From: an uncultured bacterium
Lineage (GTDB): Bacteria > Verrucomicrobiota > Kiritimatiellia > RFP12 > UBA1067
Assembly (NCBI GenBank): GCA_902761275.1
Contig: CACWJS010000003.1
Location: 1 to 59,735, forward strand
DNA length: 59,735 nt
Direction of reading: 5' to 3'
Shown: positions 1-59,735 of the stretch, in pieces
Layout of the letters: each line of letters begins with the position of its first letter
Position numbering within the stretch: position 1 is the first letter of the stretch
The notes under the pieces: generated by a model
Database searches by the model: none
Seen by the model: the letters and a program-made list of their open reading frames with translations, nothing else
What the model was told of the DNA's origin: nothing
Made by a program: the position numbers and the translations under genes

Positions 1-674
1 GTCGGCGCGAGGCGCTCCTTGAAGCACTTGATCGGCACCTTGACTGGCCAGCGCTGCATCATCTGGACGGGAACGTCCTTGCCATCGGGACCGGTAAGCG
101 TCGCGATCGTGTCGGTCACGGTGTAGTCACCGGCAGGGGCGAGCGATTTGACGGTGTAGACGCCGCGGAGCGCGAACGGAACCATGATCTTGTGCCCAGG
201 CATCGTCTTGTCGTCGAAGATGCCTTCCGTCACCCAGCCGAGGAAGTCGCCGGCCGTAACGCGGTCACCGACCTTTGCAATCGGGTGGAAGTCCCACTTC
301 CTGTCGCGGGGAAGCCCGGAGAGGTACATGCCGCGCTGGAGGAAGAACTCCGCGTCCTTTGAAATCTTGCTCGCTTCCTTCGCAAGATCGGCGAGAGGGT
401 TCTGGAGACCGTCGTAGACCTGTGCGAGCATGCCGGGCCCGAGCTCTGCGGCAAGCAGTTCCCCCGTGAACTCTACGCGATCGTCGACCATGAGGTCTGT
501 CGTCGCGTCGAACACCTGCATGTCGCAGCGCGTGCCGCGCACGCGCACGATCTCCGCCATTAGCTTCTTTTCGCCGCACACGGCGTAGCCGACTTCGTTC
601 TGCGCCACGGCGCCGTCAAATGCGACCGTGATCATGTTGCCGTTGACGGCGACGATTTTTCCGGTAGTTGTCAT
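1..674 (-). CDS. atpA: V-type ATP synthase subunit A, N-terminal part (cut by window edge)
   Basis: This is the catalytic subunit of the membrane rotary V/A-type ATPase, which couples ATP to H+ or Na+ movement. About 224 codons are visible. They begin with the beta-barrel start MTTTGKIVAVNGNMITVAF and continue into the bulge domain typical of A subunits (QRGMYLSGLPRDRKWDFHP, then VGDRVTAGDFLGWV). The nucleotide-binding domain lies beyond the left edge. The start ATG at 674-672 overlaps the stop of the upstream DUF2764 gene as ATGA, so translation is probably coupled. Gene order E - DUF2764 - A is the one known for bacterial V-type ATPase operons. The family call is confident; the ion used cannot be judged. 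Confidence 0.93.
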   Translation of the reverse strand, partial: MTTTGKIVAVNGNMITVAFDGAVAQNEVGYAVCGEKKLMAEIVRVRGTRCDMQVFDATTDLMVDDRVEFTGELLAAELGPGMLAQVYDGLQNPLADLAKEASKISKDAEFFLQRGMYLSGLPRDRKWDFHPIAKVGDRVTAGDFLGWVTEGIFDDKTMPGHKIMVPFALRGVYTVKSLAPAGDYTVTDTIATLTGPDGKDVPVQMMQRWPVKVPIKCFKERLAP

Positions 675-1129
675 ACTTTTTCTTTCGTTTCTGCCGTAAG
701 CTTGTCAAACGCAGCGTTGCCCCTCTCTGCCGAGACGGCGGAGCGGCGCAGCGCGATCCTGAGCCGAACCGCGTAGGTGGCGAGCGCACCTGAACCAAGC
801 GGCGAGGCCGGCGGGGTAAGTTCGCCTGCGGCGTCCCACCAGACCCTGTCGATCATGTCCTGGCGCTTCGCGACTTCCTTCTCCTGAAAGCAGGCGGTGA
901 CGCGGTTTTTCCAGTAAAGTGAACAGCCGTCAGCTGGGCGCTCATACTTCGCGCCGCCTCTCGCGACGGCCATGGCGTTGCGGAGCTGTGTTTCGAGGTC
1001 GTTCCATCCCGACGAGGCGACGAAGCGCTCCGCGTCTGGCGCGGTTTCCGCGAACTTCTCCCACGTAATTGGCGCAGGCGCGTCGAACGCAAGCGTCGGG
1101 AGACTTGCGACTATGTAGTCGGTGGACAT
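671..1129 (-). CDS. DUF2764 family protein of the V-type ATPase operon
   Basis: A 152-residue protein starting MSTDYIVASLPTLAFDAPAP. The N-terminal 'YIVASLPTL' pattern and its place between subunits E and A match the DUF2764 family, which accompanies bacterial V-type ATPases and may act like the archaeal-type C/stalk subunit; that role is inference. No signal peptide or membrane segment is seen. The ATG at 1129 overlaps the stop of subunit E as TGATG. A GTG one codon earlier is possible but the ATG is preferred. The stop overlaps the start of atpA, so the three genes form a tightly coupled operon. Confidence 0.8.
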   Translation of the reverse strand: MSTDYIVASLPTLAFDAPAPITWEKFAETAPDAERFVASSGWNDLETQLRNAMAVARGGAKYERPADGCSLYWKNRVTACFQEKEVAKRQDMIDRVWWDAAGELTPPASPLGSGALATYAVRLRIALRRSAVSAERGNAAFDKLTAETKEKV

Positions 1130-1698
1130 CACTTGAGCAGCTTCGCGAGGTCTGGCCTGAGGCGCTTTGCAAGCTCGTCCGCAATCACGTCGCCGGTGAA
1201 CGCATGCTCCACGCGGCCGCCGTCGGTCTTGACGGAGAAGCCGGTTCCGAGCGTGTCGTCCATGACTACGGTGACGTTACCCTTGGAGGCGAGCTGCGCC
1301 TTGAGGGCGGCTGCAAGCTTGGGAGCCGCCGCGACTTCGACGGAGCCGACGAGATCCTTGATCGCCTCGGCGACGAGTGCGGCAGCCGTCTTTTCGTCTG
1401 CAAGAGCGGCGTCGACGTCTGCCTTGAGGACTTTTTCGAGAAGGGCGGTCACGGACGACTCTATCTTGAGTATCGTGTCGCGCTCGGCCTGGCGCACCGT
1501 CTCTGCGGCGCGCGCGGCGTAGTCTGCCGCGGCCTTTTCCGCGTCTGCCTTGGACTTCGCGGCCTCGGCATTAGCCGTTTTCACGATGTCGGCGGCCTTT
1601 GCCTTGGCGTCGGCAATTATCTTGTCGGCTTCGGCGCGGGCCTTTTCAATGCCCTCGCGGTTGATCTTCTCCAAGAGACTCTGCAAATCTTCAGACAT
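1129..1698 (-). CDS. atpE: V-type ATP synthase subunit E
   Basis: A 189-residue peripheral-stalk subunit. Residues 1-95 are a long alanine/lysine/glutamate-rich coiled helix with heptad spacing (EKARAEADKIIADAKAKAAD), followed by a small globular C-terminal domain, which is the usual layout and length of subunit E. It links the catalytic head to the membrane stator. It is the first gene of the operon: a GGAGGA ribosome site lies at 1709-1704, and a TTGACT-18-TATAAT promoter reads leftward at 1754-1725. Confidence 0.85.
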   Translation of the reverse strand: MSEDLQSLLEKINREGIEKARAEADKIIADAKAKAADIVKTANAEAAKSKADAEKAAADYAARAAETVRQAERDTILKIESSVTALLEKVLKADVDAALADEKTAAALVAEAIKDLVGSVEVAAAPKLAAALKAQLASKGNVTVVMDDTLGTGFSVKTDGGRVEHAFTGDVIADELAKRLRPDLAKLLK

Positions 1699-1724
1699 GT
1701 CGTTCCTCCAAAAAAGTGTTATAA

Positions 1725-1754
1725 ATTATATCTTTTTTATTGCCCGCAAGTCAA
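1725..1754 (-). promoter_or_regulatory. Promoter of the V-ATPase operon
   Basis: Read on the minus strand there is a TTGACT -35 at 1754-1749, an 18-base spacer and a TATAAT -10 at 1730-1725, ahead of the GGAGGA site and ATG of subunit E. It is back to back with the GH95 promoter, with about 20 bases between. Confidence 0.7.
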
Positions 1755-1771
1755 GGCAGCGACGCATTTTT

Positions 1772-1780
1772 TGGTATAAT
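1772..1780 (+). promoter_or_regulatory. Extended -10 promoter of the GH95 gene
   Basis: TGGTATAAT, the motif that recurs ahead of many genes here. The -35 is weak and lies within the divergent V-ATPase promoter region. The leader to the ATG at 1828 is about 40 bases and carries a GAGGA ribosome site. Confidence 0.6.
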
Positions 1781-1827
1781 GAGGGTGGTAGAAAACATCG
1801 AAAACATCATAAACGAGGAATCGAGAC

Positions 1828-3915
1828 ATGAGAGCATCAAGCATAGCCGCTACGGCGTTCCTATTTTCCGCAATGACGACCTTCGCGGCCCCGGTAGAAT
1901 GGGATTTCCCGCGTATGGGGAGCTGCCACGAGGGAATTGCCTTTGGCGACGGCAAGACTGGCGTCCTCGTCTGGGGTGGCGGTGACGAGATTCGCCTCAC
2001 GGTCGGGCGCTCCGACCTATGGGACCACCGTGGCGGATATTCCTGGATGCCAGAGCAGAACTACACGAACATCGTCGCCGCCGTCCATTCTGGCGACAAG
2101 GACCGCCTCTACGGACTCTTCAAGAAGGAAACGCCGAAGGGCCAGCCGCGTAACCCATATATGCTTCCGCTTGGTCGCGTCGTGATCAAGGTTCCCGGCA
2201 AGACGCTGAAGCGTGGCACGCTTGACCCGTTCACCGGGCTCGGTAGTCTTGAGTTCGCCGAAGGCGGCGCGGTTGGCCTTGCGATGTCGAAAATGGTAGG
2301 TGGCACCTTTGCGATGGCGTTTCCCAAGGATGTCGCGTTTGAGGCCAAGACGATTCCCGCAACCGACTTCCCTGTCTATGAAAGACAGCTCAAGCCGATT
2401 GGCTTCGAGAAGGCGAGCGTGTTTGATGTTATTGACGGGGACGGAAGCTGCGGCGGCCTGCGCTGGAATCTCCCCGCAGATCCATCCGTCTGGCTTTCCT
2501 GGTTGAAGAAGGACAGCGTGATTACTCTCAAGACGGGTCGCGGCGGCGACAAGACAGTGTATGCGGACGCAAGGCATTTCGACAGCATTGCGAAGGAATC
2601 GGTCGCGTACTGGAAGCTTTTCTGGTCCGAAGGTGCGCGCGTGAAAGTGCCCGATCCCGTGATCCAGCGCGTCTACGACTACGGCATGTACCGCTTCGGC
2701 GCGATGACCGATCCGGACGGCGTTCCGGCGGGGCTCCAGGGCGTGTGGCTCGAGGATGACAGGCTCGTTCCGTGGAACGGCGACTACCACTTCAACATCA
2801 ACGTGCAGGAGTGCTACTCGCCCGCGTTCCGCGGCGGGCATTTCAAGAACCTTCTGCCGCTTTTCAGGATGGTCCTCTCGTGGCGGCCGCTTCTCAAGGA
2901 CAACGCAAAGAAGTTCGTCGGCATCGACAATGGCTATGTCCTTCCGCATTCCGTCGACGACCGCGGCGTTTGCATTGGCGGCTTTTGGACCGGCACTATC
3001 GACCACGGCTCTACGGCGTGGGTCGCTGCGATGATGATGCGGTATGTGCGCTATTCGGGCGATGTTGAGTTTCTAAAGGGCGGTGCGTTCGACTTCATGA
3101 AGGGCGCGATGAATGTCTACCGCGCGATGATGGAGGAGGAAGGCGGCAAGCTCACGCTTCCGCTTGGGCCTTCGCCTGAGTGGGGTGGCTCCGACGTGAG
3201 AAGCGCGGTCGGGCGCGATCCGAGTTTCCAACTCGCCGCGGCCCATCGTCTCGCGCGCGATCTCGTCGACGCGGCGAAGCTTCTTGGTGTGCAGCCGGAT
3301 GCGATGTGGCTCGATGTCGAAAAGCGTCTTCCGCTGTATTCTGCCGGGGAGAGCGGCATAGAACTTTTCCGAGGCCAGGCGCTGACGGAATCTCACCGTC
3401 ACCACTCCCACATGGCGGGGCTTTATCCTTTTGACACGCTCGACCTCTCCGACAAGGAGACGCGCGATGTCGCGGCGAAGACCTACGGGACATGGGTCTA
3501 CCGTGGAACCGGGCTTTGGTCGGGGTGGTGCGTCCCGTGGGCGTCGATACTCAATACGCATGTCGGGAACGCCCAGGCGGCGGTGGAGTTCCTCAGGTCG
3601 TGGGATGCGTACTTCTGCAACCCTGGTCACGGCTCTTTGCACAACGCGTACGCGCCTGGCTTTTCGACATTCACGATCTTTGGTAGCTTTGCCGGCTCTG
3701 GCGACGGGCAGATAATGCAGATGGACGGACAGTGCGCGGCGGCGACGGCCGTCCTCGAGATGATGGCGCACGAGGTGAACGGCAAGGTCGAGTTTTTCAA
3801 GGGCTGCCCCGAGTCGTGGCGCGAAGTCTCGTTCGAGAACCTTGCGCTTTCCGACGGTCGCCGCGTAAACGGCCGCCGCATCGACGGGAAGATTGCAATC
3901 GAGGAAGTGAAGTAA
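1828..3915 (+). CDS. Secreted GH95-family glycoside hydrolase (alpha-L-fucosidase/galactosidase type)
   Basis: A 695-residue enzyme predicted to release terminal alpha-L-fucose (or alpha-L-galactose) from glycans. Residues 1-20 are a signal peptide (MRASSIAATAFLFSAMTTFA). GH95 marks are visible: GLQGVWLEDDRLVPW, then DYHFNINVQ with the activating Asn pair at about 323/325; GPSPEW with the acid Glu near 451; ESHRHHSHMAGLYP; and QMDGQ with the general-base Asp near 633. It is somewhat shorter than the usual 750-800 residues. It stands alone between a divergent V-ATPase operon and a repeat region. Substrate choice within GH95 cannot be read from the sequence. Confidence 0.85.
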   Translation: MRASSIAATAFLFSAMTTFAAPVEWDFPRMGSCHEGIAFGDGKTGVLVWGGGDEIRLTVGRSDLWDHRGGYSWMPEQNYTNIVAAVHSGDKDRLYGLFKKETPKGQPRNPYMLPLGRVVIKVPGKTLKRGTLDPFTGLGSLEFAEGGAVGLAMSKMVGGTFAMAFPKDVAFEAKTIPATDFPVYERQLKPIGFEKASVFDVIDGDGSCGGLRWNLPADPSVWLSWLKKDSVITLKTGRGGDKTVYADARHFDSIAKESVAYWKLFWSEGARVKVPDPVIQRVYDYGMYRFGAMTDPDGVPAGLQGVWLEDDRLVPWNGDYHFNINVQECYSPAFRGGHFKNLLPLFRMVLSWRPLLKDNAKKFVGIDNGYVLPHSVDDRGVCIGGFWTGTIDHGSTAWVAAMMMRYVRYSGDVEFLKGGAFDFMKGAMNVYRAMMEEEGGKLTLPLGPSPEWGGSDVRSAVGRDPSFQLAAAHRLARDLVDAAKLLGVQPDAMWLDVEKRLPLYSAGESGIELFRGQALTESHRHHSHMAGLYPFDTLDLSDKETRDVAAKTYGTWVYRGTGLWSGWCVPWASILNTHVGNAQAAVEFLRSWDAYFCNPGHGSLHNAYAPGFSTFTIFGSFAGSGDGQIMQMDGQCAAATAVLEMMAHEVNGKVEFFKGCPESWREVSFENLALSDGRRVNGRRIDGKIAIEEVK

Positions 3916-3924
3916 GCGCCTTCG

Positions 3925-4345
3925 CGCGGACGCGGTGGGGCGTGTTTCGGCTTAGGGCGAGAATCGCCGCGCCGCCCGATGGCGAGGCCTACGCCCGACC
4001 TGCTCGCACCCCGCATAGCGCCCGCTTCGCGGCTCACTTCGTTCGGGGGATACCAACCCGCAGTTTGCGGGCACCCCACCGACATGATTTTGACGCGCGC
4101 GTCTTCACGCGCGCCCTTTACGCCGGTAGTCAAAATCACGTCGGGCCCGCAAACTTGCTCGCCCTCGCTTTCGCTTCGGGTTGGTTCGTGCACTGCACGA
4201 ACCACCGACAAGCGGCGGCTACCTCGGGCGCCAGTCGGCTCTCCGGCCTCTGCGCTTCGCTCCGACCATCGGTCGGCGCGGCGACTGCCTTGCGGTAGAA
4301 AACACATTCCGCCGAAACACCCCCGCCGCGTCCGCGCCCTAACGC
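3925..4345. repeat. About 420-base nested inverted-repeat region, non-coding
   Basis: Outer arms at about 3925-3958 and 4308-4342 are imperfect inverted copies (GCGCGGACGCGGTGGGG against its complement). Inside are further stems: TGATTTTGAC near 4085 pairs with GTCAAAATCA near 4131, enclosing a GCGCGCGT-cttc-ACGCGCGC hairpin; CCCGCAgttTGCGGG near 4060; GGTTCGTGCA-c-TGCACGAACC near 4185. Open frames on both strands are arginine/proline/serine-rich and look non-coding. A core at 4235-4270 recurs at 7971-8006 in the opposite orientation. Confidence 0.6.
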
Positions 4346-4366
4346 TATACCACCGCGACGCTATCT

Positions 4367-4420
4367 GACTCTAATCCCACCCTAACCGACTCTAATCGGC
4401 ACTAATCGACCCTAATCGAT
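4367..4420. repeat. Degenerate ~10-base tandem repeat (CGACYCTAAT type)
   Basis: Five imperfect units of about ten bases with the core CTAATCG follow one another. A single shorter copy of the same sequence precedes the third ATTTCGTCCGCA repeat near 58163. Confidence 0.6.
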
Positions 4421-4428
4421 TTGTGTCT

Positions 4429-4452
4429 GATTTCGTCCGCACCATAATCTCA
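4429..4452. repeat. Dispersed 24-base repeat, copy 1
   Basis: The sequence begins GATTTCGTCCGCACCATAAT and ends CTCA. It recurs in the same orientation at 5959-5982 with one mismatch, and in degenerate form at 58193-58215. Copies 1 and 2 flank the EcoRI-type methylase gene as direct repeats. Confidence 0.7.
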
Positions 4453-4496
4453 CGAAGTCGCAACTTACGATTTTTCGGCAATCTCGCCGCAGATTT

Positions 4497-4505
4497 TGCT
4501 ATAAT
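4497..4505 (+). promoter_or_regulatory. Candidate promoter upstream of the methylase region
   Basis: TGCTATAAT is an extended -10-like box. It lies about 430 bases before the methylase start, so it would give either a very long leader or a separate small RNA. Confidence 0.45.
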
Positions 4506-4511
4506 ACCCAC

Positions 4512-4775
4512 ATCCCGCGAGGCGGTATGCGCGACGCGGGGTCATAGTCCGGAAAACGGAAAAGGGCAAGTTGATGAGTTGAGAGTTGTGAGTGGGTGAG
4601 TTAACTCCTCCACTCCCTCGCTCCTCCACTCCATCACTTCTCCCCGCTCCCACCGGGCGTTTAACAATGTAGCATCAACGCTACACGTCGTTCAGCAGAA
4701 ATACTAGCACCATTTCAAAAATAGGACGACATGTAAGTGGAGATGCGCTCAATTGGGCGCATTTTCTCTTCGTGC
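4512..4775 (+). ncRNA. Possible structured transcript or long leader, unassigned
   Basis: Downstream of the TGCTATAAT box there is no credible gene until 4933. The stretch has a GTAGC-atcaac-GCTAC hairpin at 4669-4684, a later TGCGC...GGCGCA stem near 4744-4761 followed by a T-rich run, and an inserted octamer array at 4569-4642. No known RNA family was recognised, and this may simply be a repeat-bearing leader. Confidence 0.2.
4569..4642. repeat. Bipartite octamer element with GTTAAC centre, intergenic copy
   Basis: Two arrays with different units (GTGAGTGGGTGAG side and CTCCTCCACTCC side) meet at GAGTTAACTC (GTTAAC at 4599-4604), so the arms are roughly complementary and can fold. Its reverse complement matches the element at 37264-37344 inside the sugar transporter gene. 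The two differ by one 8-base unit on the G-rich arm. Confidence 0.8.
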
Positions 4776-4893
4776 ATCCTATTTAGCCTGTGCTAGGGCT
4801 ACTGCTGAGTGCATGAGAGGGAATGCGCTCTTTTTTATGCATGCGAGGCGGTCTCCGCGGCGAATGAAGCGCGGCAAGATTTTCCGCGTTGAA

Positions 4894-4922
4894 TTCTCGC
4901 GCAGAGGCGCAGAGACGCGGAG
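4894..4922. repeat. Octamer array (GCGCAGAG), left arm at the methylase gene
   Basis: Units GCGCAGAG, GCGCAGAG, ACGCGGAG follow TTCTC and end ten bases before the methylase start. An inverted copy lacking one 8-base unit lies at 6045-6066 behind the gene. Confidence 0.75.
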
Positions 4923-4932
4923 TTGCGGGGGC

Positions 4933-5955
4933 ATGGTAATGAATGATGCGAAAGCGTTGCTTGCTGCAAAACGGGCGAAGAAGGATGAATTCTACACGCA
5001 GCGCGTTGATATTGAGAACGAGCTAAAACACTACAAATCACATTTCAAGGGAATGACGGTTCTTTGTAACTGTGACGATCCGCGGCAGAGTGAGTTTTTC
5101 AAGTTTTTTGTTGAAAACTTCGAACGGCTTGGTTTAAGAAAATTGATAGCCACTTGTTATAGGTCGCAGGATGTCGATCTCTTTTCGCAAGGAGATTGTG
5201 AGCGTGCCATTTGTCAGGTGTACGAGGGCGACAAGAACGGCAACATGATTTTGGATGATAACGAGATAGGTGTTCGTGAACTCAAGGGTAATGGTGACTT
5301 TCGGAGCGAAGAGTGCATTGATATTTTGAAGGACTCCGACATAGTTGTAACCAATCCGCCTTTCTCCCTCTTCCGTGAGTATATTGAGCAGCTCGCCAAA
5401 TACAAAAAGAAGTTTTTGATAATTGGGAACGTCAATTCGTTGACATACAAAGAGGTGTTCCCGCTTATTAAAGGAAATGAATTGTGGCTTGGAGCATCGA
5501 TTCATAGTGGAGACAGGAAATTTGGCGTTCCTGCCGACTATCCGCTCAACGCCACATCGTGCGGTGTTGACGAAAATGGGCAGAGATTCATTAGGGTGAA
5601 AGGCGTTAGATGGTTCACGAATCTTGATTATCCACAGCGCCATGAGAAGTTGCCGCTCTATAAGAAGTATTCGCCAGAAGAGTTTCCAAAATATGACAAC
5701 TATGATGCGATAGAAGTTGCAAAGACATCTGACATACCATATGATTACGATGGTGTGATGGGTGTGCCGATTACGTTTATGGACAAATACAATCCTGAAC
5801 AGTTTGAGCTGATTGGCTGTAGTGATAATGGGGCGGTGGCCGATCAATACAAATTGCCACATTTTAAGCGGCACAACGAACCATACATAAATGGCAAGAA
5901 GATGTATAAACGGATATTCATTCGTCGCAGAAAGGAAGTGGGGAAACAGTCGTGA
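4933..5955 (+). CDS. EcoRI-type adenine-specific DNA methyltransferase
   Basis: A 340-residue protein close in length to M.EcoRI. It has the amino-methyltransferase motif IV NPPF at residues 141-144, in the setting SDIVVTNPPFSLF, and an N-terminal KDEFYTQRVDIENELKHY block typical of the EcoRI methylase family. It is expected to methylate adenine in DNA with S-adenosylmethionine. The start is ATG 4933 (or ATG 4939 two codons later). A longer frame back to 4753 would have to translate the octamer array and is rejected. The gene is clearly richer in A+T than the housekeeping genes, which suggests transfer. It is bracketed by inverted octamer arrays and by direct 24-base repeats. The next gene encodes a DUF262-HNH nuclease, a plausible restriction partner. 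Confidence 0.85.
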   Translation: MVMNDAKALLAAKRAKKDEFYTQRVDIENELKHYKSHFKGMTVLCNCDDPRQSEFFKFFVENFERLGLRKLIATCYRSQDVDLFSQGDCERAICQVYEGDKNGNMILDDNEIGVRELKGNGDFRSEECIDILKDSDIVVTNPPFSLFREYIEQLAKYKKKFLIIGNVNSLTYKEVFPLIKGNELWLGASIHSGDRKFGVPADYPLNATSCGVDENGQRFIRVKGVRWFTNLDYPQRHEKLPLYKKYSPEEFPKYDNYDAIEVAKTSDIPYDYDGVMGVPITFMDKYNPEQFELIGCSDNGAVADQYKLPHFKRHNEPYINGKKMYKRIFIRRRKEVGKQS

Positions 5956-5958
5956 CAA

Positions 5959-5982
5959 GATTTCGTCCGCACCGTAATCTCA
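5959..5982. repeat. Dispersed 24-base repeat, copy 2
   Basis: Same orientation as copy 1 at 4429-4452, one mismatch, directly after the methylase stop codon. Confidence 0.7.
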
Positions 5983-5997
5983 TTTTGCGACCGAAAC

Positions 5998-6024
5998 AAT
6001 CCTGTCAATCCTGTAAATCCTGTC
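5998..6024. repeat. Nonamer array AATCCTGTM, three units
   Basis: AATCCTGTC, AATCCTGTA, AATCCTGTC in tandem. Single copies of the same nonamer end the elements at 11212-11220 and 43771-43779. Confidence 0.8.
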
Positions 6025-6044
6025 TAACAAACACACCTCGCGCA

Positions 6045-6066
6045 CTCCGCGCCTCTGCGTGAGAAG
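6045..6066. repeat. Octamer array, right arm behind the methylase gene
   Basis: CTCCGCGC, CTCTGCGT, GAGAAG. This is the inverted form of the left arm at 4894-4922 minus one GCGCAGAG unit. Confidence 0.75.
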
Positions 6067-6092
6067 AAATATCGAAAGAAAAGGAACACGCC

Positions 6093-7208
6093 ATGAAAAT
6101 CGAACTGCATAGAATAAAGATACGCGACCTTGTCGACGGATATGTCGATGACGCGGAGAGCGGCGTGAGGGGGTGCGGCGGACTGCTCGACATCAGACCC
6201 GCCTATCAGCGCGAGTTCGTCTACAAGGAGAAGGAGCGCAATGCCGTGATCTCCACCGTGATGAAGGGCTTTCCGCTCAATGTCATGTACTGGGTCAAGA
6301 ACCCCGACGGAACATTCGAGGTGATGGACGGACAGCAGCGGACGATTTCGCTTTGCCAATACTACAACGGCGACTTCGCGTGGGGAGAGCTTGACCTCGC
6401 GGCAAAATACTTCCACCGCCAGCTCCCCGACGTGCAGGAGAAGTTTCTAAACTACGAGCTGATGGTCTACTTCTGCGAGGGAACGCCGACGGAGAAGATC
6501 GATTGGTTCAAGGTCATCAACATCGCGGGGCTGAAGCTCACCGCGCAGGAGATGCGTAACGCCGTCTACTCGGGCCCTTGGGTCGCGGACGCGAAGCGCT
6601 ACTTCTCGAAACCCGGGTGCGTCGCGCAGAAGATCGGCTCGCCATACCTGAACGGAAGCGCGGACAGGCAGGAGTATCTTGAGACAGCGATCTCGTGGAT
6701 GGTCAACTCGCAGAAGGACAAGGCGATCGAGGAATACATGGCGATTCACCAGGGCAACGGCGAGGCGACGGAGCTATGGCTCCATTTCCAGAAGGTCGTG
6801 AACTGGATCGAGACGCTGTTCCCGAAGTATCGGCGCGAGATGAAGGGGCTTGAGTGGGGGCGGCTCTACAGGGAATTCTCCGCGAAGAGCTACAACCCGA
6901 AGGCGCTGGAGCGGCGCGTCGTGGAGCTGATGACGGACAAGGAAGTGCAGAACAACAAGGGGATTTATGAGTTCCTTCTTTCCGGCGAGACGCGGCGCGA
7001 GAAGTTGAACCTGCGGCAGTTCGACGACGACGAGAAGCGCGCGGCATACGAGGCGCAGAAGGGTGTATGCCCTGTCTGCGGCGGACACTTCGAGTATGAG
7101 GAGATGGAAGGCGACCACATCGTGCCGTGGTCGAAGGGCGGCAAGACCGTTCCCGAAAACCTGCAGATGCTCTGCCGCCGCGACAATGCGCTGAAAAGCG
7201 ACAGGTAA
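6093..7208 (+). CDS. DUF262 / HNH endonuclease domain protein
   Basis: A 371-residue protein with two domains. The N-terminal DUF262 (ParB-like) domain shows RPAYQREFVYKEKERNAVI and the DGQQR motif at 79-83, the nucleotide-hydrolysing site in GmrSD-type enzymes. The C-terminal HNH domain shows CPVC at 326-329, DHIVPWSKGG with Asp341-His342, Asn356 and a final Cys, a zinc-bound beta-beta-alpha metal nuclease. It follows the EcoRI-type methylase by 137 bases of repeats. Restriction or anti-phage activity is inferred from the domain pair and the neighbour; its target is unknown. It has a ribosome site GAAAAGGAA before the ATG. Confidence 0.85.
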   Translation: MKIELHRIKIRDLVDGYVDDAESGVRGCGGLLDIRPAYQREFVYKEKERNAVISTVMKGFPLNVMYWVKNPDGTFEVMDGQQRTISLCQYYNGDFAWGELDLAAKYFHRQLPDVQEKFLNYELMVYFCEGTPTEKIDWFKVINIAGLKLTAQEMRNAVYSGPWVADAKRYFSKPGCVAQKIGSPYLNGSADRQEYLETAISWMVNSQKDKAIEEYMAIHQGNGEATELWLHFQKVVNWIETLFPKYRREMKGLEWGRLYREFSAKSYNPKALERRVVELMTDKEVQNNKGIYEFLLSGETRREKLNLRQFDDDEKRAAYEAQKGVCPVCGGHFEYEEMEGDHIVPWSKGGKTVPENLQMLCRRDNALKSDR

Positions 7209-7213
7209 GAATA

Positions 7214-7222
7214 TGGTAAAAT
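7214..7222 (+). promoter_or_regulatory. Extended -10 box before the membrane protein gene
   Basis: TGGTAAAAT directly behind the HNH gene, 44 bases before the next start. It suggests separate transcription of the gene at 7267. Confidence 0.45.
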
Positions 7223-7266
7223 GTCAGCTGATAAATCTTGGTTGGTGCAAATGAAGGGTTTGTGAA

Positions 7267-7926
7267 ATGAACGAAAAGGCAAGGCGAGTGGTCTGGACGC
7301 TGGTGCGAATCGTATCGGCATTGGTGATCGGACATGTAGGATTCTTCTGCCTTATGTGGCTTTTGCCGCTGATGACTGACGTGGTGGCTTCCGAAATAGG
7401 TTGCCTCTGCCTCAGTGCGTTTGCGTTCTTCATGCTCAGGGTTCGCCATTGGCGTTTCTGGGTTGCCGTCGTGATTGGCGTTGTTCTTTGGGTTGCCACA
7501 ATGAGGGTGCATGTATACACAGATCCTCTGTACGATGATGCTTGCGGGTATACGCGCTACATCGGGCTGCCGTTGCCGGCGCATAGAGTTAATGAATGTT
7601 CGTCTGGATTCTCGGTAATGTTTGACGGCAAGCCTGGAAGGTCGGCGATAAACTTGCTTTTCTGGTGCTTCCTCGCCTACGCGCTTGTCGTTGCGCCTCG
7701 CATTGTGCGGTGGTTTCGGGAAGTATGGCGCAATCACAAGAAGTGTGTCGTCGCCTCCGCGGCAGTTTTGTTGACGGCTATCGTGTTGGTAATTGTCTAC
7801 CGTCAGGAAATCGCTGCAAACTGGTATGCGCCTCGGAATTGGCAGTCGCCGCACGGCCATGAGCGACTGCCAAGGCATCTTTGGCCTGAGCGCACCTGGT
7901 GGGAGAATGTGAAGAGCTATTTCTGA
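7267..7926 (+). CDS. Unknown inner-membrane protein
   Basis: A 219-residue protein not matched to a family. Four or five hydrophobic segments are visible: about 12-35, 40-58 and 62-78, then, after a loop of about 60 residues rich in Tyr/Cys, 120-143 and 157-177. The C-terminus is soluble and Trp/Arg/His-rich. It lies in the accessory region between the DUF262-HNH gene and the AbiE pair and could be part of a defence island. There is no direct evidence for that. Confidence 0.55.
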   Translation: MNEKARRVVWTLVRIVSALVIGHVGFFCLMWLLPLMTDVVASEIGCLCLSAFAFFMLRVRHWRFWVAVVIGVVLWVATMRVHVYTDPLYDDACGYTRYIGLPLPAHRVNECSSGFSVMFDGKPGRSAINLLFWCFLAYALVVAPRIVRWFREVWRNHKKCVVASAAVLLTAIVLVIVYRQEIAANWYAPRNWQSPHGHERLPRHLWPERTWWENVKSYF

Positions 7927-7970
7927 GAGCGGCTTTTCGATTTTTCCCGTAGTGAAAACCACGCCAAGCT

Positions 7971-8006
7971 GATGGTTGGAGCGAAGCGCAGAGGCCTGAG
8001 AGCCGA
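7971..8006. repeat. Dispersed 36-base repeat core
   Basis: Begins GATGGTTGGAGCGAAGCGCA. It matches the complement of 4235-4270 with few differences. The bases just before it (GTGAAAACCACGCCAAG) recur in altered form at 13142-13158 behind the recD2 gene. Confidence 0.55.
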
Positions 8007-8075
8007 TGGTCGCGGACGCGGAGGGTGTGTTTTGGCGGCATGCGCGTATCCGCGGCAAAGCTAGCAAGCCCTAAG

Positions 8076-8137
8076 CCTAAGTGCGGCAGTTGAACTGGCG
8101 GAATCAACATCCCGCCAGTTCAACTGCCGCACTTAGG
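8076..8137. repeat. Perfect 26-base-pair inverted repeat (cruciform or terminator)
   Basis: The left arm 8076-8101 begins CCTAAGTGCGGCAGTTGAAC. The right arm 8112-8137 is its exact reverse complement, with a 10-base loop. No T-run follows. A stem this long without mismatch is unusual for a plain terminator. Confidence 0.85.
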
Positions 8138-8268
8138 ATAAGAATGCGCAGACAAACATCTGGGGTGTTGAAAGGTTGTATTCTGGGGGGCTGGTCGCTC
8201 TTTTGGACAAGGCGCCGGCCTATGGCAGAGTTGACGTCGTCAGAAGAAGGAACCATCGTGGAGTGATC

Positions 8269-8487
8269 ATGACTGATCTTGTGAAGGTGAATTACGAAAA
8301 TCAGCCGGACAAGGATCCTGTCGGATGGACTGACGACCCCACTTGGAGCGTTTTCAGGAGAGGACTCGCCAGGAATTGCGGAGGGGGTAAATTGGTTACC
8401 GCACCAGATGGCGGCAAATACCACTACTCCTTCTATTTTGCTGTTGCTCCAGACGTTGACAAGTTGAACAAGTTCTACTGGAAGTAA
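8269..8487 (+). CDS. Small unknown protein
   Basis: A 72-residue protein starting MTDLVKVNYENQPDKDPVGW and ending in an aromatic-rich stretch (YHYSFYFAVAP, KFYWK). GGAG lies 5 bases before the ATG, which decides this start over an upstream in-frame ATG at 8176 whose product begins in repeat sequence. No family was recognised. A strong terminator-like hairpin follows. Confidence 0.4.
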   Translation: MTDLVKVNYENQPDKDPVGWTDDPTWSVFRRGLARNCGGGKLVTAPDGGKYHYSFYFAVAPDVDKLNKFYWK

Positions 8488-8539
8488 ACGCAATCATGCT
8501 ATAGCAACACTGCGGCGCAACTCGTGTTCCAGCGAGCTG

Positions 8540-8571
8540 CCGCCGCGTTCGTTGTGAGCGCGGCGGTTTTT
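8540..8571 (+). terminator. Rho-independent terminator
   Basis: CCGCCGCG and CGCGGCGG form an 8-base-pair stem around an 11-base loop, followed by TTTTT. The loop TTCGTTGTG is shared with the hairpin at 10116-10140. Confidence 0.75.
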
Positions 8572-8658
8572 GCTGCAAAGACTAGATTCTCGCGGATTTG
8601 TTCGGCATGAGATTGAAACGTGTTGCACCGCGATGAACGTTCTGTGGACATGTGGTGC

Positions 8659-8688
8659 TTGACGTGCGGTCTGATAAGATGGTATAAT
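8659..8688 (+). promoter_or_regulatory. Promoter of the AbiE operon
   Basis: TTGACG at 8659-8664, an 18-base spacer, and TATAAT at 8683-8688 preceded by TGG. The leader to the AbiEi start is about 50 bases. Confidence 0.75.
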
Positions 8689-8738
8689 TCGACCAAACAA
8701 ATGACTAGATCGAAGCCAATCATAGAAATAGTTTAACG

Positions 8739-9281
8739 ATGCTATTGAGATTTCAAGATTGTATGAAGCGTTTCGGATCGCCATATCAGATAGAGAAGGC
8801 GGTGCACGACGGGCGTTTGTTCAAAATGATGCCAGGCGTCTATTCCGAAACCGGCGAAGAGAGCGAGATAGAGGTGTTGCAGGCCAGGTACCCCAAGGCA
8901 GTGCTGACTTTGGACAGCGCGTACTACTACTACGACATGACGGACGAGATCCCGGAGTTGTATGTTCTTGCCACGGCGGACAATGCGCCTCGAATAAAGG
9001 AGCTGACCGTTAGGCAGGTATATGTTCCGAGCGAGGCGCTGATGGTCGGTGCGATGCAATACGATTACGAGGGGGAGTCGTTGCGCATCTACGACATTGA
9101 GCGGCTTCTGGTGGAGACAGCACGGATGAAAAACCTGATGCCCGCCGATTTATACAAGGAGGTTGTGCGCTGGTATCGTGCGAATCTTGAGAGACTTGAT
9201 TCATCGAAGATCGGCGAATACGCAGTGGCCTTTCCTCACAAGGATCGCATAATGTCGGTAATCGACGCGGAGATATATTGA
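8739..9281 (+). CDS. AbiEi-family antitoxin (type IV toxin-antitoxin)
   Basis: A 180-residue protein. The N-terminal half resembles the winged-helix 'AbiEi antitoxin' domain (RFQDCMKRFGSPYQIEKAV, then GRLFKMMPGVYSE) and the rest follows the AbiEi pattern (YYYYDMTDEIPELYVLATA; SLRIYDIERLLVETAR). AbiEi proteins repress their own operon and offset the partner nucleotidyltransferase. The next gene is an AbiEii-type toxin whose ATG overlaps this stop (TGATG), the normal order for the system. The gene is less GC-rich than the core genes, consistent with transfer. Confidence 0.8.
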   Translation: MLLRFQDCMKRFGSPYQIEKAVHDGRLFKMMPGVYSETGEESEIEVLQARYPKAVLTLDSAYYYYDMTDEIPELYVLATADNAPRIKELTVRQVYVPSEALMVGAMQYDYEGESLRIYDIERLLVETARMKNLMPADLYKEVVRWYRANLERLDSSKIGEYAVAFPHKDRIMSVIDAEIY

Positions 9282-10087
9282 TGAAGCCACTGAAAGATCA
9301 GATAGAGGAACTTCAGTCCAAAGGCTATAGCGCCGTGTTGGCATCGGCAAAAGTCGTTCATGATGTTGTCTTGATGGCAATAAGCAGAAGTGGATTTAAG
9401 GTGAATGGGACGCTGAAGGGCGGCGTGGTGATGAGTGCGCTTACGAAAGACATCCGGCGCGCAACTCTTGACATGGACATAGACTTTGTCCATCACCCGA
9501 TAAGTGATGCCGGCGTGAGGCGGTTCGTCAATAGATTGTCAAAGTCCATGCCAGGACTTGACTTGGTCATCCGAGGCCGTGTGCTTGATCTTAAGCATGG
9601 AGACTATCGCGGCAAGCGGATATTCCTTGCGGTCAAGGATGAATCCATTCCACGGTGGATTAGGACCAAGATGGACATAGGGGTGCATACACACGAGGAT
9701 ATCAAACAAGTGGATGTGCGTTTTGACATTTCGAACGAAGATGGCTTTGTTGACCTTCAGGCGAATCCCATAGAGCAAATATTTGCAGAGAAGTTGCTTA
9801 GCCTTTTGCGGCATGGGGTTGTCTCAAATCGACCGAAAGACGTATTTGACCTTTATTACCTGTCAGAGAGAGTCTCTGTCGCAAAATTGAAGCCGTGTGT
9901 ACGGGAATTGATCTACGAGAACAAACGTTGTCGAGTGAACGACAAGGATGAAATGGTGCGAATGTTAGACATTGTCTTTAATGCGCGGCCTTTCCTGCGA
10001 CGTTTGAGCAATGCAAAAGCGAATTGGCTTCACGTTGATCCAGAAGAAGCGATCGCAGGAATCAGGCGATTGATCAAGAATTTGTAG
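9281..10087 (+). CDS. AbiEii/AbiGii-type nucleotidyltransferase toxin
   Basis: A 268-residue protein with the nucleotidyltransferase signature of AbiEii toxins: LKGGVVMSALTKDIRRATLDMDIDF (the GG...R-T-x-DxD pattern, about residues 45-69, with the metal-binding Asp pair). Later comes FAEKLLSLLRHG....RPKDVFDLYYL, the conserved KDxxDLY segment of the family. The toxin is bacteriostatic by transferring nucleotides to an RNA target in characterised members, and the pair can act as phage defence. ATG 9281 is chosen over the TTG at 9278. A perfect 8-base-pair hairpin starts within the stop region. Confidence 0.85.
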   Translation: MKPLKDQIEELQSKGYSAVLASAKVVHDVVLMAISRSGFKVNGTLKGGVVMSALTKDIRRATLDMDIDFVHHPISDAGVRRFVNRLSKSMPGLDLVIRGRVLDLKHGDYRGKRIFLAVKDESIPRWIRTKMDIGVHTHEDIKQVDVRFDISNEDGFVDLQANPIEQIFAEKLLSLLRHGVVSNRPKDVFDLYYLSERVSVAKLKPCVRELIYENKRCRVNDKDEMVRMLDIVFNARPFLRRLSNAKANWLHVDPEEAIAGIRRLIKNL

Positions 10088-10104
10088 GTCGTGGAACACG
10101 ACCT
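10086..10104. terminator. Hairpin at the end of the AbiE operon
   Basis: AGGTCGTG-gaa-CACGACCT is a perfect 8-base-pair stem overlapping the AbiEii stop codon. CTAAGCCTAA follows and also occurs at 8071-8080. Confidence 0.5.
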
Positions 10105-10115
10105 AAGCCTAAAAT

Positions 10116-10140
10116 CGCCGCGTTCGTTGTGGGCGCGGCG
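10116..10140. repeat. GC hairpin with TTCGTTGTG loop
   Basis: CGCCGCG and CGCGGCG pair around TTCGTTGTGGG. It shares stem and loop with the terminator at 8540-8571 but lacks the full T-run. Confidence 0.5.
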
Positions 10141-10345
10141 TTATCTGCCGTCGAAGCAGGAGGGTGCACGGGGCTTCTACAAGGTCTGGGTAAGCGACGC
10201 GCCGATCGAGGCCGAGTAGAGGCGGCGCGGCAAAACTGACACCGACTGTGACAACTTCTGGCACCGACGCAAGCGGCAAGATGACTTTTGTTGTCACTCC
10301 CGGCGACGGCACGGCGGCAAAGGCGTTTTTGAGAATTCGGAAATA
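10141..10345 (+). pseudogene. Decayed C-terminal remnants of a secreted protein
   Basis: Two short coding-like pieces in different frames. One (10141-10218) ends in a product like KQEGARGFYKVWVSDAPIEAE before a stop. The other (about 10228-10345) reads TPTVTTSGTDASGKMTF and ends AKAFLRIRK-stop. Both look like the final strands of large exported repeat proteins. No intact start is seen. The rest of the 10088-10390 gap holds hairpins and a promoter. Confidence 0.3.
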
Positions 10346-10375
10346 ACAGCGCGTGAGGTTGTGCCCGCCGGATTA

Positions 10376-10384
10376 TGGTAAAAT
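10376..10384 (+). promoter_or_regulatory. Extended -10 box abutting a start codon
   Basis: TGGTAAAAT ends 6 bases before the ATG at 10391, so transcription would begin at or very near the start codon. No ribosome site fits between. Confidence 0.6.
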
Positions 10385-10390
10385 ACCTGC

Positions 10391-10888
10391 ATGAAGTTCG
10401 GCGCGGCGATTTTGGTGGTGGCGTTGCTCGCTCTCTCCGCTTTTGCGGGGGCGCGGGTTGTCGTGCCGTCGCTGCCGGAGGCGGTGACGCCTGATGCGGA
10501 AGTAAGCACCAACATCGCGCTGAATGTCAATGCGGCGCGGCTGCGGACGCTGACGCTTTCAGTGGAGTTCGAATCGTGCGTGATGAACGAGGTGCTTGTC
10601 GCCATAGGCGCGGATGCGGACTTGGATGGTGATCTTTCGGTTGACGAAGCCGATATTGTGTTTGGCTGCGACTGCGGCGAGTGGTATCGCACCGATCTCC
10701 GCACGGGCACAGCTTCTACAGAAGGGTCTGACCCTTCTGTGGAAGCTACAAACGCGGTTGTCATCGGGAAGCGCGAGTTTGATCCTGCATGGAATCTCGT
10801 AAAGATCGTGCGGCGTGGATTCGGCGAGATAGGCGAGACGGTTTCGGTGGACGAGGAACGCATCCGGTTCGACATCAGGATCCGGTGA
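10391..10888 (+). CDS. Unknown exported protein with an in-frame palindrome
   Basis: A 165-residue protein with a signal peptide (MKFGAAILVVALLALSAFAGA). Around residues 76-90 DADLDGDLSVDEADIVFG looks like a calcium-binding dockerin/EF-like loop. Bases 10711-10747 form a 17-base-pair palindrome translated as TASTEGSDPSVEAT, a likely in-frame insertion. The stop overlaps the next start (TGATG), so this is the first gene of a three-gene operon of exported proteins. No family was recognised. Confidence 0.6.
   Translation: MKFGAAILVVALLALSAFAGARVVVPSLPEAVTPDAEVSTNIALNVNAARLRTLTLSVEFESCVMNEVLVAIGADADLDGDLSVDEADIVFGCDCGEWYRTDLRTGTASTEGSDPSVEATNAVVIGKREFDPAWNLVKIVRRGFGEIGETVSVDEERIRFDIRIR
10711..10747. 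repeat. Palindromic element inside a coding sequence
   Basis: Arms AGCTTCTACAGAAGGGT and ACCCTTCTGTGGAAGCT (one mismatch) surround a 3-base loop. The element keeps the reading frame. Confidence 0.75.
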
Positions 10889-12447
10889 TGGTGGACTGGT
10901 TCTATATCGGCTACTGCACTGTAATGGCGATGTTCGCCGTTGCGTTTGCGTACGCTGCTGCCTTTGGTCTCCGCGCGCTTCGCCGTTTGCCGCGCTCGAT
11001 TCTGCTTGGTTTTGCCGCAGCCGCGACTGTCGCAACCCTTACAGCGCAGAAGACGAACAATGTGCCGCCGAACATGAATCAGCCACAGATGCAACAGGGG
11101 GGTGGCGTTTCTCAGACAGAATTTACAGGACTGACAGGATTTGGAGAAGACAGTTCGAGTTGGAGAAATGAGAATTCCACTCTCCAACTCCAACTCGAAA
11201 CTCCAACTCTTAATCCTGTCCAAACAACAAGCGATGATATTGCGCGAGGCTGGCGCGTCGAATGTGCCGCGACAAATGAAAACATCTCCTACGAAATGCC
11301 GCCGAATGGATCGCTTGTCGGGAACTGGAACATCCACGGCGCAGCGTCATCTTTCGGAAACAATGTGGTTGATTTTGGCGTCTTGCGGACGAGCGGGACG
11401 CTCGTCCCTACCAATTGGTCGTTCCCTCTCGGCACGAATGATGAGGTGTTTTCGTCATTTTGGTATTTCATCGATGGACGCATCCGTCCAACTCCGCGAG
11501 ATGCCGCGCACGAAATCTGCGCTGTTGGCGTTCCAATGTCTGCCGTTCCAGGCCAAAGCCGACTGTGGCGGCTTGACGGCGACGATGGTGCCCGCATCCT
11601 CACATGGGAAAACTTCTTCCTCGGCGGCGACACAAACGCGCCTGTCAACGCGCAGATCATTCTCCGACCCAATGGCGATTTCATCACTCGTTCCAACGAG
11701 GTGGAAACCGCGTATCGCCGCGTCAACCCCGACGACTGGGATGATGATGGGATCCATAACGAGCGAGATGCGAACCCGGCAAGCTACGACGGAGATTTCT
11801 TTGGCGTGGTAAACAGCTTGCCGCCAAACGCGAATGCCGATGCCTACTACTTGCTTGATCTTTCGGTGGCAGGGGTTCTCGGAGTTGCGACAATCCGCGT
11901 CACGTGCGACGGAGTGGTTTTCCCGATATGCTTCACCATCGTTGAGCCTGAAAGTATTGTTGCGACGAGCGTGTGGTGCGAGACCAATGAATGTCCTGGC
12001 GTCGCGGGGAATTTTGCCGGGTACTTTGATGTTGCCGTCATGCCGACAAATGTTAGTTTTCAGGCTATCTTAACGGCAGAGCTTGGATATTCGGCGACAA
12101 ATGCCGTTGGCTTTTTTGCGTTGTCCGAGCATGTTGGTTTGCTCGACCACTCAGTTCATGGAGCGAATAATTGGCATGGAGTCGGCTGGGGCAATAGTTT
12201 TTCCGATACAGTAGCTTTCAAATATTTTCATCCACCGTGGGGGAATGGTGGATCGTTCACATGGCCGATAGAAAATGCATGGCGGTTGCGTTCTGATGGC
12301 TTTGTCACCAACCGAATGCCTTGGAGATCTTCATACGACCAACGATTTGAACTTGATGCCGATGGGACTACACGTATCAGGAAATTTGACTATGTGCTAC
12401 AACAGGGAACAAATCTAGAATTTCAAGTTATGGAGGAAGCAAGATGA
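10888..12447 (+). CDS. Unknown membrane-anchored/exported protein carrying a repeat insertion
   Basis: A 519-residue protein starting MVDWFYIGYCTVMAMFAVAF, with an N-terminal membrane segment at about 4-27 and a second hydrophobic stretch at 36-50. Residues about 285-300 (DDWDDDGIHNERDANP) resemble a thrombospondin type 3-like calcium loop. Residues about 82-111 are encoded by a nested inverted-repeat element (11133-11220) and read as low-complexity Ser/Leu/Gln/Thr. A 9-base-pair hairpin at 11387-11407 encodes LRTSGTLVP. The ATG at 10888 overlaps the previous stop. No family was recognised. The many Asn/Thr-rich beta-type segments suggest an extracellular protein. Confidence 0.6.
   Translation: MVDWFYIGYCTVMAMFAVAFAYAAAFGLRALRRLPRSILLGFAAAATVATLTAQKTNNVPPNMNQPQMQQGGGVSQTEFTGLTGFGEDSSSWRNENSTLQLQLETPTLNPVQTTSDDIARGWRVECAATNENISYEMPPNGSLVGNWNIHGAASSFGNNVVDFGVLRTSGTLVPTNWSFPLGTNDEVFSSFWYFIDGRIRPTPRDAAHEICAVGVPMSAVPGQSRLWRLDGDDGARILTWENFFLGGDTNAPVNAQIILRPNGDFITRSNEVETAYRRVNPDDWDDDGIHNERDANPASYDGDFFGVVNSLPPNANADAYYLLDLSVAGVLGVATIRVTCDGVVFPICFTIVEPESIVATSVWCETNECPGVAGNFAGYFDVAVMPTNVSFQAILTAELGYSATNAVGFFALSEHVGLLDHSVHGANNWHGVGWGNSFSDTVAFKYFHPPWGNGGSFTWPIENAWRLRSDGFVTNRMPWRSSYDQRFELDADGTTRIRKFDYVLQQGTNLEFQVMEEAR
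11133..11220. repeat. Nested inverted-repeat element, intragenic copy
   Basis: The outer arms are GACAGGATT (11133-11141) and AATCCTGTC (11212-11220). The inner arms are GAGTTGGAG (11157-11165) and CTCCAACTC (11182-11190 and again 11201-11209). The part from 11174 to 11220 is nearly identical to 43730-43779 between two other genes. Confidence 0.8.
11387..11407. repeat. Short hairpin inside a coding sequence
   Basis: GGACGAGCG-gga-CGCTCGTCC is a perfect 9-base-pair stem within the gene at 10888-12447. Confidence 0.5.
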
Positions 12448-13130
12448 ATGGTGTGCTTAAAACGATGGTCGGCTTGCTGGCTGCATGTCTTTTGCAGGTG
12501 GCATTTGCAACAACCGTTGAAGAGGCGCGAGCTCAGGCGCTGTCGTCGACAAACTACTGGGGTGTTTCATTTGCTGAATATCGTTTGCGGGTTGGCGAGT
12601 CTGTCCCTTTCCTCGCGACTAACGGAACGCTGTCGGCGCGTCAGGCCCTTTGCGATTGGTATGTGTCTCTTGCCGGATTCGTCTCACCAACCAATTCAGT
12701 GACTGACTATGAATCTTGGTTGGATGAGCAGGTCGTGGCGTTGTCGGCATATTCGCGCTTCCTGGTTGATCCACAGTTTACAAACGCTTGGGTGGCGGCG
12801 GCCTGTCGTCTCGGTGCTTTGCGAGATGCGATTCCGACAAAAGACGACCTCCGTATGGGTATGAAGAACAAGCTTTTTGTTGATGGACTTCTTGTAGACA
12901 ATAATACCGTCAAAGAAATCAAAGGGGATTTCCTAAGGGAACAGGATTTTGCATTTGCGCGGCAATCAGCGTCTGACATTCTTGCTCGCCCTGTTGTGGA
13001 TGTGTTTGGACAGAAGGGGATTCCCAAGCTTCCAATCGATGAGAGGAGTGCGTTTGCTTCAAATTATGTCGGCACGGCCCGCTTGTCTACGGAGGAGGCG
13101 AATGCGGTTCTTCAACAATTGAGCAGGTGA
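12444..13130 (+). CDS. Unknown exported protein
   Basis: A 228-residue protein with a signal peptide (MNGVLKTMVGLLAACLLQVAFA). The mature part is helical with no motif recognised. Its ATG overlaps the stop of the preceding gene (ATGA) and completes a three-gene operon, so the products may work together at the cell surface. The downstream bases 13138-13175 carry a degenerate copy of the dispersed repeat seen at 7951-7980. Confidence 0.55.
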   Translation: MNGVLKTMVGLLAACLLQVAFATTVEEARAQALSSTNYWGVSFAEYRLRVGESVPFLATNGTLSARQALCDWYVSLAGFVSPTNSVTDYESWLDEQVVALSAYSRFLVDPQFTNAWVAAACRLGALRDAIPTKDDLRMGMKNKLFVDGLLVDNNTVKEIKGDFLREQDFAFARQSASDILARPVVDVFGQKGIPKLPIDERSAFASNYVGTARLSTEEANAVLQQLSR

Positions 13131-13175
13131 GCGGTAGAATAGTGAAGACCGTGCCAAGTTGATATCCGGAGCGGT

Positions 13176-15449
13176 TCAGCTGCAGGGTTGCGGCGTGACG
13201 GCAAGGCGTTCTGCGAGGGTGGTGCGGCGCTCGCGCACGACGTTCGTGTCGATCGCGCGGTTTACCGCGTATGGAACGCCGATGAGAAGGACGAGCTTCT
13301 TTCCGCGCGTGATGGCGGTGTAGAGGAGATTGCGCTGCAGCATCACGTAGTGCTGCGTGTGAATCAGGACGATTACCGCCGGGTATTCCGACCCCTGCGA
13401 CTTGTGGATCGTCGTCGCGTAGGCGAGCACGAGTTCGTCGAGATCTCCTGCGTCGTACTTTACAGGCCGTCCATCGAATGTGACGATGAGCGAGCGATCC
13501 GTCGGGTCGACCGCCTTTATAAACCCGACGTCGCCGTTGTAGACATCCTTGTCATAGTTGTTCCGTAGCTGCATTACGCGGTCGCCTACGCGGAACGTCG
13601 TTCCGCCGCGGATCAAGGCCGCGCCCGATGGGTTGAGCGCCTTCTGCAGCTCGAAGTTGAGACTCTCCGTGCCGAGAAGATTGCGGCGCATCGGCGTGAG
13701 CACCTGCACGTCCTCGAGCGGGTCGAGCCCGAACTTGCGCGGAATGCGCGTCGTCATGAATTCGATTGCGCGCCTAAGGCACTGCTCAGGGTCTTCGCAC
13801 CGGACGAAGTAAAAGTCGGTATCGCCGCTTCTTATCTCGAGCGGCTCACCCGCGTTCACGTGGTGGGCGTTCGTGACGATGAGCCCGCCAGCGTCTTGTC
13901 GGAAGATCTGGTCGAGGCGCGTAAAGGCGATATTGCCGGACTTTATGAGATCGCCAAGGACATTCCCTGCGCCTACGCTCGGCAACTGGTCCGTATCGCC
14001 GACGAGCACTACCGCCGCAGTGGATGGAATCGCCGATAGCAGATCGTTTGCAAGCTTGATGTCGATCATCGACGTCTCGTCGAAGATAAAGACGTCGCCT
14101 TCAAGCGGGCTTTCCTTGTTGAACGTGAACTTGTTCGTTACGGGATTCCACTTGAGAAGACGGTGAATCGTCTGCGCCGCTGCGCCGACCGACTCTGACA
14201 TGCGTTTCGCTGCGCGACCCGTCGGCGCGGCGAGGACTACTTTAAGTTTTTTCGCGCCATAGATGTCGACGAGCGCGCGGATTATCGTCGTCTTGCCGAC
14301 GCCCGGCCCGCCGGTTATGATGGAGAACTTGCTCGACAGGCACTGCTCGAGAGCGTTCGCCTGCTGCGCGGCGAGCGAGAAGCCCGCTTTTTGCTCCCAC
14401 CATGCGACGGCCTTGCCCGCGTCTACGGGCGTGAAGCCGGGGAGGGAATCCCTTATTCGCTTTACATGCGAGGCCGTCTCGCGCTCGGCCCACCAAAGCG
14501 AACGCAGGTAGATGCGGCGGGGAGAGGTGTTTGAGTGTTTGAGTGTTTGAGTGTTTGAGTGTTTGGGTTGGTTGGCTGGTAGTGGGATTGGCTGGCTGGC
14601 GGGCGCGGCTTCGCTTTCCGCGATGACGCGGCCTTCGGCAATTTCCTTCTCAAGCGCTTCGCCAAGAATCTCGGTCGGTATTTCGGTGAGTTCGTTCGCG
14701 TGGAGAAGGAGGTCGTTCTCGAAAGTCCAGCAGTGTCCTGAGTCCTCTGCCTCCGTCTCGAGCGTGTAGGAAATTGACGCGCGCGCGCGAAGGGGCGAGT
14801 CCTTCGGGATGCCGACGGAGAGCGCGATGCGGTCGGCGGTAGCAAAGCCGATTCCCCAGATGTCGCGGCAGAGCTTGTAGGGGTCGGCCTTTACGATTGC
14901 TATTGCGTCTGGACCGTATTTGCGGACGATCTTCGTCATCTTCGCTATCGAGATGCCGTAGGTCTGGCCGAAGATCATATTCTCCCTCAGGGTCTCGTTC
15001 GCATGCCAGCTTGCGCGTATCTGCTCGATCTTCGCTTTGCCGAGCTTTGGCACTTCGACGAGCCGTGCCGATTGGTGGGAGAGGACATTCAGGGTGTCTT
15101 CGCCGAAGGTTTCGACGATGCGCTTTGCGAGAACCTTGCCGACGCCCTTTATGAGTCCCGATGCGAGATAGCGCTCTATGCCGACGAGGGATCTCGGCGC
15201 TACGCAGACGATTGACTCGGCCTTGAACTGTCGTCCGTGGACCTTGTCGGTCACCCACGAGCCGGTCGCGGAAATCTCCTCGCCTTCCCATACCGCCTGT
15301 GCCTTGCCGACGACGGTTATCTCGTTTAGTTGCCTGAGAGCGAAGCCGGAAGGGAGTTCGACATGGAGGACGGTGTAGCCGTTCTCGTCGTTGTGGAATA
15401 CGACCGACTTGATCGTTCCCTCGACTGTCTCGCTCGCTTCATCTGCCAT
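13176..15449 (-). CDS. recD2: RecD2-family ATP-dependent 5'-3' DNA helicase
   Basis: A 757-residue SF1B helicase of the RecBC-independent RecD2 type. The order is as expected: N-terminal OB-like part (residues 5-80), helix-hairpin-helix region (about 95-230, with GIGFATADRIALSVGIPKDS), Walker A GGPGVGKTT at about 377-385, Walker B DVFIFDETSMID, VLVGDTDQLPSVGAG, and C-terminal LAYATTIHKSQGSEYPAVI. Residues about 283-309, between the HhH part and the motor, are low-complexity (KHSNTQTLKHSNT) and are encoded by an octamer array. The -10 box lies 8 bases before the ATG, so the mRNA may be leaderless. It likely acts in DNA repair. Confidence 0.92.
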   Translation of the reverse strand: MADEASETVEGTIKSVVFHNDENGYTVLHVELPSGFALRQLNEITVVGKAQAVWEGEEISATGSWVTDKVHGRQFKAESIVCVAPRSLVGIERYLASGLIKGVGKVLAKRIVETFGEDTLNVLSHQSARLVEVPKLGKAKIEQIRASWHANETLRENMIFGQTYGISIAKMTKIVRKYGPDAIAIVKADPYKLCRDIWGIGFATADRIALSVGIPKDSPLRARASISYTLETEAEDSGHCWTFENDLLLHANELTEIPTEILGEALEKEIAEGRVIAESEAAPASQPIPLPANQPKHSNTQTLKHSNTSPRRIYLRSLWWAERETASHVKRIRDSLPGFTPVDAGKAVAWWEQKAGFSLAAQQANALEQCLSSKFSIITGGPGVGKTTIIRALVDIYGAKKLKVVLAAPTGRAAKRMSESVGAAAQTIHRLLKWNPVTNKFTFNKESPLEGDVFIFDETSMIDIKLANDLLSAIPSTAAVVLVGDTDQLPSVGAGNVLGDLIKSGNIAFTRLDQIFRQDAGGLIVTNAHHVNAGEPLEIRSGDTDFYFVRCEDPEQCLRRAIEFMTTRIPRKFGLDPLEDVQVLTPMRRNLLGTESLNFELQKALNPSGAALIRGGTTFRVGDRVMQLRNNYDKDVYNGDVGFIKAVDPTDRSLIVTFDGRPVKYDAGDLDELVLAYATTIHKSQGSEYPAVIVLIHTQHYVMLQRNLLYTAITRGKKLVLLIGVPYAVNRAIDTNVVRERRTTLAERLAVTPQPCS
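14527..14566. repeat. Octamer array GTGTTTGA inside recD2
   Basis: Five units of 8 bases, four identical and the last GTGTTTGG, followed by degenerate GGTTGGCT/GGCTGGCT repeats to about 14600. The reading frame is kept on the minus strand. Confidence 0.9.
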
Positions 15450-15457
15450 TTGCGAAT

Positions 15458-15466
15458 ATTATACCA
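15458..15466 (-). promoter_or_regulatory. Extended -10 box of recD2
   Basis: TGGTATAAT on the minus strand, ending 8 bases before the ATG at 15449. No ribosome site is visible in between. Confidence 0.6.
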
Positions 15467-15736
15467 AATGTAAGTCTGCGGCGTCCGAAGGCTCCGGGTG
15501 TGCCGAGACTTTTATGAACGAAAGCTCGGCATGTCGGCATCGTATCGATTCCACATATACGGTTCCATATGTGCCGGCAAATTAGCGCTAACGCGCGGCC
15601 ACAAAAACTCGGCTGCGTTGCCGGACGGCGCTTCGCGCCCTATGCGCGGCATCCCGTCGCAACGGTCTGTAGGCCCTTGGCCTCCGCCGTGCGCCGTTCC
15701 GCCGCGCAAGCCTATCGGCTTCCGGCAGCGCACCGA

Positions 15737-15767
15737 GACACGAATGCCGCCTACGCGGCACACGAAT
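15737..15767. repeat. Left arm of 31-base inverted repeat around the GxxExxY remnant
   Basis: It begins GACACGAATGCCGCCTACGC. The exact reverse complement is at 15945-15975. CACGAAT units continue to 15778, and CTGCGG-type palindromes sit inside the arm. Confidence 0.85.
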
Positions 15768-15774
15768 TTTCACG

Positions 15775-15890
15775 AATGGAATCACAAAACCCATTGCCTC
15801 CCTGAATCCGCTGCCTATCTCGTCGTAGACTTCATAGATCGCTCTGCGAATTGCGTAGCATTCATCTGGGTAAATCAAACCTTTGTTCAT
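15775..15890 (-). pseudogene. Truncated GxxExxY-family gene
   Basis: On the minus strand from ATG 15890 the product starts MNKGLIYPDECYAIRRAIYE and reaches VYDEIGSGFREAMG, the diagnostic first 35 residues of GxxExxY proteins (small PDDEXK-related family of unknown function, usually about 120-130 residues). After that the sequence runs directly into the CACGAAT repeat and codes only arginine-rich nonsense. The gene is cut at that point. Its bracketing by 31-base inverted repeats parallels the S23 gene at 38068. The rest of 15450-16272 holds repeats and a large hairpin and no other gene. Confidence 0.65.
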
Positions 15891-15944
15891 AAGGCGATAG
15901 TTATAGCAAAAGTTGCCCAAATTCGTGTAGCCCCGAAGGGGCGT

Positions 15945-15975
15945 ATTCGTGTGCCGCGTAGGCGGCATTCGTGTC
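15945..15975. repeat. Right arm of 31-base inverted repeat
   Basis: Exact reverse complement of 15737-15767. It is preceded by AAATTCGTGTAGCCCC and a CCCCGAAGGGG palindrome at 15931-15941. Confidence 0.85.
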
Positions 15976-16004
15976 CTGCGCAATGTCGCAGACCGAAGGT
16001 CGTA

Positions 16005-16107
16005 GCGCAGTGGCGATGCACGGCGAAGGTCTCGATAGTCAATAGTCTCCTTGAAGGGCAAAAGGGTGCTCAGACGAGACCTTCACGCCGATGCATCGAC
16101 TCTGCGC
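16005..16107. repeat. Long imperfect hairpin
   Basis: The arm 16005-16034 (GCGCAGTGGCGATGCACGGC and on) pairs imperfectly with 16075-16107 around a loop of about 40 bases. It is non-coding. Confidence 0.5.
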
Positions 16108-16214
16108 ACAGGCGGCGAAGCCGCGCGACTTGCGCAGGGTTCGTGGTTGCGCGAAGCGCCCCTATCCCATTGACTTTGCATAAATAGCTCGTTGCACCCT
16201 CCGTATCAAATCCT

Positions 16215-16262
16215 TCGCTATGCCGCAGACCTACGGGTGAACCTTCTTGGGGTGGATGGCGT
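16215..16262 (+). promoter_or_regulatory. Weak resemblance to the 3' half of a cobalamin riboswitch
   Basis: GCCGCAGACCTACGGGTGAA followed by CTTCTTGGGGTGGATGGC resembles the 'AGACCTGCC...' end of cobalamin riboswitches and sits directly before a TonB receptor gene, a common place for them. The conserved CCGCCACTG core of the 5' half was not found, so this may be a remnant or chance. Confidence 0.2.
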
Positions 16263-16272
16263 TTAACGGGGT

Positions 16273-18423
16273 ATGAAAAGCAAGATTATCGTTGTTTGCG
16301 CCGTTGTTGCAGGCGCATTGAGTGGAATGGGAGATGAGGCGAACACCTCGACGAACGCGGTGGCCGACTTGGGGACGGTCGTCGTCGAGGGCTCGGCCCT
16401 CTCAAAGTACCGGCCAGAGACGGTGGAGGGTGCGACATTCACCGGCCTTGCTCCTGAAAAGTCGCCGACGGTCGTCGACACGCTGACCGAGGACTTTATC
16501 CGCGAGCACAACCCGACTGACCTACACGACCTTCTCCGCTATGTGCCTGGTGTCGAGACTGGCGGCAAGTCGCTTCTCGTCCGCCAGCCGGGAACATTCC
16601 AGATACGCGGCATGGGCGGCACGGAGCCCGCATTTGACGGTATTGTGCCGATTGGGCTCGGCGCGGGGCTTTTCATGGATCCGTTCCTCATGGAGCGCGT
16701 CGAAATCGTGAAGGGCCCGATTGGCTCGCTTTCCGGCGGCGCGGGATCGCAGCAGAACAACTCAGGCGCGGGCGGTTCGGTCAATATGTACTTGAAGGGC
16801 GCCAACTTCCGCGGAGACAGGATCGACTTCCAGGAGAACACCTCCGTCGGGCGTCATACCTGGCGCCAGCGCGGCATGATCGACGCGAACGAGGTCTATG
16901 GCGACGACAAGTTCGCCGTCCGCGCAATCGGCGCGTTCGACGTTTTCTCGCCGGCCTATCTTGGCGAGGGTTCGCAGAAGGGTGCCGACCCGCGGCAGTC
17001 CTACACGATTGCGCCGTCGTTCGCGTGGTGTCCTGTCGAAAATGTGACGATCGGGCTCAAGTCGATGTTCCAGAAGACCGACCAGCCGAGCTACATCGGC
17101 GTCCCCGTCTGGCATGGACGGCCCGGCGGCGGCTATAGCTGGTACGAGTCGTCGTGCCGCAAGGGCGACCGCTCGAAATACGACTCGATGTACCTGAATC
17201 CCTACGTCGACTGGCAGGTCACCGACGACTGGCTTCTCAAGTTCGGCGGCGCGTTCATGTTCTCCGACTGGGAGCAGAGGACACGCGAGCCGTACATGAA
17301 CAACAGGGAACTTTCCGATTTCTACGAGACCGGCGAGTGGACGAGCGGCGAGAAGTACATGACGTCGGGCTTTTCCGAGTCTGATCGCATAAGCCGCAGC
17401 TATAACCTCTACGCGCGCTCGGTCTACACGAAGGATGAACTGCCGTGGGGCTTCAGGAACACGCTTGTCGTTCAGCCCGACTTCTGGTACCGCGAGTCGA
17501 CGAGCGGCTTCGGCGCGCCCGTCACGCGCTACGGCACGACGCTTCAGGACTCTCTTGGCTGGGGCTGGGTGACACTCCTTGGCGGCGTCCGCTACGACTG
17601 GTTCACGGAGAATCCGCAGACGACTACTGCGTCCAATGGCACGACCACGCACTACCATCGCGCAAACGAGTTTGCGTTCTCGCCGCGCGGCGGTCTCACG
17701 GTCCAGCCGCTCGACTGGCTCGTATTCTTCGGCAACCTTTCCCAGACGCGCACTCCGACACTCGGCTACCGCGATGCCGACGGCAACAGGCCGACCGATC
17801 CGTGGACGGCGACGCAGATGGAAGGGGGCTTTCGCGTCCGTCCCGTCGAGAAGCTTTGGTTCTCGGCCTCTGTCTACCGCATCGACCAGCGCAACACGCC
17901 TGTCGCCGAGACGATCAACAATGACACGTACTACTATTTCGAGGGCAAGAGCAACTCGCGTGGCGTTGAGCTCTCGCTCGCGGGCGACATCACCGAGAAC
18001 TGGACTGTCCTCGCGATGTACTCGTACAACCGCTACGAGAACCGCAACGCCACTGGAGCTGCGCCGTCGGTCTTCCGCCGCAATCCCAACCACACGTTCT
18101 CGCTCAACACCTCCTACCGGTTCGACTGCTGTGATCTCCTTCGCGACATCGTGGTCGGATGTGGCTATCGCTTCCGCTCGAAGAGCTTCGCGACGATGCG
18201 CGGCGCGTTTGTAGACAACAACCTCTATTTTGCGCACAGCCACGTCTTCGACGTCAACGTGTCTGTTCCGCTGACGAAGTTCGGCGGGCCCGAGGATTGG
18301 ACGCTGACGCTTGGCGTCCGCAACCTCTTCGGCGAGAAGTACTTCGAGTCCGCGCGGCACTTCTACGAGTGCCTCGTCGGCGAGCCGCGCACGTTCGAGA
18401 TCGGTCTCCGCGCAAGGTTCTGA
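16273..18423 (+). CDS. TonB-dependent outer-membrane receptor
   Basis: A 716-residue outer-membrane transporter. It has a signal peptide (about residues 1-20), a plug domain with a TonB-box-like LGTVVVEGSALSKY, then DLLRYVPGVETGG, QIRGMGG and MERVEIVKGPIGSLSGGAG. A long 22-strand barrel part follows, ending in the outer-membrane signature EIGLRARF. It imports an iron chelate, cobalamin or glycan, energised by TonB. The plug/barrel style resembles siderophore receptors, but the substrate is not determined. It is followed by an independent promoter. No TonB, ExbB or ExbD gene is in the window. Confidence 0.9.
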   Translation: MKSKIIVVCAVVAGALSGMGDEANTSTNAVADLGTVVVEGSALSKYRPETVEGATFTGLAPEKSPTVVDTLTEDFIREHNPTDLHDLLRYVPGVETGGKSLLVRQPGTFQIRGMGGTEPAFDGIVPIGLGAGLFMDPFLMERVEIVKGPIGSLSGGAGSQQNNSGAGGSVNMYLKGANFRGDRIDFQENTSVGRHTWRQRGMIDANEVYGDDKFAVRAIGAFDVFSPAYLGEGSQKGADPRQSYTIAPSFAWCPVENVTIGLKSMFQKTDQPSYIGVPVWHGRPGGGYSWYESSCRKGDRSKYDSMYLNPYVDWQVTDDWLLKFGGAFMFSDWEQRTREPYMNNRELSDFYETGEWTSGEKYMTSGFSESDRISRSYNLYARSVYTKDELPWGFRNTLVVQPDFWYRESTSGFGAPVTRYGTTLQDSLGWGWVTLLGGVRYDWFTENPQTTTASNGTTTHYHRANEFAFSPRGGLTVQPLDWLVFFGNLSQTRTPTLGYRDADGNRPTDPWTATQMEGGFRVRPVEKLWFSASVYRIDQRNTPVAETINNDTYYYFEGKSNSRGVELSLAGDITENWTVLAMYSYNRYENRNATGAAPSVFRRNPNHTFSLNTSYRFDCCDLLRDIVVGCGYRFRSKSFATMRGAFVDNNLYFAHSHVFDVNVSVPLTKFGGPEDWTLTLGVRNLFGEKYFESARHFYECLVGEPRTFEIGLRARF

Positions 18424-18444
18424 CGGGTAACCCTCCCGAGAGTA

Positions 18445-18453
18445 TGGTATAAT
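18445..18453 (+). promoter_or_regulatory. Extended -10 promoter of the pseudopilin-GH2 fusion gene
   Basis: TGGTATAAT, then an AAGGAGG ribosome site 6 bases before the ATG at 18477. Confidence 0.65.
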
Positions 18454-18476
18454 ACCTATATCACAAGGAGGATTGT

Positions 18477-20720
18477 ATGGTCGACTACAATGCGCTGAAG
18501 AAGAAGTTTCCGACGAAGGATCCCCAGAAGAAAAAGAAGCTCGCCGCAATCAAGGCGATAAAGCGCGAGTATGCCGCCAAACGTGCGGCTCTCGGCGGCG
18601 GCGCACCTACTTTCAAGAAAGGCGTCGTCTTCTATGCCGTCGTGATCCTCGGGCTCATGATCCTCGGCTCGCTCGTCCTCTCTGTAACCGGTAAGGGCGG
18701 CCCCAAGGAAATCTCCCGCGCGCAAATGCTCGTCAGGAAGTCGATAGACTCCGTAGCCGTCGCGCTCGGCCGCTACCGTTACCACGTCGGCAGCTATCCG
18801 TCGACAGAGGAAGGGCTCGAGGCGCTCGCGGCAATTACGCCGCGGAAGAAGGGCTGGAACGGCCCGTACGTGAACCATGTCGTGAAAGACCCCTGGGGGC
18901 ACGAATACGTATATGTCAACAACGGTGAGAACGAATACCCGACGCTTTACTCGAAGGGCCCCGACGGCAAGGCGGGAACGACGGACGACGTCCTTCCGGA
19001 TCGCGCGCTTTACGATGCTCCTTTCAAGGACACGTCGTGGACGAAGGGGTGGATGCCGTACTACCTGCGCGGCTACGTGCTTGCGCCAGACAAGCGTACT
19101 AAGTCCGCGATCGAGGAAGAGGTCAAGGCCGTGCTCGCGGCTGAGCAGGGATCTGCCGAGGGCGAGTTCCTCCTGCGAGACGGCTGGGAGTTTTCGCGCG
19201 ACACGACGCATGGCGACGGGCGCTGCCTTCGCACCGTAGAACTGCCTCTTGGCTCTGCTGGCAAGTTCGTTGCGCTCAGGTTCTGCGGCGTGATGGCGAG
19301 CATGGAGGTATTCCTCAACGGCGAAAAGGTCGGCGGCTGTGACGACAGCTGCACGTCGTTCGAGGTTGACATTTCCGCGAAGATCAAGTTCGGCGAGAAG
19401 AACGAGCTTCTCGTAAAGTCTGGCGCGGCGAAGCGCAATGGCCTTTTGGGCTCTTGCGCCGACGTCTGTCGCAGTGTCACGCTTGTTGTCGAGGACGCGG
19501 AAGACCGCGCGATCTGGGGCTCGGTCAAGATCACTACGCCAGAGATTTCGCCCGAGCGCGCGAAGGTGCATGTCGAATACCTTACGCCCGTGAGTACGAA
19601 CCCGATTGTCAACGAGTTCGAGGTAGAGCATCCTGTTCTCTGGGATGTCGTGAATCCGAAGCTCTACGAGACGACGATTTGCGGCAAGAAGTATCGTTAC
19701 GGCTTTCGTACCGCCGAGTTCACCGAGAACGACGGCTTTCGCCTGAACGGCCGCCGCGTCCAGCTGAAGGGCGTGAACTTGAATCCCGATTTTGGGCAGC
19801 TCGGCATGTCGTTCGACAAGGGCGCGCTACGCCGCTTGCTTGCGACCTTGAAGGACATGGGCGCTAATGCGATAAGGATGCAGAACAATCAACCGGCGGA
19901 TGAAGTGCTCGATCTCTGCGACGAGATGGGAATATTGGTTCTTGCATCCTTGCCCGAGAAGAGCAATCCCAGTGTCGTTGCACTGCCGCAGGTGGCCGAT
20001 TTCGAGGAGGTTGAGGAGTTGTTGGACGCATGCGCCATGCCAAAGGAACGCTATTGGCTCTACCGCTCGTACTGGAACGACAGGAAGGATACGATCCATC
20101 TCCTGCCGCACTGGAACTGGGATGGGCGAGAGGGCGAGAAGGTCACGATTGTATGTTACACAAGCGGCGACGAAGCGGAGCTTTTCGTCAACGGCGAGAG
20201 CGCGGGACGCATGAAGAAGGCAACGGATGCCGGCACTGTCGTCGGCAAGGACGATCCGAACCGCTACAAGCTGACGGAACGCTATCGCCTCGTCTGGGAA
20301 GTTCCCTACGAGCCGGGCGAAATCAAGGTCATTGCGTTCAGAAATGGCCGCACGATGGGCGAGGACTCGTGCAAGACGGCGTACAAAGCGGCGGCGGTGA
20401 AGCTTACGCCCGAGCAGTCTGAACTCGCTGACGGCGAGCTCGGCTTCGTGAAGGTCGAGATAGAGGATGATGACGGAACCGTGCTGCCGCTTGCAAAGGA
20501 CCGCGTGAATTTCAAGCTTGAGGGGCCTGGCGAAATCGTGGCCGTTGGCAATGGTTCGCACAACGGGCTCGACTCGTTTGCCGAGACATCGTCGCATCCG
20601 CTCTACTACGGGCGCGCGCTCGTGATCGTCCGCAGGACCGGCGGCTCGGGGCTTCCGCTAAAGCTCACGGCGTCCGCGCCGTCGGTGAGATCTGCGTCCG
20701 TGACCTTCAGCCGCAAGTAG
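18477..20720 (+). CDS. GspG-like pseudopilin fused to a GH2-like protein without catalytic core
   Basis: A 747-residue protein. Residues 1-46 are basic and cytoplasmic; 47-70 are a membrane helix. Residues about 82-170 match the C-terminal domain of type II secretion pseudopilin GspG (YPSTEEGLEAL; DPWGHEYVYVNNGENEYPTLYSKGPDGKAGTTDD). From about 230 it follows a GH2 beta-galactosidase: sugar-binding sandwich (FCGVMASMEVFLNGEKVGGC), immunoglobulin-like domain, barrel start (GFRLNGRRVQLKGVNLN, GANAIRMQN). After LASLPEKSNP (about 498) it jumps to PKERYWLYRSYWNDR (about 520), the end of a DUF4982-type GH2, then DUF4982 and Ig-like domains. The barrel half holding both catalytic Glu residues is absent. 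A role as a surface lectin or pilus-linked adhesin is inference. Confidence 0.8.
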   Translation: MVDYNALKKKFPTKDPQKKKKLAAIKAIKREYAAKRAALGGGAPTFKKGVVFYAVVILGLMILGSLVLSVTGKGGPKEISRAQMLVRKSIDSVAVALGRYRYHVGSYPSTEEGLEALAAITPRKKGWNGPYVNHVVKDPWGHEYVYVNNGENEYPTLYSKGPDGKAGTTDDVLPDRALYDAPFKDTSWTKGWMPYYLRGYVLAPDKRTKSAIEEEVKAVLAAEQGSAEGEFLLRDGWEFSRDTTHGDGRCLRTVELPLGSAGKFVALRFCGVMASMEVFLNGEKVGGCDDSCTSFEVDISAKIKFGEKNELLVKSGAAKRNGLLGSCADVCRSVTLVVEDAEDRAIWGSVKITTPEISPERAKVHVEYLTPVSTNPIVNEFEVEHPVLWDVVNPKLYETTICGKKYRYGFRTAEFTENDGFRLNGRRVQLKGVNLNPDFGQLGMSFDKGALRRLLATLKDMGANAIRMQNNQPADEVLDLCDEMGILVLASLPEKSNPSVVALPQVADFEEVEELLDACAMPKERYWLYRSYWNDRKDTIHLLPHWNWDGREGEKVTIVCYTSGDEAELFVNGESAGRMKKATDAGTVVGKDDPNRYKLTERYRLVWEVPYEPGEIKVIAFRNGRTMGEDSCKTAYKAAAVKLTPEQSELADGELGFVKVEIEDDDGTVLPLAKDRVNFKLEGPGEIVAVGNGSHNGLDSFAETSSHPLYYGRALVIVRRTGGSGLPLKLTASAPSVRSASVTFSRK

Positions 20721-20729
20721 GGCATTTTA

Positions 20730-20738
20730 TGGTATAAT
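20730..20738 (+). promoter_or_regulatory. Extended -10 promoter of the TadC-FHA-PEGA genes
   Basis: TGGTATAAT lies 10 bases behind the stop of the pseudopilin-GH2 gene and 50 bases before the TadC-like start. Confidence 0.6.
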
Positions 20739-20788
20739 ATGAAAAACGCGTTTCCGCGTCGTCGCGGGTCGCGTTGGGGCAAGTCGAC

Positions 20789-21706
20789 ATGGAATCGCTA
20801 TTCAGCATAGCGGCAATTGCGTTCTGGGCGCTTTGCGCGGCCGGAATAGCATGCTATGCCTCCGAGGTCGCGAAGGACGTTACCTACGTCACTCTCGCGG
20901 ACGGTCGCCGCCAGGAGCGGTCGATACCGATTGTGTTCAAGCTTCTTCTCCCGTTTGTGGGCAACCTCGACAAGCTTGTCTCCCGCCCGATGTTCGCGAA
21001 GCAGATCGAGACGGCCGACTGGATGCTAGTCGCGGCGGGCTTCGAGGGGCTTCTATCCGGACGCGAGTTCGTCGCGCTCAAGATTCTCTGCCCGATCGTC
21101 CTTGGCGCCGCGTGGACCATTCTCATTGCGCTTCTCGGCGCTGCGCTTCCGGACTCGCCGTTCTCGGCCGGTTTCGTGCCCATAAGTTTACTTGGCTTTG
21201 CCCTCTTCTACCTCCAGCCGATGATGTGGCTAAGGGGCGCCCTCAAGAAACGCCATCTTGCGATAATGAAGGCGTTGCCGTTTGTCCTCGACATCCTTAC
21301 TCTTTCTGTAGAGGCCGGCATGGATTTCATAAGCGCGCTTCAGCGCAACTGCCAGTCGCGGAAGCTCGACCCTCTCAACGAGGAGCTTCTTCGTATGACG
21401 AAGGAGATACAGGTGGGCCTGTCGCGCCGCGAGGCTCTCCGGAACATGGCCGATCGCGTCCGCCAGAGCGACCTGAGGTCGGTCGCGTTTGCGCTCATCC
21501 AGGCCGACGAACTGGGTGTCTCTATCGGCGCGATACTCCGCATACAGTCAGAGCAGTTGAGAAGCCGCCGCTTCGACCGGGCCGAGAAGCTGGCGCACGA
21601 GGCGCCGACGAAAATGCTCGGGCCGCTGATGCTTTGCATTTTCCCCGCAGTGTTCATAATCCTGCTCGGGCCAGTCCTGTCGCAGGCGATGAAGGGGATG
21701 CTGTAA
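20789..21706 (+). CDS. Type II secretion/Tad F-family inner-membrane protein (TadC-like)
   Basis: A 305-residue membrane protein with N-terminal helices (about 3-25, 95-120, 125-147) and the T2SSF domain in the C-terminal half: VLDILTLSVEAGMDFISALQ, then EIQVGLSRREALRNMADR, ADELGVSIGAILRIQSEQLR and a final hydrophobic segment IFPAVFIILLGP. This is the TadC form of the pilus platform protein. ATG 20789 is preferred over TTG 20774. No ATPase (TadA) or TadB gene adjoins it. It is followed within 18 bases by an FHA protein and then a PEGA protein, so this is a partial or rearranged pilus/secretion locus. Confidence 0.85.
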   Translation: MESLFSIAAIAFWALCAAGIACYASEVAKDVTYVTLADGRRQERSIPIVFKLLLPFVGNLDKLVSRPMFAKQIETADWMLVAAGFEGLLSGREFVALKILCPIVLGAAWTILIALLGAALPDSPFSAGFVPISLLGFALFYLQPMMWLRGALKKRHLAIMKALPFVLDILTLSVEAGMDFISALQRNCQSRKLDPLNEELLRMTKEIQVGLSRREALRNMADRVRQSDLRSVAFALIQADELGVSIGAILRIQSEQLRSRRFDRAEKLAHEAPTKMLGPLMLCIFPAVFIILLGPVLSQAMKGML

Positions 21707-21724
21707 ACAGAGGAAAGACAAAAA

Positions 21725-23095
21725 ATGTCGAAACGACCAGAATTGCTTATCACGTCCGGCCCGATGTCCGGCACGCGATTCGAGGTGGGGCCAGGGGGCG
21801 TGCGTCTCGGCCGCTCCTCCTCGAACGACGTGAGCATACCCGACGAGGAGCTCTCCCGCAACCACTGCCTCTTCGAGCAGTCCGGCGAGGCGGGGATACG
21901 CGTGACGGATCTCGCGAGCGCAAACGGCACGTTCGTCAACGGCGAGCAACTTGGCTCTGATTCCCACGGGCTCAAGGTGGGCGACTCGATCGAAGTCGGC
22001 TCGACCGCGATCAGCGTAATCGGCGAGGATGCGTCTCTTGCATCGCGTCCTGCTGGCGCCAAGGTCGCCGCGACAATCGACCTTGGCCTTGGCTCGGCTT
22101 CCGCCGCAGCGCCGCAGGGAGAAGTCGCGTCGCGCAAGCCGTCCAAGGCGCAGGGCGGCCGTCAGCGCACGATGATTGCCAATGTCCTCTGGATAGTCGC
22201 CGCGCTTACGGTGGCTGCGGCGATAGCCGTCGTCCTCTGCGCCCCGCGCGAATCCGAGAAGCCAATCGCTCCCGTCGTAGAGGAGAAGCCCGAGCAGAAA
22301 CTCGTCTCGCTACGATACGAGAAGGTCGAGGCAGACGCCTCGCGGGTGTTCAGCTATAGGATGGAAATCGACGAGTCTGGGGTCCTGCGCGTCGCGTTCG
22401 ACGACGTGCCTGGCGAGAACCGCCACGTCGACAAGAAGGCGAAGCTTTCCGACAAGGCGAAGAAGAGGATCCTCGAGATTCTCGAAAAGCCCGGGTTCGC
22501 CGCGCTCGAGGACGAGTATGTCGGTTCGAGCGTGGAGGACGAAAACGCTCTCAAGAGCTTCAGGATCCGCGTCGTCCGCTGGAACAGCGTCAAGGACGTT
22601 CTCGTCGAGAACACTCAGGAGCCCGACGCCTTCCGCGAAGTGAGGGATTTGCTCGAGGCGTTCTCCCGGAACGAGCTCGGCATCTGGGCTATACAGTATT
22701 CGAAGGAAAAGCTGATCGAGCTCAGCGACGAGAGCGCGAAGGTCGGCGATTCCAAGTGGGACGACCGCGAGGTCGAGTACGGCAACCTGAGCGCCGCCGT
22801 CAAGGCCTACAAGGACGCGCTCTTCTACCTTGAGACGATCAATCCGAAGCCCGACGGCTACGCGGAGATAAAGGAGAAGCTCGCGCGCACCGAGGAGGAG
22901 CTCAAGCAACGCTACGAAGACCAGCGCTTCCTCGCTGACAAGGCGATGAACCTCGGCGACTGGGAGGCGGCGCAGAACGAGCTCAAGATACTGTGCGAGC
23001 TTGTGCCGGACAGGGACGACCCGCGCCACGCCGAGGCCAACGCGCGTCTCGTCGACGTCGAAAACCGCATGAAGAAGGCGAGGGGTGGAAAATGA
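21725..23095 (+). CDS. FHA-domain membrane protein
   Basis: A 456-residue protein. Residues 1-95 are a forkhead-associated phosphothreonine-binding domain (RLGRSSSNDVSIPDEELSRN then DLASANGTFVNG, with the conserved Gly-Arg-Ser, Ser-Arg-Asn-His and Asn). A single membrane helix lies at about 150-172. The periplasmic part has a charged region and C-terminal helical, TPR-like segments (about 330-450). It probably senses a phosphorylated partner and bridges to the envelope. It is co-transcribed with the TadC-like gene and overlaps the PEGA gene by ATGA. Its partner kinase is not in the window. Confidence 0.8.
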   Translation: MSKRPELLITSGPMSGTRFEVGPGGVRLGRSSSNDVSIPDEELSRNHCLFEQSGEAGIRVTDLASANGTFVNGEQLGSDSHGLKVGDSIEVGSTAISVIGEDASLASRPAGAKVAATIDLGLGSASAAAPQGEVASRKPSKAQGGRQRTMIANVLWIVAALTVAAAIAVVLCAPRESEKPIAPVVEEKPEQKLVSLRYEKVEADASRVFSYRMEIDESGVLRVAFDDVPGENRHVDKKAKLSDKAKKRILEILEKPGFAALEDEYVGSSVEDENALKSFRIRVVRWNSVKDVLVENTQEPDAFREVRDLLEAFSRNELGIWAIQYSKEKLIELSDESAKVGDSKWDDREVEYGNLSAAVKAYKDALFYLETINPKPDGYAEIKEKLARTEEELKQRYEDQRFLADKAMNLGDWEAAQNELKILCELVPDRDDPRHAEANARLVDVENRMKKARGGK

Positions 23096-24393
23096 GGGGA
23101 ATCTTTCTTTCAATAGCGCTCGCCGCGTTCGCCGCATTCGCAGAAGAGTCGAAGGCGATACGCTGCGACTTCTCGAGCCAGCCGGAGGGCGCCACCGTGG
23201 TTGTCGACGGCGTTACGCGCGGTGTCACGCCGCTTACGCTCTACGATCTTGCGCCTGGCCGCCGCCATGTCCGTTTCGAACTGGCCAACTACGACGGCGT
23301 CGACGAGTTCATGTTTCTGCGTGAAGGCGGCGCGGTCAGCAAGAACGCCGTGCTCCGTCCTGTAAAGGGGATACTGCTCCTCGTCACCGAGCCGGAGGGG
23401 TGCGACGTTTCGCTCGACGGCATGTCTCTTGGCAAGACGCCTCGCCTCGTTACGTCGCTTGACGCCAAGGACACGTATCGTCTTCTCGTGCAGAAGCCCG
23501 GCTACCAGCCGCGCACCGTCGAGGTGAAGTTCAACGGGCGCACGCCGCTCGTAAAGAACGAGTCGCTTGTCATAGATTCCGGTGTCGTTGAGGTGACGAG
23601 CGATCCTGCCGGCGCCGAGGTTATGGTTAACGGACATCCCCGCGGGAGGACGCCGGTGAAGGTTGGTGGCGTTCCAAAGGGGCGTGCGACCGTTGCGCTC
23701 AAGAAGAACGGCTTTGCGGAGGAATCGCGCGAGCTCGCGATCGTTGCAGGCGAGAGCCAGACGCTGTTCGTGAAGCTCAAAGGGCTTCCCGGCACGATGT
23801 CGCTCTCGTCTGTTCCTGACGGGGCGAGGTTCTACGTCAACGACAGGCCAGAGGGGAAGGGCCCGATATCTCTTACTGGGCTTAATCCCGGCAGCTACAC
23901 GATCCGAGTCGAGAAGGAGGGTTTCGCCACTGCGACCAAGACCGTAACGCTCGAGAACGGCGGCTCGATTGTAGAGGAATTCCGGCTCGACAACGTAATG
24001 GGGCGCATCGAGGTGAGGACGATTCCGTCCGGCGTGGACGTGTTTCTTGACGGCGGCCGTGTCGGTACGACAAAGTCGAAAGGCGACGATGCCGAGGCGA
24101 GCGAGGTGCTTGCGATAGAGAACGTGCACGAGGGCGAGCATACCCTCGTCTTTAAGTGCGAAGGTTACGCCGACGCGACGAAGCACCCAGTCGTCGAGAA
24201 CCGCAAGACCCAGACTGTAAACGCACGGCTTAAGCGCGTCTTCACGCCGAACGTAGAGATTACGACGGACAGCGGCGTTCACCGCGGTGTTCTCATCTCC
24301 AACACGGCGAACGGTGTCGAGGTAGAGGTTTCCCTCGGCATCAACCGCATGTTCCCGCACACCGAGATCAGGAAGCTCGAGTTCATCAAGTAG
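23092..24393 (+). CDS. Exported PEGA-repeat protein
   Basis: A 433-residue protein with a signal peptide (MRGIFLSIALAAFAAFA) and five PEGA-type repeats of about 70 residues. The cores are PEGATVVVDGVTRGVTPLTL, PEGCDVSLDGMSLGKTPRLV, PAGAEVMVNGHPRGRTPVKV, PDGARFYVNDRPEGKGPISL and PSGVDVFLDGGRVGTT. A different C-terminal domain (VHRGVLISNTANGVEVEVSL) ends the protein. PEGA domains are beta-rich surface modules, often next to FHA or kinase genes, and this matches the FHA neighbour. The ATG at 23092 overlaps the upstream stop (ATGA). Confidence 0.85.
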   Translation: MRGIFLSIALAAFAAFAEESKAIRCDFSSQPEGATVVVDGVTRGVTPLTLYDLAPGRRHVRFELANYDGVDEFMFLREGGAVSKNAVLRPVKGILLLVTEPEGCDVSLDGMSLGKTPRLVTSLDAKDTYRLLVQKPGYQPRTVEVKFNGRTPLVKNESLVIDSGVVEVTSDPAGAEVMVNGHPRGRTPVKVGGVPKGRATVALKKNGFAEESRELAIVAGESQTLFVKLKGLPGTMSLSSVPDGARFYVNDRPEGKGPISLTGLNPGSYTIRVEKEGFATATKTVTLENGGSIVEEFRLDNVMGRIEVRTIPSGVDVFLDGGRVGTTKSKGDDAEASEVLAIENVHEGEHTLVFKCEGYADATKHPVVENRKTQTVNARLKRVFTPNVEITTDSGVHRGVLISNTANGVEVEVSLGINRMFPHTEIRKLEFIK

Positions 24394-25140
24394 GTGAAGC
24401 GCCGTCTTGACATCCTTCTCGTGGAGCGTGGCCTTGCCGAGAGCCGCACGCGCGCGCAGGCGCTCGTTATGGAGGGCAAGGTGCGCGTCGCGGGGCAGAC
24501 CGAATACAAGGCGTCCCGGCAGATCGACGACGAAACACCAGTCGAGATAGAGTCGCCGCCGCGTTTCGTCTCGCGCGGCGGCGAGAAGCTCGAGGGCGCA
24601 TTCGAGTTGTGGGGAACGGCTTTGAGCGCCGAGGGTAAGACATGTCTCGACGTCGGCTCTTCCACCGGCGGCTTTACCGACTGCCTTCTCCAGCATGGCG
24701 CAAGGCGCGTGATGGCCGTCGACGTCGGCACGAACCAGCTCGCCTACAGTCTGCGCACGGATCCCCGCGTGTGGGTCAGGGAGAACTTCAACGCCCGCTA
24801 CATGAAGCCCGAGGACCTGCCCGAAGTTCCGACGCTCGCGGTCACGGACGTTTCCTTTATCTCGCTCAAGCTCATCCTGCCGCCGATACGCGACGTGCTC
24901 GCGTCGGGCGGCGAGATCGTCGCGCTCATAAAGCCGCAGTTCGAGGTCGGGAAGGGCAACGCCCCCGGAGGACTCGTCCGCGACGAGAGTCTTCGGCTTG
25001 CCGCGCGCGACGAAATCGTCCGCTTTGCAAAGGAGGAGCTTGGCCTCGAGCTTCTCGGACTTGCAGAATCTCCGATCAAGGGCCGCGAGATGGGAAATGT
25101 CGAGTATCTCTCCTGGTGGGCGAATCGCGAGAGAAAGTAA
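24394..25140 (+). CDS. tlyA: TlyA-family rRNA 2'-O-methyltransferase
   Basis: A 248-residue protein with an N-terminal S4 RNA-binding domain (RLDILLVERGLAESRTRAQA) and an FtsJ-type methyltransferase domain (CLDVGSSTGGFTDCLLQHGA for S-adenosylmethionine; TDVSFISLKLIL; ALIKPQFEVGKG). It is expected to methylate cytidines in ribosomal RNA. Some relatives are annotated as haemolysins, but that activity is doubtful. The start is GTG 24394, directly behind the stop of the PEGA gene. Its length is typical for the family (about 250-270). Confidence 0.9.
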   Translation: MKRRLDILLVERGLAESRTRAQALVMEGKVRVAGQTEYKASRQIDDETPVEIESPPRFVSRGGEKLEGAFELWGTALSAEGKTCLDVGSSTGGFTDCLLQHGARRVMAVDVGTNQLAYSLRTDPRVWVRENFNARYMKPEDLPEVPTLAVTDVSFISLKLILPPIRDVLASGGEIVALIKPQFEVGKGNAPGGLVRDESLRLAARDEIVRFAKEELGLELLGLAESPIKGREMGNVEYLSWWANRERK

Positions 25141-25174
25141 GGCCAAATCGCAGATGACGCGCTGGCGGGGAAAA

Positions 25175-25183
25175 TGGTAAAAT
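25175..25183 (+). promoter_or_regulatory. Extended -10 box before hisH
   Basis: TGGTAAAAT, 24 bases before the hisH ATG. Confidence 0.55.
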
Positions 25184-25207
25184 ATCCCTCTAAAGCGGAT
25201 TTAGGCA

Positions 25208-25777
25208 ATGACAGCGATAATCGACTACAAGGCCGGAAACCTCACGAGCGTGAAGCTTGCTTTCGCCGCGCTCGGAGCGGAGGCGGTCGTAACGAGCGAC
25301 CCGAAGGTGATAGCGGCGGCAGACCGCGTCGTGTTCCCGGGCGTGGGTGCGGCGAAAAGCGCAATGGAGAACTTGCGTGCGCTTGGACTCGTCGAGCCAG
25401 TGAAGGATGCCGCGGCGACAAAGCCGTTCCTCGGTATCTGTCTCGGCATGCAGATACTTTTCGACCACAGCGAAGAAGACGGCGGAGTTGACTGCCTTGG
25501 AATCATCTCGGGCCATGTCCGTCGATTTCCGACGGTTCCCGGGTTCAAGGTCCCCGAAATCGGCTGGAATGGAGTGGAAGGACTCGACGGAAAAGAGTTC
25601 TACTTCGTGCACTCCTACTATGCGGAAGTCGTTCCAGAGACTGCGGGCTTTACGGAATACGCTGGGGTGAAGTTTACGGCGATGGTCAAGAAGGGGCGTC
25701 TCTGGGCCTGCCAGTTCCATCCGGAGAAGTCCGGCAGAATCGGCCTTGAGTTGCTGAAGGAGTGGCTGTCATGCTGA
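25208..25777 (+). CDS. hisH: Imidazole glycerol phosphate synthase, glutaminase subunit HisH
   Basis: A 189-residue class I glutamine amidotransferase that supplies ammonia to HisF in histidine synthesis. Visible marks are [20 protein letters not shown], the nucleophile in [11 protein letters not shown], and the C-terminal catalytic pair in CQFHPEKSG. Its length is normal. The next gene, hisF, overlaps its end by 7 bases, so the two subunits are translated together. Other his genes are not nearby, so the pathway is scattered. Confidence 0.95.
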
Positions 25778-26541
25778 CGAAGCGCGTTATTCCCTGCCTC
25801 GATGTCCGCAACGGGCGTGTCACGAAGGGCGTCAAGTTCAAGAACAACGTCGATCTCGGCGATCCTGTCGAGATGGCCGTAAGGTATTCCAATGGCGGCG
25901 CAGACGAGCTTGTCTTCTACGACATCACGGCGAGCGCCGAGCGCCGTCCAATCGACATCGGCATGGTCGAGGCGGTCGCAAAGGCGATAAGGATTCCGTT
26001 TGCAGTCGGCGGCGGCATAAGCTCGGTCGAGGACATGGAGCGCGTTATCCTCGCTGGCGCGGAGAAGATTTCCGTGAACTCCCTTGCCGTCCGCAACCCC
26101 GACATCATCGCTGAGGGTGCAAAGGCGTTTGGCGCACAGTGCATCGTCCTCGGCATGGACCCTGTGAAGAACGACAAGACCGCGAGCGGCTACGAGATCA
26201 CGACGCGTGGATTTCGCGAGTTTACCGGTATGGATGCCGTCGAGTGGGCGAAACGCGCCGCGGACCTCGGAGCGGGAGAGATCGTCGTCAATTCCGTAGA
26301 CGCAGACGGCACGCGCGAGGGCTTTGAGCTTAATATCACGCGGCTTATCGCCGAGGCGGTGGATGTTCCGGTTGTCGCGTCAGGCGGGGCGGGTAGGCCA
26401 GAGCATCTCGTCACGGTCTTTCGCGAGGCGAAGGCGGACGCGGCAATCGTCGCCGGTATGATCCACGCTGGCGACTACACAATTTCAGACATAAAGGCGG
26501 CCATGTGCGCGGCGGGTGTTCCGACGCGCATGAGCTGGTGA
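25771..26541 (+). CDS. hisF: Imidazole glycerol phosphate synthase, cyclase subunit HisF
   Basis: A 256-residue TIM-barrel cyclase that makes imidazole glycerol phosphate and AICAR. It shows [20 protein letters not shown] (catalytic Asp in LDV), [27 protein letters not shown] and the phosphate loop [16 protein letters not shown] 25771 overlaps hisH; an in-frame GTG at 25762 is less likely. guaA follows after 4 bases. Confidence 0.95.
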
Positions 26542-26545
26542 CTCA

Positions 26546-28081
26546 ATGGACAAGATAATCATCCTTGACTACGGTTCGCAGTATACGCAGCTTATTGCGC
26601 GGCGAATCCGCGAGCAGCACGTCTACTCCGAAATCGTTCCTTTCAACATCACCTCCGAAAAGGTGCGTGAGTATGCGCCGAAGGGCGTCATTCTCTCTGG
26701 CGGACCCAACAGCGTCTTTGAGGAAGGGGCTCCTGGAATCGACCGCGGCATCTTCGAGCTTGGCATCCCGATTCTTGGCGTCTGCTACGGTATGCAGCTG
26801 ATGAGCCAGGAGCTTGGCGGCAAGGTCCAGCCGGGCGAGAAGCGCGAATACGGCAAGACGGAGATGACGGTAGAGCCGGGTAATGAGCTCTTCAAGGGTC
26901 TTCCAGACAAGTTTGTTGTCTGGATGAGCCACGGCGACCGCGTGGCGGCAATCCCAGCCGGTTTCAAGGTCAGCGCAAGGTCGGCGAATTGCCCGTTTGC
27001 CGCCGTGCGCGACGAAAGCTGCCGTTTCTTCGGGATCCAGTTCCATCCCGAAGTCGTGCACACCGAACACGGCAAGCAGATCATATCCAACTTCATCTTC
27101 AATATCTGCCGCGCGAACGCCGACTGGCAGTTGACGACCTGGATCGACGACACGGTTGAGAAGATGAAGCGCCAGGTTGGCGACGACGAAGTTGTCCTCG
27201 GACTTTCCGGCGGCGTCGACTCTTCCGTCGCGGCCGTCCTTCTCCACAAGGCGATAGGACCGCGGCTTCACTGCATCTTCGTCGACAACGGGCTTCTTCG
27301 CTACCGCGAGGCGGAGCAAGTCGAGGAGATGTTCGCCAAGAACCTCGGGCTCGATCTCACCGTTGCGCGCGCGGCGCCGAAGTTCTACACGGCACTCAAG
27401 GGTCTCGACGAGCCGGAGGCGAAACGCAAGGCGATTGGCAAGACCTTCATCGACGTGTTTGCCGACGAGGCGCGCAAGTTCAAGCACTGCCGCTTCCTCG
27501 GACAAGGCACGATCTACCCCGATGTCATCGAGTCGTCGCACGCGGTAAAGGGCCCGTCGCAGACGATTAAGTCTCACCACAATGTCGGCGGCCTTCCGCC
27601 AGATCTCAAGTTCGAGCTTGTGGAGCCCTTGCGCGATCTCTTCAAGGACGAGGTTCGCGCCGTCGGGCGCGTTCTCGGAATGGCCGACGAGCTTCTCGAC
27701 CGCCAGCCGTTCCCAGGCCCCGGCCTTGGCGTCCGCATCCTCGGCGAAGTGACCGAGGAGAAGGTGAAGCTTCTGCAGCTGGCGGACATCCGCGTTCAGG
27801 AGGAAGTGAAGAAGCTTCCGAACTACAAGTCAATCTGGCAGACGTTTGCTGTGCTTCTTCCGGTGAAGTCCGTCGGCGTCATGGGCGACCAGCGCACCTA
27901 CGAGTACACGTGCGCGATTAGGTCGGTCGACTCGATCGACGCGATGACGGCAGATTGGACGCGGCTTCCCTACGAAACGCTTGGCGTCATCTCGAACCGC
28001 ATCATCAACGAGGTTCGCGGAATAAACCGCGTCGTCTACGACATCTCCTCGAAGCCGCCTGCTACGATAGAGTGGGAATGA
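26546..28081 (+). CDS. guaA: GMP synthase (glutamine-hydrolysing)
   Basis: A 511-residue two-domain enzyme that converts XMP to GMP. The N-terminal glutaminase has ILGVCYGMQ (Cys nucleophile) and GIQFHPEVVHT. The synthase part has the PP-loop LGLSGGVDSSVAAVL and ends in the GMPS dimerisation domain with the usual ending KPPATIEWE. It is 4 bases behind hisF and overlaps the AzlC-like gene by ATGA. Its length is typical. Confidence 0.97.
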   Translation: MDKIIILDYGSQYTQLIARRIREQHVYSEIVPFNITSEKVREYAPKGVILSGGPNSVFEEGAPGIDRGIFELGIPILGVCYGMQLMSQELGGKVQPGEKREYGKTEMTVEPGNELFKGLPDKFVVWMSHGDRVAAIPAGFKVSARSANCPFAAVRDESCRFFGIQFHPEVVHTEHGKQIISNFIFNICRANADWQLTTWIDDTVEKMKRQVGDDEVVLGLSGGVDSSVAAVLLHKAIGPRLHCIFVDNGLLRYREAEQVEEMFAKNLGLDLTVARAAPKFYTALKGLDEPEAKRKAIGKTFIDVFADEARKFKHCRFLGQGTIYPDVIESSHAVKGPSQTIKSHHNVGGLPPDLKFELVEPLRDLFKDEVRAVGRVLGMADELLDRQPFPGPGLGVRILGEVTEEKVKLLQLADIRVQEEVKKLPNYKSIWQTFAVLLPVKSVGVMGDQRTYEYTCAIRSVDSIDAMTADWTRLPYETLGVISNRIINEVRGINRVVYDISSKPPATIEWE

Positions 28082-28704
28082 CCGATGGGGATGTGATTCC
28101 GCGGCGGGAACGCAACGCGACAATAAGGCGCGCGTTCATCGATTCCCTGCCGGTACTGATGGGCTACACCACGATGGGATTTGTGGCGGGTGTCCTCCTC
28201 GCCGCGAAGGGCGACGTCGTGCTTTCTCCTCTTTGGGGTTTTCTTTCGTCTGCGCTTTGGGTGACGGGAACGATGTCTATCGCAGGCGTCGGAGAAATCG
28301 CACAACGCACTTCTTGGGCGGCGTTTGCACTTATGACGCTCGCCGTGAACTTCCGCTATGCGTTCTACGGCTTTACGATGCTCTCCCGCTGGAAGGATGT
28401 GCCGTTTTTCCGCAAGGCGTACTTGATACTGATGCTGACGGACGAGAACTATGCGCTTGAGGCGGCATGCCAGGTGCGCGACCCGCGGCGGAACCTCCTG
28501 TACTGCACCGTGCTTTCGGCGCTCAACCATTCCTACTGGGTCGTCGGCGTTACTGTCGGCGCGATTGTCGTCGTCGTTCTCGGCCATGTAGTCGACCCAG
28601 ACCGTCTCCGCGCATGGACTAACGGCATGGAGTTCTCGATGGCCGCGCTCTTCCTCGTCATCTTCACGGACCAAATCCGCAGCCGGTTCCGTGCGACGCG
28701 TTGA
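28078..28704 (+). CDS. AzlC-like branched-chain amino acid exporter subunit
   Basis: A 208-residue membrane protein of the AzlC/YgaZ type: SLPVLMGYTTMGFVAGVLL, MTLAVNFRYAFYGFTML (the conserved 'NLR..LYG' region) and LTDENYALE match the family. About five membrane helices are seen. AzlC normally pairs with the small protein AzlD (YgaH), which is not found here, so the partner may be elsewhere or unnecessary. The ATG at 28078 overlaps the guaA stop. A longer frame back to 27955 lies inside guaA and is rejected. Confidence 0.75.
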   Translation: MTDGDVIPRRERNATIRRAFIDSLPVLMGYTTMGFVAGVLLAAKGDVVLSPLWGFLSSALWVTGTMSIAGVGEIAQRTSWAAFALMTLAVNFRYAFYGFTMLSRWKDVPFFRKAYLILMLTDENYALEAACQVRDPRRNLLYCTVLSALNHSYWVVGVTVGAIVVVVLGHVVDPDRLRAWTNGMEFSMAALFLVIFTDQIRSRFRATR

Positions 28705-28724
28705 ATGACCAATCGCCGTAAACT

Positions 28725-28733
28725 TGGTATAAT
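28725..28733 (+). promoter_or_regulatory. Extended -10 promoter of the AmmeMemoRadiSam genes
   Basis: TGGTATAAT, 27 bases before the ATG at 28761. Confidence 0.6.
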
Positions 28734-28760
28734 AACCGTATTCAAGGACTGAGCTTTATT

Positions 28761-30191
28761 ATGGCACTTGGAAGCACGATAGCGGGAACGTGGTATCCCG
28801 GAACGGAAAGCGAAATCCGCGCTCTCGCCAAGAAGTGGGAGACTGCATGCGGCGAGGCGTCGTCGGGAGAGAAGCCGAATGTCCTCGTCTTGCCGCATGC
28901 GGGCTGGGCATATTCCGGAGAAACGGCATGGACTGCGGTGCGCACAGTGCGCGGCGCGAAGTTCCGCCGCGTTGTCATCCTTGCGCCGAGCCACCGTGCG
29001 TGGATCGAGAACCGTCTCGTCGCCCCAGAGTCCGACGCTGTTTCGACGCCGCTTGGCGAGATCAAGATCGACCGCGACTGGCTCGACCGCCTCGCGCTCA
29101 TCGCGCCTGTTGCGCGCAATGACCGCGTGCATTCCGCCGAACATTCCGCGCAGATCGAGTATCCGCTTCTCCAGCTTGCGCTTGGCAATGGCTTCACGAT
29201 CGTGCCGCTTGTGATGGGTTCCTTTGGCCAGGACCAGATGGGGATGTGCGCTCGCGCGCTGGCACGACTGATGGACGCGGAGACTTTGCTTGCCATCTCG
29301 TCAGACTTTACGCACTACGGCGACGACTTTTCATATACTCCATTTGGCAAGAGCGGCGGCGAGGATATTCGCCGCAAGGTCGCAGCTTCCGACGACGAGG
29401 CGTTCCAGCTTATTGCGAAGGGCGATGCCGACTCCTTTGCCGCGTTCATAAAGCGCACAGGCGCAACGATCTGCGGGCATGTGCCGATCGAGCTCGCGCT
29501 CCGCGCGTTTCCGAAAGGTGCGTCCATCGTCAGGCAGAAGTACGCGACGTCGAGCGACGGTGGTGGAGACTATTCGCGCTTTGTCTGCTATGTCGCCGCG
29601 ACAGGATGCGTGAAGTGGAAGGGGGAGACTGGCGCGGTTCTTTCCGCCGACGACAGGGCGTATCTTTTGCGCATCGCGCGCGCGTCGATGGAGAAGGCGG
29701 TGAGAAACGGGATGCGGCGCGGTGCAGGCATTGACGTATCTGATGCGCCAAAGTCGACGCGCGCCAAGATGGGCGCGTTCGTCACGCTGAACGACAAGAC
29801 GACCGGCGCGCTGCGCGGCTGCATAGGCGAGATTATGCCGATGCGCCCGCTCGTCGAGGCGGTGGCTGCACGCGCCGTAGACTCGGCGCTTGGAGACCCG
29901 CGCTTTTCGCCCGTCTCGGAACGCGAGCTTGGCGGAATACGCGTAGAGGTCTCGGCTCTTACGCCGCCGAAGCGCGTTGCGTCGTGGCGCGACATAGTGC
30001 TGGGCCGAGACGGCATGACGCTTGAGAAGAACGGATGCTTCGCCGTGTTCCTTCCGCAAGTCGCGCCTGAGCAGGGCTGGGATTTGCCGACGACGCTTTC
30101 GTATCTCTCGCAGAAGGCGGGGCTTTCGCCTGACGCCTGGCGTGACGGAGCGACCTTCGAGACTTTCCAGGCCGAGGTGTTTCATGAGTGA
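28761..30191 (+). CDS. MEMO1-AMMECR1 fusion (AmmeMemoRadiSam proteins B and A)
   Basis: A 476-residue fusion. Residues about 1-275 are the MEMO1 (AmmeMemoRadiSam system B) domain, with LVLPHAGWAYSGETAW, ILAPSHRAWIENRL, HSAEHSAQIEYPLLQ, SSDFTHYGDDF and CGHVPIELAL, containing the His/Asp/Cys cluster that binds metal in MEMO1. Residues about 285-476 are AMMECR1 (system A) with GAFVTLNDKTTGALRGCIGE and FSPVSERELGGIRVEVS. The radical SAM partner gene overlaps its end. The three-part system is conserved across life but its substrate is not established; a redox-related modification is suspected in the family. Confidence 0.92.
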   Translation: MALGSTIAGTWYPGTESEIRALAKKWETACGEASSGEKPNVLVLPHAGWAYSGETAWTAVRTVRGAKFRRVVILAPSHRAWIENRLVAPESDAVSTPLGEIKIDRDWLDRLALIAPVARNDRVHSAEHSAQIEYPLLQLALGNGFTIVPLVMGSFGQDQMGMCARALARLMDAETLLAISSDFTHYGDDFSYTPFGKSGGEDIRRKVAASDDEAFQLIAKGDADSFAAFIKRTGATICGHVPIELALRAFPKGASIVRQKYATSSDGGGDYSRFVCYVAATGCVKWKGETGAVLSADDRAYLLRIARASMEKAVRNGMRRGAGIDVSDAPKSTRAKMGAFVTLNDKTTGALRGCIGEIMPMRPLVEAVAARAVDSALGDPRFSPVSERELGGIRVEVSALTPPKRVASWRDIVLGRDGMTLEKNGCFAVFLPQVAPEQGWDLPTTLSYLSQKAGLSPDAWRDGATFETFQAEVFHE

Positions 30192-31029
30192 CGTGGGCGA
30201 GGCCGTTTGCAAAACGTGCCCGCGTCATTGCCGTCTCGCAGATGGCGCGATTGGATTTTGCCGCGCACGGCGGGCGGAAGGAGGCCGGGTCGTCGCGGCG
30301 AACTATGGACAGATTTCGTCGCTCGCACTCGACCCGATTGAGAAGAAGCCTATTGCGTTCTTTCATCCAGGAAGCAATATCCTTTCCATTGGTTCGTATG
30401 GATGCAACCTTCGCTGTCCGTTCTGCCAGAACGACGGAATCTCGCAGCATGGCGTGGATGAAGTGCCCTGCAGGGCGGCGACGCCTGTCGAGCTTGCGGA
30501 TCTCGCGGCGCGGCTCAAGGACGATCGGGACAACATAGGGCTTGCCTACACTTACAACGAGCCGCTTGTCGGTTGGGAGTTTGTGCGCGACTGCGCGAAG
30601 GAGATCCGCGCGCGCGGCATGTTCAATGTTCTCGTTTCGAACGGTTGCGCGAGCGAAGAGGTGATATCGGAGCTTGCGCCTCTTATTGACGCGGCGAACA
30701 TCGACCTCAAGGGTCCCTCGCAGGATTACTACGGCTGGGTCGGCGGAGATTTCAAGGCGGTTTGTCGTACGATTTCTATGTTGCACGAGGCAGGTTGCCA
30801 TGTCGAGGTGACGACGCTCGTCGTGCCAGGGCGAAACGACGCCGATGCAGACATAGACGCCATCGCCGCTTTTGTCGCTTCCGTCTCGCCAGATATCCCG
30901 CTTCATGTCACGCGCTTCTTCCCGCGCTGGCGAATGTCTGACGCCTCGCCCACTCCCGTCGCGACCGTCCGCAGTCTCGCCGATCTCGCCCGCCGTCGCC
31001 TATCCCGCGTCCTCGTCGGCAACTGCTGA
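30184..31029 (+). CDS. amrS: AmmeMemoRadiSam system radical SAM enzyme
   Basis: A 281-residue radical SAM protein. The N-terminal cysteine segment CKTCPRHCRLADGAIGFCRA is typical of this family. The iron-sulfur site is GCNLRCPFCQN (C-x3-C-x2-C), followed by TYNEPLVGWEF, NIDLKG and VTTLVVPGRND. The family is somewhat longer elsewhere (about 330), so this is a short member. The ATG at 30184 overlaps the fusion gene by 8 bases, supporting a joint function. Confidence 0.92.
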   Translation: MSDVGEAVCKTCPRHCRLADGAIGFCRARRAEGGRVVAANYGQISSLALDPIEKKPIAFFHPGSNILSIGSYGCNLRCPFCQNDGISQHGVDEVPCRAATPVELADLAARLKDDRDNIGLAYTYNEPLVGWEFVRDCAKEIRARGMFNVLVSNGCASEEVISELAPLIDAANIDLKGPSQDYYGWVGGDFKAVCRTISMLHEAGCHVEVTTLVVPGRNDADADIDAIAAFVASVSPDIPLHVTRFFPRWRMSDASPTPVATVRSLADLARRRLSRVLVGNC

Positions 31030-31072
31030 CAGAAGTTATGGTCGCCGGGCTTGGGCATGGCGGCCGGGAATA

Positions 31073-31081
31073 TGGTAAAAT
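31073..31081 (+). promoter_or_regulatory. Extended -10 box before the phosphodiesterase gene
   Basis: TGGTAAAAT, 24 bases before the ATG at 31106. It probably serves a four-gene run to queC. Confidence 0.5.
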
Positions 31082-31105
31082 ATTTTCAAAAGACTCGGTG
31101 GCGAT

Positions 31106-31621
31106 ATGAGAATACTTTTTCTTAGCGATATACATGGTGTGCCTGCGGCGCTTGATGCGGCGCTGGCGGCTGGTGCCGCGCTTGGCTATGACAAGATTGC
31201 GCTCTTGGGCGATTTGCTGTATCACGGGCCGAGGAACGGCGTTCCTAACTTCTACGATCCCGTGAAGGTCGCGGAGATGCTCAACGCGCACAAGGACGAA
31301 ATCGTCGCGGTGCGCGGCAATTGCGACGCGGAAGTCGACCAGATGATGGTCAAGTTCCCGATCACCGCCGACTACCAAGTGCTTGACGCGGGGAACAAGA
31401 AGTTCTTCCTCACGCACGGTCACCTGTGGAACGAATGGAAGCTTCCCCCAATCGGAATCGCCGACGTTCTCGTTCATGGCCATACACACGTTCCCGAACT
31501 CAAGACGCTCGAGTGCGGGATGACGATCTTCAATCCTGGGTCGGTGTCGCTCCCTAAGGGCGGCTCGTCGCGTTCGTTCGGCTACTATGACGGGGAGAAC
31601 CTCAAGCACTATGTCATTTGA
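31106..31621 (+). CDS. YfcE-type metallophosphoesterase
   Basis: A 171-residue calcineurin-like phosphoesterase. It shows LFLSDIHGVP (metal Asp, His), LLGDLLYHGPR, VRGNCDAEVDQM, FLTHGHLWNEW and VLVHGHTHVPEL, the full set of metal-binding motifs in order. The length fits the YfcE phosphodiesterase family. The physiological substrate is unknown. The next gene overlaps its end by 11 bases. Confidence 0.9.
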   Translation: MRILFLSDIHGVPAALDAALAAGAALGYDKIALLGDLLYHGPRNGVPNFYDPVKVAEMLNAHKDEIVAVRGNCDAEVDQMMVKFPITADYQVLDAGNKKFFLTHGHLWNEWKLPPIGIADVLVHGHTHVPELKTLECGMTIFNPGSVSLPKGGSSRSFGYYDGENLKHYVI

Positions 31622-32210
31622 TGCTGTGATTCTTGCAAACGGCGACTTCCCGAAGAAGGATGGCGCCGCATGGAAAATTCTCGCGGGAGCAAAGCGCGTT
31701 GTCGCGTGTGACGGCGCGTCTGACGCCTACTGCCGGCGCTTCGGCAAGTCGCCTTTCGCAGTCGTTGGCGACATGGATTCCATCGGCCACCATCCAGAGG
31801 GTTCTGAAATCGTGACAGTTCCCGACCAGTCGACGAACGACCTCTCGAAGGCAGTCGGCTGGTGCCGCGCTAAGGGCTTCAAGAAGCTTGTCGTTGTCGG
31901 CGCGATGGGAAAGCGCGAAGACCATCTTCTCGGCAACGTCTTCCGTGCGCTCGATCTCGGAGTTGAGATCGTGACGGAATTCGGGCGCTTCGTCCCTGTT
32001 GTCGGCAAGGCGTCGTTCCGCGTCTCGAAGGGAGCGCCAGTGAGCGTGTTCGCAGTAGATCCTGCAACGCGCGTGACTTCCACGGGTCTTGAATGGCCGC
32101 TTGCCGACGTGAAGTTCAAGAACCTCTATTGCGCGACTCTTAACCGCGCAAGCGCCGCGCGCGTCACGCTCACCACGACGAAACCTGTCCTCGTCTACAT
32201 TGGCTCATGA
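31611..32210 (+). CDS. Thiamine diphosphokinase
   Basis: A 199-residue protein of the thiamine pyrophosphokinase family (thiamine + ATP to thiamine diphosphate). It shows VILANGDFP, VACDGASDAY, VGDMDSI, QSTNDLSKAVGWC and VVGAMGKREDHLLGN, which form the catalytic Asp sites and the thiamine pocket. The C-terminal small domain ends in STGLEWPL...LNRASAA. It overlaps its upstream and downstream neighbours, so it is part of a compact operon. Confidence 0.88.
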   Translation: MSFDAVILANGDFPKKDGAAWKILAGAKRVVACDGASDAYCRRFGKSPFAVVGDMDSIGHHPEGSEIVTVPDQSTNDLSKAVGWCRAKGFKKLVVVGAMGKREDHLLGNVFRALDLGVEIVTEFGRFVPVVGKASFRVSKGAPVSVFAVDPATRVTSTGLEWPLADVKFKNLYCATLNRASAARVTLTTTKPVLVYIGS

Positions 32211-32731
32211 AAATCGTACTTGCAAGTGGCAGCCCACGGCGGGCGAAAATACTAAAGGATCTCGGTGTCGATTTCGAGGTCGTCAAAACAGACGCGCCTG
32301 AAGTCTCCTATCCCGCAGACCCCGAACGGACTGTGCGCGAGAACGCGCTTGCAAAGGGCGCGGCGCTTCTTGGACGCAAGGGCGTCTTGAGCGCCGACAC
32401 GATCGTGTGGTTCTCTAACCGCATCTATGGCAAGCCGCGCGATCTCGAAGAGGCGAAGGAGTTTCTGCGCGAGCTCGCGGGCAAAGTTCACACAGTCTTT
32501 ACAGGAGTCGCTTTTGACGGCGAAGTGAAGGTCGTCCGCAGTGACGTAAAGTTTCGCGAACTTTCCGAGGCGACGATAGAGGAGTATGTCGCGCGCGTGA
32601 GGCCTACCGATCGCGCGGGCGCGTATGACATAGACGAGTCTGGCGACTTGATCGTCGAGTCGTACTCTGGCAGCTACGAGAACATAATGGGGCTCCCCGT
32701 TGAGCCGCTCAAGGAATGGGGGATCGCATGA
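32207..32731 (+). CDS. maf: Maf-family nucleotide pyrophosphatase
   Basis: A 174-residue protein hydrolysing nucleoside triphosphates to monophosphates (house-cleaning dTTP/UTP or modified CTP pyrophosphatase). It shows LASGSPRRAKILKDLG, the catalytic ADTIVW, YGKPRDLEEA, VRPTDRAGAYDI and the ending NIMGLPVEPL. It is slightly shorter than usual (about 190). It overlaps queC by ATGA. Confidence 0.9.
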   Translation: MKIVLASGSPRRAKILKDLGVDFEVVKTDAPEVSYPADPERTVRENALAKGAALLGRKGVLSADTIVWFSNRIYGKPRDLEEAKEFLRELAGKVHTVFTGVAFDGEVKVVRSDVKFRELSEATIEEYVARVRPTDRAGAYDIDESGDLIVESYSGSYENIMGLPVEPLKEWGIA

Positions 32732-33381
32732 AGGCAGTGGTAGTTCTTTCTGGCGGGCAGGATTCCGCGACGGCGCTCGCGATGGCCGTGAAGAAGCACG
32801 GCGCAGAGAACGTCGCGGCAATTACCTACACCTATGGCCAGCGCCATGCGCTCGAGACGAAGTTCGCGCGCCGTCTCGCCAAGGGAATATTCAAGATCGC
32901 CTTGTGGAAGCGCGTGCCGCTTTCGTTCTATTCCTCGATCACAGACAACGCGCTTCTCTCGAAGGACGTCGCAATCGAGAAGAAGAAGGGCGCGAAGTGC
33001 CCCAACACAGTCGTGGAAGGGCGAAACGCCGTCTTTTTAACGCTTGCGTCCGTCTGGGCGAAGTCGCTTGGCGCGAAAGAGGTGTGGACTGGCGTTTCGG
33101 AGGCGGACTTCTCGGGCTATCCCGACTGCCGCGCGGCGTTTATTCGTGCACACGAGAAGGCGACGCGCCTTGCGCTAGACTGGCCGGTCAAGTTCGTGAC
33201 ACCGTTCATCCACATGACCAAGGCGGAGGAGTGGGCACTTGCGGCGAAGCTCGGCATCCTCGGTGTTATCGAGAACGACACCCTCACTTGCTACAACGGC
33301 ATCCCGGGGCGCGGCTGCGGCAAATGCCCCGCCTGTCGCCTCCGTGCACGCGGCTATGAAGAATTCTCCCGCAGTAGATAG
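32728..33381 (+). CDS. queC: 7-cyano-7-deazaguanine synthase
   Basis: A 217-residue enzyme of queuosine precursor synthesis converting 7-carboxy-7-deazaguanine to preQ0. It has the PP-loop VVLSGGQDSATAL, TYTYGQRHALE, VEGRNAVFLTLA, SEADFSGYPDCR and the zinc ligands LTCYNGIPGRGCGKCPAC. ATG 32728 is chosen at the ATGA overlap with maf. queD, queE and queF are not in the window. Confidence 0.93.
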   Translation: MKAVVVLSGGQDSATALAMAVKKHGAENVAAITYTYGQRHALETKFARRLAKGIFKIALWKRVPLSFYSSITDNALLSKDVAIEKKKGAKCPNTVVEGRNAVFLTLASVWAKSLGAKEVWTGVSEADFSGYPDCRAAFIRAHEKATRLALDWPVKFVTPFIHMTKAEEWALAAKLGILGVIENDTLTCYNGIPGRGCGKCPACRLRARGYEEFSRSR

Positions 33382-33420
33382 TTTTCGGAGAACGCGAGAT
33401 AATCGTGTCTCGGGCGAGGG

Positions 33421-34638
33421 CTATCTTTGAGAGTTCTGGTCGCGGTAGTCGCGCATGGACATTCCGAATTTCTTCTTGAACAGACCCTTTGGCGGTGTTG
33501 GGTTTCCCCATCCGCAGGCGGCGGTGATTTCGGCGATCGGGTCGTTTGTCTGCCGTAGACGGCGCTTGACCTCCTCCAGCCGGACTCGCAGCATGGCTTC
33601 GTATACGCTCTCGCCTTGAAGTTGCCTGAACCGGAGTTCAAGAAGCGAGCGCGACACCTTGAATCGTCTTGCTACGTCATTTACGCCAATCCCCTTCACT
33701 GCGTTCCGCTCTATGTAGGCAAGAACCTTCTGGACGAGCCGGCCGGACTCCGACTGTACCACGGTGGATTCGCGGTGGACGATGGCGCGTATGCCGACTC
33801 TGTTGAGCCGCTTGTTCGGCAGGATCTTGCCACCTGACATCATCCGCTCCAGCAGTTCCGCAGCGAGCCGGCCTTCCTCGATGAAGTTCGGCTGGATGCT
33901 CGAAAGCCTGGGGTCGGTGTTTTCGCAGAGAATCGGGTCGTTGTTTACGCCGAGGATTCCAATTTCCGCCGGGATTTTGATGCCAATTTCGTTGCACACG
34001 TCAACAACTTCAAAGGCGCGGTCGTCGCATGCCGCGAGAATGCCGCAGGGCTTGGGAAGTCCCTGGAGCCACTTTATCAGCGTATGCTTGTCCTCGACCT
34101 TGTCCTGGAAGTGCGTGATGTCGAACATGCGCCCGATGAAGCCGGCATTCTCGAGCACGTCGCGGAATGCGGTGCCGCGCTCGCGGCTCCAGTCGTCGTC
34201 CGTGCGGTAGCCGGCGTAGCCGTAGCTTCTATAGACGCCCTGTCTGAGAAGGGCGTGTGCTGCCTCGCGTCCGACAGTCTGCGAATCGCTCTTTACGAAT
34301 GCGATTTTTTTTGTTCTTCTCTCGATGCCGCCTCCCGACACGTTCATCACGACAGTGGGGATGTCCGTCGCAGCGAGAACGCCGAGCGCGTCTTCCGTTC
34401 CTGGTATGCCAACGATGAAGCCGTCCGTGCCGCGTGAAAGCTCATGTTTCACGACTTCAGCCGTGAATTCGTGCTTCGTGCGGTAGATGATGAGCTGCCA
34501 GCGCCGCCCTGCGCTCAGGTAGTCGAAGATGCCGTTTAGCTTGTCCTGTCCGGCGATGCCGGCCATCCTGAGCGCGACTACCACTCGCCGCGGCGCGCTG
34601 GTCGGCTTGCAGTCCTGTGGTTTGCGATTCAAGGCCAT
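33421..34638 (-). CDS. XylR-type AraC-family transcriptional regulator
   Basis: A 405-residue regulator. Residues about 15-285 form a LacI/periplasmic-binding-like ligand domain (RRVVVALRMAGIAGQDKLNG; GFIVGIP; GILAACDDRAFEVVDVC; IGILGVNNDPILCENTDPRL). Residues about 300-400 are a double helix-turn-helix AraC domain (GVNDVARRFKVSRSLLELRF; DPIAEITAACGWGNPTPPKG; FKKKFGMSMRDYRD). It likely senses a sugar and controls the glycan cluster to its right. The -10 box lies 6 bases before the ATG. A longer upstream frame over 34639-35379 is antisense to the next gene and is rejected. Confidence 0.9.
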   Translation of the reverse strand: MALNRKPQDCKPTSAPRRVVVALRMAGIAGQDKLNGIFDYLSAGRRWQLIIYRTKHEFTAEVVKHELSRGTDGFIVGIPGTEDALGVLAATDIPTVVMNVSGGGIERRTKKIAFVKSDSQTVGREAAHALLRQGVYRSYGYAGYRTDDDWSRERGTAFRDVLENAGFIGRMFDITHFQDKVEDKHTLIKWLQGLPKPCGILAACDDRAFEVVDVCNEIGIKIPAEIGILGVNNDPILCENTDPRLSSIQPNFIEEGRLAAELLERMMSGGKILPNKRLNRVGIRAIVHRESTVVQSESGRLVQKVLAYIERNAVKGIGVNDVARRFKVSRSLLELRFRQLQGESVYEAMLRVRLEEVKRRLRQTNDPIAEITAACGWGNPTPPKGLFKKKFGMSMRDYRDQNSQR

Positions 34639-34644
34639 GCGCGT

Positions 34645-34653
34645 ATTATAGCA
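34645..34653 (-). promoter_or_regulatory. Extended -10 box of the regulator gene
   Basis: TGCTATAAT on the minus strand ending 6 bases before the ATG at 34638. The message would be leaderless or nearly so. Confidence 0.55.
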
Positions 34654-34733
34654 AACATTGAAGGCGATTTCTTTGGTTGGCGGAAAGATGATGTAATTTT
34701 GGCGTAAAAGATATTTGATTGGCGGAGAACTTT

Positions 34734-34742
34734 TGCTATACT
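34734..34742 (+). promoter_or_regulatory. Promoter-like box of the LamG protein gene
   Basis: TGCTATACT, followed by AAAGGAG at 34753-34759 and the ATG at 34768. It is divergent from the regulator gene, whose product may bind here. Confidence 0.5.
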
Positions 34743-34767
34743 CATTACAACAAAGGAGATAGTGTCT

Positions 34768-36603
34768 ATGGAAGACGATAAAAAATTCGGTTTTTCCAAG
34801 TGGGGCAATTGCTTTCTCGCAGTGTTTGCGTTCGCGTGCGCCGCGTCCGTCTGCGCGGCGGGGACGCTGCCCGCGGGCTACACCCGCGTCGTCGGCATCC
34901 AGTCGGCCGGGCTTTCGGGCAACGCGCCCTACATCGACCTCGGCTACAAGCCGACCCAGAACACCCGGGTGGACATCGATTTCGAGCTTCTGGACTGGGG
35001 TTGCGGCCAGTTTGGTGCGGCACTTGACCAATATCCATGTCCTTTTGGCGCCTGCCACGCTGGCAACACGCTTGCTTTCACTCTGACGGGCGGCGGCAGC
35101 ATAACTGATGGTCCCTGCTGGTCCTACCGCTGGGGAAATGGAAGCGATGTTACGATTATTTCCGGGGCCATCGTCGAGGGGCCGCATCGGCTTGAAGCCA
35201 ACGGTCCATCCTGGACGATGGACGGGTTGACCAAGGAGAAGACGGGCGGGTCTTCCGAGACTTTCACGTTGACACAGAGCCTCTATGTCTTCGCCCGCAA
35301 CAACAACGGGACGATGGACCATCCCGTGTACATGACGCTCTACGGCTTTGACATCTACGAGAGCGGCGTTCTCCAGCACTCCTTCGTGCCGTGCGTCAGG
35401 GATGCCGACGATGAGCCGGGGCTTTACGACACGGTCGGCGAAAAGGGGTTTCTCGTGAAGAGCGGCACGGGCGCGTTCACCGTGGTGAGGTCCTATCTTG
35501 AAATAGAGGGTGTCCCCAGAGTCGTCTGTGACTCATTTTGGGTTTCTCCTCGGCCGGTGGTGCACCCATTCGGCGACAGTTCGACCGTCCTTGTCAAAGA
35601 TGCCGACTATACATTGAGTGATGGAAGAAGGACCAGCTCGGATGGATATCGCTTCGGGTGGATCCAGGCGACCGGCATCGGCAACTATGCAGGGGTTGAT
35701 TCACGCAAGATATGGTACAGGTACATGGTTTCCACCAATGCCACGGATGCCTTTTCTGTCACCAACATCCCCCCGGTCGCATACAAGAATGGAGAGCCCT
35801 TGACGCCGCGTCCCGTTGTCCGCACGGCCGACGAAAGCCGGACGCTTGTTGAGGGCACAGACTACGATCTTTCATGGGGTAACAATTGCGAAATCGGCCG
35901 GGGCTATGTCTTAATTACCGGCAAGGGTGATTTCGCCGACAAACTCTGGGTGGAGTCTTTCTCCATTCTCCCCGTTCTTCCAGGCGGCCACAAGGCGGTG
36001 GAATGGATTCGCTCCTCCGGCACGCAGTATATCGACACCGGCTTCATGCCCGACCTCACGACCCGTGCTGATTACCATTTCAAAATGGAGTCTCAGCCGA
36101 CGATCTGGGAACAGACATTTGGCTCCCGCCAAAGCAGCAGCGCAAAAAAGTTCTACATTATCTGGAATTATTCGAGGAGTCGGTGGTCTTGCAACATCGG
36201 TGCATCTACGGCTTACGAGCCGGATTATCCGGCCGCAGTAGGCGAGCACTTCTTCTCGATCAACAGGACGACGTTTACTCTTGACGGCGTTTCGGAAACA
36301 GTCAGCGCGACTGCCTTCGAGAAGACCCACAACGCCTACATCTTCGCAACCAACCAAAACGGTATGCCGCTTAATAAGCCAGGTCCGTATGGCAAGTTCA
36401 AGCTCTATTCGCTGAAGATATGGGACGACGGCACGCTCGTGCGCAACTTTATTCCGTGCGTGAACAAGGAGGGCGTTGCGGGTCTCTACGACATCACGCC
36501 CGGCGCGGTGAAGAAGTTCTACTCCAACGACGGCACCGGCACGTTCGAGACGGGCCCGGAGCTTGAGGTTGGCCAGTCCGGTCTTACCATCTTCGTGCGA
36601 TAG
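34768..36603 (+). CDS. Exported protein with two LamG-like domains
   Basis: A 611-residue protein with a signal peptide (FLAVFAFACAASVCAAG). Two similar concanavalin/LamG-like modules flank a linker. The first spans about 30-235 (APYIDLGYKPTQNTRVDIDF ... YGFDIYESGVLQHSFVPCV ... GLYDTVGEKGF). The second spans about 405-600 (GTQYIDTGFMPDLTTRADYH ... LYSLKIWDDGTLVRNFIPCV ... GLYDITPGAVKKFYSNDGTG). Such proteins are frequent in gut Verrucomicrobia-related bacteria and may bind glycans; binding is inferred. ATG 34768 fits the AAAGGAG spacing better than the GTG at 34762. Confidence 0.75.
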   Translation: MEDDKKFGFSKWGNCFLAVFAFACAASVCAAGTLPAGYTRVVGIQSAGLSGNAPYIDLGYKPTQNTRVDIDFELLDWGCGQFGAALDQYPCPFGACHAGNTLAFTLTGGGSITDGPCWSYRWGNGSDVTIISGAIVEGPHRLEANGPSWTMDGLTKEKTGGSSETFTLTQSLYVFARNNNGTMDHPVYMTLYGFDIYESGVLQHSFVPCVRDADDEPGLYDTVGEKGFLVKSGTGAFTVVRSYLEIEGVPRVVCDSFWVSPRPVVHPFGDSSTVLVKDADYTLSDGRRTSSDGYRFGWIQATGIGNYAGVDSRKIWYRYMVSTNATDAFSVTNIPPVAYKNGEPLTPRPVVRTADESRTLVEGTDYDLSWGNNCEIGRGYVLITGKGDFADKLWVESFSILPVLPGGHKAVEWIRSSGTQYIDTGFMPDLTTRADYHFKMESQPTIWEQTFGSRQSSSAKKFYIIWNYSRSRWSCNIGASTAYEPDYPAAVGEHFFSINRTTFTLDGVSETVSATAFEKTHNAYIFATNQNGMPLNKPGPYGKFKLYSLKIWDDGTLVRNFIPCVNKEGVAGLYDITPGAVKKFYSNDGTGTFETGPELEVGQSGLTIFVR

Positions 36604-36623
36604 CGCGGCGGCGCTATGCCAGC

Positions 36624-38006
36624 ATGAAAGTCAATGACCATATTTCCGTCCGCTATCTCCTCGCAATCGCGGGGTTAGGCGGGCTTCTCTACGGCATCGA
36701 CTTTGGCGTCATCGCCGCAGCGTCTCCCTACATCAAGGCACTCGGACTATTCACCGACGCCGAGCTTAGTTGGGTCGTCGGAGCAGTCCTCTTCGGCGGC
36801 ATCGTTTCATCGCTTACGGCGGGGATGCTTGCCGAGCGGTTCGGCAGGAAACGCATGATTGTCGCTGCGGCTGCGCTCTTCTTCGTGGCTGTTCCTACTG
36901 TCTGCCTTTCGGAAAAGTCTCTTTGGACGATGCTTTTCGGACGCGTCCTCCAGGGCATGAGCGCCGGATACATGGCCGTCGTCATGCCGATGTATCTTAC
37001 CGAGACCCTGCCGCCGGAGATTAGAGGACGCGGCACCGGCGTTTTCCAGTTCTGCCTCGGGCTTGGCCTTGTCGCGGCTGCTGCTGTCGGATATTTTGTC
37101 GCGAAGCTGTACGGCGCGGCGGACGCGCCGGCGGAGCTTGTCGCGGATGCCGCTAAATCCGCTGCGTGGAAGATGAACTTCTGGTGGACGCTCGCTCCTG
37201 TTGCGGCGCTTTTTTTCGGCAGTCTGCGGCTCCCGGAAAGCCCGGTGTGGGAGAAAAGGGTAAAGTGTGGGAGTGGAGGAGTGAGGGAGTGTGGGAGTGG
37301 AGGAGTTAACTCACCCACTCACCCACTCACCCACTCCCTCACTTTGAATTCCCGCCGCTATGTCGTGCCTTTTCTCTTGGCGGTCGCCGTCCTGACGCTC
37401 AACAAGACGACGGGGATGAGTTCCGTCACCAGCTATTCGGTGATGATATTTCAGAAGGCCGGTTTCGCCGGAGCTCTTGGGAATGTTGGCGACTTTGCGA
37501 TCAAGCTGACGAATCTCGTCGTCACGCTCGTCGCGGCGGCGATCATCGACCGCGTTGGCCGCACACGGCTCTTGAAGATCGGCACGGCGGGCATGACGCT
37601 CGGGCTTGCGGCAATTGGCGGCGTCCTTCTCGCCATTGAGCGTTTCGGAGTCGCTGCGAACAGCGTGACAGGGATTTTCTGTCTCGCGGCGTTTTTCGTG
37701 ATGCAGGTTTTTTACGCGCTGGGTCCCGGCATCTGCGTGTGGCTAGTCCTTTCCGAGCTGATGCCTTCGCGCATCCGCGCCAATGGCATGTCGATTGCGC
37801 TTTTCATGAACCAGTTCGTCGCGTGGGGGCTCGCGTCGTCGTTCCTGCCGTGGGTCAACGCCTGGGGATGGGCGTCGATGTTCTTCTTCTTCGCCGTTAA
37901 CGGAGTAATCTACTTTATTGTCTCGCTCTTCATCCCCGAGACCAGGGGCAAGACGCTGGAGGAGCTTGAACATCTTTTTGATAAAAAGCTTGGAGCTGAG
38001 AGCTGA
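36624..38006 (+). CDS. Sugar porter (MFS) with repeat-derived central loop and C-terminus
   Basis: A 460-residue 12-helix major facilitator of the sugar porter family: GLLYGIDFGVIAAA, AGMLAERFGRKRMI, GRVLQGMSAGYMAVVMPMYL and PESPVWEKR in the first half, then DRVGRTRLL, LVLSELMPSRIRANGMS and the ending PETRGKTLEELEHLF. Residues about 211-242, in the cytoplasmic loop between helices 6 and 7, are encoded by the GTTAAC-centred octamer element (CGSGGVRECGSGGVN, SPTHPLTHSLTL). The stop codon at 38004-38006 lies inside a heptamer array, so the last residues KLGAES are repeat-encoded. It likely imports sugar released by the neighbouring enzymes. Confidence 0.88.
   Translation: MKVNDHISVRYLLAIAGLGGLLYGIDFGVIAAASPYIKALGLFTDAELSWVVGAVLFGGIVSSLTAGMLAERFGRKRMIVAAAALFFVAVPTVCLSEKSLWTMLFGRVLQGMSAGYMAVVMPMYLTETLPPEIRGRGTGVFQFCLGLGLVAAAAVGYFVAKLYGAADAPAELVADAAKSAAWKMNFWWTLAPVAALFFGSLRLPESPVWEKRVKCGSGGVRECGSGGVNSPTHPLTHSLTLNSRRYVVPFLLAVAVLTLNKTTGMSSVTSYSVMIFQKAGFAGALGNVGDFAIKLTNLVVTLVAAAIIDRVGRTRLLKIGTAGMTLGLAAIGGVLLAIERFGVAANSVTGIFCLAAFFVMQVFYALGPGICVWLVLSELMPSRIRANGMSIALFMNQFVAWGLASSFLPWVNAWGWASMFFFFAVNGVIYFIVSLFIPETRGKTLEELEHLFDKKLGAES
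37264..37344. repeat. Bipartite octamer element with GTTAAC centre, intragenic copy
   Basis: The G-rich arm has units GGGAGTGG/AGGAGTGA; the C-rich arm has tandem CTCACCCA units. They meet at GAGTTAACTC (GTTAAC at 37305-37310). It is the reverse complement of 4569-4642 with one additional 8-base unit and keeps the frame of the transporter gene. Confidence 0.85.
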
Positions 38007-38056
38007 GAGCTTAGAGCTCAGAGCTTGAAGCTTAGAGCTTAGAGCTGGGAGCAGAG
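37987..38056. repeat. Heptamer array AGCTTRG, left arm at the S23 gene
   Basis: Ten 7-base units from AGCTTGG to AGCAGAG. The transporter stop codon TGA (38004-38006) lies in it, and the array ends 11 bases before the S23-family ATG. The S23 ribosome site GAGGAGA is the immediate continuation. Confidence 0.9.
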
Positions 38057-38067
38057 GAGAAGTGAGT

Positions 38068-38430
38068 ATGATAAAGAGTTATAGAGAACTGAAGGTTTGG
38101 CAAAAGGCCATGGACTTTGCAGAACATGTGTACAAGGTCCAGAGGCGCTTTCCTGCCGAGGAACGCTATGGCCTCTGCGACCAGCTGCGCCGTGCAGCAG
38201 TTTCCATTCCTTCTAATATCGCGGAAGGTCGTGGCAGGGATACGGCTAAGGACTTTTCGCACTTCCTGTCACTTGCCCGGGGCTCTTTAAATGAAGTCAC
38301 AACTCAGTTGGAACTGGCGGTTCGGCTTGGCTATCTTGATTCCGGAAGCGGCCTCGATGAGGAATCCCAGGAGATCGGGAAAATGCTGAATGCCATGATA
38401 CAACGTCTTAAACAATCAAAACAACCCTAA
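38068..38430 (+). CDS. S23/IVP-family four-helix-bundle protein
   Basis: A 120-residue protein with the family signature: SYRELKVWQKAMDFAEHVYK, FPAEERYGLCDQLRRAAVSI, PSNIAEGRGRDTAKDFSHFL and LARGSLNEVTTQLELAVRLG, ending in the helix EIGKMLNAMIQRLK. This family is known from intervening sequences inside 23S rRNA genes and is structurally related to Avd of diversity-generating retroelements; its molecular job is unknown. No rRNA gene or reverse transcriptase is present here. The gene sits between a ten-unit and a six-unit heptamer array in inverted orientation, which suggests a movable unit. GAGGAGA before ATG 38068 decides the start over the GTG at 38062. Confidence 0.9.
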   Translation: MIKSYRELKVWQKAMDFAEHVYKVQRRFPAEERYGLCDQLRRAAVSIPSNIAEGRGRDTAKDFSHFLSLARGSLNEVTTQLELAVRLGYLDSGSGLDEESQEIGKMLNAMIQRLKQSKQP

Positions 38431-38454
38431 GGAAAGGAAACGCTTAGTGACGGT

Positions 38455-38496
38455 AGCTCTCAGCTAAAAGCTAAAAGCTCCAAGCTCTAAGCTGAA
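38455..38496. repeat. Heptamer array, right arm at the S23 gene (inverted)
   Basis: Six units AGCTCTC, AGCTAAA, AGCTAAA, AGCTCCA, AGCTCTA, AGCTGAA. Read on the other strand they give AGCTTAG, AGCTTGG and so on, so the orientation is opposite to the left arm. Confidence 0.85.
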
Positions 38497-38501
38497 AAAC
38501 C

Positions 38502-39530
38502 ATGATAACTCAAACATCAATTAGCTACTACGGGCTCAACTACGTAGAACACGCCGAGGCGGACTTCAAGGAAATGAAGGCGCACGGCGTCACCCAGGTG
38601 ATTCTCGCAGTGACGGAGTTCGACTTCGACTTCTGGCGGCCGAACATCCCCGCCATCGTCGACAAGGCGCACGAGCTGGGGCTCCGCGTCCTCATCGACC
38701 CGTGGGGCAACGGCAAGTACTTTGGCGGCGAACAGGTCTCGAAGTTCCTTCAGGACAACGTCGAAAACCGCCAGGTCTCGGCCTTGACCGGCGAGAAGCT
38801 TCCCTACGCCTGCTTCAACACGAACAGCTATCGCGACTACTTCAAGAACTTCTGCACGACGCTCGCCCGCGAAGCGAAGCCCGACGGCTTCTTCTGGGAC
38901 GAGCCGCACTACGCCTTCCCGAAGGGCATCGCCTCCATCACTGGCGGCGTTGCGGACGACTGGACGTGCTATTGTCCCGTCTGCCGCAAGCGTTTCGAGG
39001 ACTACTATGGCTACCCGATGCCGCGCTACATGACGAACGACGTGAAGCAGTTCCGCTGGCGCGAGGCGCTCGTTGTCCTCTCCGAGACCTCGAAGGCGCT
39101 GAAGGAGATCGACCCGAAGCTGGAGATCACCTGCTGTGTCCACGCGACGCAGAACGGCTACTACGTCTCGGAGTATCGCGGCTACGACAATTGGGATATG
39201 GTTGGCGCGTGTCCTTATTTCGACGTGTTCTCGACGACGATCATCAACTGGGCGCTTCCCGAGGACTTCTTCCTCGACATCACGCGTCGCACGGTTGCCA
39301 TCGCCAAGAAGTACGGCAAGCAGTCCGAGCGCTGGCTAATGGGCTACTACAAGCAGCCGAAGGACTGGAACCAGGTTGCACGCTGGGTCGACCTCGCCGC
39401 CAAGGAGGGCGTTGACCGCCTTGCCGCCTGGACGTACCGCGGTGGCTACGGCACGGTCGTCGGCGCGCCCGATGCGCTTAAACTCTGGGATACAATTGGT
39501 GAGAACTATAGGAGGGTATTGGGGATTTAA
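38502..39530 (+). CDS. TIM-barrel protein resembling a glycoside hydrolase, family not assigned
   Basis: A 342-residue cytoplasmic-looking protein without signal peptide. It shows barrel-type strands with acidic ends: ILAVTEFDFDFWRPNI, LRVLIDPWGNGKYFGG, KPDGFFWDEPHYAFP (candidate catalytic Asp/Glu), ITCCVHATQNGYY and LMGYYKQPKDW. CYCPVCRKRFEDYYG may bind zinc. Such proteins occur in sugar clusters of Lentisphaerae-type bacteria. A glycosidase role is inferred from fold-like features and context only. The stop codon is immediately followed by a heptamer array. Confidence 0.6.
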   Translation: MITQTSISYYGLNYVEHAEADFKEMKAHGVTQVILAVTEFDFDFWRPNIPAIVDKAHELGLRVLIDPWGNGKYFGGEQVSKFLQDNVENRQVSALTGEKLPYACFNTNSYRDYFKNFCTTLAREAKPDGFFWDEPHYAFPKGIASITGGVADDWTCYCPVCRKRFEDYYGYPMPRYMTNDVKQFRWREALVVLSETSKALKEIDPKLEITCCVHATQNGYYVSEYRGYDNWDMVGACPYFDVFSTTIINWALPEDFFLDITRRTVAIAKKYGKQSERWLMGYYKQPKDWNQVARWVDLAAKEGVDRLAAWTYRGGYGTVVGAPDALKLWDTIGENYRRVLGI

Positions 39531-39599
39531 GCTTGGAGCTTAGAGCTGAGAGCTTAGAGCTTGGAGCTGAGAGCTTAGAGCTTGGAGCGGGGAGATTGG
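39530..39599. repeat. Heptamer array filling the gap before the SIS gene
   Basis: Ten units (AGCTTGG, AGCTTAG, AGCTGAG ... AGCGGGG, AGATTGG). It starts on the last base of the preceding TAA stop and ends one base before ATG 39601. The last units supply the purine-rich ribosome site GGGGAG. Confidence 0.92.
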
Positions 39600-39600
39600 A

Positions 39601-40302
39601 ATGTCGGAATATTTGGAGAGAATTGTAGATGTCCTGCAGAGGGTTGAAGCGGAAGAGGCGGCGGCGCTTTCTTCTGCTTCGGACGCCGTTGCTGACGTAA
39701 TCTGCCGCGACGGAATCATCCATGTCTTCGGCTGCGGTCACTCCCATCTGCCTGCGCTTGACGCGTTCTATCGCGCTGGCGGGCTTGCATGTGTGTCGCC
39801 AGTCCTTGACGTTGACCTTATGCTGCATGACGGCGCGGCGAAGTCGAGCCGGATGGAGAAGATGCCGGGGATCGCGTCGGAAGTATATCGCCGCCACGGC
39901 GTGAAACAGGGCGACCTGTTCGTCGTCATATCGGCGAGCGGCAAGAACGCCGCGCCTGTGGAGATGCTTCGCGCCGCGAAGGCGGCAGGGGTAAAGACTG
40001 TAGCCGTTTCCTCGTCGGCGTACAAGCCGCATGGCGGTGTACTTCTGGACGAGGCGGACATTGCTGTCGATTGCAAAGTGCCGCATGGCGACGCAGTGAT
40101 CGACGTAGGCGAGGCAAAGATGGGCGGGCTTTCGACGTATGCCTCGCTTTTCATACTCAACACTGCGCTGATCGAAGGTGCGAAGAAGGCACTCGCGAGA
40201 GGCGTAACGCCGCCAGTCTACACGAGCGGCAACGTAGACGGCGGAACGGCGCGCAATGTCGCGCTGGAAGAGCGGTACTTCGGGAGGGTTAAGCATTTGT
40301 AG
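39601..40302 (+). CDS. SIS-domain sugar-phosphate isomerase-like protein
   Basis: A 233-residue protein of the SIS (sugar isomerase) fold, like the UPF0309/phosphoheptose-type group. It shows DGIIHVFGCGHSHLPALDAF, a phosphosugar-binding loop VVISASGKNAAPVEMLRAAK, VKTVAVSSSAY and an ending GGTARNVALEERYF typical of the group. It probably acts on an amino-sugar phosphate, fitting the GH20-like enzyme, kinase and transporter around it; the exact reaction is unknown. Arrays adjoin both ends. Confidence 0.8.
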   Translation: MSEYLERIVDVLQRVEAEEAAALSSASDAVADVICRDGIIHVFGCGHSHLPALDAFYRAGGLACVSPVLDVDLMLHDGAAKSSRMEKMPGIASEVYRRHGVKQGDLFVVISASGKNAAPVEMLRAAKAAGVKTVAVSSSAYKPHGGVLLDEADIAVDCKVPHGDAVIDVGEAKMGGLSTYASLFILNTALIEGAKKALARGVTPPVYTSGNVDGGTARNVALEERYFGRVKHL

Positions 40303-40440
40303 CTTAGAGCTTGGAGCTTAGAGCTTGGAGCTTGGAGCTTAGAGCTTGGAGCTTAGAGCTTGGAGCTTAGAGCTTAGAGCTTGGAGCTTGGAGCTTAGAG
40401 CTTAGAGCTTAGAGCTTGGAGCTGGGAGCTTAGAGTGGGA
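40301..40440. repeat. Longest heptamer array (about 20 units)
   Basis: Nineteen consecutive AGCTTAG/AGCTTGG units (one AGCTGGG) run from 40301 to 40433, plus the degenerate unit AGTGGGA. It starts in the TAG stop of the SIS gene and ends at the GTG start of the kinase gene. Adjacent A/G variants alternate irregularly, so it is not one simple duplication. Confidence 0.95.
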
Positions 40441-41283
40441 GAGAATGTGGAAAAGAAACGCGTTAAGATAGCTGTGGTCGGCATGGTCGGCAAGTCCGTC
40501 TTCATGGAAGTCGAACGCTTCCACGAGGGTGGCGAGACTGTCATGGCTAGGTCGTGCCACGAAGATTGGGGCGGGAAGGGCTTCAACCAGGCCGTCGCGG
40601 CCGCGCGCCAGGATGCCGACGTTGCGTTTCTGGGCGCATGTGCGGAAAGAGACCGCGCGGCCATACTGTCTGACTTGGCTGGCGAGGCCGGCCTTTCGCT
40701 TAAGTTAGTTGGTCGCGACATCAACTCGGCGCTCGCGACGATCATTACCGACACGGCTGGGGCAACGCAGGTGACCTGCTGCGCAGGCGCGGAACTTGAG
40801 CCGGCCGACGTAGACGCGTTTGTCGACGAGATTGCATCCGCCGACATTCTTCTGCTGAGCAATGAGGTGCCGGAATCCGTAAACCTGCGCGCTTCCGAGA
40901 TAGCGGAGCAAAGGGGCGTAAGAATCGTGATGAACCCTGCGCCGTCGCGTCCGCTGCCAGACGTGCTGAAGCGTCGTGTCTCGCTCTTCACGCCAAACGA
41001 GTTCGAGACGGCGGGTCTTGGAGATGCCCCTGGCGAGGTGGTGACGACGCTTGGCGAGAAGGGCTGCCGCATCCGCTCGACTGGCGAGGTTGTCCCGCCT
41101 GCTCCCAGCGTCAAGGCGGTCGACGCCACTGGCGCGGGCGACACGTTCAACGGCGTTCTCGCGGTGCGCATTGCGGAAGGCGCGCCGCTTGCCGAAGCCT
41201 GTCGCGCCGCGAACGATGCGGCGGCCAAAGAGGTGTCTGTCCGCTACGTCTTGCCTGCTATACCGTATCGTAGAAGATCATGA
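40435..41283 (+). CDS. PfkB-family sugar kinase (ribokinase-like)
   Basis: A 282-residue kinase. It shows VGMVGKSVFMEVERF, the substrate-site region HEDWGGKGFNQAVAAARQDA (the 'GGKGxNQA' of ribokinases), MNPAPSRPLPDVL, LFTPNEFE, VTTLGEKGCR and the catalytic VDATGAGDTFNGVLAV with the Asp base. Ribose or a related sugar released in this cluster is a likely substrate; this is inference. GTG 40435 lies in the last array unit. GTG 40447, with GGGAGA 5 bases before it, is an equally possible start. Confidence 0.88.
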   Translation: MGENVEKKRVKIAVVGMVGKSVFMEVERFHEGGETVMARSCHEDWGGKGFNQAVAAARQDADVAFLGACAERDRAAILSDLAGEAGLSLKLVGRDINSALATIITDTAGATQVTCCAGAELEPADVDAFVDEIASADILLLSNEVPESVNLRASEIAEQRGVRIVMNPAPSRPLPDVLKRRVSLFTPNEFETAGLGDAPGEVVTTLGEKGCRIRSTGEVVPPAPSVKAVDATGAGDTFNGVLAVRIAEGAPLAEACRAANDAAAKEVSVRYVLPAIPYRRRS

Positions 41284-41301
41284 ACATATTGGAGACTGTC
41301 T

Positions 41302-42849
41302 ATGCACAATGCAATTAAACTCGCTGCGGTTTGCACCGCTCTTCTGCCGTTCGCCGCGTTCGCCGGGAATAAGGCGAATCCCGACGCAATAGAACTTGCG
41401 CCGTTGCCCATGCCGGTGCAGTTCAAGGCCGACATAGACAAGCCGGTAGCTTTCGACGCATCCACGACGGTCGCTCTTGAATGTCCCGACGCCAAAGGCG
41501 CGGAATGGCTCGCCGTTCATTTCAGGGAATGGTACGGAGACCAGTCGCCGAAGGTCGTTGCCTCCAACCTTTCAACCTTTCAACCTTTCAACCTTTCAAC
41601 CTCCCCGGAGGCCTATTCCATGGCATCCGGCGTGTCGGGAGTCAAGATTGCTGCTCGCACTCTTGCGGGCATTAGGTGGGCGGCGTACACATTGCGGCAG
41701 CTCGCCATTGCGAAGCGCGGCACGTTCAAGACCGAGGGACGCATACTGCCGACGCTGGAGATTTCTGACTCTCCGCACCTCGCGTTCCGCGCAGTCCATC
41801 TCTGCTGGTTCCCCGAGGTCAGGCCGCAGCAGATGGAACGCGCGATTCGCCTCGCGGCGCTTCTCAAGTTCAACTACGCGATCATCGAGCCGTGGGGCAT
41901 GTACGCGAGCGAGAAGCATCCGTGGTGGCATTGGCCGAATCCGACGATGACGAAGGAGGAGGTGCGTCGTCTCGCGGCGATAGGACGCGACCTCGGCATC
42001 ACGCTCATCCCGCAGATCAACGCGTTCGGGCACGCCTCGTCGTCGCGCGGCTGCACGCTTAAGCACATGGTGCTTGACCTCTCCCCAGAATACGAGCCGC
42101 TGTTCGAGCCGGGCGGGTGGAACTGGTGTCTTACCAACCCCGAGACACAGCGGGTGCTACGCGAGCTGATTGCCGAGATGCACGAGGATTTCGGCAATCC
42201 ACCGTTCTTCCACCTCGGATGCGACGAGGCGCAGCCGCCGACGTGTCCGGAGTGCCGCAAGCGGCCGTACGGCGAACTCGTCTGCGAGCACATCGTCGGT
42301 CTCGCCGACTTCGTCAAGTCACGCGGCGCGAGGGCGATGATCTGGCACGACATGCTGCTTGAGAAGGGCGATCCTCGCTGGAAGGGCTTTGTTCACTTTG
42401 GCTCGAAGACGACTGCGACGCTCGCAGACACGCTTTCCAAGGACGTGATCATCTGCGACTGGCAGTATTCCTACGGCAACATGAAGGAAGCTCGCGGCGA
42501 TTGGCCGACGATGGGCTATTTCAAGGAGAAGGGCTTTGCCGTCGCAGGATGCCCGTGGATGAACTACAACTCGATGAAACCGATGGCCGACTACATCGCC
42601 AAGATCGGCGGTTTCGGTTTCATTGAGACGACGTGGCACCATTTGCGCGGCGACGACTGGATCAACATGTACAGATACGCCTCGGCCGCCGCGTGGGGGA
42701 CTTCCGTTCCGCAGACTCCGCCGATGTACAACACCCCGTTCGGCAATGCCCTGCGTCTCGTAGGACACGACATGAAGACGACGGACTATCTTGACACGGG
42801 TCACCTCAACTACCAGGTGCCGCCGGGATGGTGGGTGGATAACAATTAG
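41302..42849 (+). CDS. Exported GH20-like beta-N-acetylhexosaminidase
   Basis: A 515-residue enzyme with a signal peptide (MHNAIKLAAVCTALLPFAAFA). Residues about 30-135 form the GH20b-like N-domain. The barrel has HLCWFPEVRP, GITLIPQINAFGHASSSRGC and the GH20 catalytic pair in FHLGCDEAQP (Asp308-Glu309), followed by MIWHDMLLEKGD. It would release terminal N-acetylhexosamine from host glycans. Residues about 88-101 (NLSTFQPFNLST) are encoded by an octamer array inserted in a surface loop of the N-domain. The TAG stop begins a heptamer array. Confidence 0.82.
   Translation: MHNAIKLAAVCTALLPFAAFAGNKANPDAIELAPLPMPVQFKADIDKPVAFDASTTVALECPDAKGAEWLAVHFREWYGDQSPKVVASNLSTFQPFNLSTSPEAYSMASGVSGVKIAARTLAGIRWAAYTLRQLAIAKRGTFKTEGRILPTLEISDSPHLAFRAVHLCWFPEVRPQQMERAIRLAALLKFNYAIIEPWGMYASEKHPWWHWPNPTMTKEEVRRLAAIGRDLGITLIPQINAFGHASSSRGCTLKHMVLDLSPEYEPLFEPGGWNWCLTNPETQRVLRELIAEMHEDFGNPPFFHLGCDEAQPPTCPECRKRPYGELVCEHIVGLADFVKSRGARAMIWHDMLLEKGDPRWKGFVHFGSKTTATLADTLSKDVIICDWQYSYGNMKEARGDWPTMGYFKEKGFAVAGCPWMNYNSMKPMADYIAKIGGFGFIETTWHHLRGDDWINMYRYASAAAWGTSVPQTPPMYNTPFGNALRLVGHDMKTTDYLDTGHLNYQVPPGWWVDNN
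41565..41602. repeat. Octamer array CAACCTTT inside the GH20-like gene
   Basis: Four full identical units plus CAACCTC. Same unit family as 49338-49401 (complement) and 51103-51139. Frame is kept. Confidence 0.92.
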
Positions 42850-42903
42850 CTTGGAGCTTAGAGCTGAGAGCTTGGAGCGTAGAGCTGAGAGCTTGGAGCT
42901 GGG
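42848..42903. repeat. Heptamer array behind the GH20-like gene
   Basis: Eight units (AGCTTGG, AGCTTAG, AGCTGAG, AGCTTGG, AGCGTAG, AGCTGAG, AGCTTGG, AGCTGGG) starting in the TAG stop codon. Confidence 0.92.
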
Positions 42904-42941
42904 GAATTTCTGATTGGGAAATTAAAACTGAAAGAGAGAAC

Positions 42942-43694
42942 ATGAACATAAAGAAGATGAACAAGGGGCTCGACTTCCTGCGCGAGAAGTACGGAGCCAA
43001 GAATGGTGTGATAACCATCAAGGACGGGCATTGCTTCGTCGGAGCGACGCCGCTTTTGCCCGGGCGCATGGAGCGCAAGATCGTGGAACTCAAGAAGATG
43101 ACCGAGAACGGCACGCTCGAGGGCGTCTCGACTCTGCGCTTTGCGTCGTTTGCGTCGAAGGGCGTTAGTTTGGAGGCGATGCTCGCGAAGGAACTTGACC
43201 TCGCCGCGTATCTCGGCGCGTCCGACGTGGTGCGCGTGATGGCCGTTGCAAACGGCCCTGCAATCAACGTCCTCGCCAAGCTTGCCAATGACGTGAATGT
43301 ATCCGTCGAAATCGGCGCAGGGCTTCCGAAGGGCGAAGCCGGATATGACCGCCACGAGATTATCGCGAAGCGCGGCGTTGCCTGCGACCAGACGGTTGAC
43401 ACCCACACCAAGCATGAGTCAATCCGTTGCTGGGGGTCGGACGGCATGGAGGAATATACCGACGTCGATACCGAACTCTTCGGGCTTTCCTACGATGAGA
43501 TCTGGAATGTCCGCGCGGCATTCGCGCTTCTTCAGGGGCGCGCCGACGCGAAGGTCTGGAAGGCCGCTTGGGCGAAGGCAACGAAGGCCGCCAAGCTCGC
43601 GTTCGCAGCTGACAAGTCGAAGGCGGCGAAGACCATCGCCGTAAAGAAGGGCCTTGACACCAACCAGTCGATAAAGGTTGCAGAAGTCAGATAA
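42942..43694 (+). CDS. Unknown protein of the sugar cluster
   Basis: A 250-residue protein starting MNIKKMNKGLDFLREKYGAK, without signal peptide or membrane helix. It alternates strands and helices (VITIKDGHCFVGATPLLPGR; VLAKLANDVNVSVEIGAGLP; VACDQTVDTHTKHESI) and ends in a Lys/Ala-rich helical tail. Its middle part could belong to the substrate side of a Gfo/Idh-type fold, but no Rossmann motif is present and no family is claimed. It directly precedes a Gfo/Idh/MocA oxidoreductase and may be its partner. Confidence 0.6.
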   Translation: MNIKKMNKGLDFLREKYGAKNGVITIKDGHCFVGATPLLPGRMERKIVELKKMTENGTLEGVSTLRFASFASKGVSLEAMLAKELDLAAYLGASDVVRVMAVANGPAINVLAKLANDVNVSVEIGAGLPKGEAGYDRHEIIAKRGVACDQTVDTHTKHESIRCWGSDGMEEYTDVDTELFGLSYDEIWNVRAAFALLQGRADAKVWKAAWAKATKAAKLAFAADKSKAAKTIAVKKGLDTNQSIKVAEVR

Positions 43695-43779
43695 AGTTGA
43701 AGTGTAGAGTTCAAGTTCGAGAAAGAAAGATTCCACTCTCCAACTCCAACTCAAAACTCCAACTCGTCTCAATCCTGTC
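43695..43779. repeat. Inverted-repeat element, intergenic copy
   Basis: The left part GTTGAAGTGTAGAGTTCAAG is only loosely complementary to the right part. Bases 43730-43779 nearly equal 11174-11220, ending in the nonamer AATCCTGTC. It fills most of the gap before the oxidoreductase gene. Confidence 0.8.
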
Positions 43780-43800
43780 AAAAAAGAAAGACAATATTTT

Positions 43801-44883
43801 ATGAAACCTGTAAAAATCGCGATGATGGGCATGACCCACGGCCATACCCGCAAGTACTACCAGACGCTTCTCGACAACCAGAAGCTCGACTGGGTCGCTT
43901 CTTGCGCCCAGGACAAGGACGCCAAGAAGACCTACGAGCTATACAAGACTGGCGTTCCCTGCTACCTCGATCCCGAGGAGATGTATCGGGAGCATCCTGA
44001 CATCGAAGCCGTCGTCATCGCCTCGGCGAACGACCGCCACTTCGAGCAGATGAAGTGGTGCGCCGAGAAGGGCATCCACATCCTCTCGATGAAGATCCCG
44101 ACCTTCGACATGAAGGAGTACGACGAGATGATCGCCATGTGCGACAAGGCGGGCATTGTTTGCCAGATCGAGCTCGAGATGCACTACAACTCCGTCGTGC
44201 GCCGTTTGGAGAAGCTTGTGAAGGAAGGTGCCATCGGGAAGATAAAATCCGTACAGGCTACGAACATCACACTTTCGCCGGTGTGGGCGTTTCCGTGGCA
44301 GGGCGACCCGCAGGCGAGCTTTGGCAAGGTCGAGCACCTCAAGAAGGGCGACCCGCGTTACAAAGGCGGCGCTCTTTGCGACCACCCGCATATCTTTGAC
44401 CTTATCCGCCATCTGACCGGCAGCAGCTTCGACTACATCTACGCCGAAGTCGCGCCGAACCTGCGCGACGGGCTGAAGGTCGAGGACATGCTCATGGCCG
44501 TCGGCAAGATGAAGGACGGCACGGCATTCCTCTTCGATCCCTCCTGGAGTCGCCTCGAGGAGAAGCTCGCGGTGCCCGGTCCGGGCTGGGAGCGCTTCCC
44601 CAAGCGCATGGAGGTGAATCTCACCATCACCGGCGACCGTGGCGCGATCTCCTGCGACTGCTTCGGTCCGAACGTCTACCACAACGGCGCGCCGAATGAC
44701 CGCTACACCGTCCAGTACACGTACTTCGACGAGTGGGTTGGGCTCATCGACGAGTTCGTTGACTGCATCCGCAACCACAAGACGCCGCTCATCAACCTCA
44801 GGTGGCACAAGGAGACTATCCAGGCGATGCTCGGCTGCTACGAGTCGATTCAGACTGGCAAGATCGCAAGAGTGGGAGGGTAG
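43801..44883 (+). CDS. Gfo/Idh/MocA-family oxidoreductase
   Basis: A 360-residue NAD(P)-dependent oxidoreductase. It has an N-terminal Rossmann fold (IAMMGMTHGHTRKYYQTLLD; IEAVVIASANDRHFEQMKWC) with SMKIPTF in place of the usual EKP motif, a change seen in subgroups. The substrate domain has GGALCDHPHIFDLIRHLTGS with the His-x3-Asp catalytic pattern. It probably oxidises a sugar or cyclitol produced in this cluster. It lies behind an inverted-repeat element and ends at an array. Confidence 0.85.
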   Translation: MKPVKIAMMGMTHGHTRKYYQTLLDNQKLDWVASCAQDKDAKKTYELYKTGVPCYLDPEEMYREHPDIEAVVIASANDRHFEQMKWCAEKGIHILSMKIPTFDMKEYDEMIAMCDKAGIVCQIELEMHYNSVVRRLEKLVKEGAIGKIKSVQATNITLSPVWAFPWQGDPQASFGKVEHLKKGDPRYKGGALCDHPHIFDLIRHLTGSSFDYIYAEVAPNLRDGLKVEDMLMAVGKMKDGTAFLFDPSWSRLEEKLAVPGPGWERFPKRMEVNLTITGDRGAISCDCFGPNVYHNGAPNDRYTVQYTYFDEWVGLIDEFVDCIRNHKTPLINLRWHKETIQAMLGCYESIQTGKIARVGG

Positions 44884-44968
44884 AGCTTGGCTTGTCCGCC
44901 GTAGCTCCGTTAGAAGCGAAGGCGGAAGCTTAGAGCTTAGAGCTTGGAGCTTTGAGCTTAGCGCTGAA
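44882..44968. repeat. Interrupted heptamer array behind the oxidoreductase gene
   Basis: It starts AGAGCTTGG in the TAG stop and is split by a 36-base insert with TCCGCC...GGCGGA ends (44895-44926). It then continues as AGCTTAG, AGCTTAG, AGCTTGG, AGCTTTG, AGCTTAG, CGCTGAA (44927-44968). Confidence 0.85.
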
Positions 44969-45045
44969 AGATTTTTTCGGAAAAAGTGCGGAAGATGCAC
45001 CTTTACCTTGCGGCGGGAAAGAGCCGCCAGAAGGGAAGGTGCAAT

Positions 45046-46707
45046 ATGAACGACGACAAATATACTGAAAAAGGATTCTTCCGCAGGCTTTTTGAAATGT
45101 TTCAAGGCCTCAGGATGCCTCGAGACACGCGCGAATACAAACTTGCCAGGATTGAACTCCAGCGTCTTTCCGCGCCGCTCACGGCGATTGTCGTGCCTAC
45201 GCTGTTCGTTATAGTCCTTTGTGTCGTGACGGCTGTTTCGTCTAAGCCGAGGGAGTCGTTTCCCATTGACATTCCGCCAATCGATGACGATCCCGTGGAT
45301 CTGACTCCGCCCGACGAGCCAGACACGCCAGACGACGTCGTTCCACCCGAAGAGATCGAAATCACTGTCGACACTCCGACTCCTCCTGCGCCGTTTACGC
45401 CATTGCCGCCTACGCCTATCAATACACCTTCGACGGATGTTACCGTGAAGCCCGCGTCTATTGACGCAGTGATGAACATCAAGTCGCCTGTGACGATGAA
45501 AGATATAACTGGGGGGCGTGACCCGGGTAGAATCGGGGCGGTGACATCTGGCAAGTCGCAGGGCGGCGGCGATCCGCATACGGAGGCGACGGTGATGAAG
45601 GTTCTTTGGTGGCTTAAGGCGCACCAGAACACCGACGGCAGCTGGGGCAGTGCAAACAAGGTTGCGAACACCGCCCTTGCCGTGCTGACTTACCTCGCTC
45701 ATGGCGAATATCCGGGAAATCGTCTCTCGCCCTATACGCGCGACTTCGGCCCTACTGTGCAATCTGCGCTTGACTATCTCGTCGCCAGCATCTACGTCGG
45801 CAAAGACAACCTTCCCCACTTCCAGGGTACGGACGGCAACGAGTACAGCTTCCTCATCGGCACCTACGCGCTTTGCGAGGCGTTCGCCATGACGAAGAAC
45901 CCCAACTGCAAGGAGGCGGCTACGACGTGCCTCGGCCGCATCATCGAGAACCAGTCCACGACAGGCGGCTGGGACTACAAGCTCAACAGGAACTCGACAC
46001 GCGATGACCTTTCCTTCGCGGGTTGGGCTATCCAGGCGCTCAAGGCGGGCAAGATGGCCGGTCTCCACCACGAGGGGATGCAGACAGCGATCAACAAGGC
46101 GGTGAACTGCCTCAAGAAGCGCGGCTACTCGAAGTCCGGCGGCTTCACCTACACGCCGACGGCGAACAACAACGGCGGCAACACCGGACTCGCCGGCGTC
46201 GGCACGCTCGCAATGCAGTTCCTTGGGCGCGGCACTGAGCCCGAGGCATTGAACGCGCTCGAAGTGATGCGCGACTGGGTGCCCGCGTTCGAGGCGGACA
46301 AGCTATCCGAAAGGAAGCCCGGCGGCAGCCCCCAGTATTACTGCTACTACGCGACGCAGTGCAAGTATCAGGCAGGCATGAAGCCGGGCGCGACGAAGCA
46401 AGACGTCGATTCGTGGGTGAAATGGAATCTTGCGATGAGAAAGCTCTACCCGTCGTCGATCATCACCCTCCCCGAGAAGGTCGCAGACGTCAAAGGGAAG
46501 GAACACGCGCAGGGCTATTTCCAGAACGCCGACGCGCATTCGTCGCGCCCCTACATGGACACGTGCCTCGCGGCGCTCCAGCTGATGGTCTACTACCGCT
46601 ACCTCCCGACGACGTCCACGAAGGCAGGCGAGAACGACGCGGGCGAAGGCGATGGTGTCAAGGGCTTTGACAGCTCCAAGGACGTCACGGTCGTCGTCTC
46701 CTTGTGA
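45046..46707 (+). CDS. Membrane-anchored alpha-toroid (prenyltransferase/squalene-cyclase-like) repeat protein
   Basis: A 553-residue protein. A cytoplasmic basic N-terminus is followed by a membrane helix (about 40-62, IVVPTLFVIVLCVVTAV), a long Pro/Asp/Glu-rich linker (about 70-150) and a C-terminal alpha/alpha toroid (about 180-530) with QW-like repeats such as QNTDGSWGSANKVANTALAV, TTGGWDYKLNR and AGVGTLAMQFLG. No DXDD cyclase motif was seen, so enzymatic cyclase activity is doubtful. Similar periplasmic toroid proteins are common in PVC bacteria with unknown role. AAGGGAAGG before ATG 45046 decides the start. Confidence 0.75.
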   Translation: MNDDKYTEKGFFRRLFEMFQGLRMPRDTREYKLARIELQRLSAPLTAIVVPTLFVIVLCVVTAVSSKPRESFPIDIPPIDDDPVDLTPPDEPDTPDDVVPPEEIEITVDTPTPPAPFTPLPPTPINTPSTDVTVKPASIDAVMNIKSPVTMKDITGGRDPGRIGAVTSGKSQGGGDPHTEATVMKVLWWLKAHQNTDGSWGSANKVANTALAVLTYLAHGEYPGNRLSPYTRDFGPTVQSALDYLVASIYVGKDNLPHFQGTDGNEYSFLIGTYALCEAFAMTKNPNCKEAATTCLGRIIENQSTTGGWDYKLNRNSTRDDLSFAGWAIQALKAGKMAGLHHEGMQTAINKAVNCLKKRGYSKSGGFTYTPTANNNGGNTGLAGVGTLAMQFLGRGTEPEALNALEVMRDWVPAFEADKLSERKPGGSPQYYCYYATQCKYQAGMKPGATKQDVDSWVKWNLAMRKLYPSSIITLPEKVADVKGKEHAQGYFQNADAHSSRPYMDTCLAALQLMVYYRYLPTTSTKAGENDAGEGDGVKGFDSSKDVTVVVSL

Positions 46708-46710
46708 AAA

Positions 46711-46719
46711 TGGTATAAT
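46711..46719 (+). promoter_or_regulatory. Extended -10 box abutting the start of the gene at 46727
   Basis: TGGTATAAT ends 7 bases before the ATG, which again suggests a leaderless transcript. Confidence 0.6.
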
Positions 46720-46726
46720 TAGGGCG

Positions 46727-47551
46727 ATGGGCGATGAGTTCACATGGAACGACCGGTATGCTGGCGACGAGGCGTGGACCGAATGGTTTGAAATCTGTTC
46801 GGTCGACCTCTGTCGCCCCGAGTTCGCCGCTCGGCTGCGCGAGCAGGTTTCCGCTGCGCTCTACTCTCGCCTCGCCCGCGCCGGAATCTCGCGCGAAGAT
46901 GCCGGAGGGGAAGATCCTGTCGCCTTTTTCGACTCGTACTTCAAGCTCAAGGGTTCGCGCGAGAAGAAGAAACCGCTCAAGTCCTACTTCGCCCACCGCA
47001 TCAAGGACGAAGGGCTCGAGATGGTCGACTTCGTCTGCGGCACTCTTTTCGGCTCGGGTTCGGGCCGTGTCCGCGACATCGCTCTCGACTGGATATCCGT
47101 TATCAAGGGCTGGAAGCCGCGCACTGTTGCTGGCGAGGACGGCCACCGCCGTCTCGTATGGGAGAACGCGGGCGACGAGAACCTTGCATCCGTCGAGCAG
47201 TCTGAAGAGCCGCAGTCGCTCGACTTCCTCGACGAAGAGCCGCTTCGCAATGACGCGGAGCGCGTCATCGTCGCAGTCGCGCAGCGCGCTCGGCTCGCGC
47301 AAGACGCTGCCTCGCTTCTCGTCTACGCCACTTCCCACGACATCTCGCTCACCGAGCCCTGCATACTCGCCGCGCTTGGCGCGGGAAAGTCGCAGGCCTA
47401 CGCCTTGCGGGAGAAGGTCGTCGCGGCGCTTGAACGGGAGCTTCGCGAAGTCGAGCTTGCGGACACGCCTCTTTTTGCGCGCGTCCTCGTTGCCGCGGCC
47501 GCGGCGCATTTGCCGCGCGACCTTCAAAAAGAACTGGGGGTGGAAGAATGA
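46727..47551 (+). CDS. Unknown helical protein, loosely sigma-factor-like
   Basis: A 274-residue soluble, helix-rich protein starting MGDEFTWNDRYAGDEAWTEW. The N-terminal third has AFFDSYFKLKGSREKKKPLK followed by SYFAHRIKDEG, faintly like sigma region 2. The C-terminal part has a helix-turn-helix-like stretch (TEPCILAALGAGKSQAYALR). The resemblance is weak and the family is not assigned. Its stop overlaps the next gene by ATGA, so the two likely act together, for example as a regulator with a membrane partner. Confidence 0.5.
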   Translation: MGDEFTWNDRYAGDEAWTEWFEICSVDLCRPEFAARLREQVSAALYSRLARAGISREDAGGEDPVAFFDSYFKLKGSREKKKPLKSYFAHRIKDEGLEMVDFVCGTLFGSGSGRVRDIALDWISVIKGWKPRTVAGEDGHRRLVWENAGDENLASVEQSEEPQSLDFLDEEPLRNDAERVIVAVAQRARLAQDAASLLVYATSHDISLTEPCILAALGAGKSQAYALREKVVAALERELREVELADTPLFARVLVAAAAAHLPRDLQKELGVEE

Positions 47552-48804
47552 ACGCCGCGTTCCTGAATGAGTGGCAGCTCTATCGGCGCGGTGCACAGCT
47601 TCCGCCGATCGTCGGCCTCGAGCCGAAGACCGACTCCGAGTTCGACACCGATGTCGTAGTTGGCGAGATAAGGATATTTGCCGACACGAACCGCCCGCTC
47701 GTCGCGCTCGTCGTCGAAGACCGCCGTCTTTCCGGCTGGCGCATCGTTCCCGTCTCGCCGTTTTGCGCGCCCGCTTCCGGCCGCGAGCTGATGGTTGGCG
47801 AGCGAGTCTTCCAGCTCTGGAACGCGACGGTAGTCTCGCGCCGCTTCGCGTCGCGCAGCTGGAGAGTCGACGCTATTTCCGATTCCGATCTCGCGGAGAT
47901 CCGCGGCGCAATTGCCGCGGCGAATCCTGGGCGCGTCACTGCAGGCGACGGCGTGCAGGCGAAGTACGAGCGCGAGTTCCTCGTCGGAGAGGGAACGCTC
48001 GTTCCGTTTGCCGAGCCGCGCGCGGCGGATTTGCCGCGCTTTGCGTGGATGCCGGTTGCGTTCAAGATCGCCGCGTCGTTCGCCGTGTGTCTCGCGGCGT
48101 GGTATGTCCTTATGATGGATTCCGGACGCCAGATCGTCCGCAACTGGCGTGAGAGCTTCCATGCCGTCGATATCGCGCAGGAAGACGCGACCATCGATCT
48201 TGTCGACGCGCACGAGGTGCGCGAGGCGCCGGTGGAGATTGCGGAAGTGGACATCGACTTTACGCCGCCCTCGGCAACATGGTGCGGTCCTGCGCCAGAA
48301 GTCTTCCGTCCCGCGAAGTTCGCGGACGTGAAGGGGCCGAAGGTGCCGGAGGGTATCAAGAAGTTCACGCTCGATCGCGACAGGTTCATTTCACCGGTTT
48401 CCGCGCCGATGGAAGTCGTGTTCCTTTCAGGTGGCGAACGGAAGTCTCACGCCCCTGCGCAGAGCGGTGAGCTCCGGTATGCGGCTGCAATCGCGCCGCT
48501 CGCGGAGCCTCCGAAGGTGACGTGCAAGCTTGTGGACGACACGCGGAGCGGGCTCTGCGTCGACAAGATACTGCGCATTGAAGGAGAAGTCGCGGAAGGA
48601 GCGAAGATCACCGTGATGTTCGACTGGGATGTCGTCGAGGGGTATGGCAAACTGTCCAGCACTGCCTCTGACTACAAGGTCTGGATCGATTACGAGCTTA
48701 TGGCGTTCTCCGGCAAGACGATTTCCCCCGAGTCTGTTTTCGTTACGCTCATCTGGCCTTCGAAGGATGGCGACGAGCGCACTCCTGTTCCTGTCGGCTA
48801 TTGA
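47548..48804 (+). CDS. Unknown single-pass membrane protein
   Basis: A 418-residue protein. Residues 1-165 are soluble and arginine-rich (starting MNAAFLNEWQLYRRGAQLPP, with an RIFADTNRPLVALVVEDRRL strand region). One membrane helix lies at about 172-192 (FKIAASFAVCLAAWYVLMM), followed by a periplasmic domain of about 220 residues rich in Pro/Val/Asp. The layout (cytoplasmic domain, helix, periplasmic domain) and translational coupling to the gene at 46727 suggest a sensor or anti-sigma-type pair. This is inference from layout only. Confidence 0.55.
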   Translation: MNAAFLNEWQLYRRGAQLPPIVGLEPKTDSEFDTDVVVGEIRIFADTNRPLVALVVEDRRLSGWRIVPVSPFCAPASGRELMVGERVFQLWNATVVSRRFASRSWRVDAISDSDLAEIRGAIAAANPGRVTAGDGVQAKYEREFLVGEGTLVPFAEPRAADLPRFAWMPVAFKIAASFAVCLAAWYVLMMDSGRQIVRNWRESFHAVDIAQEDATIDLVDAHEVREAPVEIAEVDIDFTPPSATWCGPAPEVFRPAKFADVKGPKVPEGIKKFTLDRDRFISPVSAPMEVVFLSGGERKSHAPAQSGELRYAAAIAPLAEPPKVTCKLVDDTRSGLCVDKILRIEGEVAEGAKITVMFDWDVVEGYGKLSSTASDYKVWIDYELMAFSGKTISPESVFVTLIWPSKDGDERTPVPVGY

Positions 48805-48824
48805 AAAATATTGTTTGTTAGCCA

Positions 48825-48854
48825 TTGACGCGGCGGCGGCAAAATTGGTAGAAT
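48825..48854 (+). promoter_or_regulatory. Promoter of the RRM protein gene
   Basis: TTGACG at 48825-48830, 18-base spacer, TAGAAT at 48849-48854 preceded by TGG. The leader to the ATG is about 65 bases, with AAGAAGGAAAG near its end. Confidence 0.75.
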
Positions 48855-48923
48855 TTGCGGTGTCGAAGCGGCGAGGGCGCGTGCTTTCCCGATGAGACGG
48901 AACACAAGAAGGAAAGAATCAAG

Positions 48924-49277
48924 ATGGAAATCTATGTTGGTAACCTCGCGTACGACGATGGGCTCAAGGCGGCGTTCGCGCAGTTCGGCGAAGTTACCGC
49001 TGTTCGTGTCGTGACCGATCGCATGACCGGTCGCAGCAAGGGATTCGGCTTCGTCACGATGCCCGACGCCACCCAGGCGCAGGCCGCGATCGACGCCCTC
49101 AACGGACACGAACTCGACGGACGCACGGTCCGCGTCAATGAGTCGCAGCCCAAGCCTCGCGAAGAGCGTCGTGGCGGCTTCGGCGGTGGACGCGGCGGCT
49201 TTGGCGGCGGACGCGGCGGCTACGGTGATCGTGGCGGCTATGGCGATCGTGGCCCTCGTCGCGAGACACGCTGGTAA
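48924..49277 (+). CDS. Glycine-rich RRM RNA-binding protein
   Basis: A 117-residue protein. Residues 1-75 are an RNA-recognition motif with RNP2 IYVGNL and RNP1 SKGFGFVTM. The tail is GGRGG/GDRGGYG repeats ending RRETRW. Such proteins are cold-induced RNA chaperones in other bacteria; that role is inferred. An in-frame ATG at 48855 would place the start at the promoter and is rejected. A terminator follows, so the gene is monocistronic. Confidence 0.93.
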   Translation: MEIYVGNLAYDDGLKAAFAQFGEVTAVRVVTDRMTGRSKGFGFVTMPDATQAQAAIDALNGHELDGRTVRVNESQPKPREERRGGFGGGRGGFGGGRGGYGDRGGYGDRGPRRETRW

Positions 49278-49302
49278 TCGATGGTTCGTCGATTAAAACG
49301 GG

Positions 49303-49334
49303 AAGCGCGGCCCATTCGCCGCGCTTTTTGTTTA
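49303..49334 (+). terminator. Rho-independent terminator of the RRM gene
   Basis: AAGCGCGG-cccattcg-CCGCGCTT followed by TTTGTTT. Confidence 0.85.
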
Positions 49335-49337
49335 TAA

Positions 49338-49401
49338 GGTTGAAAAGTTGAAAGGTTGAAAAGTTGAAGAGTTGAAGAGTTGGAGAGTTGAAGTGGTGAG
49401 G
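49338..49401. repeat. Octamer array GTTGAARR before rnhB
   Basis: Seven units (GTTGAAAA, GTTGAAAG, GTTGAAAA, GTTGAAGA, GTTGAAGA, GTTGGAGA, GTTGAAGT) plus GGTGAGGA, which provides the purine-rich ribosome site for the GTG at 49409. It begins directly behind the terminator T-run. Confidence 0.93.
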
Positions 49402-49408
49402 ATGTGCT

Positions 49409-50017
49409 GTGGCAGTTTCGCTTGAAATAGAAAAGACGGTAGGCGATCCCGTGATGGGGATCGACGAGGCGGGGCGAGGCCCGCTCGCGGGCGGCGTATA
49501 TGCCGCGGCCGTGTCTGTTCCGCTTGCGCTTGCGGAGCGGTTGCTCGTCGGCGCGTGGAGCGAGATAAACGATTCGAAAAAGCTGACGGAGAAAAAGCGC
49601 GAGCGCCTTGCGACGGTGATCAAGTCGACGGAAGGATGCAGGTGGGCCGTCGCGAGCGCGAGCCCGAAGGAGATCGACGAGTTAAACATCCTGAACGCGA
49701 CGCATCTTGCGATGCGAAGGGCGGCGGACGAGGTCGGCGCTGAGCACATTCTCGTCGACGGACTTCCCGTGAAGACGCTGCCGCACGCCGTGAACGTCGT
49801 GAAGGGCGACGCGAAGTCTCTTCTCATCGCGGCGGCGTCGATTCTCGCGAAGACGGCGCGAGACGCCGACTGCCTGCGTCTCGAGGCGCTCTATCCCGGC
49901 TACGGCTTTGCAAAGCACAAGGGCTATCCGACGAAAGACCATCTGGAGGCGCTTTCGCGGCTCGGCCCGTGTCCCGAACACCGCAGGAGTTTTGGCCCCG
50001 TGGCCAATGTGATTTGA
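49409..50017 (+). CDS. rnhB: Ribonuclease HII
   Basis: A 202-residue enzyme that removes ribonucleotides and RNA primers from DNA. It shows MGIDEAGRGPLAGGVYAAAV (catalytic Asp, Glu), INDSKKLTEKKRE, ILVDGLPV and VKGDAKSLLIAAASILAKTA (further catalytic Asp residues). The length is normal. The start is GTG 49409, with GTGAGGA from the last array unit as ribosome site. No separate promoter is visible after the RRM terminator, so one may lie in the array. Confidence 0.94.
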   Translation: MAVSLEIEKTVGDPVMGIDEAGRGPLAGGVYAAAVSVPLALAERLLVGAWSEINDSKKLTEKKRERLATVIKSTEGCRWAVASASPKEIDELNILNATHLAMRRAADEVGAEHILVDGLPVKTLPHAVNVVKGDAKSLLIAAASILAKTARDADCLRLEALYPGYGFAKHKGYPTKDHLEALSRLGPCPEHRRSFGPVANVI

Positions 50018-50023
50018 TATAAT
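50015..50023 (+). promoter_or_regulatory. Extended -10 box before the thioredoxin-like gene
   Basis: TGATATAAT overlaps the rnhB stop codon. An AAAGGAA ribosome site precedes ATG 50049. Confidence 0.6.
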
Positions 50024-50048
50024 ACCATTCAATACGAAAGGAACATCA

Positions 50049-50870
50049 ATGAAGAATACGATCCCGATGATGTGCACCGCGCTCTTTGCGCTGGCTGCGT
50101 TCGCCAAGACCTCAACGCCCGAAGGGTGGCTCGACGACTATGACGCCGCTCTCAAGAAGGCCGCGGCCGAGGACAAGCATGTCGTCATCGACTTCTCGGG
50201 TAGCGACTGGTGCGGATGGTGCAAGCGCCTCGACAAGGAAGTGTTCGCGACAGACGAGTTCCGCAAGGGCGCTGCAGATAAGTATGTTCTCCTTATGGTC
50301 GACTCTCCGAGCGACAAGTCGCTTCTTACTCCCGAGGCCGCGAAGAACAACCCGAAACTTGTGAAGAAGTTTGGCATCAATGGCTACCCGACTGTCGTCG
50401 TGCTCAACCCGAAGGGCGAGGAAGTGCTGAGGACTGGCTATCAGGCGGGAGGCCCCGAGAAGTATCTCAAGATGCTCGACGAGGAGATCCGCTTCGCCCC
50501 GGAGATAAAGAAGTACATCAAGCCGATCGAAGACGTCTTGAACCGCCACGACGAGCAGATAAGGAAAGACTCCGATGCGGCGATGGAGAAGGTCAAGGCG
50601 AAGTTCCCAAAACCCGACAAGAAGATGTCGAAGTCTGAACGGCAGAAGTACCAGCAGGATGCCATGGCCTACGCCCAGAAAATCATGTTCGAGGAAGTAT
50701 ACCCTAAGTATGTGCCGCTTATCGAAAAATGCTTTGTCGATGCGAAGGCGATGAAAGTTCCCGAGGTCCTTGAAGAGCGCAAGAAAGAACTTATCGAGGG
50801 AGAGGAAAAACGATTCGATATGCTGCGCAAGGCACTCAAGGAACACGCTGAGAAGAAGAGCGAGAAGTAG
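50049..50870 (+). CDS. Exported thioredoxin-like protein
   Basis: A 273-residue protein with a signal peptide (MKNTIPMMCTALFALAAFA). A thioredoxin domain at about 25-145 has the active site SGSDWCGWCKRLDKEVF (CGWC) and the cis-Pro region GINGYPTVVVLNPKG. The C-terminal 120 residues are charged, helical and probably coiled-coil (KDSDAAMEKVKAKFPKPDKK, ending EHAEKKSEK). It likely acts as a periplasmic disulfide or redox protein. folP follows after 4 bases. Confidence 0.85.
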   Translation: MKNTIPMMCTALFALAAFAKTSTPEGWLDDYDAALKKAAAEDKHVVIDFSGSDWCGWCKRLDKEVFATDEFRKGAADKYVLLMVDSPSDKSLLTPEAAKNNPKLVKKFGINGYPTVVVLNPKGEEVLRTGYQAGGPEKYLKMLDEEIRFAPEIKKYIKPIEDVLNRHDEQIRKDSDAAMEKVKAKFPKPDKKMSKSERQKYQQDAMAYAQKIMFEEVYPKYVPLIEKCFVDAKAMKVPEVLEERKKELIEGEEKRFDMLRKALKEHAEKKSEK

Positions 50871-50874
50871 TGCC

Positions 50875-51632
<758 letters not shown>

Positions 51633-51636
<4 letters not shown>

Positions 51637-52571
51637 TGCTTGCCGCGCTCGCCTTGTTTGCCGCGCTCGGTTTCTCCGACTCGAAGACGCTCGCCGTCCA
51701 GATACACCTTGACCGTGCGGGATTCTCGTGCAGCACAATCGACGGGCAGTGGGGCGCGAAGTCGGAAAATGCGCTGAGGGCTTACGAGGCGGAGCGGACA
51801 AAGGGTCTGAATCCGGTGTTTGCAGCTTCGCCTGAACAGGCATACAACCGATACTTCATAAGCGCATCCGATCCGTTTCGCGTCGTCGAGGTGACACGGG
51901 CCGACATCGATTCGCTCGTCAAGATTCCAGATGATCCCGCCGAACGCGCGAAGTTGCCTCGCATGGGATACGAGTCTATAAAGGAGATGTTCGCGGAGCG
52001 CGGGCACCTCTCGCAGATCGCGCTTTCGAAGATGAATCCAGGAGTCGACTGGGAGAACGTTAAGCCGGGGCTTAAGCTCGTCATTCCGAACTTTCCATCG
52101 ATAGAGGAGGAACTTGCGGCGGGCGAGAGGGGAAAACCGAACAGGCCGAAACGTCCCGAGGCCGCGCTTGTGAAGATATCTATTTCATCGAGCCAGATCA
52201 GGGCGTTCGACGCCGAGGGGAAACTCCTCGCGCTTTTCCCGTGTTCCATCGCCGCGGACAAGGCGAAGGTTCCGCCTCACGGCGAACTTAAGATAACGAC
52301 TTGTATCCCTTGGCCGAACTTCACCTACACGCCTGACTTTACGCCGCCTGGAAAGAAGGTGCAACGGCACATCTGGCCGGAAGGGGAGAATTGCCCAGTC
52401 GGCGTTGCGTGGCTTGGGCTCAACCTTCCAGGCTACGGAATCCACGGAACGCCGCGCCCCGAGTCGATTGGTTTCACCGGCTCGCACGGATGCTTCCGTC
52501 TCGCTAACTGGAACGCCGCGCGGCTTTACGCGATGTGCCGCAGCGGAACGAAGGTGGTGATCGAGCCATGA
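51633..52571 (+). CDS. L,D-transpeptidase (YkuD) with peptidoglycan-binding and LysM-like parts
   Basis: A 312-residue exported enzyme cross-linking peptidoglycan. It has an N-terminal signal-like segment (MMLAALALFAALGF), a peptidoglycan-binding-like part (AVQIHLDRAGFSCSTIDGQW), a LysM-like stretch (LSQIALSKMNPGVDWENVKP) and the YkuD domain (about 175-312). The active site is GIHGTPRPES....GSHGCFRLAN with the nucleophilic Cys near residue 286. It overlaps folP by ATGA and the exonuclease gene by ATGA. Confidence 0.9.
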
Positions 52572-53035
52572 ACTTCCTCGCTATAGACTTCGAGACGACG
52601 GGCTATGACTTTGGCTGCGACAACGAGCCGTGGCAGCTCGGGTTTGCGCGCGTCGAGGACGGCGCGATAGTCGAGACTGGCGAGTGGTTCTTTGACGTTG
52701 AAGGCGCTCCTGAGCGTGCGCACGAGTCGGATGCGCTCGGCACCTTGCAGAGTTCCTTCGAGACATGGGCGCCAAAGCTTGTGGGCGTGCGGCTTGTCGC
52801 GCACAACATCGCGTGCGAGCGGACTATCCTGACGCGCGTTGCGCCGCTTACGAAGTGGGGGCCGTGGGTAGACACGATGAAGCTCGCGAAGGCGAGGTAT
52901 CCGCGTCTGCCGTCATACAAGCTCGGCGACCTCTGCGAGATGTTCGGCCAGGTGCCGCAGATCGACGGCCGCACATGGCACGACGGGCTTTACGACGCCG
53001 TCGCCTGCGCGAACCTCGCGCTGTTCCTGAGTTAG
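52568..53035 (+). CDS. DnaQ-like 3'-5' exonuclease domain protein
   Basis: A 155-residue DEDDh exonuclease. It shows FLAIDFETTGYDFG (Exo I Asp-x-Glu), VRLVAHNIACERTIL (Exo II region) and WHDGLYDAVACANLA (Exo III His-x4-Asp). It resembles the proofreading subunit or RNase T type. No polymerase gene adjoins it, so the substrate is open. The ATG overlaps the preceding stop. Confidence 0.85.
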   Translation: MNFLAIDFETTGYDFGCDNEPWQLGFARVEDGAIVETGEWFFDVEGAPERAHESDALGTLQSSFETWAPKLVGVRLVAHNIACERTILTRVAPLTKWGPWVDTMKLAKARYPRLPSYKLGDLCEMFGQVPQIDGRTWHDGLYDAVACANLALFLS

Positions 53036-53058
53036 CGATGGAATAGACGGCTGGTTTT

Positions 53059-53067
53059 TGGTATAAT
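53059..53067 (+). promoter_or_regulatory. Extended -10 box abutting the beta-CASP gene
   Basis: TGGTATAAT ends 6 bases before ATG 53074. No ribosome site fits, so the message is a leaderless candidate. Confidence 0.6.
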
Positions 53068-53073
53068 CATGGC

Positions 53074-54474
53074 ATGAGAATAACTTTCTACGGGGCGGCG
53101 CAGACGACGACCGGCTCCATGCATCTTGTAGAGGCGAACGGCAAGCGGATACTGCTCGACTGCGGGCTGTACCAAGGCCACCGCAAGGAGGCGTTCGAGA
53201 AGAACAGGAACCTCCCGGTCGATCCCGCGAAAATCGACTACGTGATCCTCTCCCACGCGCACATCGACCACAGCGGAAACCTGCCGCAGCTCGTCAGGCA
53301 GGGCTTTCGCGGGCGCGTTTTCGCAAGACAGTCGACGACTGACCTCTGCGACGTGATGCTGCGCGACTCGTGCTTTCTCCAGAAGCGCGACCTCGAGTAC
53401 ATCAACAAGAAGCGTCGCAAGGAAGGCAAGAAGCCGTTCGAGCCGCTTTACGAGGAGAGCGACGTAGACGCGCTGATGCAGCTGTTCGTTCCGACGCACA
53501 TGCATGAACCGCGCGAGATATGCCGCGGGATAACGCTCGAGTTCTTCAACGCGGGGCACATTCTCGGCTCGGCGCTCGTTCAGCTCGACATCCGCTCCGA
53601 TCACGGCCACAACCACCGACTGCTCTTCTCGGGCGACCTCGGGCAGCCGAACCAGCCGATACTCCGCCACTACGAGTATCCCGCGGGCGCTGACATTCTT
53701 ATCGTCGAGTCGACCTACGCCGACAAGTTCCACCCGTCGGCCGACGACGTCGAGCTGCGTCTCGAGAAGTACCTCAAGTACATCGACCGCCACAACGCGA
53801 AGCTGCTCGTTCCCGCGTTTTCTGTCGGGCGTACGCAGCAGATCATCTACTATCTGAACAAGCTGCGCGAGAAGGGCAAGGTGCCGCGCGAGGTCAAGGT
53901 CTACATCGACTCGCCTCTCTCGCAGAAGGCGACGCGCATCTACGCGAAACATCGCGAGGTCTACAACGACGAGGCGAAGAGGATGCTTGCGGAGGGCAAG
54001 GATCCGCTCGAGTACCCTGGCATGACGTTCGTCGGAACGCCCGAGGAGTCGATGGCGCTCAACGACACTCCTGGCCCCATGATCATCATTGCGGCGTCGG
54101 GCATGTGCGAAGGCGGGCGGGTTCTCCACCACTTGAAGCACTGCGTTCAGGACGAGGACAACATCATCCTCATCTGCGGCTTCCAGGCGGAGAACACGCT
54201 CGGCCGCCGCATCGTCGAGAGGCGCGAGACGATCAAGGTCTTCGGCGAGGAAGTTCCACTTCGCGCCAAGGTCGAGATCATCAACGCGCTCTCCGCGCAT
54301 GCCGACCGCACCGGTCTCATCGACTGGATAAGCGAGGTGAAGGACAACGTGCGCAATGCGTTCGCGGTCCACGGCGAGCCCGATAAGGTGGCGGCGATGG
54401 CGGACATACTCAAGGAGCAGGGCATACGCAACGTCGTCGCGCCGATGCCAGGGCAGACCTACCAATTTGAGTGA
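53074..54474 (+). CDS. Beta-CASP metallo-beta-lactamase-fold RNase
   Basis: A 466-residue protein of the RNA-processing metallo-beta-lactamase family. The zinc site is SHAHIDHSGNLP, with LDCGLYQGHRKEA before it and FFNAGHILGSALVQL and FSGDLGQPNQPIL after it. The beta-CASP insert has FSVGRTQQIIYYL, IIIAASGMCEGGRVLHHLKH and the C-terminal SAHADRTGLIDW. It is expected to act as an endo/exonuclease in RNA turnover, like archaeal and bacterial relatives of CPSF-73. Confidence 0.92.
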   Translation: MRITFYGAAQTTTGSMHLVEANGKRILLDCGLYQGHRKEAFEKNRNLPVDPAKIDYVILSHAHIDHSGNLPQLVRQGFRGRVFARQSTTDLCDVMLRDSCFLQKRDLEYINKKRRKEGKKPFEPLYEESDVDALMQLFVPTHMHEPREICRGITLEFFNAGHILGSALVQLDIRSDHGHNHRLLFSGDLGQPNQPILRHYEYPAGADILIVESTYADKFHPSADDVELRLEKYLKYIDRHNAKLLVPAFSVGRTQQIIYYLNKLREKGKVPREVKVYIDSPLSQKATRIYAKHREVYNDEAKRMLAEGKDPLEYPGMTFVGTPEESMALNDTPGPMIIIAASGMCEGGRVLHHLKHCVQDEDNIILICGFQAENTLGRRIVERRETIKVFGEEVPLRAKVEIINALSAHADRTGLIDWISEVKDNVRNAFAVHGEPDKVAAMADILKEQGIRNVVAPMPGQTYQFE

Positions 54475-54476
54475 GC

Positions 54477-54660
54477 GAGCTTGTTGGCGGTGGCCGAAAG
54501 CTCCTCCTCGGGGAACCCTCAGCGAATACGCTGTATCCCCTCGCTCGGACTTTCGCTCCACCGCCAACTTCGTCTTGGTGGCTGAAGCTTCCTCCTCTGG
54601 GGACTCTCGCTCGGACTTTCGCTCCACCGCCAACTTCATCTTGGCGGCCGAAGGCTTCTC
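54477..54660. repeat. Three imperfect tandem repeats of about 65 bases
   Basis: The segment starting TCGCTCGGACTTTCGCTCCA at 54541 recurs at 54607 (66-base period). A shortened earlier copy is at 54477-54520. Each can pair CCACCGCC with GGTGG or GGCGG. It is non-coding, between the nuclease gene and the gpmI promoter. Confidence 0.7.
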
Positions 54661-54689
54661 ATCGCTCATAACCCATCGGGGCGGAGATT

Positions 54690-54698
54690 TGATATAAT
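54690..54698 (+). promoter_or_regulatory. Extended -10 box of gpmI
   Basis: TGATATAAT, then the ribosome site AAGGAGG 5 bases before ATG 54719. Confidence 0.65.
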
Positions 54699-54718
54699 AT
54701 ACTCTTCAAGGAGGAAAA

Positions 54719-56305
54719 ATGAGACCTGTTGTTTTCATCATCCGTGACGGCTGGGGCGTCAATCCCCGCGCAGACGGCAATTCTGTTTATGGCGCAAAGA
54801 CGCCTGTCATCGACCAGATCAGGGCGCGCTACCCGCACTGCCTTCTCGACTGCTGCGGCGAGGCGGTGGGACTTCCCGACGGCTATCAGGGATCGTCCGA
54901 GGTCGGTCACCTCAACATGGGCGCTGGACGCATCGTCGTCCAGGAGCTTAAGCGCATCGACGACGGTCTTTCCTCCGGCGAGCTCTTCAAGAGCCCGAAG
55001 TGGCAGAACCTCATCGCGAACTGGAAGAAGAACAACTCGCAGTTCCATTTCTTCGGGCTTCTTCAGGACGAGGGAGTTCATGCCCACCAGGAACACCTTT
55101 TCAAGCTGATGAAGCGTGCGCGTCAGGAATTCCCCGAAGGGCGCATCGTCGTTCATCCGTTCCTCGACGGCCGCGACACGCCGCCTCGTTCGACCCTGGA
55201 GTACATCGCCCGCCTCAAGACCGAGCTCGCCGCAGTCGGCAACGCGACGATCGGTACCGCGATGGGCCGTTACTACGGCATGGATCGCGTGAAGAACTGG
55301 AAGCTCACGAGCGAGGCATACGACTGCATCGTCGGCTGCAAGGGCAAGAAGGCGGCGACGATCGAGGAGTGCGTCAAGGCGGAGTACGAGAGCGGCAAGA
55401 CGCCCGACGGAACTCCCATGACCGACGAGTACATTCCATGCTACGTGATCGGCGGCTACGAGGGCATGAAGGACGGCGACGTCGTGATGCACACCAACTA
55501 CCGCCAGGACCGCGCAATCCAGCTCACTCAGGCGTTCGTCTCCGATGACTACGCTGGCGAGCGCTGTGCGCGTCCGAAAGTGACGTTCCTCGGCTTCACG
55601 CGCTACTGGGACGAGTTCGAGGACTACCTCCTCGGCGCGATGGGCGCGGGCGGTGGAATGGACAACCTTCTTGGCGAAGTCGTCTCGAAGGCCGGCATCA
55701 AGCAGCTCCGTCTCGCGGAGACGCAGAAGTTCCGCCACGTGACGAGCTTCTTCAACGGCAAGTCCACGACTCCTTCGGAAGGCGAGGATCAGGTCGAGGT
55801 GAAGAGCCGCTTCGATCCCGCGACATTCGCGTCGCATCCCGAGATGGACGCGTACAATGTCACTGACGAGCTTCTGAAGCGCCTCGAGAAGACCCCCTAC
55901 GGTTTTATCGTCGTCAACTACGCGAACTGCGACATGGTTGGCCACACGGGCGACGAGAAGGCCGCGACGAAGGCGGTCGAGGTAACCGACGAGTGCATTG
56001 GGAAGATTCTCCCGCGCCTCCTCGAGCTCGACGCGCACGTTCTAATTTTCGCTGATCACGGCAACGCTGAGCAGATGGTCGACTACAAGTCTGGTCTCAC
56101 GAAGACTTCGCACACGCTGAACCTCGTCGACTGCTTCTATGTCGCGAACGACGCTGCTGGCGTGCGCCTCACCCCGCTTGCGAAGCTCTCGGCCGTCGCG
56201 CCGACAGCGCTGCAGATGCTTGGGCTGCCGGTCCCGTCCGAAATGACCACGCCGTCGCTTCTCGCCGGCAAGGAGCCCTGGAGCAAAACCGCTCTCAACG
56301 TCTGA
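54719..56305 (+). CDS. gpmI: 2,3-bisphosphoglycerate-independent phosphoglycerate mutase
   Basis: A 528-residue two-metal glycolytic enzyme interconverting 3- and 2-phosphoglycerate. It shows RDGWGVNPRADGNSV, the nucleophile serine in GYQGSSEVGHLNMGAGR, FLDGRDTPPRS, NYRQDRAIQL, VNYANCDMVGHTGD and FADHGNAEQM, followed by TSHTLNLVDCFYV. The length is typical. It is followed after 1 base by rbfA, so it is in one operon with the ribosome genes. Confidence 0.95.
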   Translation: MRPVVFIIRDGWGVNPRADGNSVYGAKTPVIDQIRARYPHCLLDCCGEAVGLPDGYQGSSEVGHLNMGAGRIVVQELKRIDDGLSSGELFKSPKWQNLIANWKKNNSQFHFFGLLQDEGVHAHQEHLFKLMKRARQEFPEGRIVVHPFLDGRDTPPRSTLEYIARLKTELAAVGNATIGTAMGRYYGMDRVKNWKLTSEAYDCIVGCKGKKAATIEECVKAEYESGKTPDGTPMTDEYIPCYVIGGYEGMKDGDVVMHTNYRQDRAIQLTQAFVSDDYAGERCARPKVTFLGFTRYWDEFEDYLLGAMGAGGGMDNLLGEVVSKAGIKQLRLAETQKFRHVTSFFNGKSTTPSEGEDQVEVKSRFDPATFASHPEMDAYNVTDELLKRLEKTPYGFIVVNYANCDMVGHTGDEKAATKAVEVTDECIGKILPRLLELDAHVLIFADHGNAEQMVDYKSGLTKTSHTLNLVDCFYVANDAAGVRLTPLAKLSAVAPTALQMLGLPVPSEMTTPSLLAGKEPWSKTALNV

Positions 56306-56306
56306 T

Positions 56307-56657
56307 ATGGCGGTCGACAGGATAGAAAGGGTAGACAGTCTCCTCAAGCGGGTCATCGCCGAGGCGATGTTCTCCGTCATGCAGGGCGACACGGTCGCTC
56401 CCGGGCTCATCACCGTGACGGACGTCCACTGCGGGAAGGATCTCCGCGACGCAACCGTCAAGGTGTCGGTGTTCGGCGACGACGCCCTGAAGGAGACTGC
56501 GCTCCAGCACCTTAAGCACAACGCGAGGCGCTTCCAGCAGATCATAAACCGGGAAGTGCGGCTGAAGTTCACGCCGCGCCTTCTCTTCCAGCTCGACCGC
56601 TCGCTTGAAAAGGGCGACGAGGTGCTGGCGATCCTGGACAAGCTCGGAAATGGCTAA
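56307..56657 (+). CDS. rbfA: Ribosome-binding factor A
   Basis: A 116-residue KH-like protein needed for 30S maturation. It shows RIERVDSLLKRVIAEAMFSV, GLITVTDVHCGKDLRDATVK and the ending LKFTPRLLFQLDRSLEKGDE, the family pattern. It overlaps truB by 8 bases. The order rbfA-truB-ribF is conserved in bacteria. Confidence 0.92.
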   Translation: MAVDRIERVDSLLKRVIAEAMFSVMQGDTVAPGLITVTDVHCGKDLRDATVKVSVFGDDALKETALQHLKHNARRFQQIINREVRLKFTPRLLFQLDRSLEKGDEVLAILDKLGNG

Positions 56658-57333
56658 CCTGACACAGCTCAGGATGCTCGAGGAACTCGACGGGCTTCTC
56701 CTCGTCGATAAGCCTGCGGGCATCGCGTTCTCGTCTGTCGTAAAGACGGTAAAGCGCAAGTTCAATCTTGTGAAGGTCGGTCACGGTGGCTCCCTGGATG
56801 CGATGGCGTCTGGGCTTTTCGTCGTTCTCCTCGGCGGTGCGAACAAGTTCGTCGGTGACATAATGGGCGCGGACCGTTCGTACACGGGAACGATGAAGTT
56901 CGGCGAGACGACCGACACGGGCGACCGCTATGGCAGGCCGATTCCTCTTCCTGAACGCGTGATGAAGCCGGGAGAGGCGAAGGGCGATCTCTTTCAGACG
57001 GAGCCGCGCTTCTGCGCCGTTCGCCGCGAGGGCTTGGCGCAGTACGACATCGCCGATACAGGCGAGCATACGCAGTTTCTCGCGCACGTCTACCGCTTCG
57101 AAGTCGGCGAGAAGGACGCGTCGTCTGGTGAGTCCGCCTTTTCGCTCGTCGCCTCGAAGGGCGTGATAGTTCGCGCTCTCGCGCAGGACCTCGGCGCGAC
57201 GCTTATGTCGCTGCGGCGCACGAAGATCGGCAAGCTCTCCATTGATGACGCGATTCCGTTTGACAAGCTTCTTGAAACAGACATCGGAAACCTTCCGTCA
57301 TGCGTAGTGCCGATTTCCAGAGCGTTGCGGTAG
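56650..57333 (+). CDS. truB: tRNA pseudouridine-55 synthase
   Basis: A 227-residue pseudouridine synthase. It shows GLLLVDKPAGIAFSSVVKTV and the catalytic Asp in GHGGSLDAMASGLFVVLLGG (family GHTGTLDPLATG), then TDTGDRYGRPI and RRTKIGKLSIDDAI. Several motif positions depart from the consensus and the C-terminal extension is short, but the catalytic residue is kept. It overlaps both rbfA and ribF. Confidence 0.9.
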   Translation: MANLTQLRMLEELDGLLLVDKPAGIAFSSVVKTVKRKFNLVKVGHGGSLDAMASGLFVVLLGGANKFVGDIMGADRSYTGTMKFGETTDTGDRYGRPIPLPERVMKPGEAKGDLFQTEPRFCAVRREGLAQYDIADTGEHTQFLAHVYRFEVGEKDASSGESAFSLVASKGVIVRALAQDLGATLMSLRRTKIGKLSIDDAIPFDKLLETDIGNLPSCVVPISRALR

Positions 57334-58133
57334 GCTTTTTCGACGGCGTCCACCTAGGACACCAGGCCATCCTGAAAGGCGCCGAGGCGGCGCTTACTTT
57401 CCGCAACCACCCGCTGGCCGTTCTTTCGCCCGACAGGGCGCCGCGGCTTTTGATGGACGCCGAGGAACGCCTTGCCACGATCCGCGCATGCGGAGCAAGG
57501 GAAGTCGTCGCGCTCAATTTCACGCCAGAGTTTGCACGTCTTTCGCCCGAGGAGTTTCTTGCGACGGCGGGGATCACGCGCAAGGTAAAAGTCAGGTGCG
57601 GCGACAACTGGCGCTTCGGGCGCGGCGGAGCTGCCGACGCGACTTGGCTTCGCGCGCACGGATACTCGGTCGAGGTCGTTCCGGCAGTGGAGTATCGCGG
57701 CGAAACCGTTTCCTCGACGCGCATCCGCGCCGCGCTCGAGCGTGGCGAGGTCGAGGATGCCTGTGCCATGCTTGGGCGGCCGTTCGAGGTGCGCGGCGAG
57801 GTTTTCGCGGGGAAGGGCGAGGGCTCGCGTCTTGGCTATCCAACGGTGAACTTAAAGCCGAGCTCGCTCAACATTCGGCTTCCGCTCGGCGTCTATGCGG
57901 TCGAGGCGGGCGGTGTACGCGCAGTCGCGAACTACGGCTTTGCGCCGACGTTTGGCGAACGCGCGTGGGAAGAGCCTGTCGTAGAGGTTCATTTTCTGCG
58001 GCAAGCGCCTGACACGCAGAACGGCTTTGCGGAAGTGAAGCTTCTTCGCTTCCTGCGTGCAGAGCAAAAGTTTGATTCTCCCGATGCGCTTAAATCACAG
58101 ATCGCGCGCGACTGCGCCGCCGCATTGGCGTGA
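57300..58133 (+). CDS. ribF: Bifunctional riboflavin kinase / FAD synthetase
   Basis: A 277-residue enzyme making FMN and FAD. The N-terminal adenylyltransferase domain has VAVGFFDGVHLGHQAILKGA and STRIRAALERGEVEDACAML. The C-terminal kinase domain has GRPFEVRGEVFAGKGEGSRL, GYPTVNLKP and GVYAVEAGGVRAVANYGFAPT. It is shorter than the usual 300-310 residues, mostly at the N-terminus, which begins close to the catalytic loop. It overlaps truB by 34 bases; the start at 57300 is the plausible ATG. Confidence 0.92.
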   Translation: MRSADFQSVAVGFFDGVHLGHQAILKGAEAALTFRNHPLAVLSPDRAPRLLMDAEERLATIRACGAREVVALNFTPEFARLSPEEFLATAGITRKVKVRCGDNWRFGRGGAADATWLRAHGYSVEVVPAVEYRGETVSSTRIRAALERGEVEDACAMLGRPFEVRGEVFAGKGEGSRLGYPTVNLKPSSLNIRLPLGVYAVEAGGVRAVANYGFAPTFGERAWEEPVVEVHFLRQAPDTQNGFAEVKLLRFLRAEQKFDSPDALKSQIARDCAAALA

Positions 58134-58192
58134 CGCTGCTACGGTGGTTTGCTGCTACATGACCTTAATCGACTCTGGCTGTCTCTTACTAT

Positions 58193-58215
58193 ATTTCGTC
58201 CGCATCATAATCGCA
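58193..58215. repeat. Dispersed 24-base repeat, degenerate copy 3
   Basis: ATTTCGTCCGCATCATAATC plus GCA, preceded by a CTTAATCGACTCT piece like the tandem repeat at 4367-4420. Same orientation as the other copies. Confidence 0.6.
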
Positions 58216-58251
58216 TTTCATCATTTCCTCGCTCTGCTACTCACGGATTTT

Positions 58252-58260
58252 TGGTAAACT
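58252..58260 (+). promoter_or_regulatory. Weak extended -10 box
   Basis: TGGTAAACT, 9 bases before the ATG at 58270. Confidence 0.35.
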
Positions 58261-58269
58261 GTTCCTGAA

Positions 58270-59304
58270 ATGAAAAAGCCGCTGCCAGTCAAGATCGTCG
58301 AGGTACTCGGTTGGATGTATGTCGCGCTGTCGGTCGTGTGGATCATCGTGCAGATCGTAGCGCAGGTTTTCGGGATAGACCAAGAGGGCGAGATCTGGCC
58401 ATTGGTTTTGTGCGGCTCTTTCCCGCTTCTGCTGTCGCTTGGAATGGCTTTGTCGCTGCGGCGCGGACGGCGCGGATGGTTCCTTGTCCCGCACACGGTT
58501 ATCTTGTCGCTCTTTCTGCTGTGTGCGATTGCGTCGCTATGCGCTTCTGTGTCGCTTGGGGGTGCTGTTGTTACGGGACTGGTCGTGCTTCTGCTGGTCG
58601 CCCCCATTGTCCTGCTTTGGTGCCCCTCTGCGTCCCGATGGTTCAATGAGATGTCTGGCGACGATTCGCCGCGTCCTGCTGGCTGTGCGCTTTTCATGCT
58701 TTTAGTCATTCTTGGCGGCATAGGTGGTTGCATCTTCTCGGATTATCAAGCCCGCAATGTCATGCGAATCTCTCGGTTGAACGTCATGTCCTTTCGCGCA
58801 AGAGAGTTGTCGGGGATGATGGCCGAGAATGAAGAAGCCAAGAAGGCAGGAGCCGAATGGATCGATCCGGCGGTCTGCACGAATTCGACGCAGTTCATCC
58901 GTGCGCTCGTGGAGAAGTCCGGTAATGACATCGGCTGTGAGGACTTCTGGTGCGTGGCGGTCAATCCGCCGGATGACGACATATTTCCAGTTCTCGTCAC
59001 GGCGAACATTGACCCTCGCGAACTGCTGAATCCATCGGACGCTGACGCGCGGCTGACGCTGGTTTGCCCGAAGAAGGTGTGGGGCGGTGTCTGTCGCGAC
59101 TTCTGCGAGAAGGGCGCGGTGGTTGTCTACAAGAACGGTGTCTCCCAGACCCTGAAGCGTAAGTGGGCGCGTCCGTGGCTGATGTTCCGAAGTGCCGATT
59201 CGTCACGTGACGACATCCCCATCCCTCGCCCCGACACCTATTACCTGACGCCGACGGGACGGGTGGAGGTCTTGTCAAATCAGCCGACACTTCCATTGCC
59301 TTAA
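58270..59304 (+). CDS. Unknown membrane protein
   Basis: A 344-residue protein. Four hydrophobic segments lie in the first half (about 10-35, 45-62, 75-92, 96-117) and one at 137-155, followed by a soluble C-terminal domain of about 180 residues (GAEWIDPAVCTNSTQFIRAL; VNPPDDDIFPVLVTANIDPR; PDTYYLTPTGRVEVLSNQ). The soluble part resembles pilin-like or prepilin-type domains that end with variable loops, but no family is claimed. A bidirectional-looking hairpin separates it from the convergent gene. Confidence 0.6.
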   Translation: MKKPLPVKIVEVLGWMYVALSVVWIIVQIVAQVFGIDQEGEIWPLVLCGSFPLLLSLGMALSLRRGRRGWFLVPHTVILSLFLLCAIASLCASVSLGGAVVTGLVVLLLVAPIVLLWCPSASRWFNEMSGDDSPRPAGCALFMLLVILGGIGGCIFSDYQARNVMRISRLNVMSFRARELSGMMAENEEAKKAGAEWIDPAVCTNSTQFIRALVEKSGNDIGCEDFWCVAVNPPDDDIFPVLVTANIDPRELLNPSDADARLTLVCPKKVWGGVCRDFCEKGAVVVYKNGVSQTLKRKWARPWLMFRSADSSRDDIPIPRPDTYYLTPTGRVEVLSNQPTLPLP

Positions 59305-59318
59305 TGCGAAATGGCTAC

Positions 59319-59344
59319 AATCCGCGGCGAATCCGCCGCGGATT
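59319..59344. terminator. Hairpin between convergent genes
   Basis: AATCCGCGGCG-aatc-CGCCGCGGATT is a perfect 11-base-pair stem, followed by TGTCAT and preceded by ACAA. It probably terminates both strands. Confidence 0.7.
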
Positions 59345-59370
59345 TGTCATAAGGCGTGACTCCTTTTCCG

Positions 59371-59735
59371 CTACTGGTTGATCGTCACGTTCGAATTGAC
59401 GATGGTGATCGACTTCTGCTCAACGGTAGCTGGCGCGGACTGTGCGACGGCTACAGTGGAGAGCGTGCCGAAGTTCGACCAGCAGCTGATTGGGCTTTTG
59501 TGCGCGCGCTCGCGCTCAAGCTCGAACTTGATTGCCTCCGCGCGCGCCGCGCTTATCTTTGCGTGGAGGTTGTTGACTGGCTTCGGCGCTTCGCGGCGGA
59601 TTTCGCCGATGTTCTTCTTGTAGGTGTCGTGGAACGAGTCGTTCGGGGACGAGAATGCGCTTCTGCGCGGACCCGAATGCTGCATACGCGGGAGGTGGGT
59701 CCCGCTTTGCTGGACATGGTGCCCACGTCCGCCGG
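59371..59735 (-). CDS. Unknown protein, C-terminal part (runs off the right edge)
   Basis: On the minus strand the frame is open from the window edge to the TAG/TAA region at 59371, giving about 121 codons. They include SPNDSFHDTYKKNIGEIRRE, a charged helical stretch (AARAEAIKFELERERAHK) and a hydrophobic polar ending (SITIVNSNVTINQ). The first internal ATG is at 59685 but the frame stays open upstream, so the true start is probably outside. No family was recognised. Confidence 0.45.
   Translation of the reverse strand, partial: GGRGHHVQQSGTHLPRMQHSGPRRSAFSSPNDSFHDTYKKNIGEIRREAPKPVNNLHAKISAARAEAIKFELERERAHKSPISCWSNFGTLSTVAVAQSAPATVEQKSITIVNSNVTINQ

Follow-up and report, generated by a model that had tools for sequence, protein, structure and literature searches.

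Proteins of the S23/IVP family are very commonly annotated as 'four helix bundle protein', have no agreed function, and are known for their occurrence in rRNA IVSs. One such gene sits elsewhere, in an operon of protein genes of an uncultured Kiritimatiellia bacterium, between two inverted arrays of AGCTTRG-like heptamers. This raises the question of whether gene and arrays together form a unit that moves. Here we describe the locus in a window of 59,735 nucleotides (contig 3 of the genome, G000), and compare it with S23 genes and their flanks in other Bacteria and in Archaea.

An S23 gene between inverted heptamer arrays

The first-pass annotation had called the product of the small gene an S23/IVP protein, and profile searches place it in that family with room to spare, the curated cut-offs of both PF05635 (E 1.4e-40; 138.2 against 33.8 bits) and TIGR02436 (E 1.2e-39; 134.8 against 24 bits) being exceeded. 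A solved relative is 2GSC (E 2e-27), and homology to Avd is apparent from the bAvd profile (E 2.8e-6) and from DivGenRetAVD (E 2e-7), the latter at 31 bits, below its equivalog cut-off of 80. Of two candidate starts, the ATG at 38068 is more likely than the GTG at 38062.

The left array (Table 1) comprises 9.4 heptamer units, four of them exact AGCTTRG (TRF: period 7, 9.1 copies), and the right array six heptamers inverted with respect to the left, two of them exact (TRF), with an AGCTTRGx2 pattern match on the minus strand at 38480–38493; the ten left and six right copies counted previously hold only if degenerate units are included. The left array had also been described as lying across the transporter stop codon, and indeed it covers the last 20 nt of that ORF, stop codon included, while the ATG of the downstream gene follows 5 nt past the right arm. 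Aligned with the reverse complement of the right flank, the left flank gave a local score of 43 (z 8.9 against dinucleotide shuffles), the 95th percentile for control genes at the same loci being 22, and the RNA of the unit folds with its arms paired (z -4.35). The unit thus has the IVS layout of an S23 ORF within complementary ends, here between a transporter and another protein gene rather than in the 23S or 16S rRNA location of an IVS. S23 is its sole ORF, with no transposase, nuclease or RT inside, and a scan of the neighbouring genes found no RT, Y1 transposase or nuclease; a Y1 transposase is present only elsewhere in the genome, unlinked to the S23 unit. Every clear S23 gene of this genome is flanked by arrays, with a different motif at each.

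Table 1. Features of the S23 locus and of arrays elsewhere in the window.
Feature	Position	Strand	Evidence or remark
Host gene, MFS sugar transporter	36624..38006	+	PF00083 E 1.3e-66; stop codon inside left array
Gene-free inverted octamer array (GGAGTG../ACTCACCC)	37264..37336	+	In frame within the transporter's central loop
Left arm, ~9 AGCTTRG-like heptamers, G-rich	37987..38052	+	TRF; inverted match z 8.9
Whole S23 unit, ~510 bp	37987..38498	+	Missing at orthologous junction of G002, G012, G013
S23/IVP four-helix-bundle gene, 120 aa	38068..38430	+	PF05635, TIGR02436, 2GSC
Right arm, 6 heptamers, inverted vs left	38455..38496	-	TRF; AGCTTRGx2 pattern
Downstream host gene	38502..39530	+	91–97% aa identity in congeners
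Gene-free AGCTTRG array	39530..39592	+	Starts in upstream stop codon; junction just a few nt long in G027
Gene-free AGCTTRG array, 19 units	40301..40433	+	Stop codon to next start codon
Gene-free AGCTTRG array	42848..42903	+	At stop codon
Gene-free AGCTTRG array	44927..44965	+	Flanked by two co-directional genes; missing from G002

Inverted arms at S23 genes in general

If the arrays belong to the gene, short inverted arrays of period 7–8 nt should recur at other S23 genes, as the first-pass annotation had proposed to check, and they do. With domain-anchored flanks and a threshold of z > 5, inverted arms were found at 104 of 150 S23 genes and at four of 254 neighbouring genes. The former divide into 51/81 on genome contigs, 32/44 in the window's order (a set that counts the window's own unit twice), 7/7 on cyanobacterial plasmids and 14/18 on viral contigs, which were rejected as a negative control for that reason. 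An independent replicate, sampled evenly across the Gammaproteobacteria, gave arms at 18 of 26 S23 genes and at none of 11 controls. About 30% of S23 genes fall under the threshold, several of them with visible short arms. The genome-contig scan yielded 80 S23 loci, picked by similarity to a single alignment, from Methanophagales archaea and many bacterial phyla, including Lentisphaerae, Kiritimatiellae, Bacteroidota, Proteobacteria, Acidobacteria, Chloroflexi, Planctomycetes and CPR.

Other searches were less productive. A phage collection held no S23 match at E 0.01, PADLOC gave no match, and Rfam returned only below-threshold miRNA look-alikes for the arrays. Flanks of Xanthomonas XCC0516 were sought in the sampled class, which contained no Xanthomonas-level match (best 64% identity). 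Copy number can be high: one relative, G040 (L194–L197; 4.7 Mb), yields 23 S23 matches, and some of its ORFs contain two S23 domains.

Presence and absence of the unit as a block

In congeners, too, the transporter (85–86% aa identity to its orthologues in G002 and G004) is next to the gene that follows it here, both being highly conserved; three of these congeners lack the unit at this operon junction. That of G002 reads CATCTTTTTGAAAGGAAAAGGAAATGATAACTC, the two genes overlapping at ATGA where the window has its 510 bp. Since the unit is missing whole in all three, its gain or loss affected the entire block, in what is a between-species comparison with flanks of 82–92% DNA identity. In three further relatives (G004, G010, G027) the transporter junction is occupied by different arrays, which contain no gene.

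Empty sites devoid of gene and arrays, likewise proposed earlier as a check, are present in two other groups as well. In Bosea sp. OK403 an S23 unit lies between nuoC and nuoD and is common to a second Bosea genome; among the genomes inspected, ~15 have a spacer of 4–15 nt at this point, and most others an unrelated gene. Gaps of similar length had been candidates for further S23 units and were rejected, mostly containing that different gene. With an S23 unit in two genomes and the unrelated gene, of ~400 bp, in most others, nuoC–nuoD (L224–L237) seems to be an insertion hot spot. One Flavobacterium junction is occupied by an S23 unit in ~17 species and by a gene-free hairpin in others, and is nearly empty in some. 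The hairpin, ATCAAGAGCCAAGAT..ATCTTGGCTCTTG, is conserved among Flavobacterium species without S23 at this junction (L250, L252, L255, L258, L266, L267). Block presence or absence at orthologous sites, the general mark of a mobile element, is therefore seen for the window unit, in Bosea and in Flavobacterium.

Within one genome, G050, two copies (L192 and L193) match at 92% identity over 608 bp, from the left arm's outer end onwards; the sequence upstream differs, but the downstream gene is related. A second pair, L061 and L062 of G027, was set aside as a clean duplication, its flanks being homologous too. All of the comparisons are between species, and several of the genomes are incomplete metagenome assemblies; movement is read from between-species empty sites, and loss may account for single cases.

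Choice of site and strand

Downstream of a co-directional gene, units begin at the stop codon, the left arm starting at a median of -1 nt from it (quartiles -8.5 to 3, n=67); between the end of the right arm and the next ATG, the median distance is 14 nt (n=51). Units within co-directional gene pairs, as judged from ORF-based gene calls, are in sense in 44 cases and antisense in 11. The neighbours, named from their translated flanks where annotation gave no name, are functionally unrelated, and include nuoC–nuoD, sdhA–sdhB, accB–accC and ribonucleotide reductase subunits. Units also occur between cas genes, namely cas6–cas4 (type I-D) in two cyanobacteria and likewise cmr2–cmr3 (type III-B), all on cyanobacterial plasmids (L175, L177, L308). 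Selection against disruptive insertions could be part of the origin of this pattern.

Anatomy of the arms

The arms have a period of 7 in 79 units, 8 in 20 and 6 in five, and units of like period group together on the tree of S23 proteins (12 changes against a shuffled mean of 18.7; 0 of 200 shuffles as low), a tree in which many forks lack resolution. The coding strand of the left arm is G-rich, with G exceeding C in 83 of 88 units and falling below it in five (17/18 with G>C in the replicate). Beyond this, every locus has its own arm motif. When 61 heptamer loci were aligned, the sole shared feature was an AG core, occurring once per repeat, with A at 0.72 and G at 0.91 in adjacent positions (alignment score 2.22 against a maximum of 2.05 in 20 permuted sets).

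Similarity between arms (0.758) does not exceed that among repeats within an arm (0.78–0.80; difference -0.034), so that conserved, register-specific pairing of the arms, which we had considered, is not supported. The arms have a motif in common but are not exactly complementary, suggesting that a protein recognizes both ends; the formation of a hairpin by the arms is possible, though not finely conserved. The orthologous Flavobacterium insertion has a motif that drifted among species (CTAAGTTT, CAAAGGTT, ACAAAGTG), with the two arms of one species matching better than arms across species (35.8 against 25.3; permutation p 1e-4).

Copies per arm peak at 4–5, and in-phase runs of the AG core at five. 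The solved S23 relatives 2GSC and 2RLD were deposited with five chains each, and a title cited in PMC3936711 describes XCC0516 as five four-helix bundles. About five repeats per arm and five chains would together suggest one repeat per subunit, a correspondence that we regard as possible, if rather doubtful. At two loci (L010, L059) the S23 ORF runs on at its 3' end into the right-arm repeats, so that the protein has a C-terminal tail such as SNSHSNS or SPSPFTFT.

Gene-free arrays

The first-pass annotation had suggested that gene-free arrays in the window could be non-autonomous relatives of the unit. The AGCTTRG arrays themselves are real (Table 1), and where checked are mostly in sense orientation after stop codons. 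Counted by pattern search, AGCTTRG dimers have 51 matches in this genome and four across 35 relatives. GGGAATC, an S23-unit arm motif in the gammaproteobacterium G530, is comparably genome-specific, with 29 dimer matches there and none in 21 other S23-bearing gammaproteobacteria; several of the 29 are in inverted pairs ~100 bp apart. To this extent the suggestion is borne out. It does not extend to GTTGAAAR, arrays of which abound in four relatives (G046, G048, G039, G012) where the S23 units sampled have different motifs, and as a general rule trans-mobilization by motif fails there. The reading of gene-free arrays as non-autonomous relatives is thus only partly supported, and any action of S23 on them in trans would be hypothetical, the GTTGAAAR pattern counting against a simple rule.

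Several other arrays deserve mention. The accB–accC S23 gene of G530 (L293, 1460–1930), with its GGGAATC arms, appears frameshifted, so that the arms are intact and the gene decayed. An element of CTCCAACTC type, gene-free at window positions 43690–43770 and in L048 (~3490–3570), is common to the 42942/43801 junction and the transporter junction of G004, and the same motif is also found on either side of the S23 genes in L002 and L004. The same junction has a GTGTAGA/TCTACAC hairpin in G002 (L047, 8165–8310) and an ACAGGATT hairpin in G010 (L051, 8530–8670); one spacer can hold a different array family in each species. In the transporter, the central loop that contains the in-frame octamer array is variable among orthologues.

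How the unit may move

Genome comparison documents block presence or absence, an architecture kept across phyla, and a preference of site and strand. From these we conclude that the S23 unit is very probably mobile, and a compact mobile unit is, as an overall explanation, the one that we consider likely to be right. The picture that these sequences support best is that of a promoterless hitchhiker in operons, whose protein would read the unit's own ends and whose enzymes would be supplied in trans.

Such a unit would consist of a left array, a promoterless S23 gene and an inverted right array. Inserted in sense between operon genes, beside the upstream stop codon, it would be transcribed and translated by the host operon. 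The arms would be the ends of the element, read by its own S23 pentamer, and we lean towards such binding, which is predicted from the arms, as the way in which they are recognized. Each subunit may contact one AG-core repeat, which would explain why the period is constant at 7–8 nt, why ~5 copies are commonest, why the arms are symmetrically inverted, and why motifs diverge between units yet are matched within one. Pentamers might then bring both ends together, on DNA or on a single-strand hairpin. S23 has no known catalytic domain, and strand chemistry would therefore be carried out by nucleases and polymerases of the host or of other elements; to a trans-acting enzyme or a replication-linked ssDNA route we give an even chance. 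Arrays without a gene would be remnants of such ends, or non-autonomous ones.

RVT_1 was not found in 29 of 46 S23-bearing relatives, nor a Y1 transposase in 14 of the 46, among which many are incomplete, and an obligatory role for either is unsupported by these counts. Target-site duplications were sought in 93 units, where matches between a unit's own flanks were as frequent as those between cross-pairs (p 0.51); a single case, in Bosea, with AGGCGAAG on both sides, was suggestive.

Might the units then be hitchhikers on Y1 (HUH) transposases? In a scheme like that of IS200/IS605 or RAYT elements, the arms would be hairpins for transposases acting in trans, with S23 as accessory or cargo. 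This would fit the want of a target-site duplication, the hairpin-forming ends and the sense bias, and counts of Y1_Tnp and S23 are correlated given genome size (partial r 0.46, p 3e-4), which, as a correlation that ignores phylogeny, is a lead and not proof. It is nevertheless an unlikely explanation, given that the relatives lacking Y1_Tnp matches include four of 93–95% completeness (G036, G041, G044, G055). To our knowledge, REP-type elements also have no AG-core heptads with a period specific to S23.

A retroelement is similarly unlikely, or slightly more so. The arms would here fold the S23 message into a hairpin, an Avd-like S23 would deliver this RNA to an RT encoded elsewhere, and insertion would occur beside the stop codons of co-transcribed genes. 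The homology of S23 to Avd, the sense bias, the fixed strand asymmetry of the arms and the predicted RNA fold are all compatible with this, as is the RNA-hairpin nature of rRNA IVSs, which RNase III cuts (PMC4990558), and RT and S23 counts show a weak rank correlation (rho 0.35, p 0.007). Against it, the relatives in which no RVT_1 was found include G050 (10 S23 matches, 96% complete) and G027 (13 matches, 91%), 11 insertions are antisense, and register-specific pairing of the arms is not conserved.

Regulation offers another explanation, the arrays being binding sites of S23 as an autoregulator or as a post-transcriptional regulator of the operon, and the module being kept as useful. The arrays are placed at stop codons and ahead of start codons, their period tracks the S23 lineage, and MacGregor has argued for translational regulation by TAACTGA heptamers (PMC4679880). 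We think this improbable: the neighbours are of unrelated function, and the module is missing from the same operon in close relatives. Replication slippage, by which arrays would expand in loose intergenic DNA where S23 had inserted by chance, does alter copy number and would suit the many gene-free arrays of these genomes, but is refuted as a sufficient explanation, and is in our opinion highly improbable, since inverted pairing is ~40 times commoner around S23 genes than around their neighbours, the AG core is kept while other repeat positions vary, and strand asymmetry tracks the gene and not the chromosome.

Comparison with known systems

The compact mobile unit that we favour has much in common with the rRNA IVSs. 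The IVS in the 23S rRNA gene of Coxiella has an S23 ORF and terminal inverted repeats, with three tandem GACAGAT and a GACAGAA just before the S23 start codon, in a copy number that varies among strains (PMC4990558). With S23 ORF, inverted ends and heptamers, it appears to be the same unit placed at a special site; the idea of the IVS as a mobile element (Ralph and McClelland, as cited in PMC4990558) is in keeping with this. The IVSs of Leptospira and Coxiella (PMC4990558) share with our units the protein family, the sense ORF, a length of ~430–510 bp and complementary ends. They differ in residing in 23S rRNA helices, whereas units like that of the window occupy operons of diverse protein genes, have two multi-copy arms and gene-free copies, and extend over many bacterial phyla and archaea.

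Heptamer families have been described separately: TAACTGA in Beggiatoaceae, Cyanobacteria and Bacteroidetes (PMC4679880), GGGAATC in Xanthomonas and GGGGA(C/T)T in Nostoc (PMC4692102). They resemble the arms in their 7-nt period and intergenic position, often at gene junctions, and some form inverted pairs (70 in X. campestris); the Xanthomonas motif is that of the S23 arms in G530. In contrast to the units described here, neither PMC4679880 nor PMC4692102 mentions S23 or reports a mobility protein. Our full-text literature searches, which most subscription journals lie outside, found no paper joining heptamer repeats and S23 beyond rRNA.

Like REP/RAYT elements and MITEs, S23 arrays are short intergenic inverted repeats in which an apparently autonomous unit coexists with gene-free copies. 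Unlike them, the S23 unit contains no transposase, with no linked Y1 transposase, as in REP/RAYT, and neither the internal transposase nor, in the 93 units examined, the target-site duplication of DDE/IS-type elements, and its ends are unit-specific arrays of 7–8-mers. Avd of DGRs is a homologous four-helix-bundle protein, from which the window unit differs in having no RT among its neighbours and in the low DivGenRetAVD score. A model for the proposed reading of the arms may be TRAP, a ring protein that reads evenly spaced (G/U)AG repeats, about one per subunit. The analogy would be with an S23 ring on AG-containing repeats; it involves no homology, the inverted arms are not explained by the reading of single-stranded RNA alone, and S23 binding is a prediction.

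S23 has been flagged as a putative CRISPR-associated (cas) protein (PMC3936711), of which the insertion of S23 units between cas genes offers a plainer reading. If the unit is mobile, S23 would occur in cas, nuo, sdh and acc operons by hitchhiking and not for its function, and what S23 does would become directly testable, its own predicted binding site being at hand at each locus. Previously seen mainly as a passenger of rRNA genes, S23 is found here in an array-bracketed unit in operons, which suggests a widespread and unusually small mobile element. More tentatively, and with somewhat less than even confidence, we propose that S23 units are a universal class of very small, nuclease-free mobile elements in Bacteria and Archaea, in which either inverted end, with its ~5 AG-core heptads or octads, would be read by a pentamer, the 23S IVS would be one landing site, and TAACTGA, GGGAATC and cyanobacterial tandem heptamers would be non-autonomous or residual ends. 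Were S23 the protein of such a heptad-ended mobile unit, a single model would account for the origin of rRNA IVSs and for many of the heptamer families.

Follow-up and report, generated by a model that had tools for sequence, protein, structure and literature searches.

Heptamer arrays at gene ends share their unit with a small S23 gene element and are probably its dispersed relatives

The AGCTTRG arrays found between genes in the window (the whole 59,735-nucleotide stretch analysed, from an uncultured bacterium of the Kiritimatiellia) are not free-standing microsatellites. Rather, they probably constitute a family of small dispersed elements, spread in a manner resembling REP/RAYT systems with an S23 protein as specificity factor. 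This reading builds on features visible in the DNA itself, namely the anatomy of a complete element, the match between its arms, the co-inheritance of S23 type and repeat unit, the correspondence of arms and dispersed units, presence or absence at orthologous junctions and the position at stop codons. In addition, we infer that S23 recognises the heptamers and has a role in their dispersal.

The complete element is located between the MFS gene A (36624-38006) and gene C (38502-39530) and harbours an S23 ORF framed by two inverted heptamer arrays (Table 1). The encoded protein belongs to the S23/four-helix-bundle family (PF05635: E=1.4e-40, 138.2 bits, cut-off 33.8; TIGR02436: 134.8 bits, cut-off 24). 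Its only Pfam matches are PF05635 and bAvd, and the closest solved structures, 2gsc (E=1.6e-27) and 2rld, comprise five chains each. The element encodes no transposase, recombinase or reverse transcriptase (RT). Pfam analysis of nine proteins from 36624-46707 revealed neither transposase families nor a Y1 HUH domain, and no RT family was detected in the scanned proteins neighbouring the element. The earlier note on this DNA had described four AGCTTRG arrays (39530, 40301, 42848 and 44882), all of which are present at these sites according to a check of the sequence, and had overlooked the array pair at 37993/38462, the S23 ORF in between and the arrays of other units.

Table 1. Positions of the S23 element and of tandem arrays in the window
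Feature	Position	Strand	Remarks
Inverted 8-mer arrays, in frame within the central loop of MFS gene A	37264..37343	+	
Complete S23 element (S23 ORF between the left AGCTTRG array and the inverted right array)	37985..38501	+	
Left arm, 7-nt tandem array (AGCTTRG/AGCTGAG)	37987..38052	+	Provides stop codon of gene A
S23/four-helix-bundle protein, 120 aa	38068..38430	+	ATG 38068; GTG 38062 alternative
Right arm, inverted array copy	38456..38493	-	8 nt upstream of gene C ATG
Solo AGCTTRG array	39530..39588	+	First A is last base of stop TAA (39528-39530)
Solo AGCTTRG array, ~19 units	40301..40433	+	AG common to stop TAG (40300-40302)
CAACCTTT array, in frame within GH20 gene F	41565..41602	+	Unit as in arms of the S23 element of contig C16 (L064)
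Solo AGCTTRG/AGCTGAG array	42848..42900	+	AG common to stop TAG (42847-42849)
Degenerate array and inverted copy (hairpin), G-H junction	43692..43775	+	
AGCTTRG array beginning at stop TAG (44881-44883), hairpin-interrupted	44881..44965	+	
GTTGAAAA array, intergenic	49339..49390	+	Unit as in arms of the C16 S23 element
TTTCAACC array in predicted coding region, stop-free orientation	51103..51136	+	Unit as in arms of the C16 S23 element

AGCTTRG dimers occur 24 times in the window as compared to 0.02 expected and 51 times genome-wide, while the reversed pattern is absent. Arrays with periods of 6-10 were counted 29 times in 361 kb of sampled genome stretches, and none was obtained after Markov shuffling. 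The window arrays are head-to-tail repeats of 7-nt units, mainly intergenic, and the window contains no match to any known RNA family at the Rfam gathering threshold. It had been claimed that two of the arrays end at the next start codon (39599 and 40434). This is not the case for the regular units, which stop at 39588 and 40430, respectively, but degenerate units do continue to ATG 39601 in the first array and, in the second, to a start that is ambiguous (GTG 40435 or 40447). The array at 42848 ends 41 nt upstream of the next start codon. The array at 44881 is a composite of the TAG, one AGCTTGG unit, a 35-40-bp hairpin insert (TCCGCC...GGCGGA) and five units at 44927-44965, and the same composite is present in contig C40 (L046). 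The region of gene A that carries the 8-mer arrays is variable among orthologs.

Arms of this type accompany S23 genes far beyond the window. For 72 S23 genes of the window's family, the inverted-repeat score of the 250-bp flanks has a median of 25 as compared to 10 for controls, and 92% exceed the 95th percentile of the controls; S23 genes are generally flanked by inverted 7-9-nt arrays. Arrays in both flanks were found for 40% of these genes versus none of 216 controls. Likewise, a set of 76 S23 genes from many other phyla and archaea yielded a median score of 22 versus 10, with 89% above the 95% control level and arrays in both flanks for 21% versus 0/152 controls. The arms have a median length of 37 bp with a best period of 7 in 80 of 111 cases. 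The unit varies from element to element and is common to close S23 relatives: the gene's own downstream arm is the best or a top-3 match for 57 of the 72 S23 genes, and S23 pairs at least 65% identical have arm similarity in common in 80-100% of cases, as compared to 2-4% below this level. Several of the high-identity pairs are orthologous rather than independent insertions. We also considered, and rejected, that unit specificity could be read from S23 identity across phyla, as there is no signal below ~60% identity, where unit similarity is not predicted. Selection for RNA base-pairing as the force keeping both arms alike was likewise dismissed, since G.U pairs are not in excess (168 G.U versus 204 A.C). 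Plasmids carrying S23 are mostly cyanobacterial, and a search for S23 in phages returned none.

In the window's genome, 57% of the arrays match the arm of an S23 gene of the same genome, as compared to 8% when sets of four foreign elements were drawn at random, and none of 2000 such sets reached 57%. The correspondence was also assessed in a panel comprising 149 genomes from a family centred on Pseudoxanthomonas. CGGGACC dimers exceed 60 in only three of them (66, 113 and 126), which are those with near-pure CGGGACC S23 arms, and the remaining genomes have nine or fewer. Three associations emerged, whose p-values lack a phylogenetic correction because the panel genomes are related: with a looser cut-off of at least three CGGGACC matches per arm, chosen with the counts in view, seven genomes pass, i.e. 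the three and four more with 1, 4, 7 and 7 dimers (p=9e-7); genomes with GGGAATC S23 arms have a median of 57 dimers versus 0 (p=7e-5); and presence of S23 is associated with GGGAATC arrays (OR 8.5, p=6e-8). The correspondence is imperfect because several GGGAATC-rich genomes have GGGATTC or other S23 arms; moreover, at least five GGGAATC dimers occur in 10 of 85 panel genomes without an S23 match. In many bacteria and some archaea, the S23 gene tends to be accompanied by the very repeat found dispersed elsewhere in the genome. Replication slippage or an assembly artefact would account for the varying number and imperfection of the units, and heptamers are over-represented in many bacteria (PMC4692102). 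However, inverted pairs surround S23 in many phyla, the unit is tied to the S23 type and the same arms occur in independently assembled genomes, and we regard this explanation as highly improbable. Independent slippage at each junction is rejected, because a single unit recurs at a dozen separate places in the genome and correlates with the S23 arms.

The fit of the arrays to stop codons is not chance. The earlier note had named a lack of genome-wide preference for stop codons as the outcome that would contradict it; of the 11 solo AGCTTRG arrays in the window's genome, 9 start either inside the upstream stop (TA|AGCTT, T|AGCTT, TG|AGCTT) or immediately behind it (TAG|AGCTT). Across S23 elements, 65 of 101 left boundaries fall between -21 and +5 nt from the upstream stop as compared to 23 of 111 random points, and the S23 gene is co-directional with the upstream gene in a ratio of 61:6. 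In coding-region arrays, sense stops never outnumber antisense stops, whereas such an excess is more often seen in intergenic arrays. A refinement of the dispersal reading, rather than a full alternative to it, would be that insertion itself favours stop codons, e.g. because ribosomes pause or nicks occur there, instead of taking place anywhere in gene gaps and being followed by later selection. The joints at the 9 of 11 solo arrays and at the L071 locus speak for such precision, and the orthologs of genes D and G keep the ancestral stop positions. On the other hand, the boundary is broad when all elements are considered, its estimates are fuzzy where arrays degenerate, and arrays within genes show that other sites are used, which leaves precise targeting possible but rather doubtful.

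Orthologous junctions differ in whether they carry these sequences, and in which. The 495-bp S23 insertion at the A-C junction is missing in four congeners (L218-L221), in which A and C nearly touch, and other relatives carry different arrays there. The junction orthologous to the 39530 array holds an AGTGTAA heptamer array in L043; at the one orthologous to the 40301 array, no array was found in L042-L044. The G-H junction has hairpins of other units in L043 and L044 and no hairpin in L042, and L222 carries a solo CACTAAC array at the same kind of place. Two loci from two genera (L062 and L071) have only the element in common, at different junctions of the same operon. In one genome (G030), two copies of an element share 480 bp, one of which also shares 480 bp with a copy elsewhere in another genome (G016). 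The element thus shows defined ends and presence or absence at orthologous sites, as a transposable element does; target-site duplications were not obvious in the junctions read. Two identical Calothrix plasmid copies turned out to be a larger duplication and are uninformative on element ends. As to the earlier proposal of targeted insertion at gene ends, insertion is supported by the A-C junction and by the element type occupying two junctions. The other proposal, that the arrays set spacing or translational coupling, is not needed, because units differ or are lacking at one junction between species and stop-free arrays lie inside genes.

An alternative explanation is that S23 is a domesticated regulator, forming a TRAP-like ring on mRNA heptamer arrays at stops and starts to tune intercistronic mRNA ends or coupling, with the arrays kept under selection and S23 not mobilising them. 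It would suit genomes with mostly one S23 gene and up to ~130 array dimers of the cognate CGGGACC unit within the panel, the co-directional arrays at stop codons with left arms of 38% G and 12% C, and arrays in Xanthomonas that are transcribed and 83% conserved in position (PMC4692102). We consider it unlikely, though still a serious contender, in view of the quick turnover seen when the same junctions are compared across one genus, the missing wobble signature between the arms and the arrays within coding regions. Even less probable is a function of the junction RNA hairpin alone, as mRNA end, RNase III site or attenuator, with the units being incidental. Arrays of the quasi-palindromic AGCTTRG unit fold strongly on their own (for 40301..40433, a predicted hairpin of -74.1 kcal/mol, z -5.5), different hairpins occupy the G-H junction in L043 and L044, and the Coxiella 23S IVS is excised by RNase III (PMC4990558). 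However, the non-palindromic solo arrays of L043 and L222 occupy the same kind of place, and the correspondence between S23 arms and genome units would be left unexplained.

In the dispersal reading that we prefer, the full element of ~0.5 kb comprises an S23 (TIGR02436/PF05635) gene with an array on either side, the two lying in inverted orientation and built from a unit of 7 nt or sometimes 8-9 nt, and gene-less hairpins of two inverted arrays and solo arrays would represent derived forms. The S23 protein, pentameric in solved homologs, probably recognises its own tandem unit as DNA or RNA and helps copies to spread in trans, chiefly into gaps between co-directional genes. The dispersed arrays of a genome tend to carry the unit of its own S23 arms. 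The G-rich left arm, which contains stop triplets, lies at the upstream gene's stop codon and the inverted right arm near the next start codon; within genes, only stop-free array orientations are observed. An RT acting in trans was considered as a requirement and rejected, as no RT was detected in several genomes rich in S23 genes, of which some are incomplete. More tentatively, and with slightly more doubt than belief, S23 proteins could form a widespread class that reads repeats: their ring would bind the tandem heptamer specific to the element, and they would disperse or maintain this repeat genome-wide without a transposase or RT of their own, i.e. as a new mobile repeat system of bacteria and archaea with 23S IVSs as one special case. 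No function is known for the S23/four-helix-bundle genes of many bacterial phyla and some archaea, and the dispersed heptamer repeats described on several occasions have likewise lacked an explanation; our finding joins the two. The arms of an S23 gene become its predicted cognate sequence, and the function of the gene becomes testable by binding or deletion. An S23 gene that appears within a CRISPR operon or another operon may have been inserted there and need not be a component of the system.

In REP/RAYT (REPIN) systems, one trans-acting gene is flanked by a repeat whose copies, either single or in inverted pairs, are scattered across the genome. S23 elements, too, are genes flanked by their own dispersed repeat, but S23 is a small four-helix bundle lacking the Y1 HUH domain and the repeats are tandem heptamers. 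The fold of S23 is homologous to that of Avd of diversity-generating retroelements (PMC10053308), to which the window protein is weakly similar; at 31 bits, it stays below the Avd cut-off of 80, and no RT adjoins the element. In the Coxiella IVS, an inverted-repeat element of ~0.4-0.5 kb, the loop harbours an ORF of the S23 family, with variable-number heptamers (GACAGAT) upstream of it (PMC4990558). The window element is likewise an S23 ORF inside an inverted-repeat element; it differs in lying between protein-coding genes, outside 23S rRNA, and elements of its type have dispersed S23-less derivatives. The insertion at 37985-38501 is previously unreported, and our search of open-access full text, with subscription papers and preprints outside its scope, found no paper connecting S23 and heptamers. 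Geobacter metallireducens has dispersed arrays of 3-5 heptanucleotide units between and inside genes, in two classes paired on opposite strands and described as putative global regulator sites (PMC2700814). The TAACTGA repeats of Beggiatoaceae, cyanobacteria and Bacteroidetes are intergenic 7-nt arrays near start codons, some overlapping upstream stops, with S1, Csp and CsrA as proposed binders (PMC4679880), and differ in having a single unit only. The GGGAATC and GGGGA(C/T)T repeats of Xanthomonas and Nostoc (PMC4692102) form 7-nt arrays, many in convergent pairs, with the G-rich strand at or over stop codons and the C-rich strand near the next start; they were published as G-quadruplex repeats, with the authors unable to assign them a role, and the passages considered here do not mention S23. 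The 83% conservation of positions reported there is between two Xanthomonas species and would fit either a slow turnover or a function. In some genomes of the Pseudoxanthomonas-centred family, S23 is flanked by matching arms, and the published heptamers of Xanthomonas, Beggiatoa, Geobacter and the Coxiella IVS look like the same phenomenon.

The gap between genes A and C of the operon contains an S23 open reading frame (TIGR02436/PF05635), which lies between an AGCTTRG heptamer array and the inverted copy of this array. Since A and C nearly touch each other in four congeners (L218–L221), the S23 element of the window is an insertion. At the A–C junctions of five further loci (L217, L222, L223, L224 and L225), other arrays are present. 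Among the pairs of similar S23 proteins with a common arm unit, independent cases include L062/L071 and L119 as compared to L117 and L122, in which similarity ends at the element boundaries; in G016, a related genome, the site of L119 carries arrays and lacks S23. From these comparisons of sequences we infer that S23 elements are mobile.

Features of the operon at 36.6–44.9 kb and of further loci (genes called with a simple script; ends of degenerate arrays approximate)
Feature	Location	Coordinates	Product or description
A	window, operon		MFS transporter
S23 element	window, operon	37985–38501	arrays flanking gene B
B	window, operon	38068–38430	S23 protein
C	window, operon	38502–39530	protein of unknown family, no Pfam/NCBIfam match
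D	window, operon		SIS protein
E	window, operon		PfkB kinase
F	window, operon		GH20 protein
G	window, operon	42942–43694	protein of unknown family, no Pfam/NCBIfam match
H	window, operon		GFO/IDH/MocA oxidoreductase
Hairpin TCCGCC...GGCGGA	window	44886–44926	breaks AGCTTRG array
Hairpin TCCGCC...GGCGGA	L046 (contig C40)		breaks AGCTTRG array
Reverse-transcriptase match	contig C157	770–1423	remote from arrays
S23 gene flanked by heptamer arms	L229 (Anabaena sp. 90 plasmid pANA02)	2989–3357	flanked by cas6 and cas4 in a type I-D CRISPR operon

The products of C and G are 97% and 90% identical to those of congener L043, respectively, and represent conserved operon members of unknown function. The host genome, a 3.43-Mb draft of 88.8% completeness with the window as contig C3, yielded a single reverse-transcriptase match.

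Inverted arrays flank nearly all of the 72 S23 genes in the window's family, and equally so in a set of 76 S23 genes that covers many bacterial phyla as well as Methanophagales archaea and has three records in common with the former set. The heptamer unit varies between elements but agrees between the two arms of each. S23 proteins that are at least 65% identical share a common arm unit, some of these pairs being orthologous. In the genome of the window, 57% of the arrays match one of its own S23 arms, as compared to 8% expected from random foreign sets.

The published Xanthomonas heptamer GGGAATC has the geometry of the window's arrays (PMC4692102), and Xanthomonas is also the source of 2gsc, the closest solved S23 structure; therefore, array-flanked S23 genes were to be expected there. 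Of the 149 genomes of a family panel centred on a Pseudoxanthomonas genome, 64 carry S23, and the arm types at the loci read include GGGAATC, GGGATTC, CGGGACC and CGGGACT. More than nine CGGGACC dimers occur in only three panel genomes (66, 113 and 126), which are the three with near-pure CGGGACC S23 arms. With the looser cut-off on which the test was based, at least three CGGGACC matches in the arms, seven genomes differ from the rest of the panel in CGGGACC dimers (p=9e-7); genomes with GGGAATC arms have a median of 57 GGGAATC dimers versus 0 (p=7e-5), and GGGAATC arrays (at least five dimers) occur in 34/64 S23-bearing versus 10/85 S23-free genomes (p=6e-8), whereby all p-values ignore the kinship of these mutually related genomes and the arm cut-offs were chosen with dimer counts in view. 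The correspondence between arm unit and dispersed unit is imperfect; several GGGAATC-rich genomes have S23 arms of GGGATTC or another type, and S23 was undetected in ten GGGAATC array-bearing panel genomes.

The earlier note described four arrays whose first unit uses bases of the preceding stop codon. These arrays are indeed located 3' of genes C, D, F and H, and a preference for stop codons holds genome-wide: a search retrieved 51 AGCTTRG dimers on seven contigs (reversed pattern: 0), and 9 of 11 solo arrays, oriented along the flanking genes, start inside or right after the upstream stop codon, as does the left arm of L071, a related element from another genus. In S23 elements generally, the left boundary lies at -21 to +5 from the upstream stop in 65/101 cases versus 23/111 random points, and right ends lie near the next start codon. 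Within predicted coding regions the arrays take the stop-free orientation, and intergenic arrays tend to have a G-rich sense strand with stops; left arms overall contain 38% G and 12% C, with 369 stop triplets in sense versus 195 in antisense. The pattern is partly due to selection against stops within genes, and the exact stop-codon joints may require targeting in addition. The hairpin shared by two AGCTTRG arrays suggests that composite units are copied whole.

The S23 gene inside the CRISPR operon of L229 may explain why the 23S rRNA IVP is listed with CRISPR-linked genes (PMC10910872). In three genomes (L076, L085, L102), an S23 element separates genes read from their translations, without family search, as umuD-like and umuC-like, and in-frame GGGGAAC arrays lie within the umuD-like gene.

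Solved S23 homologs comprise five chains, and the title of the paper on the Xanthomonas structure speaks of five assembled four-helix bundles. In an attractive model, a putative S23 ring would read tandem units by binding. A signature of RNA pairing between the two arms of S23 elements was looked for and not found. As the element RNA and some junction arrays are predicted to fold well, cleavage of element RNA by RNase III is possible, by analogy with the Coxiella IVS (PMC4990558).

In the open-access literature, we found no publication linking S23 to heptamer arrays. Heptamers have been described separately in Geobacter metallireducens (PMC2700814), Beggiatoaceae (PMC4679880) and Xanthomonas and Nostoc (PMC4692102), as has the Coxiella IVS, and PF05635 was already remarked upon in DGR and CRISPR surveys. 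With one S23 gene to many arrays, the arrangement resembles that of REP/RAYT.
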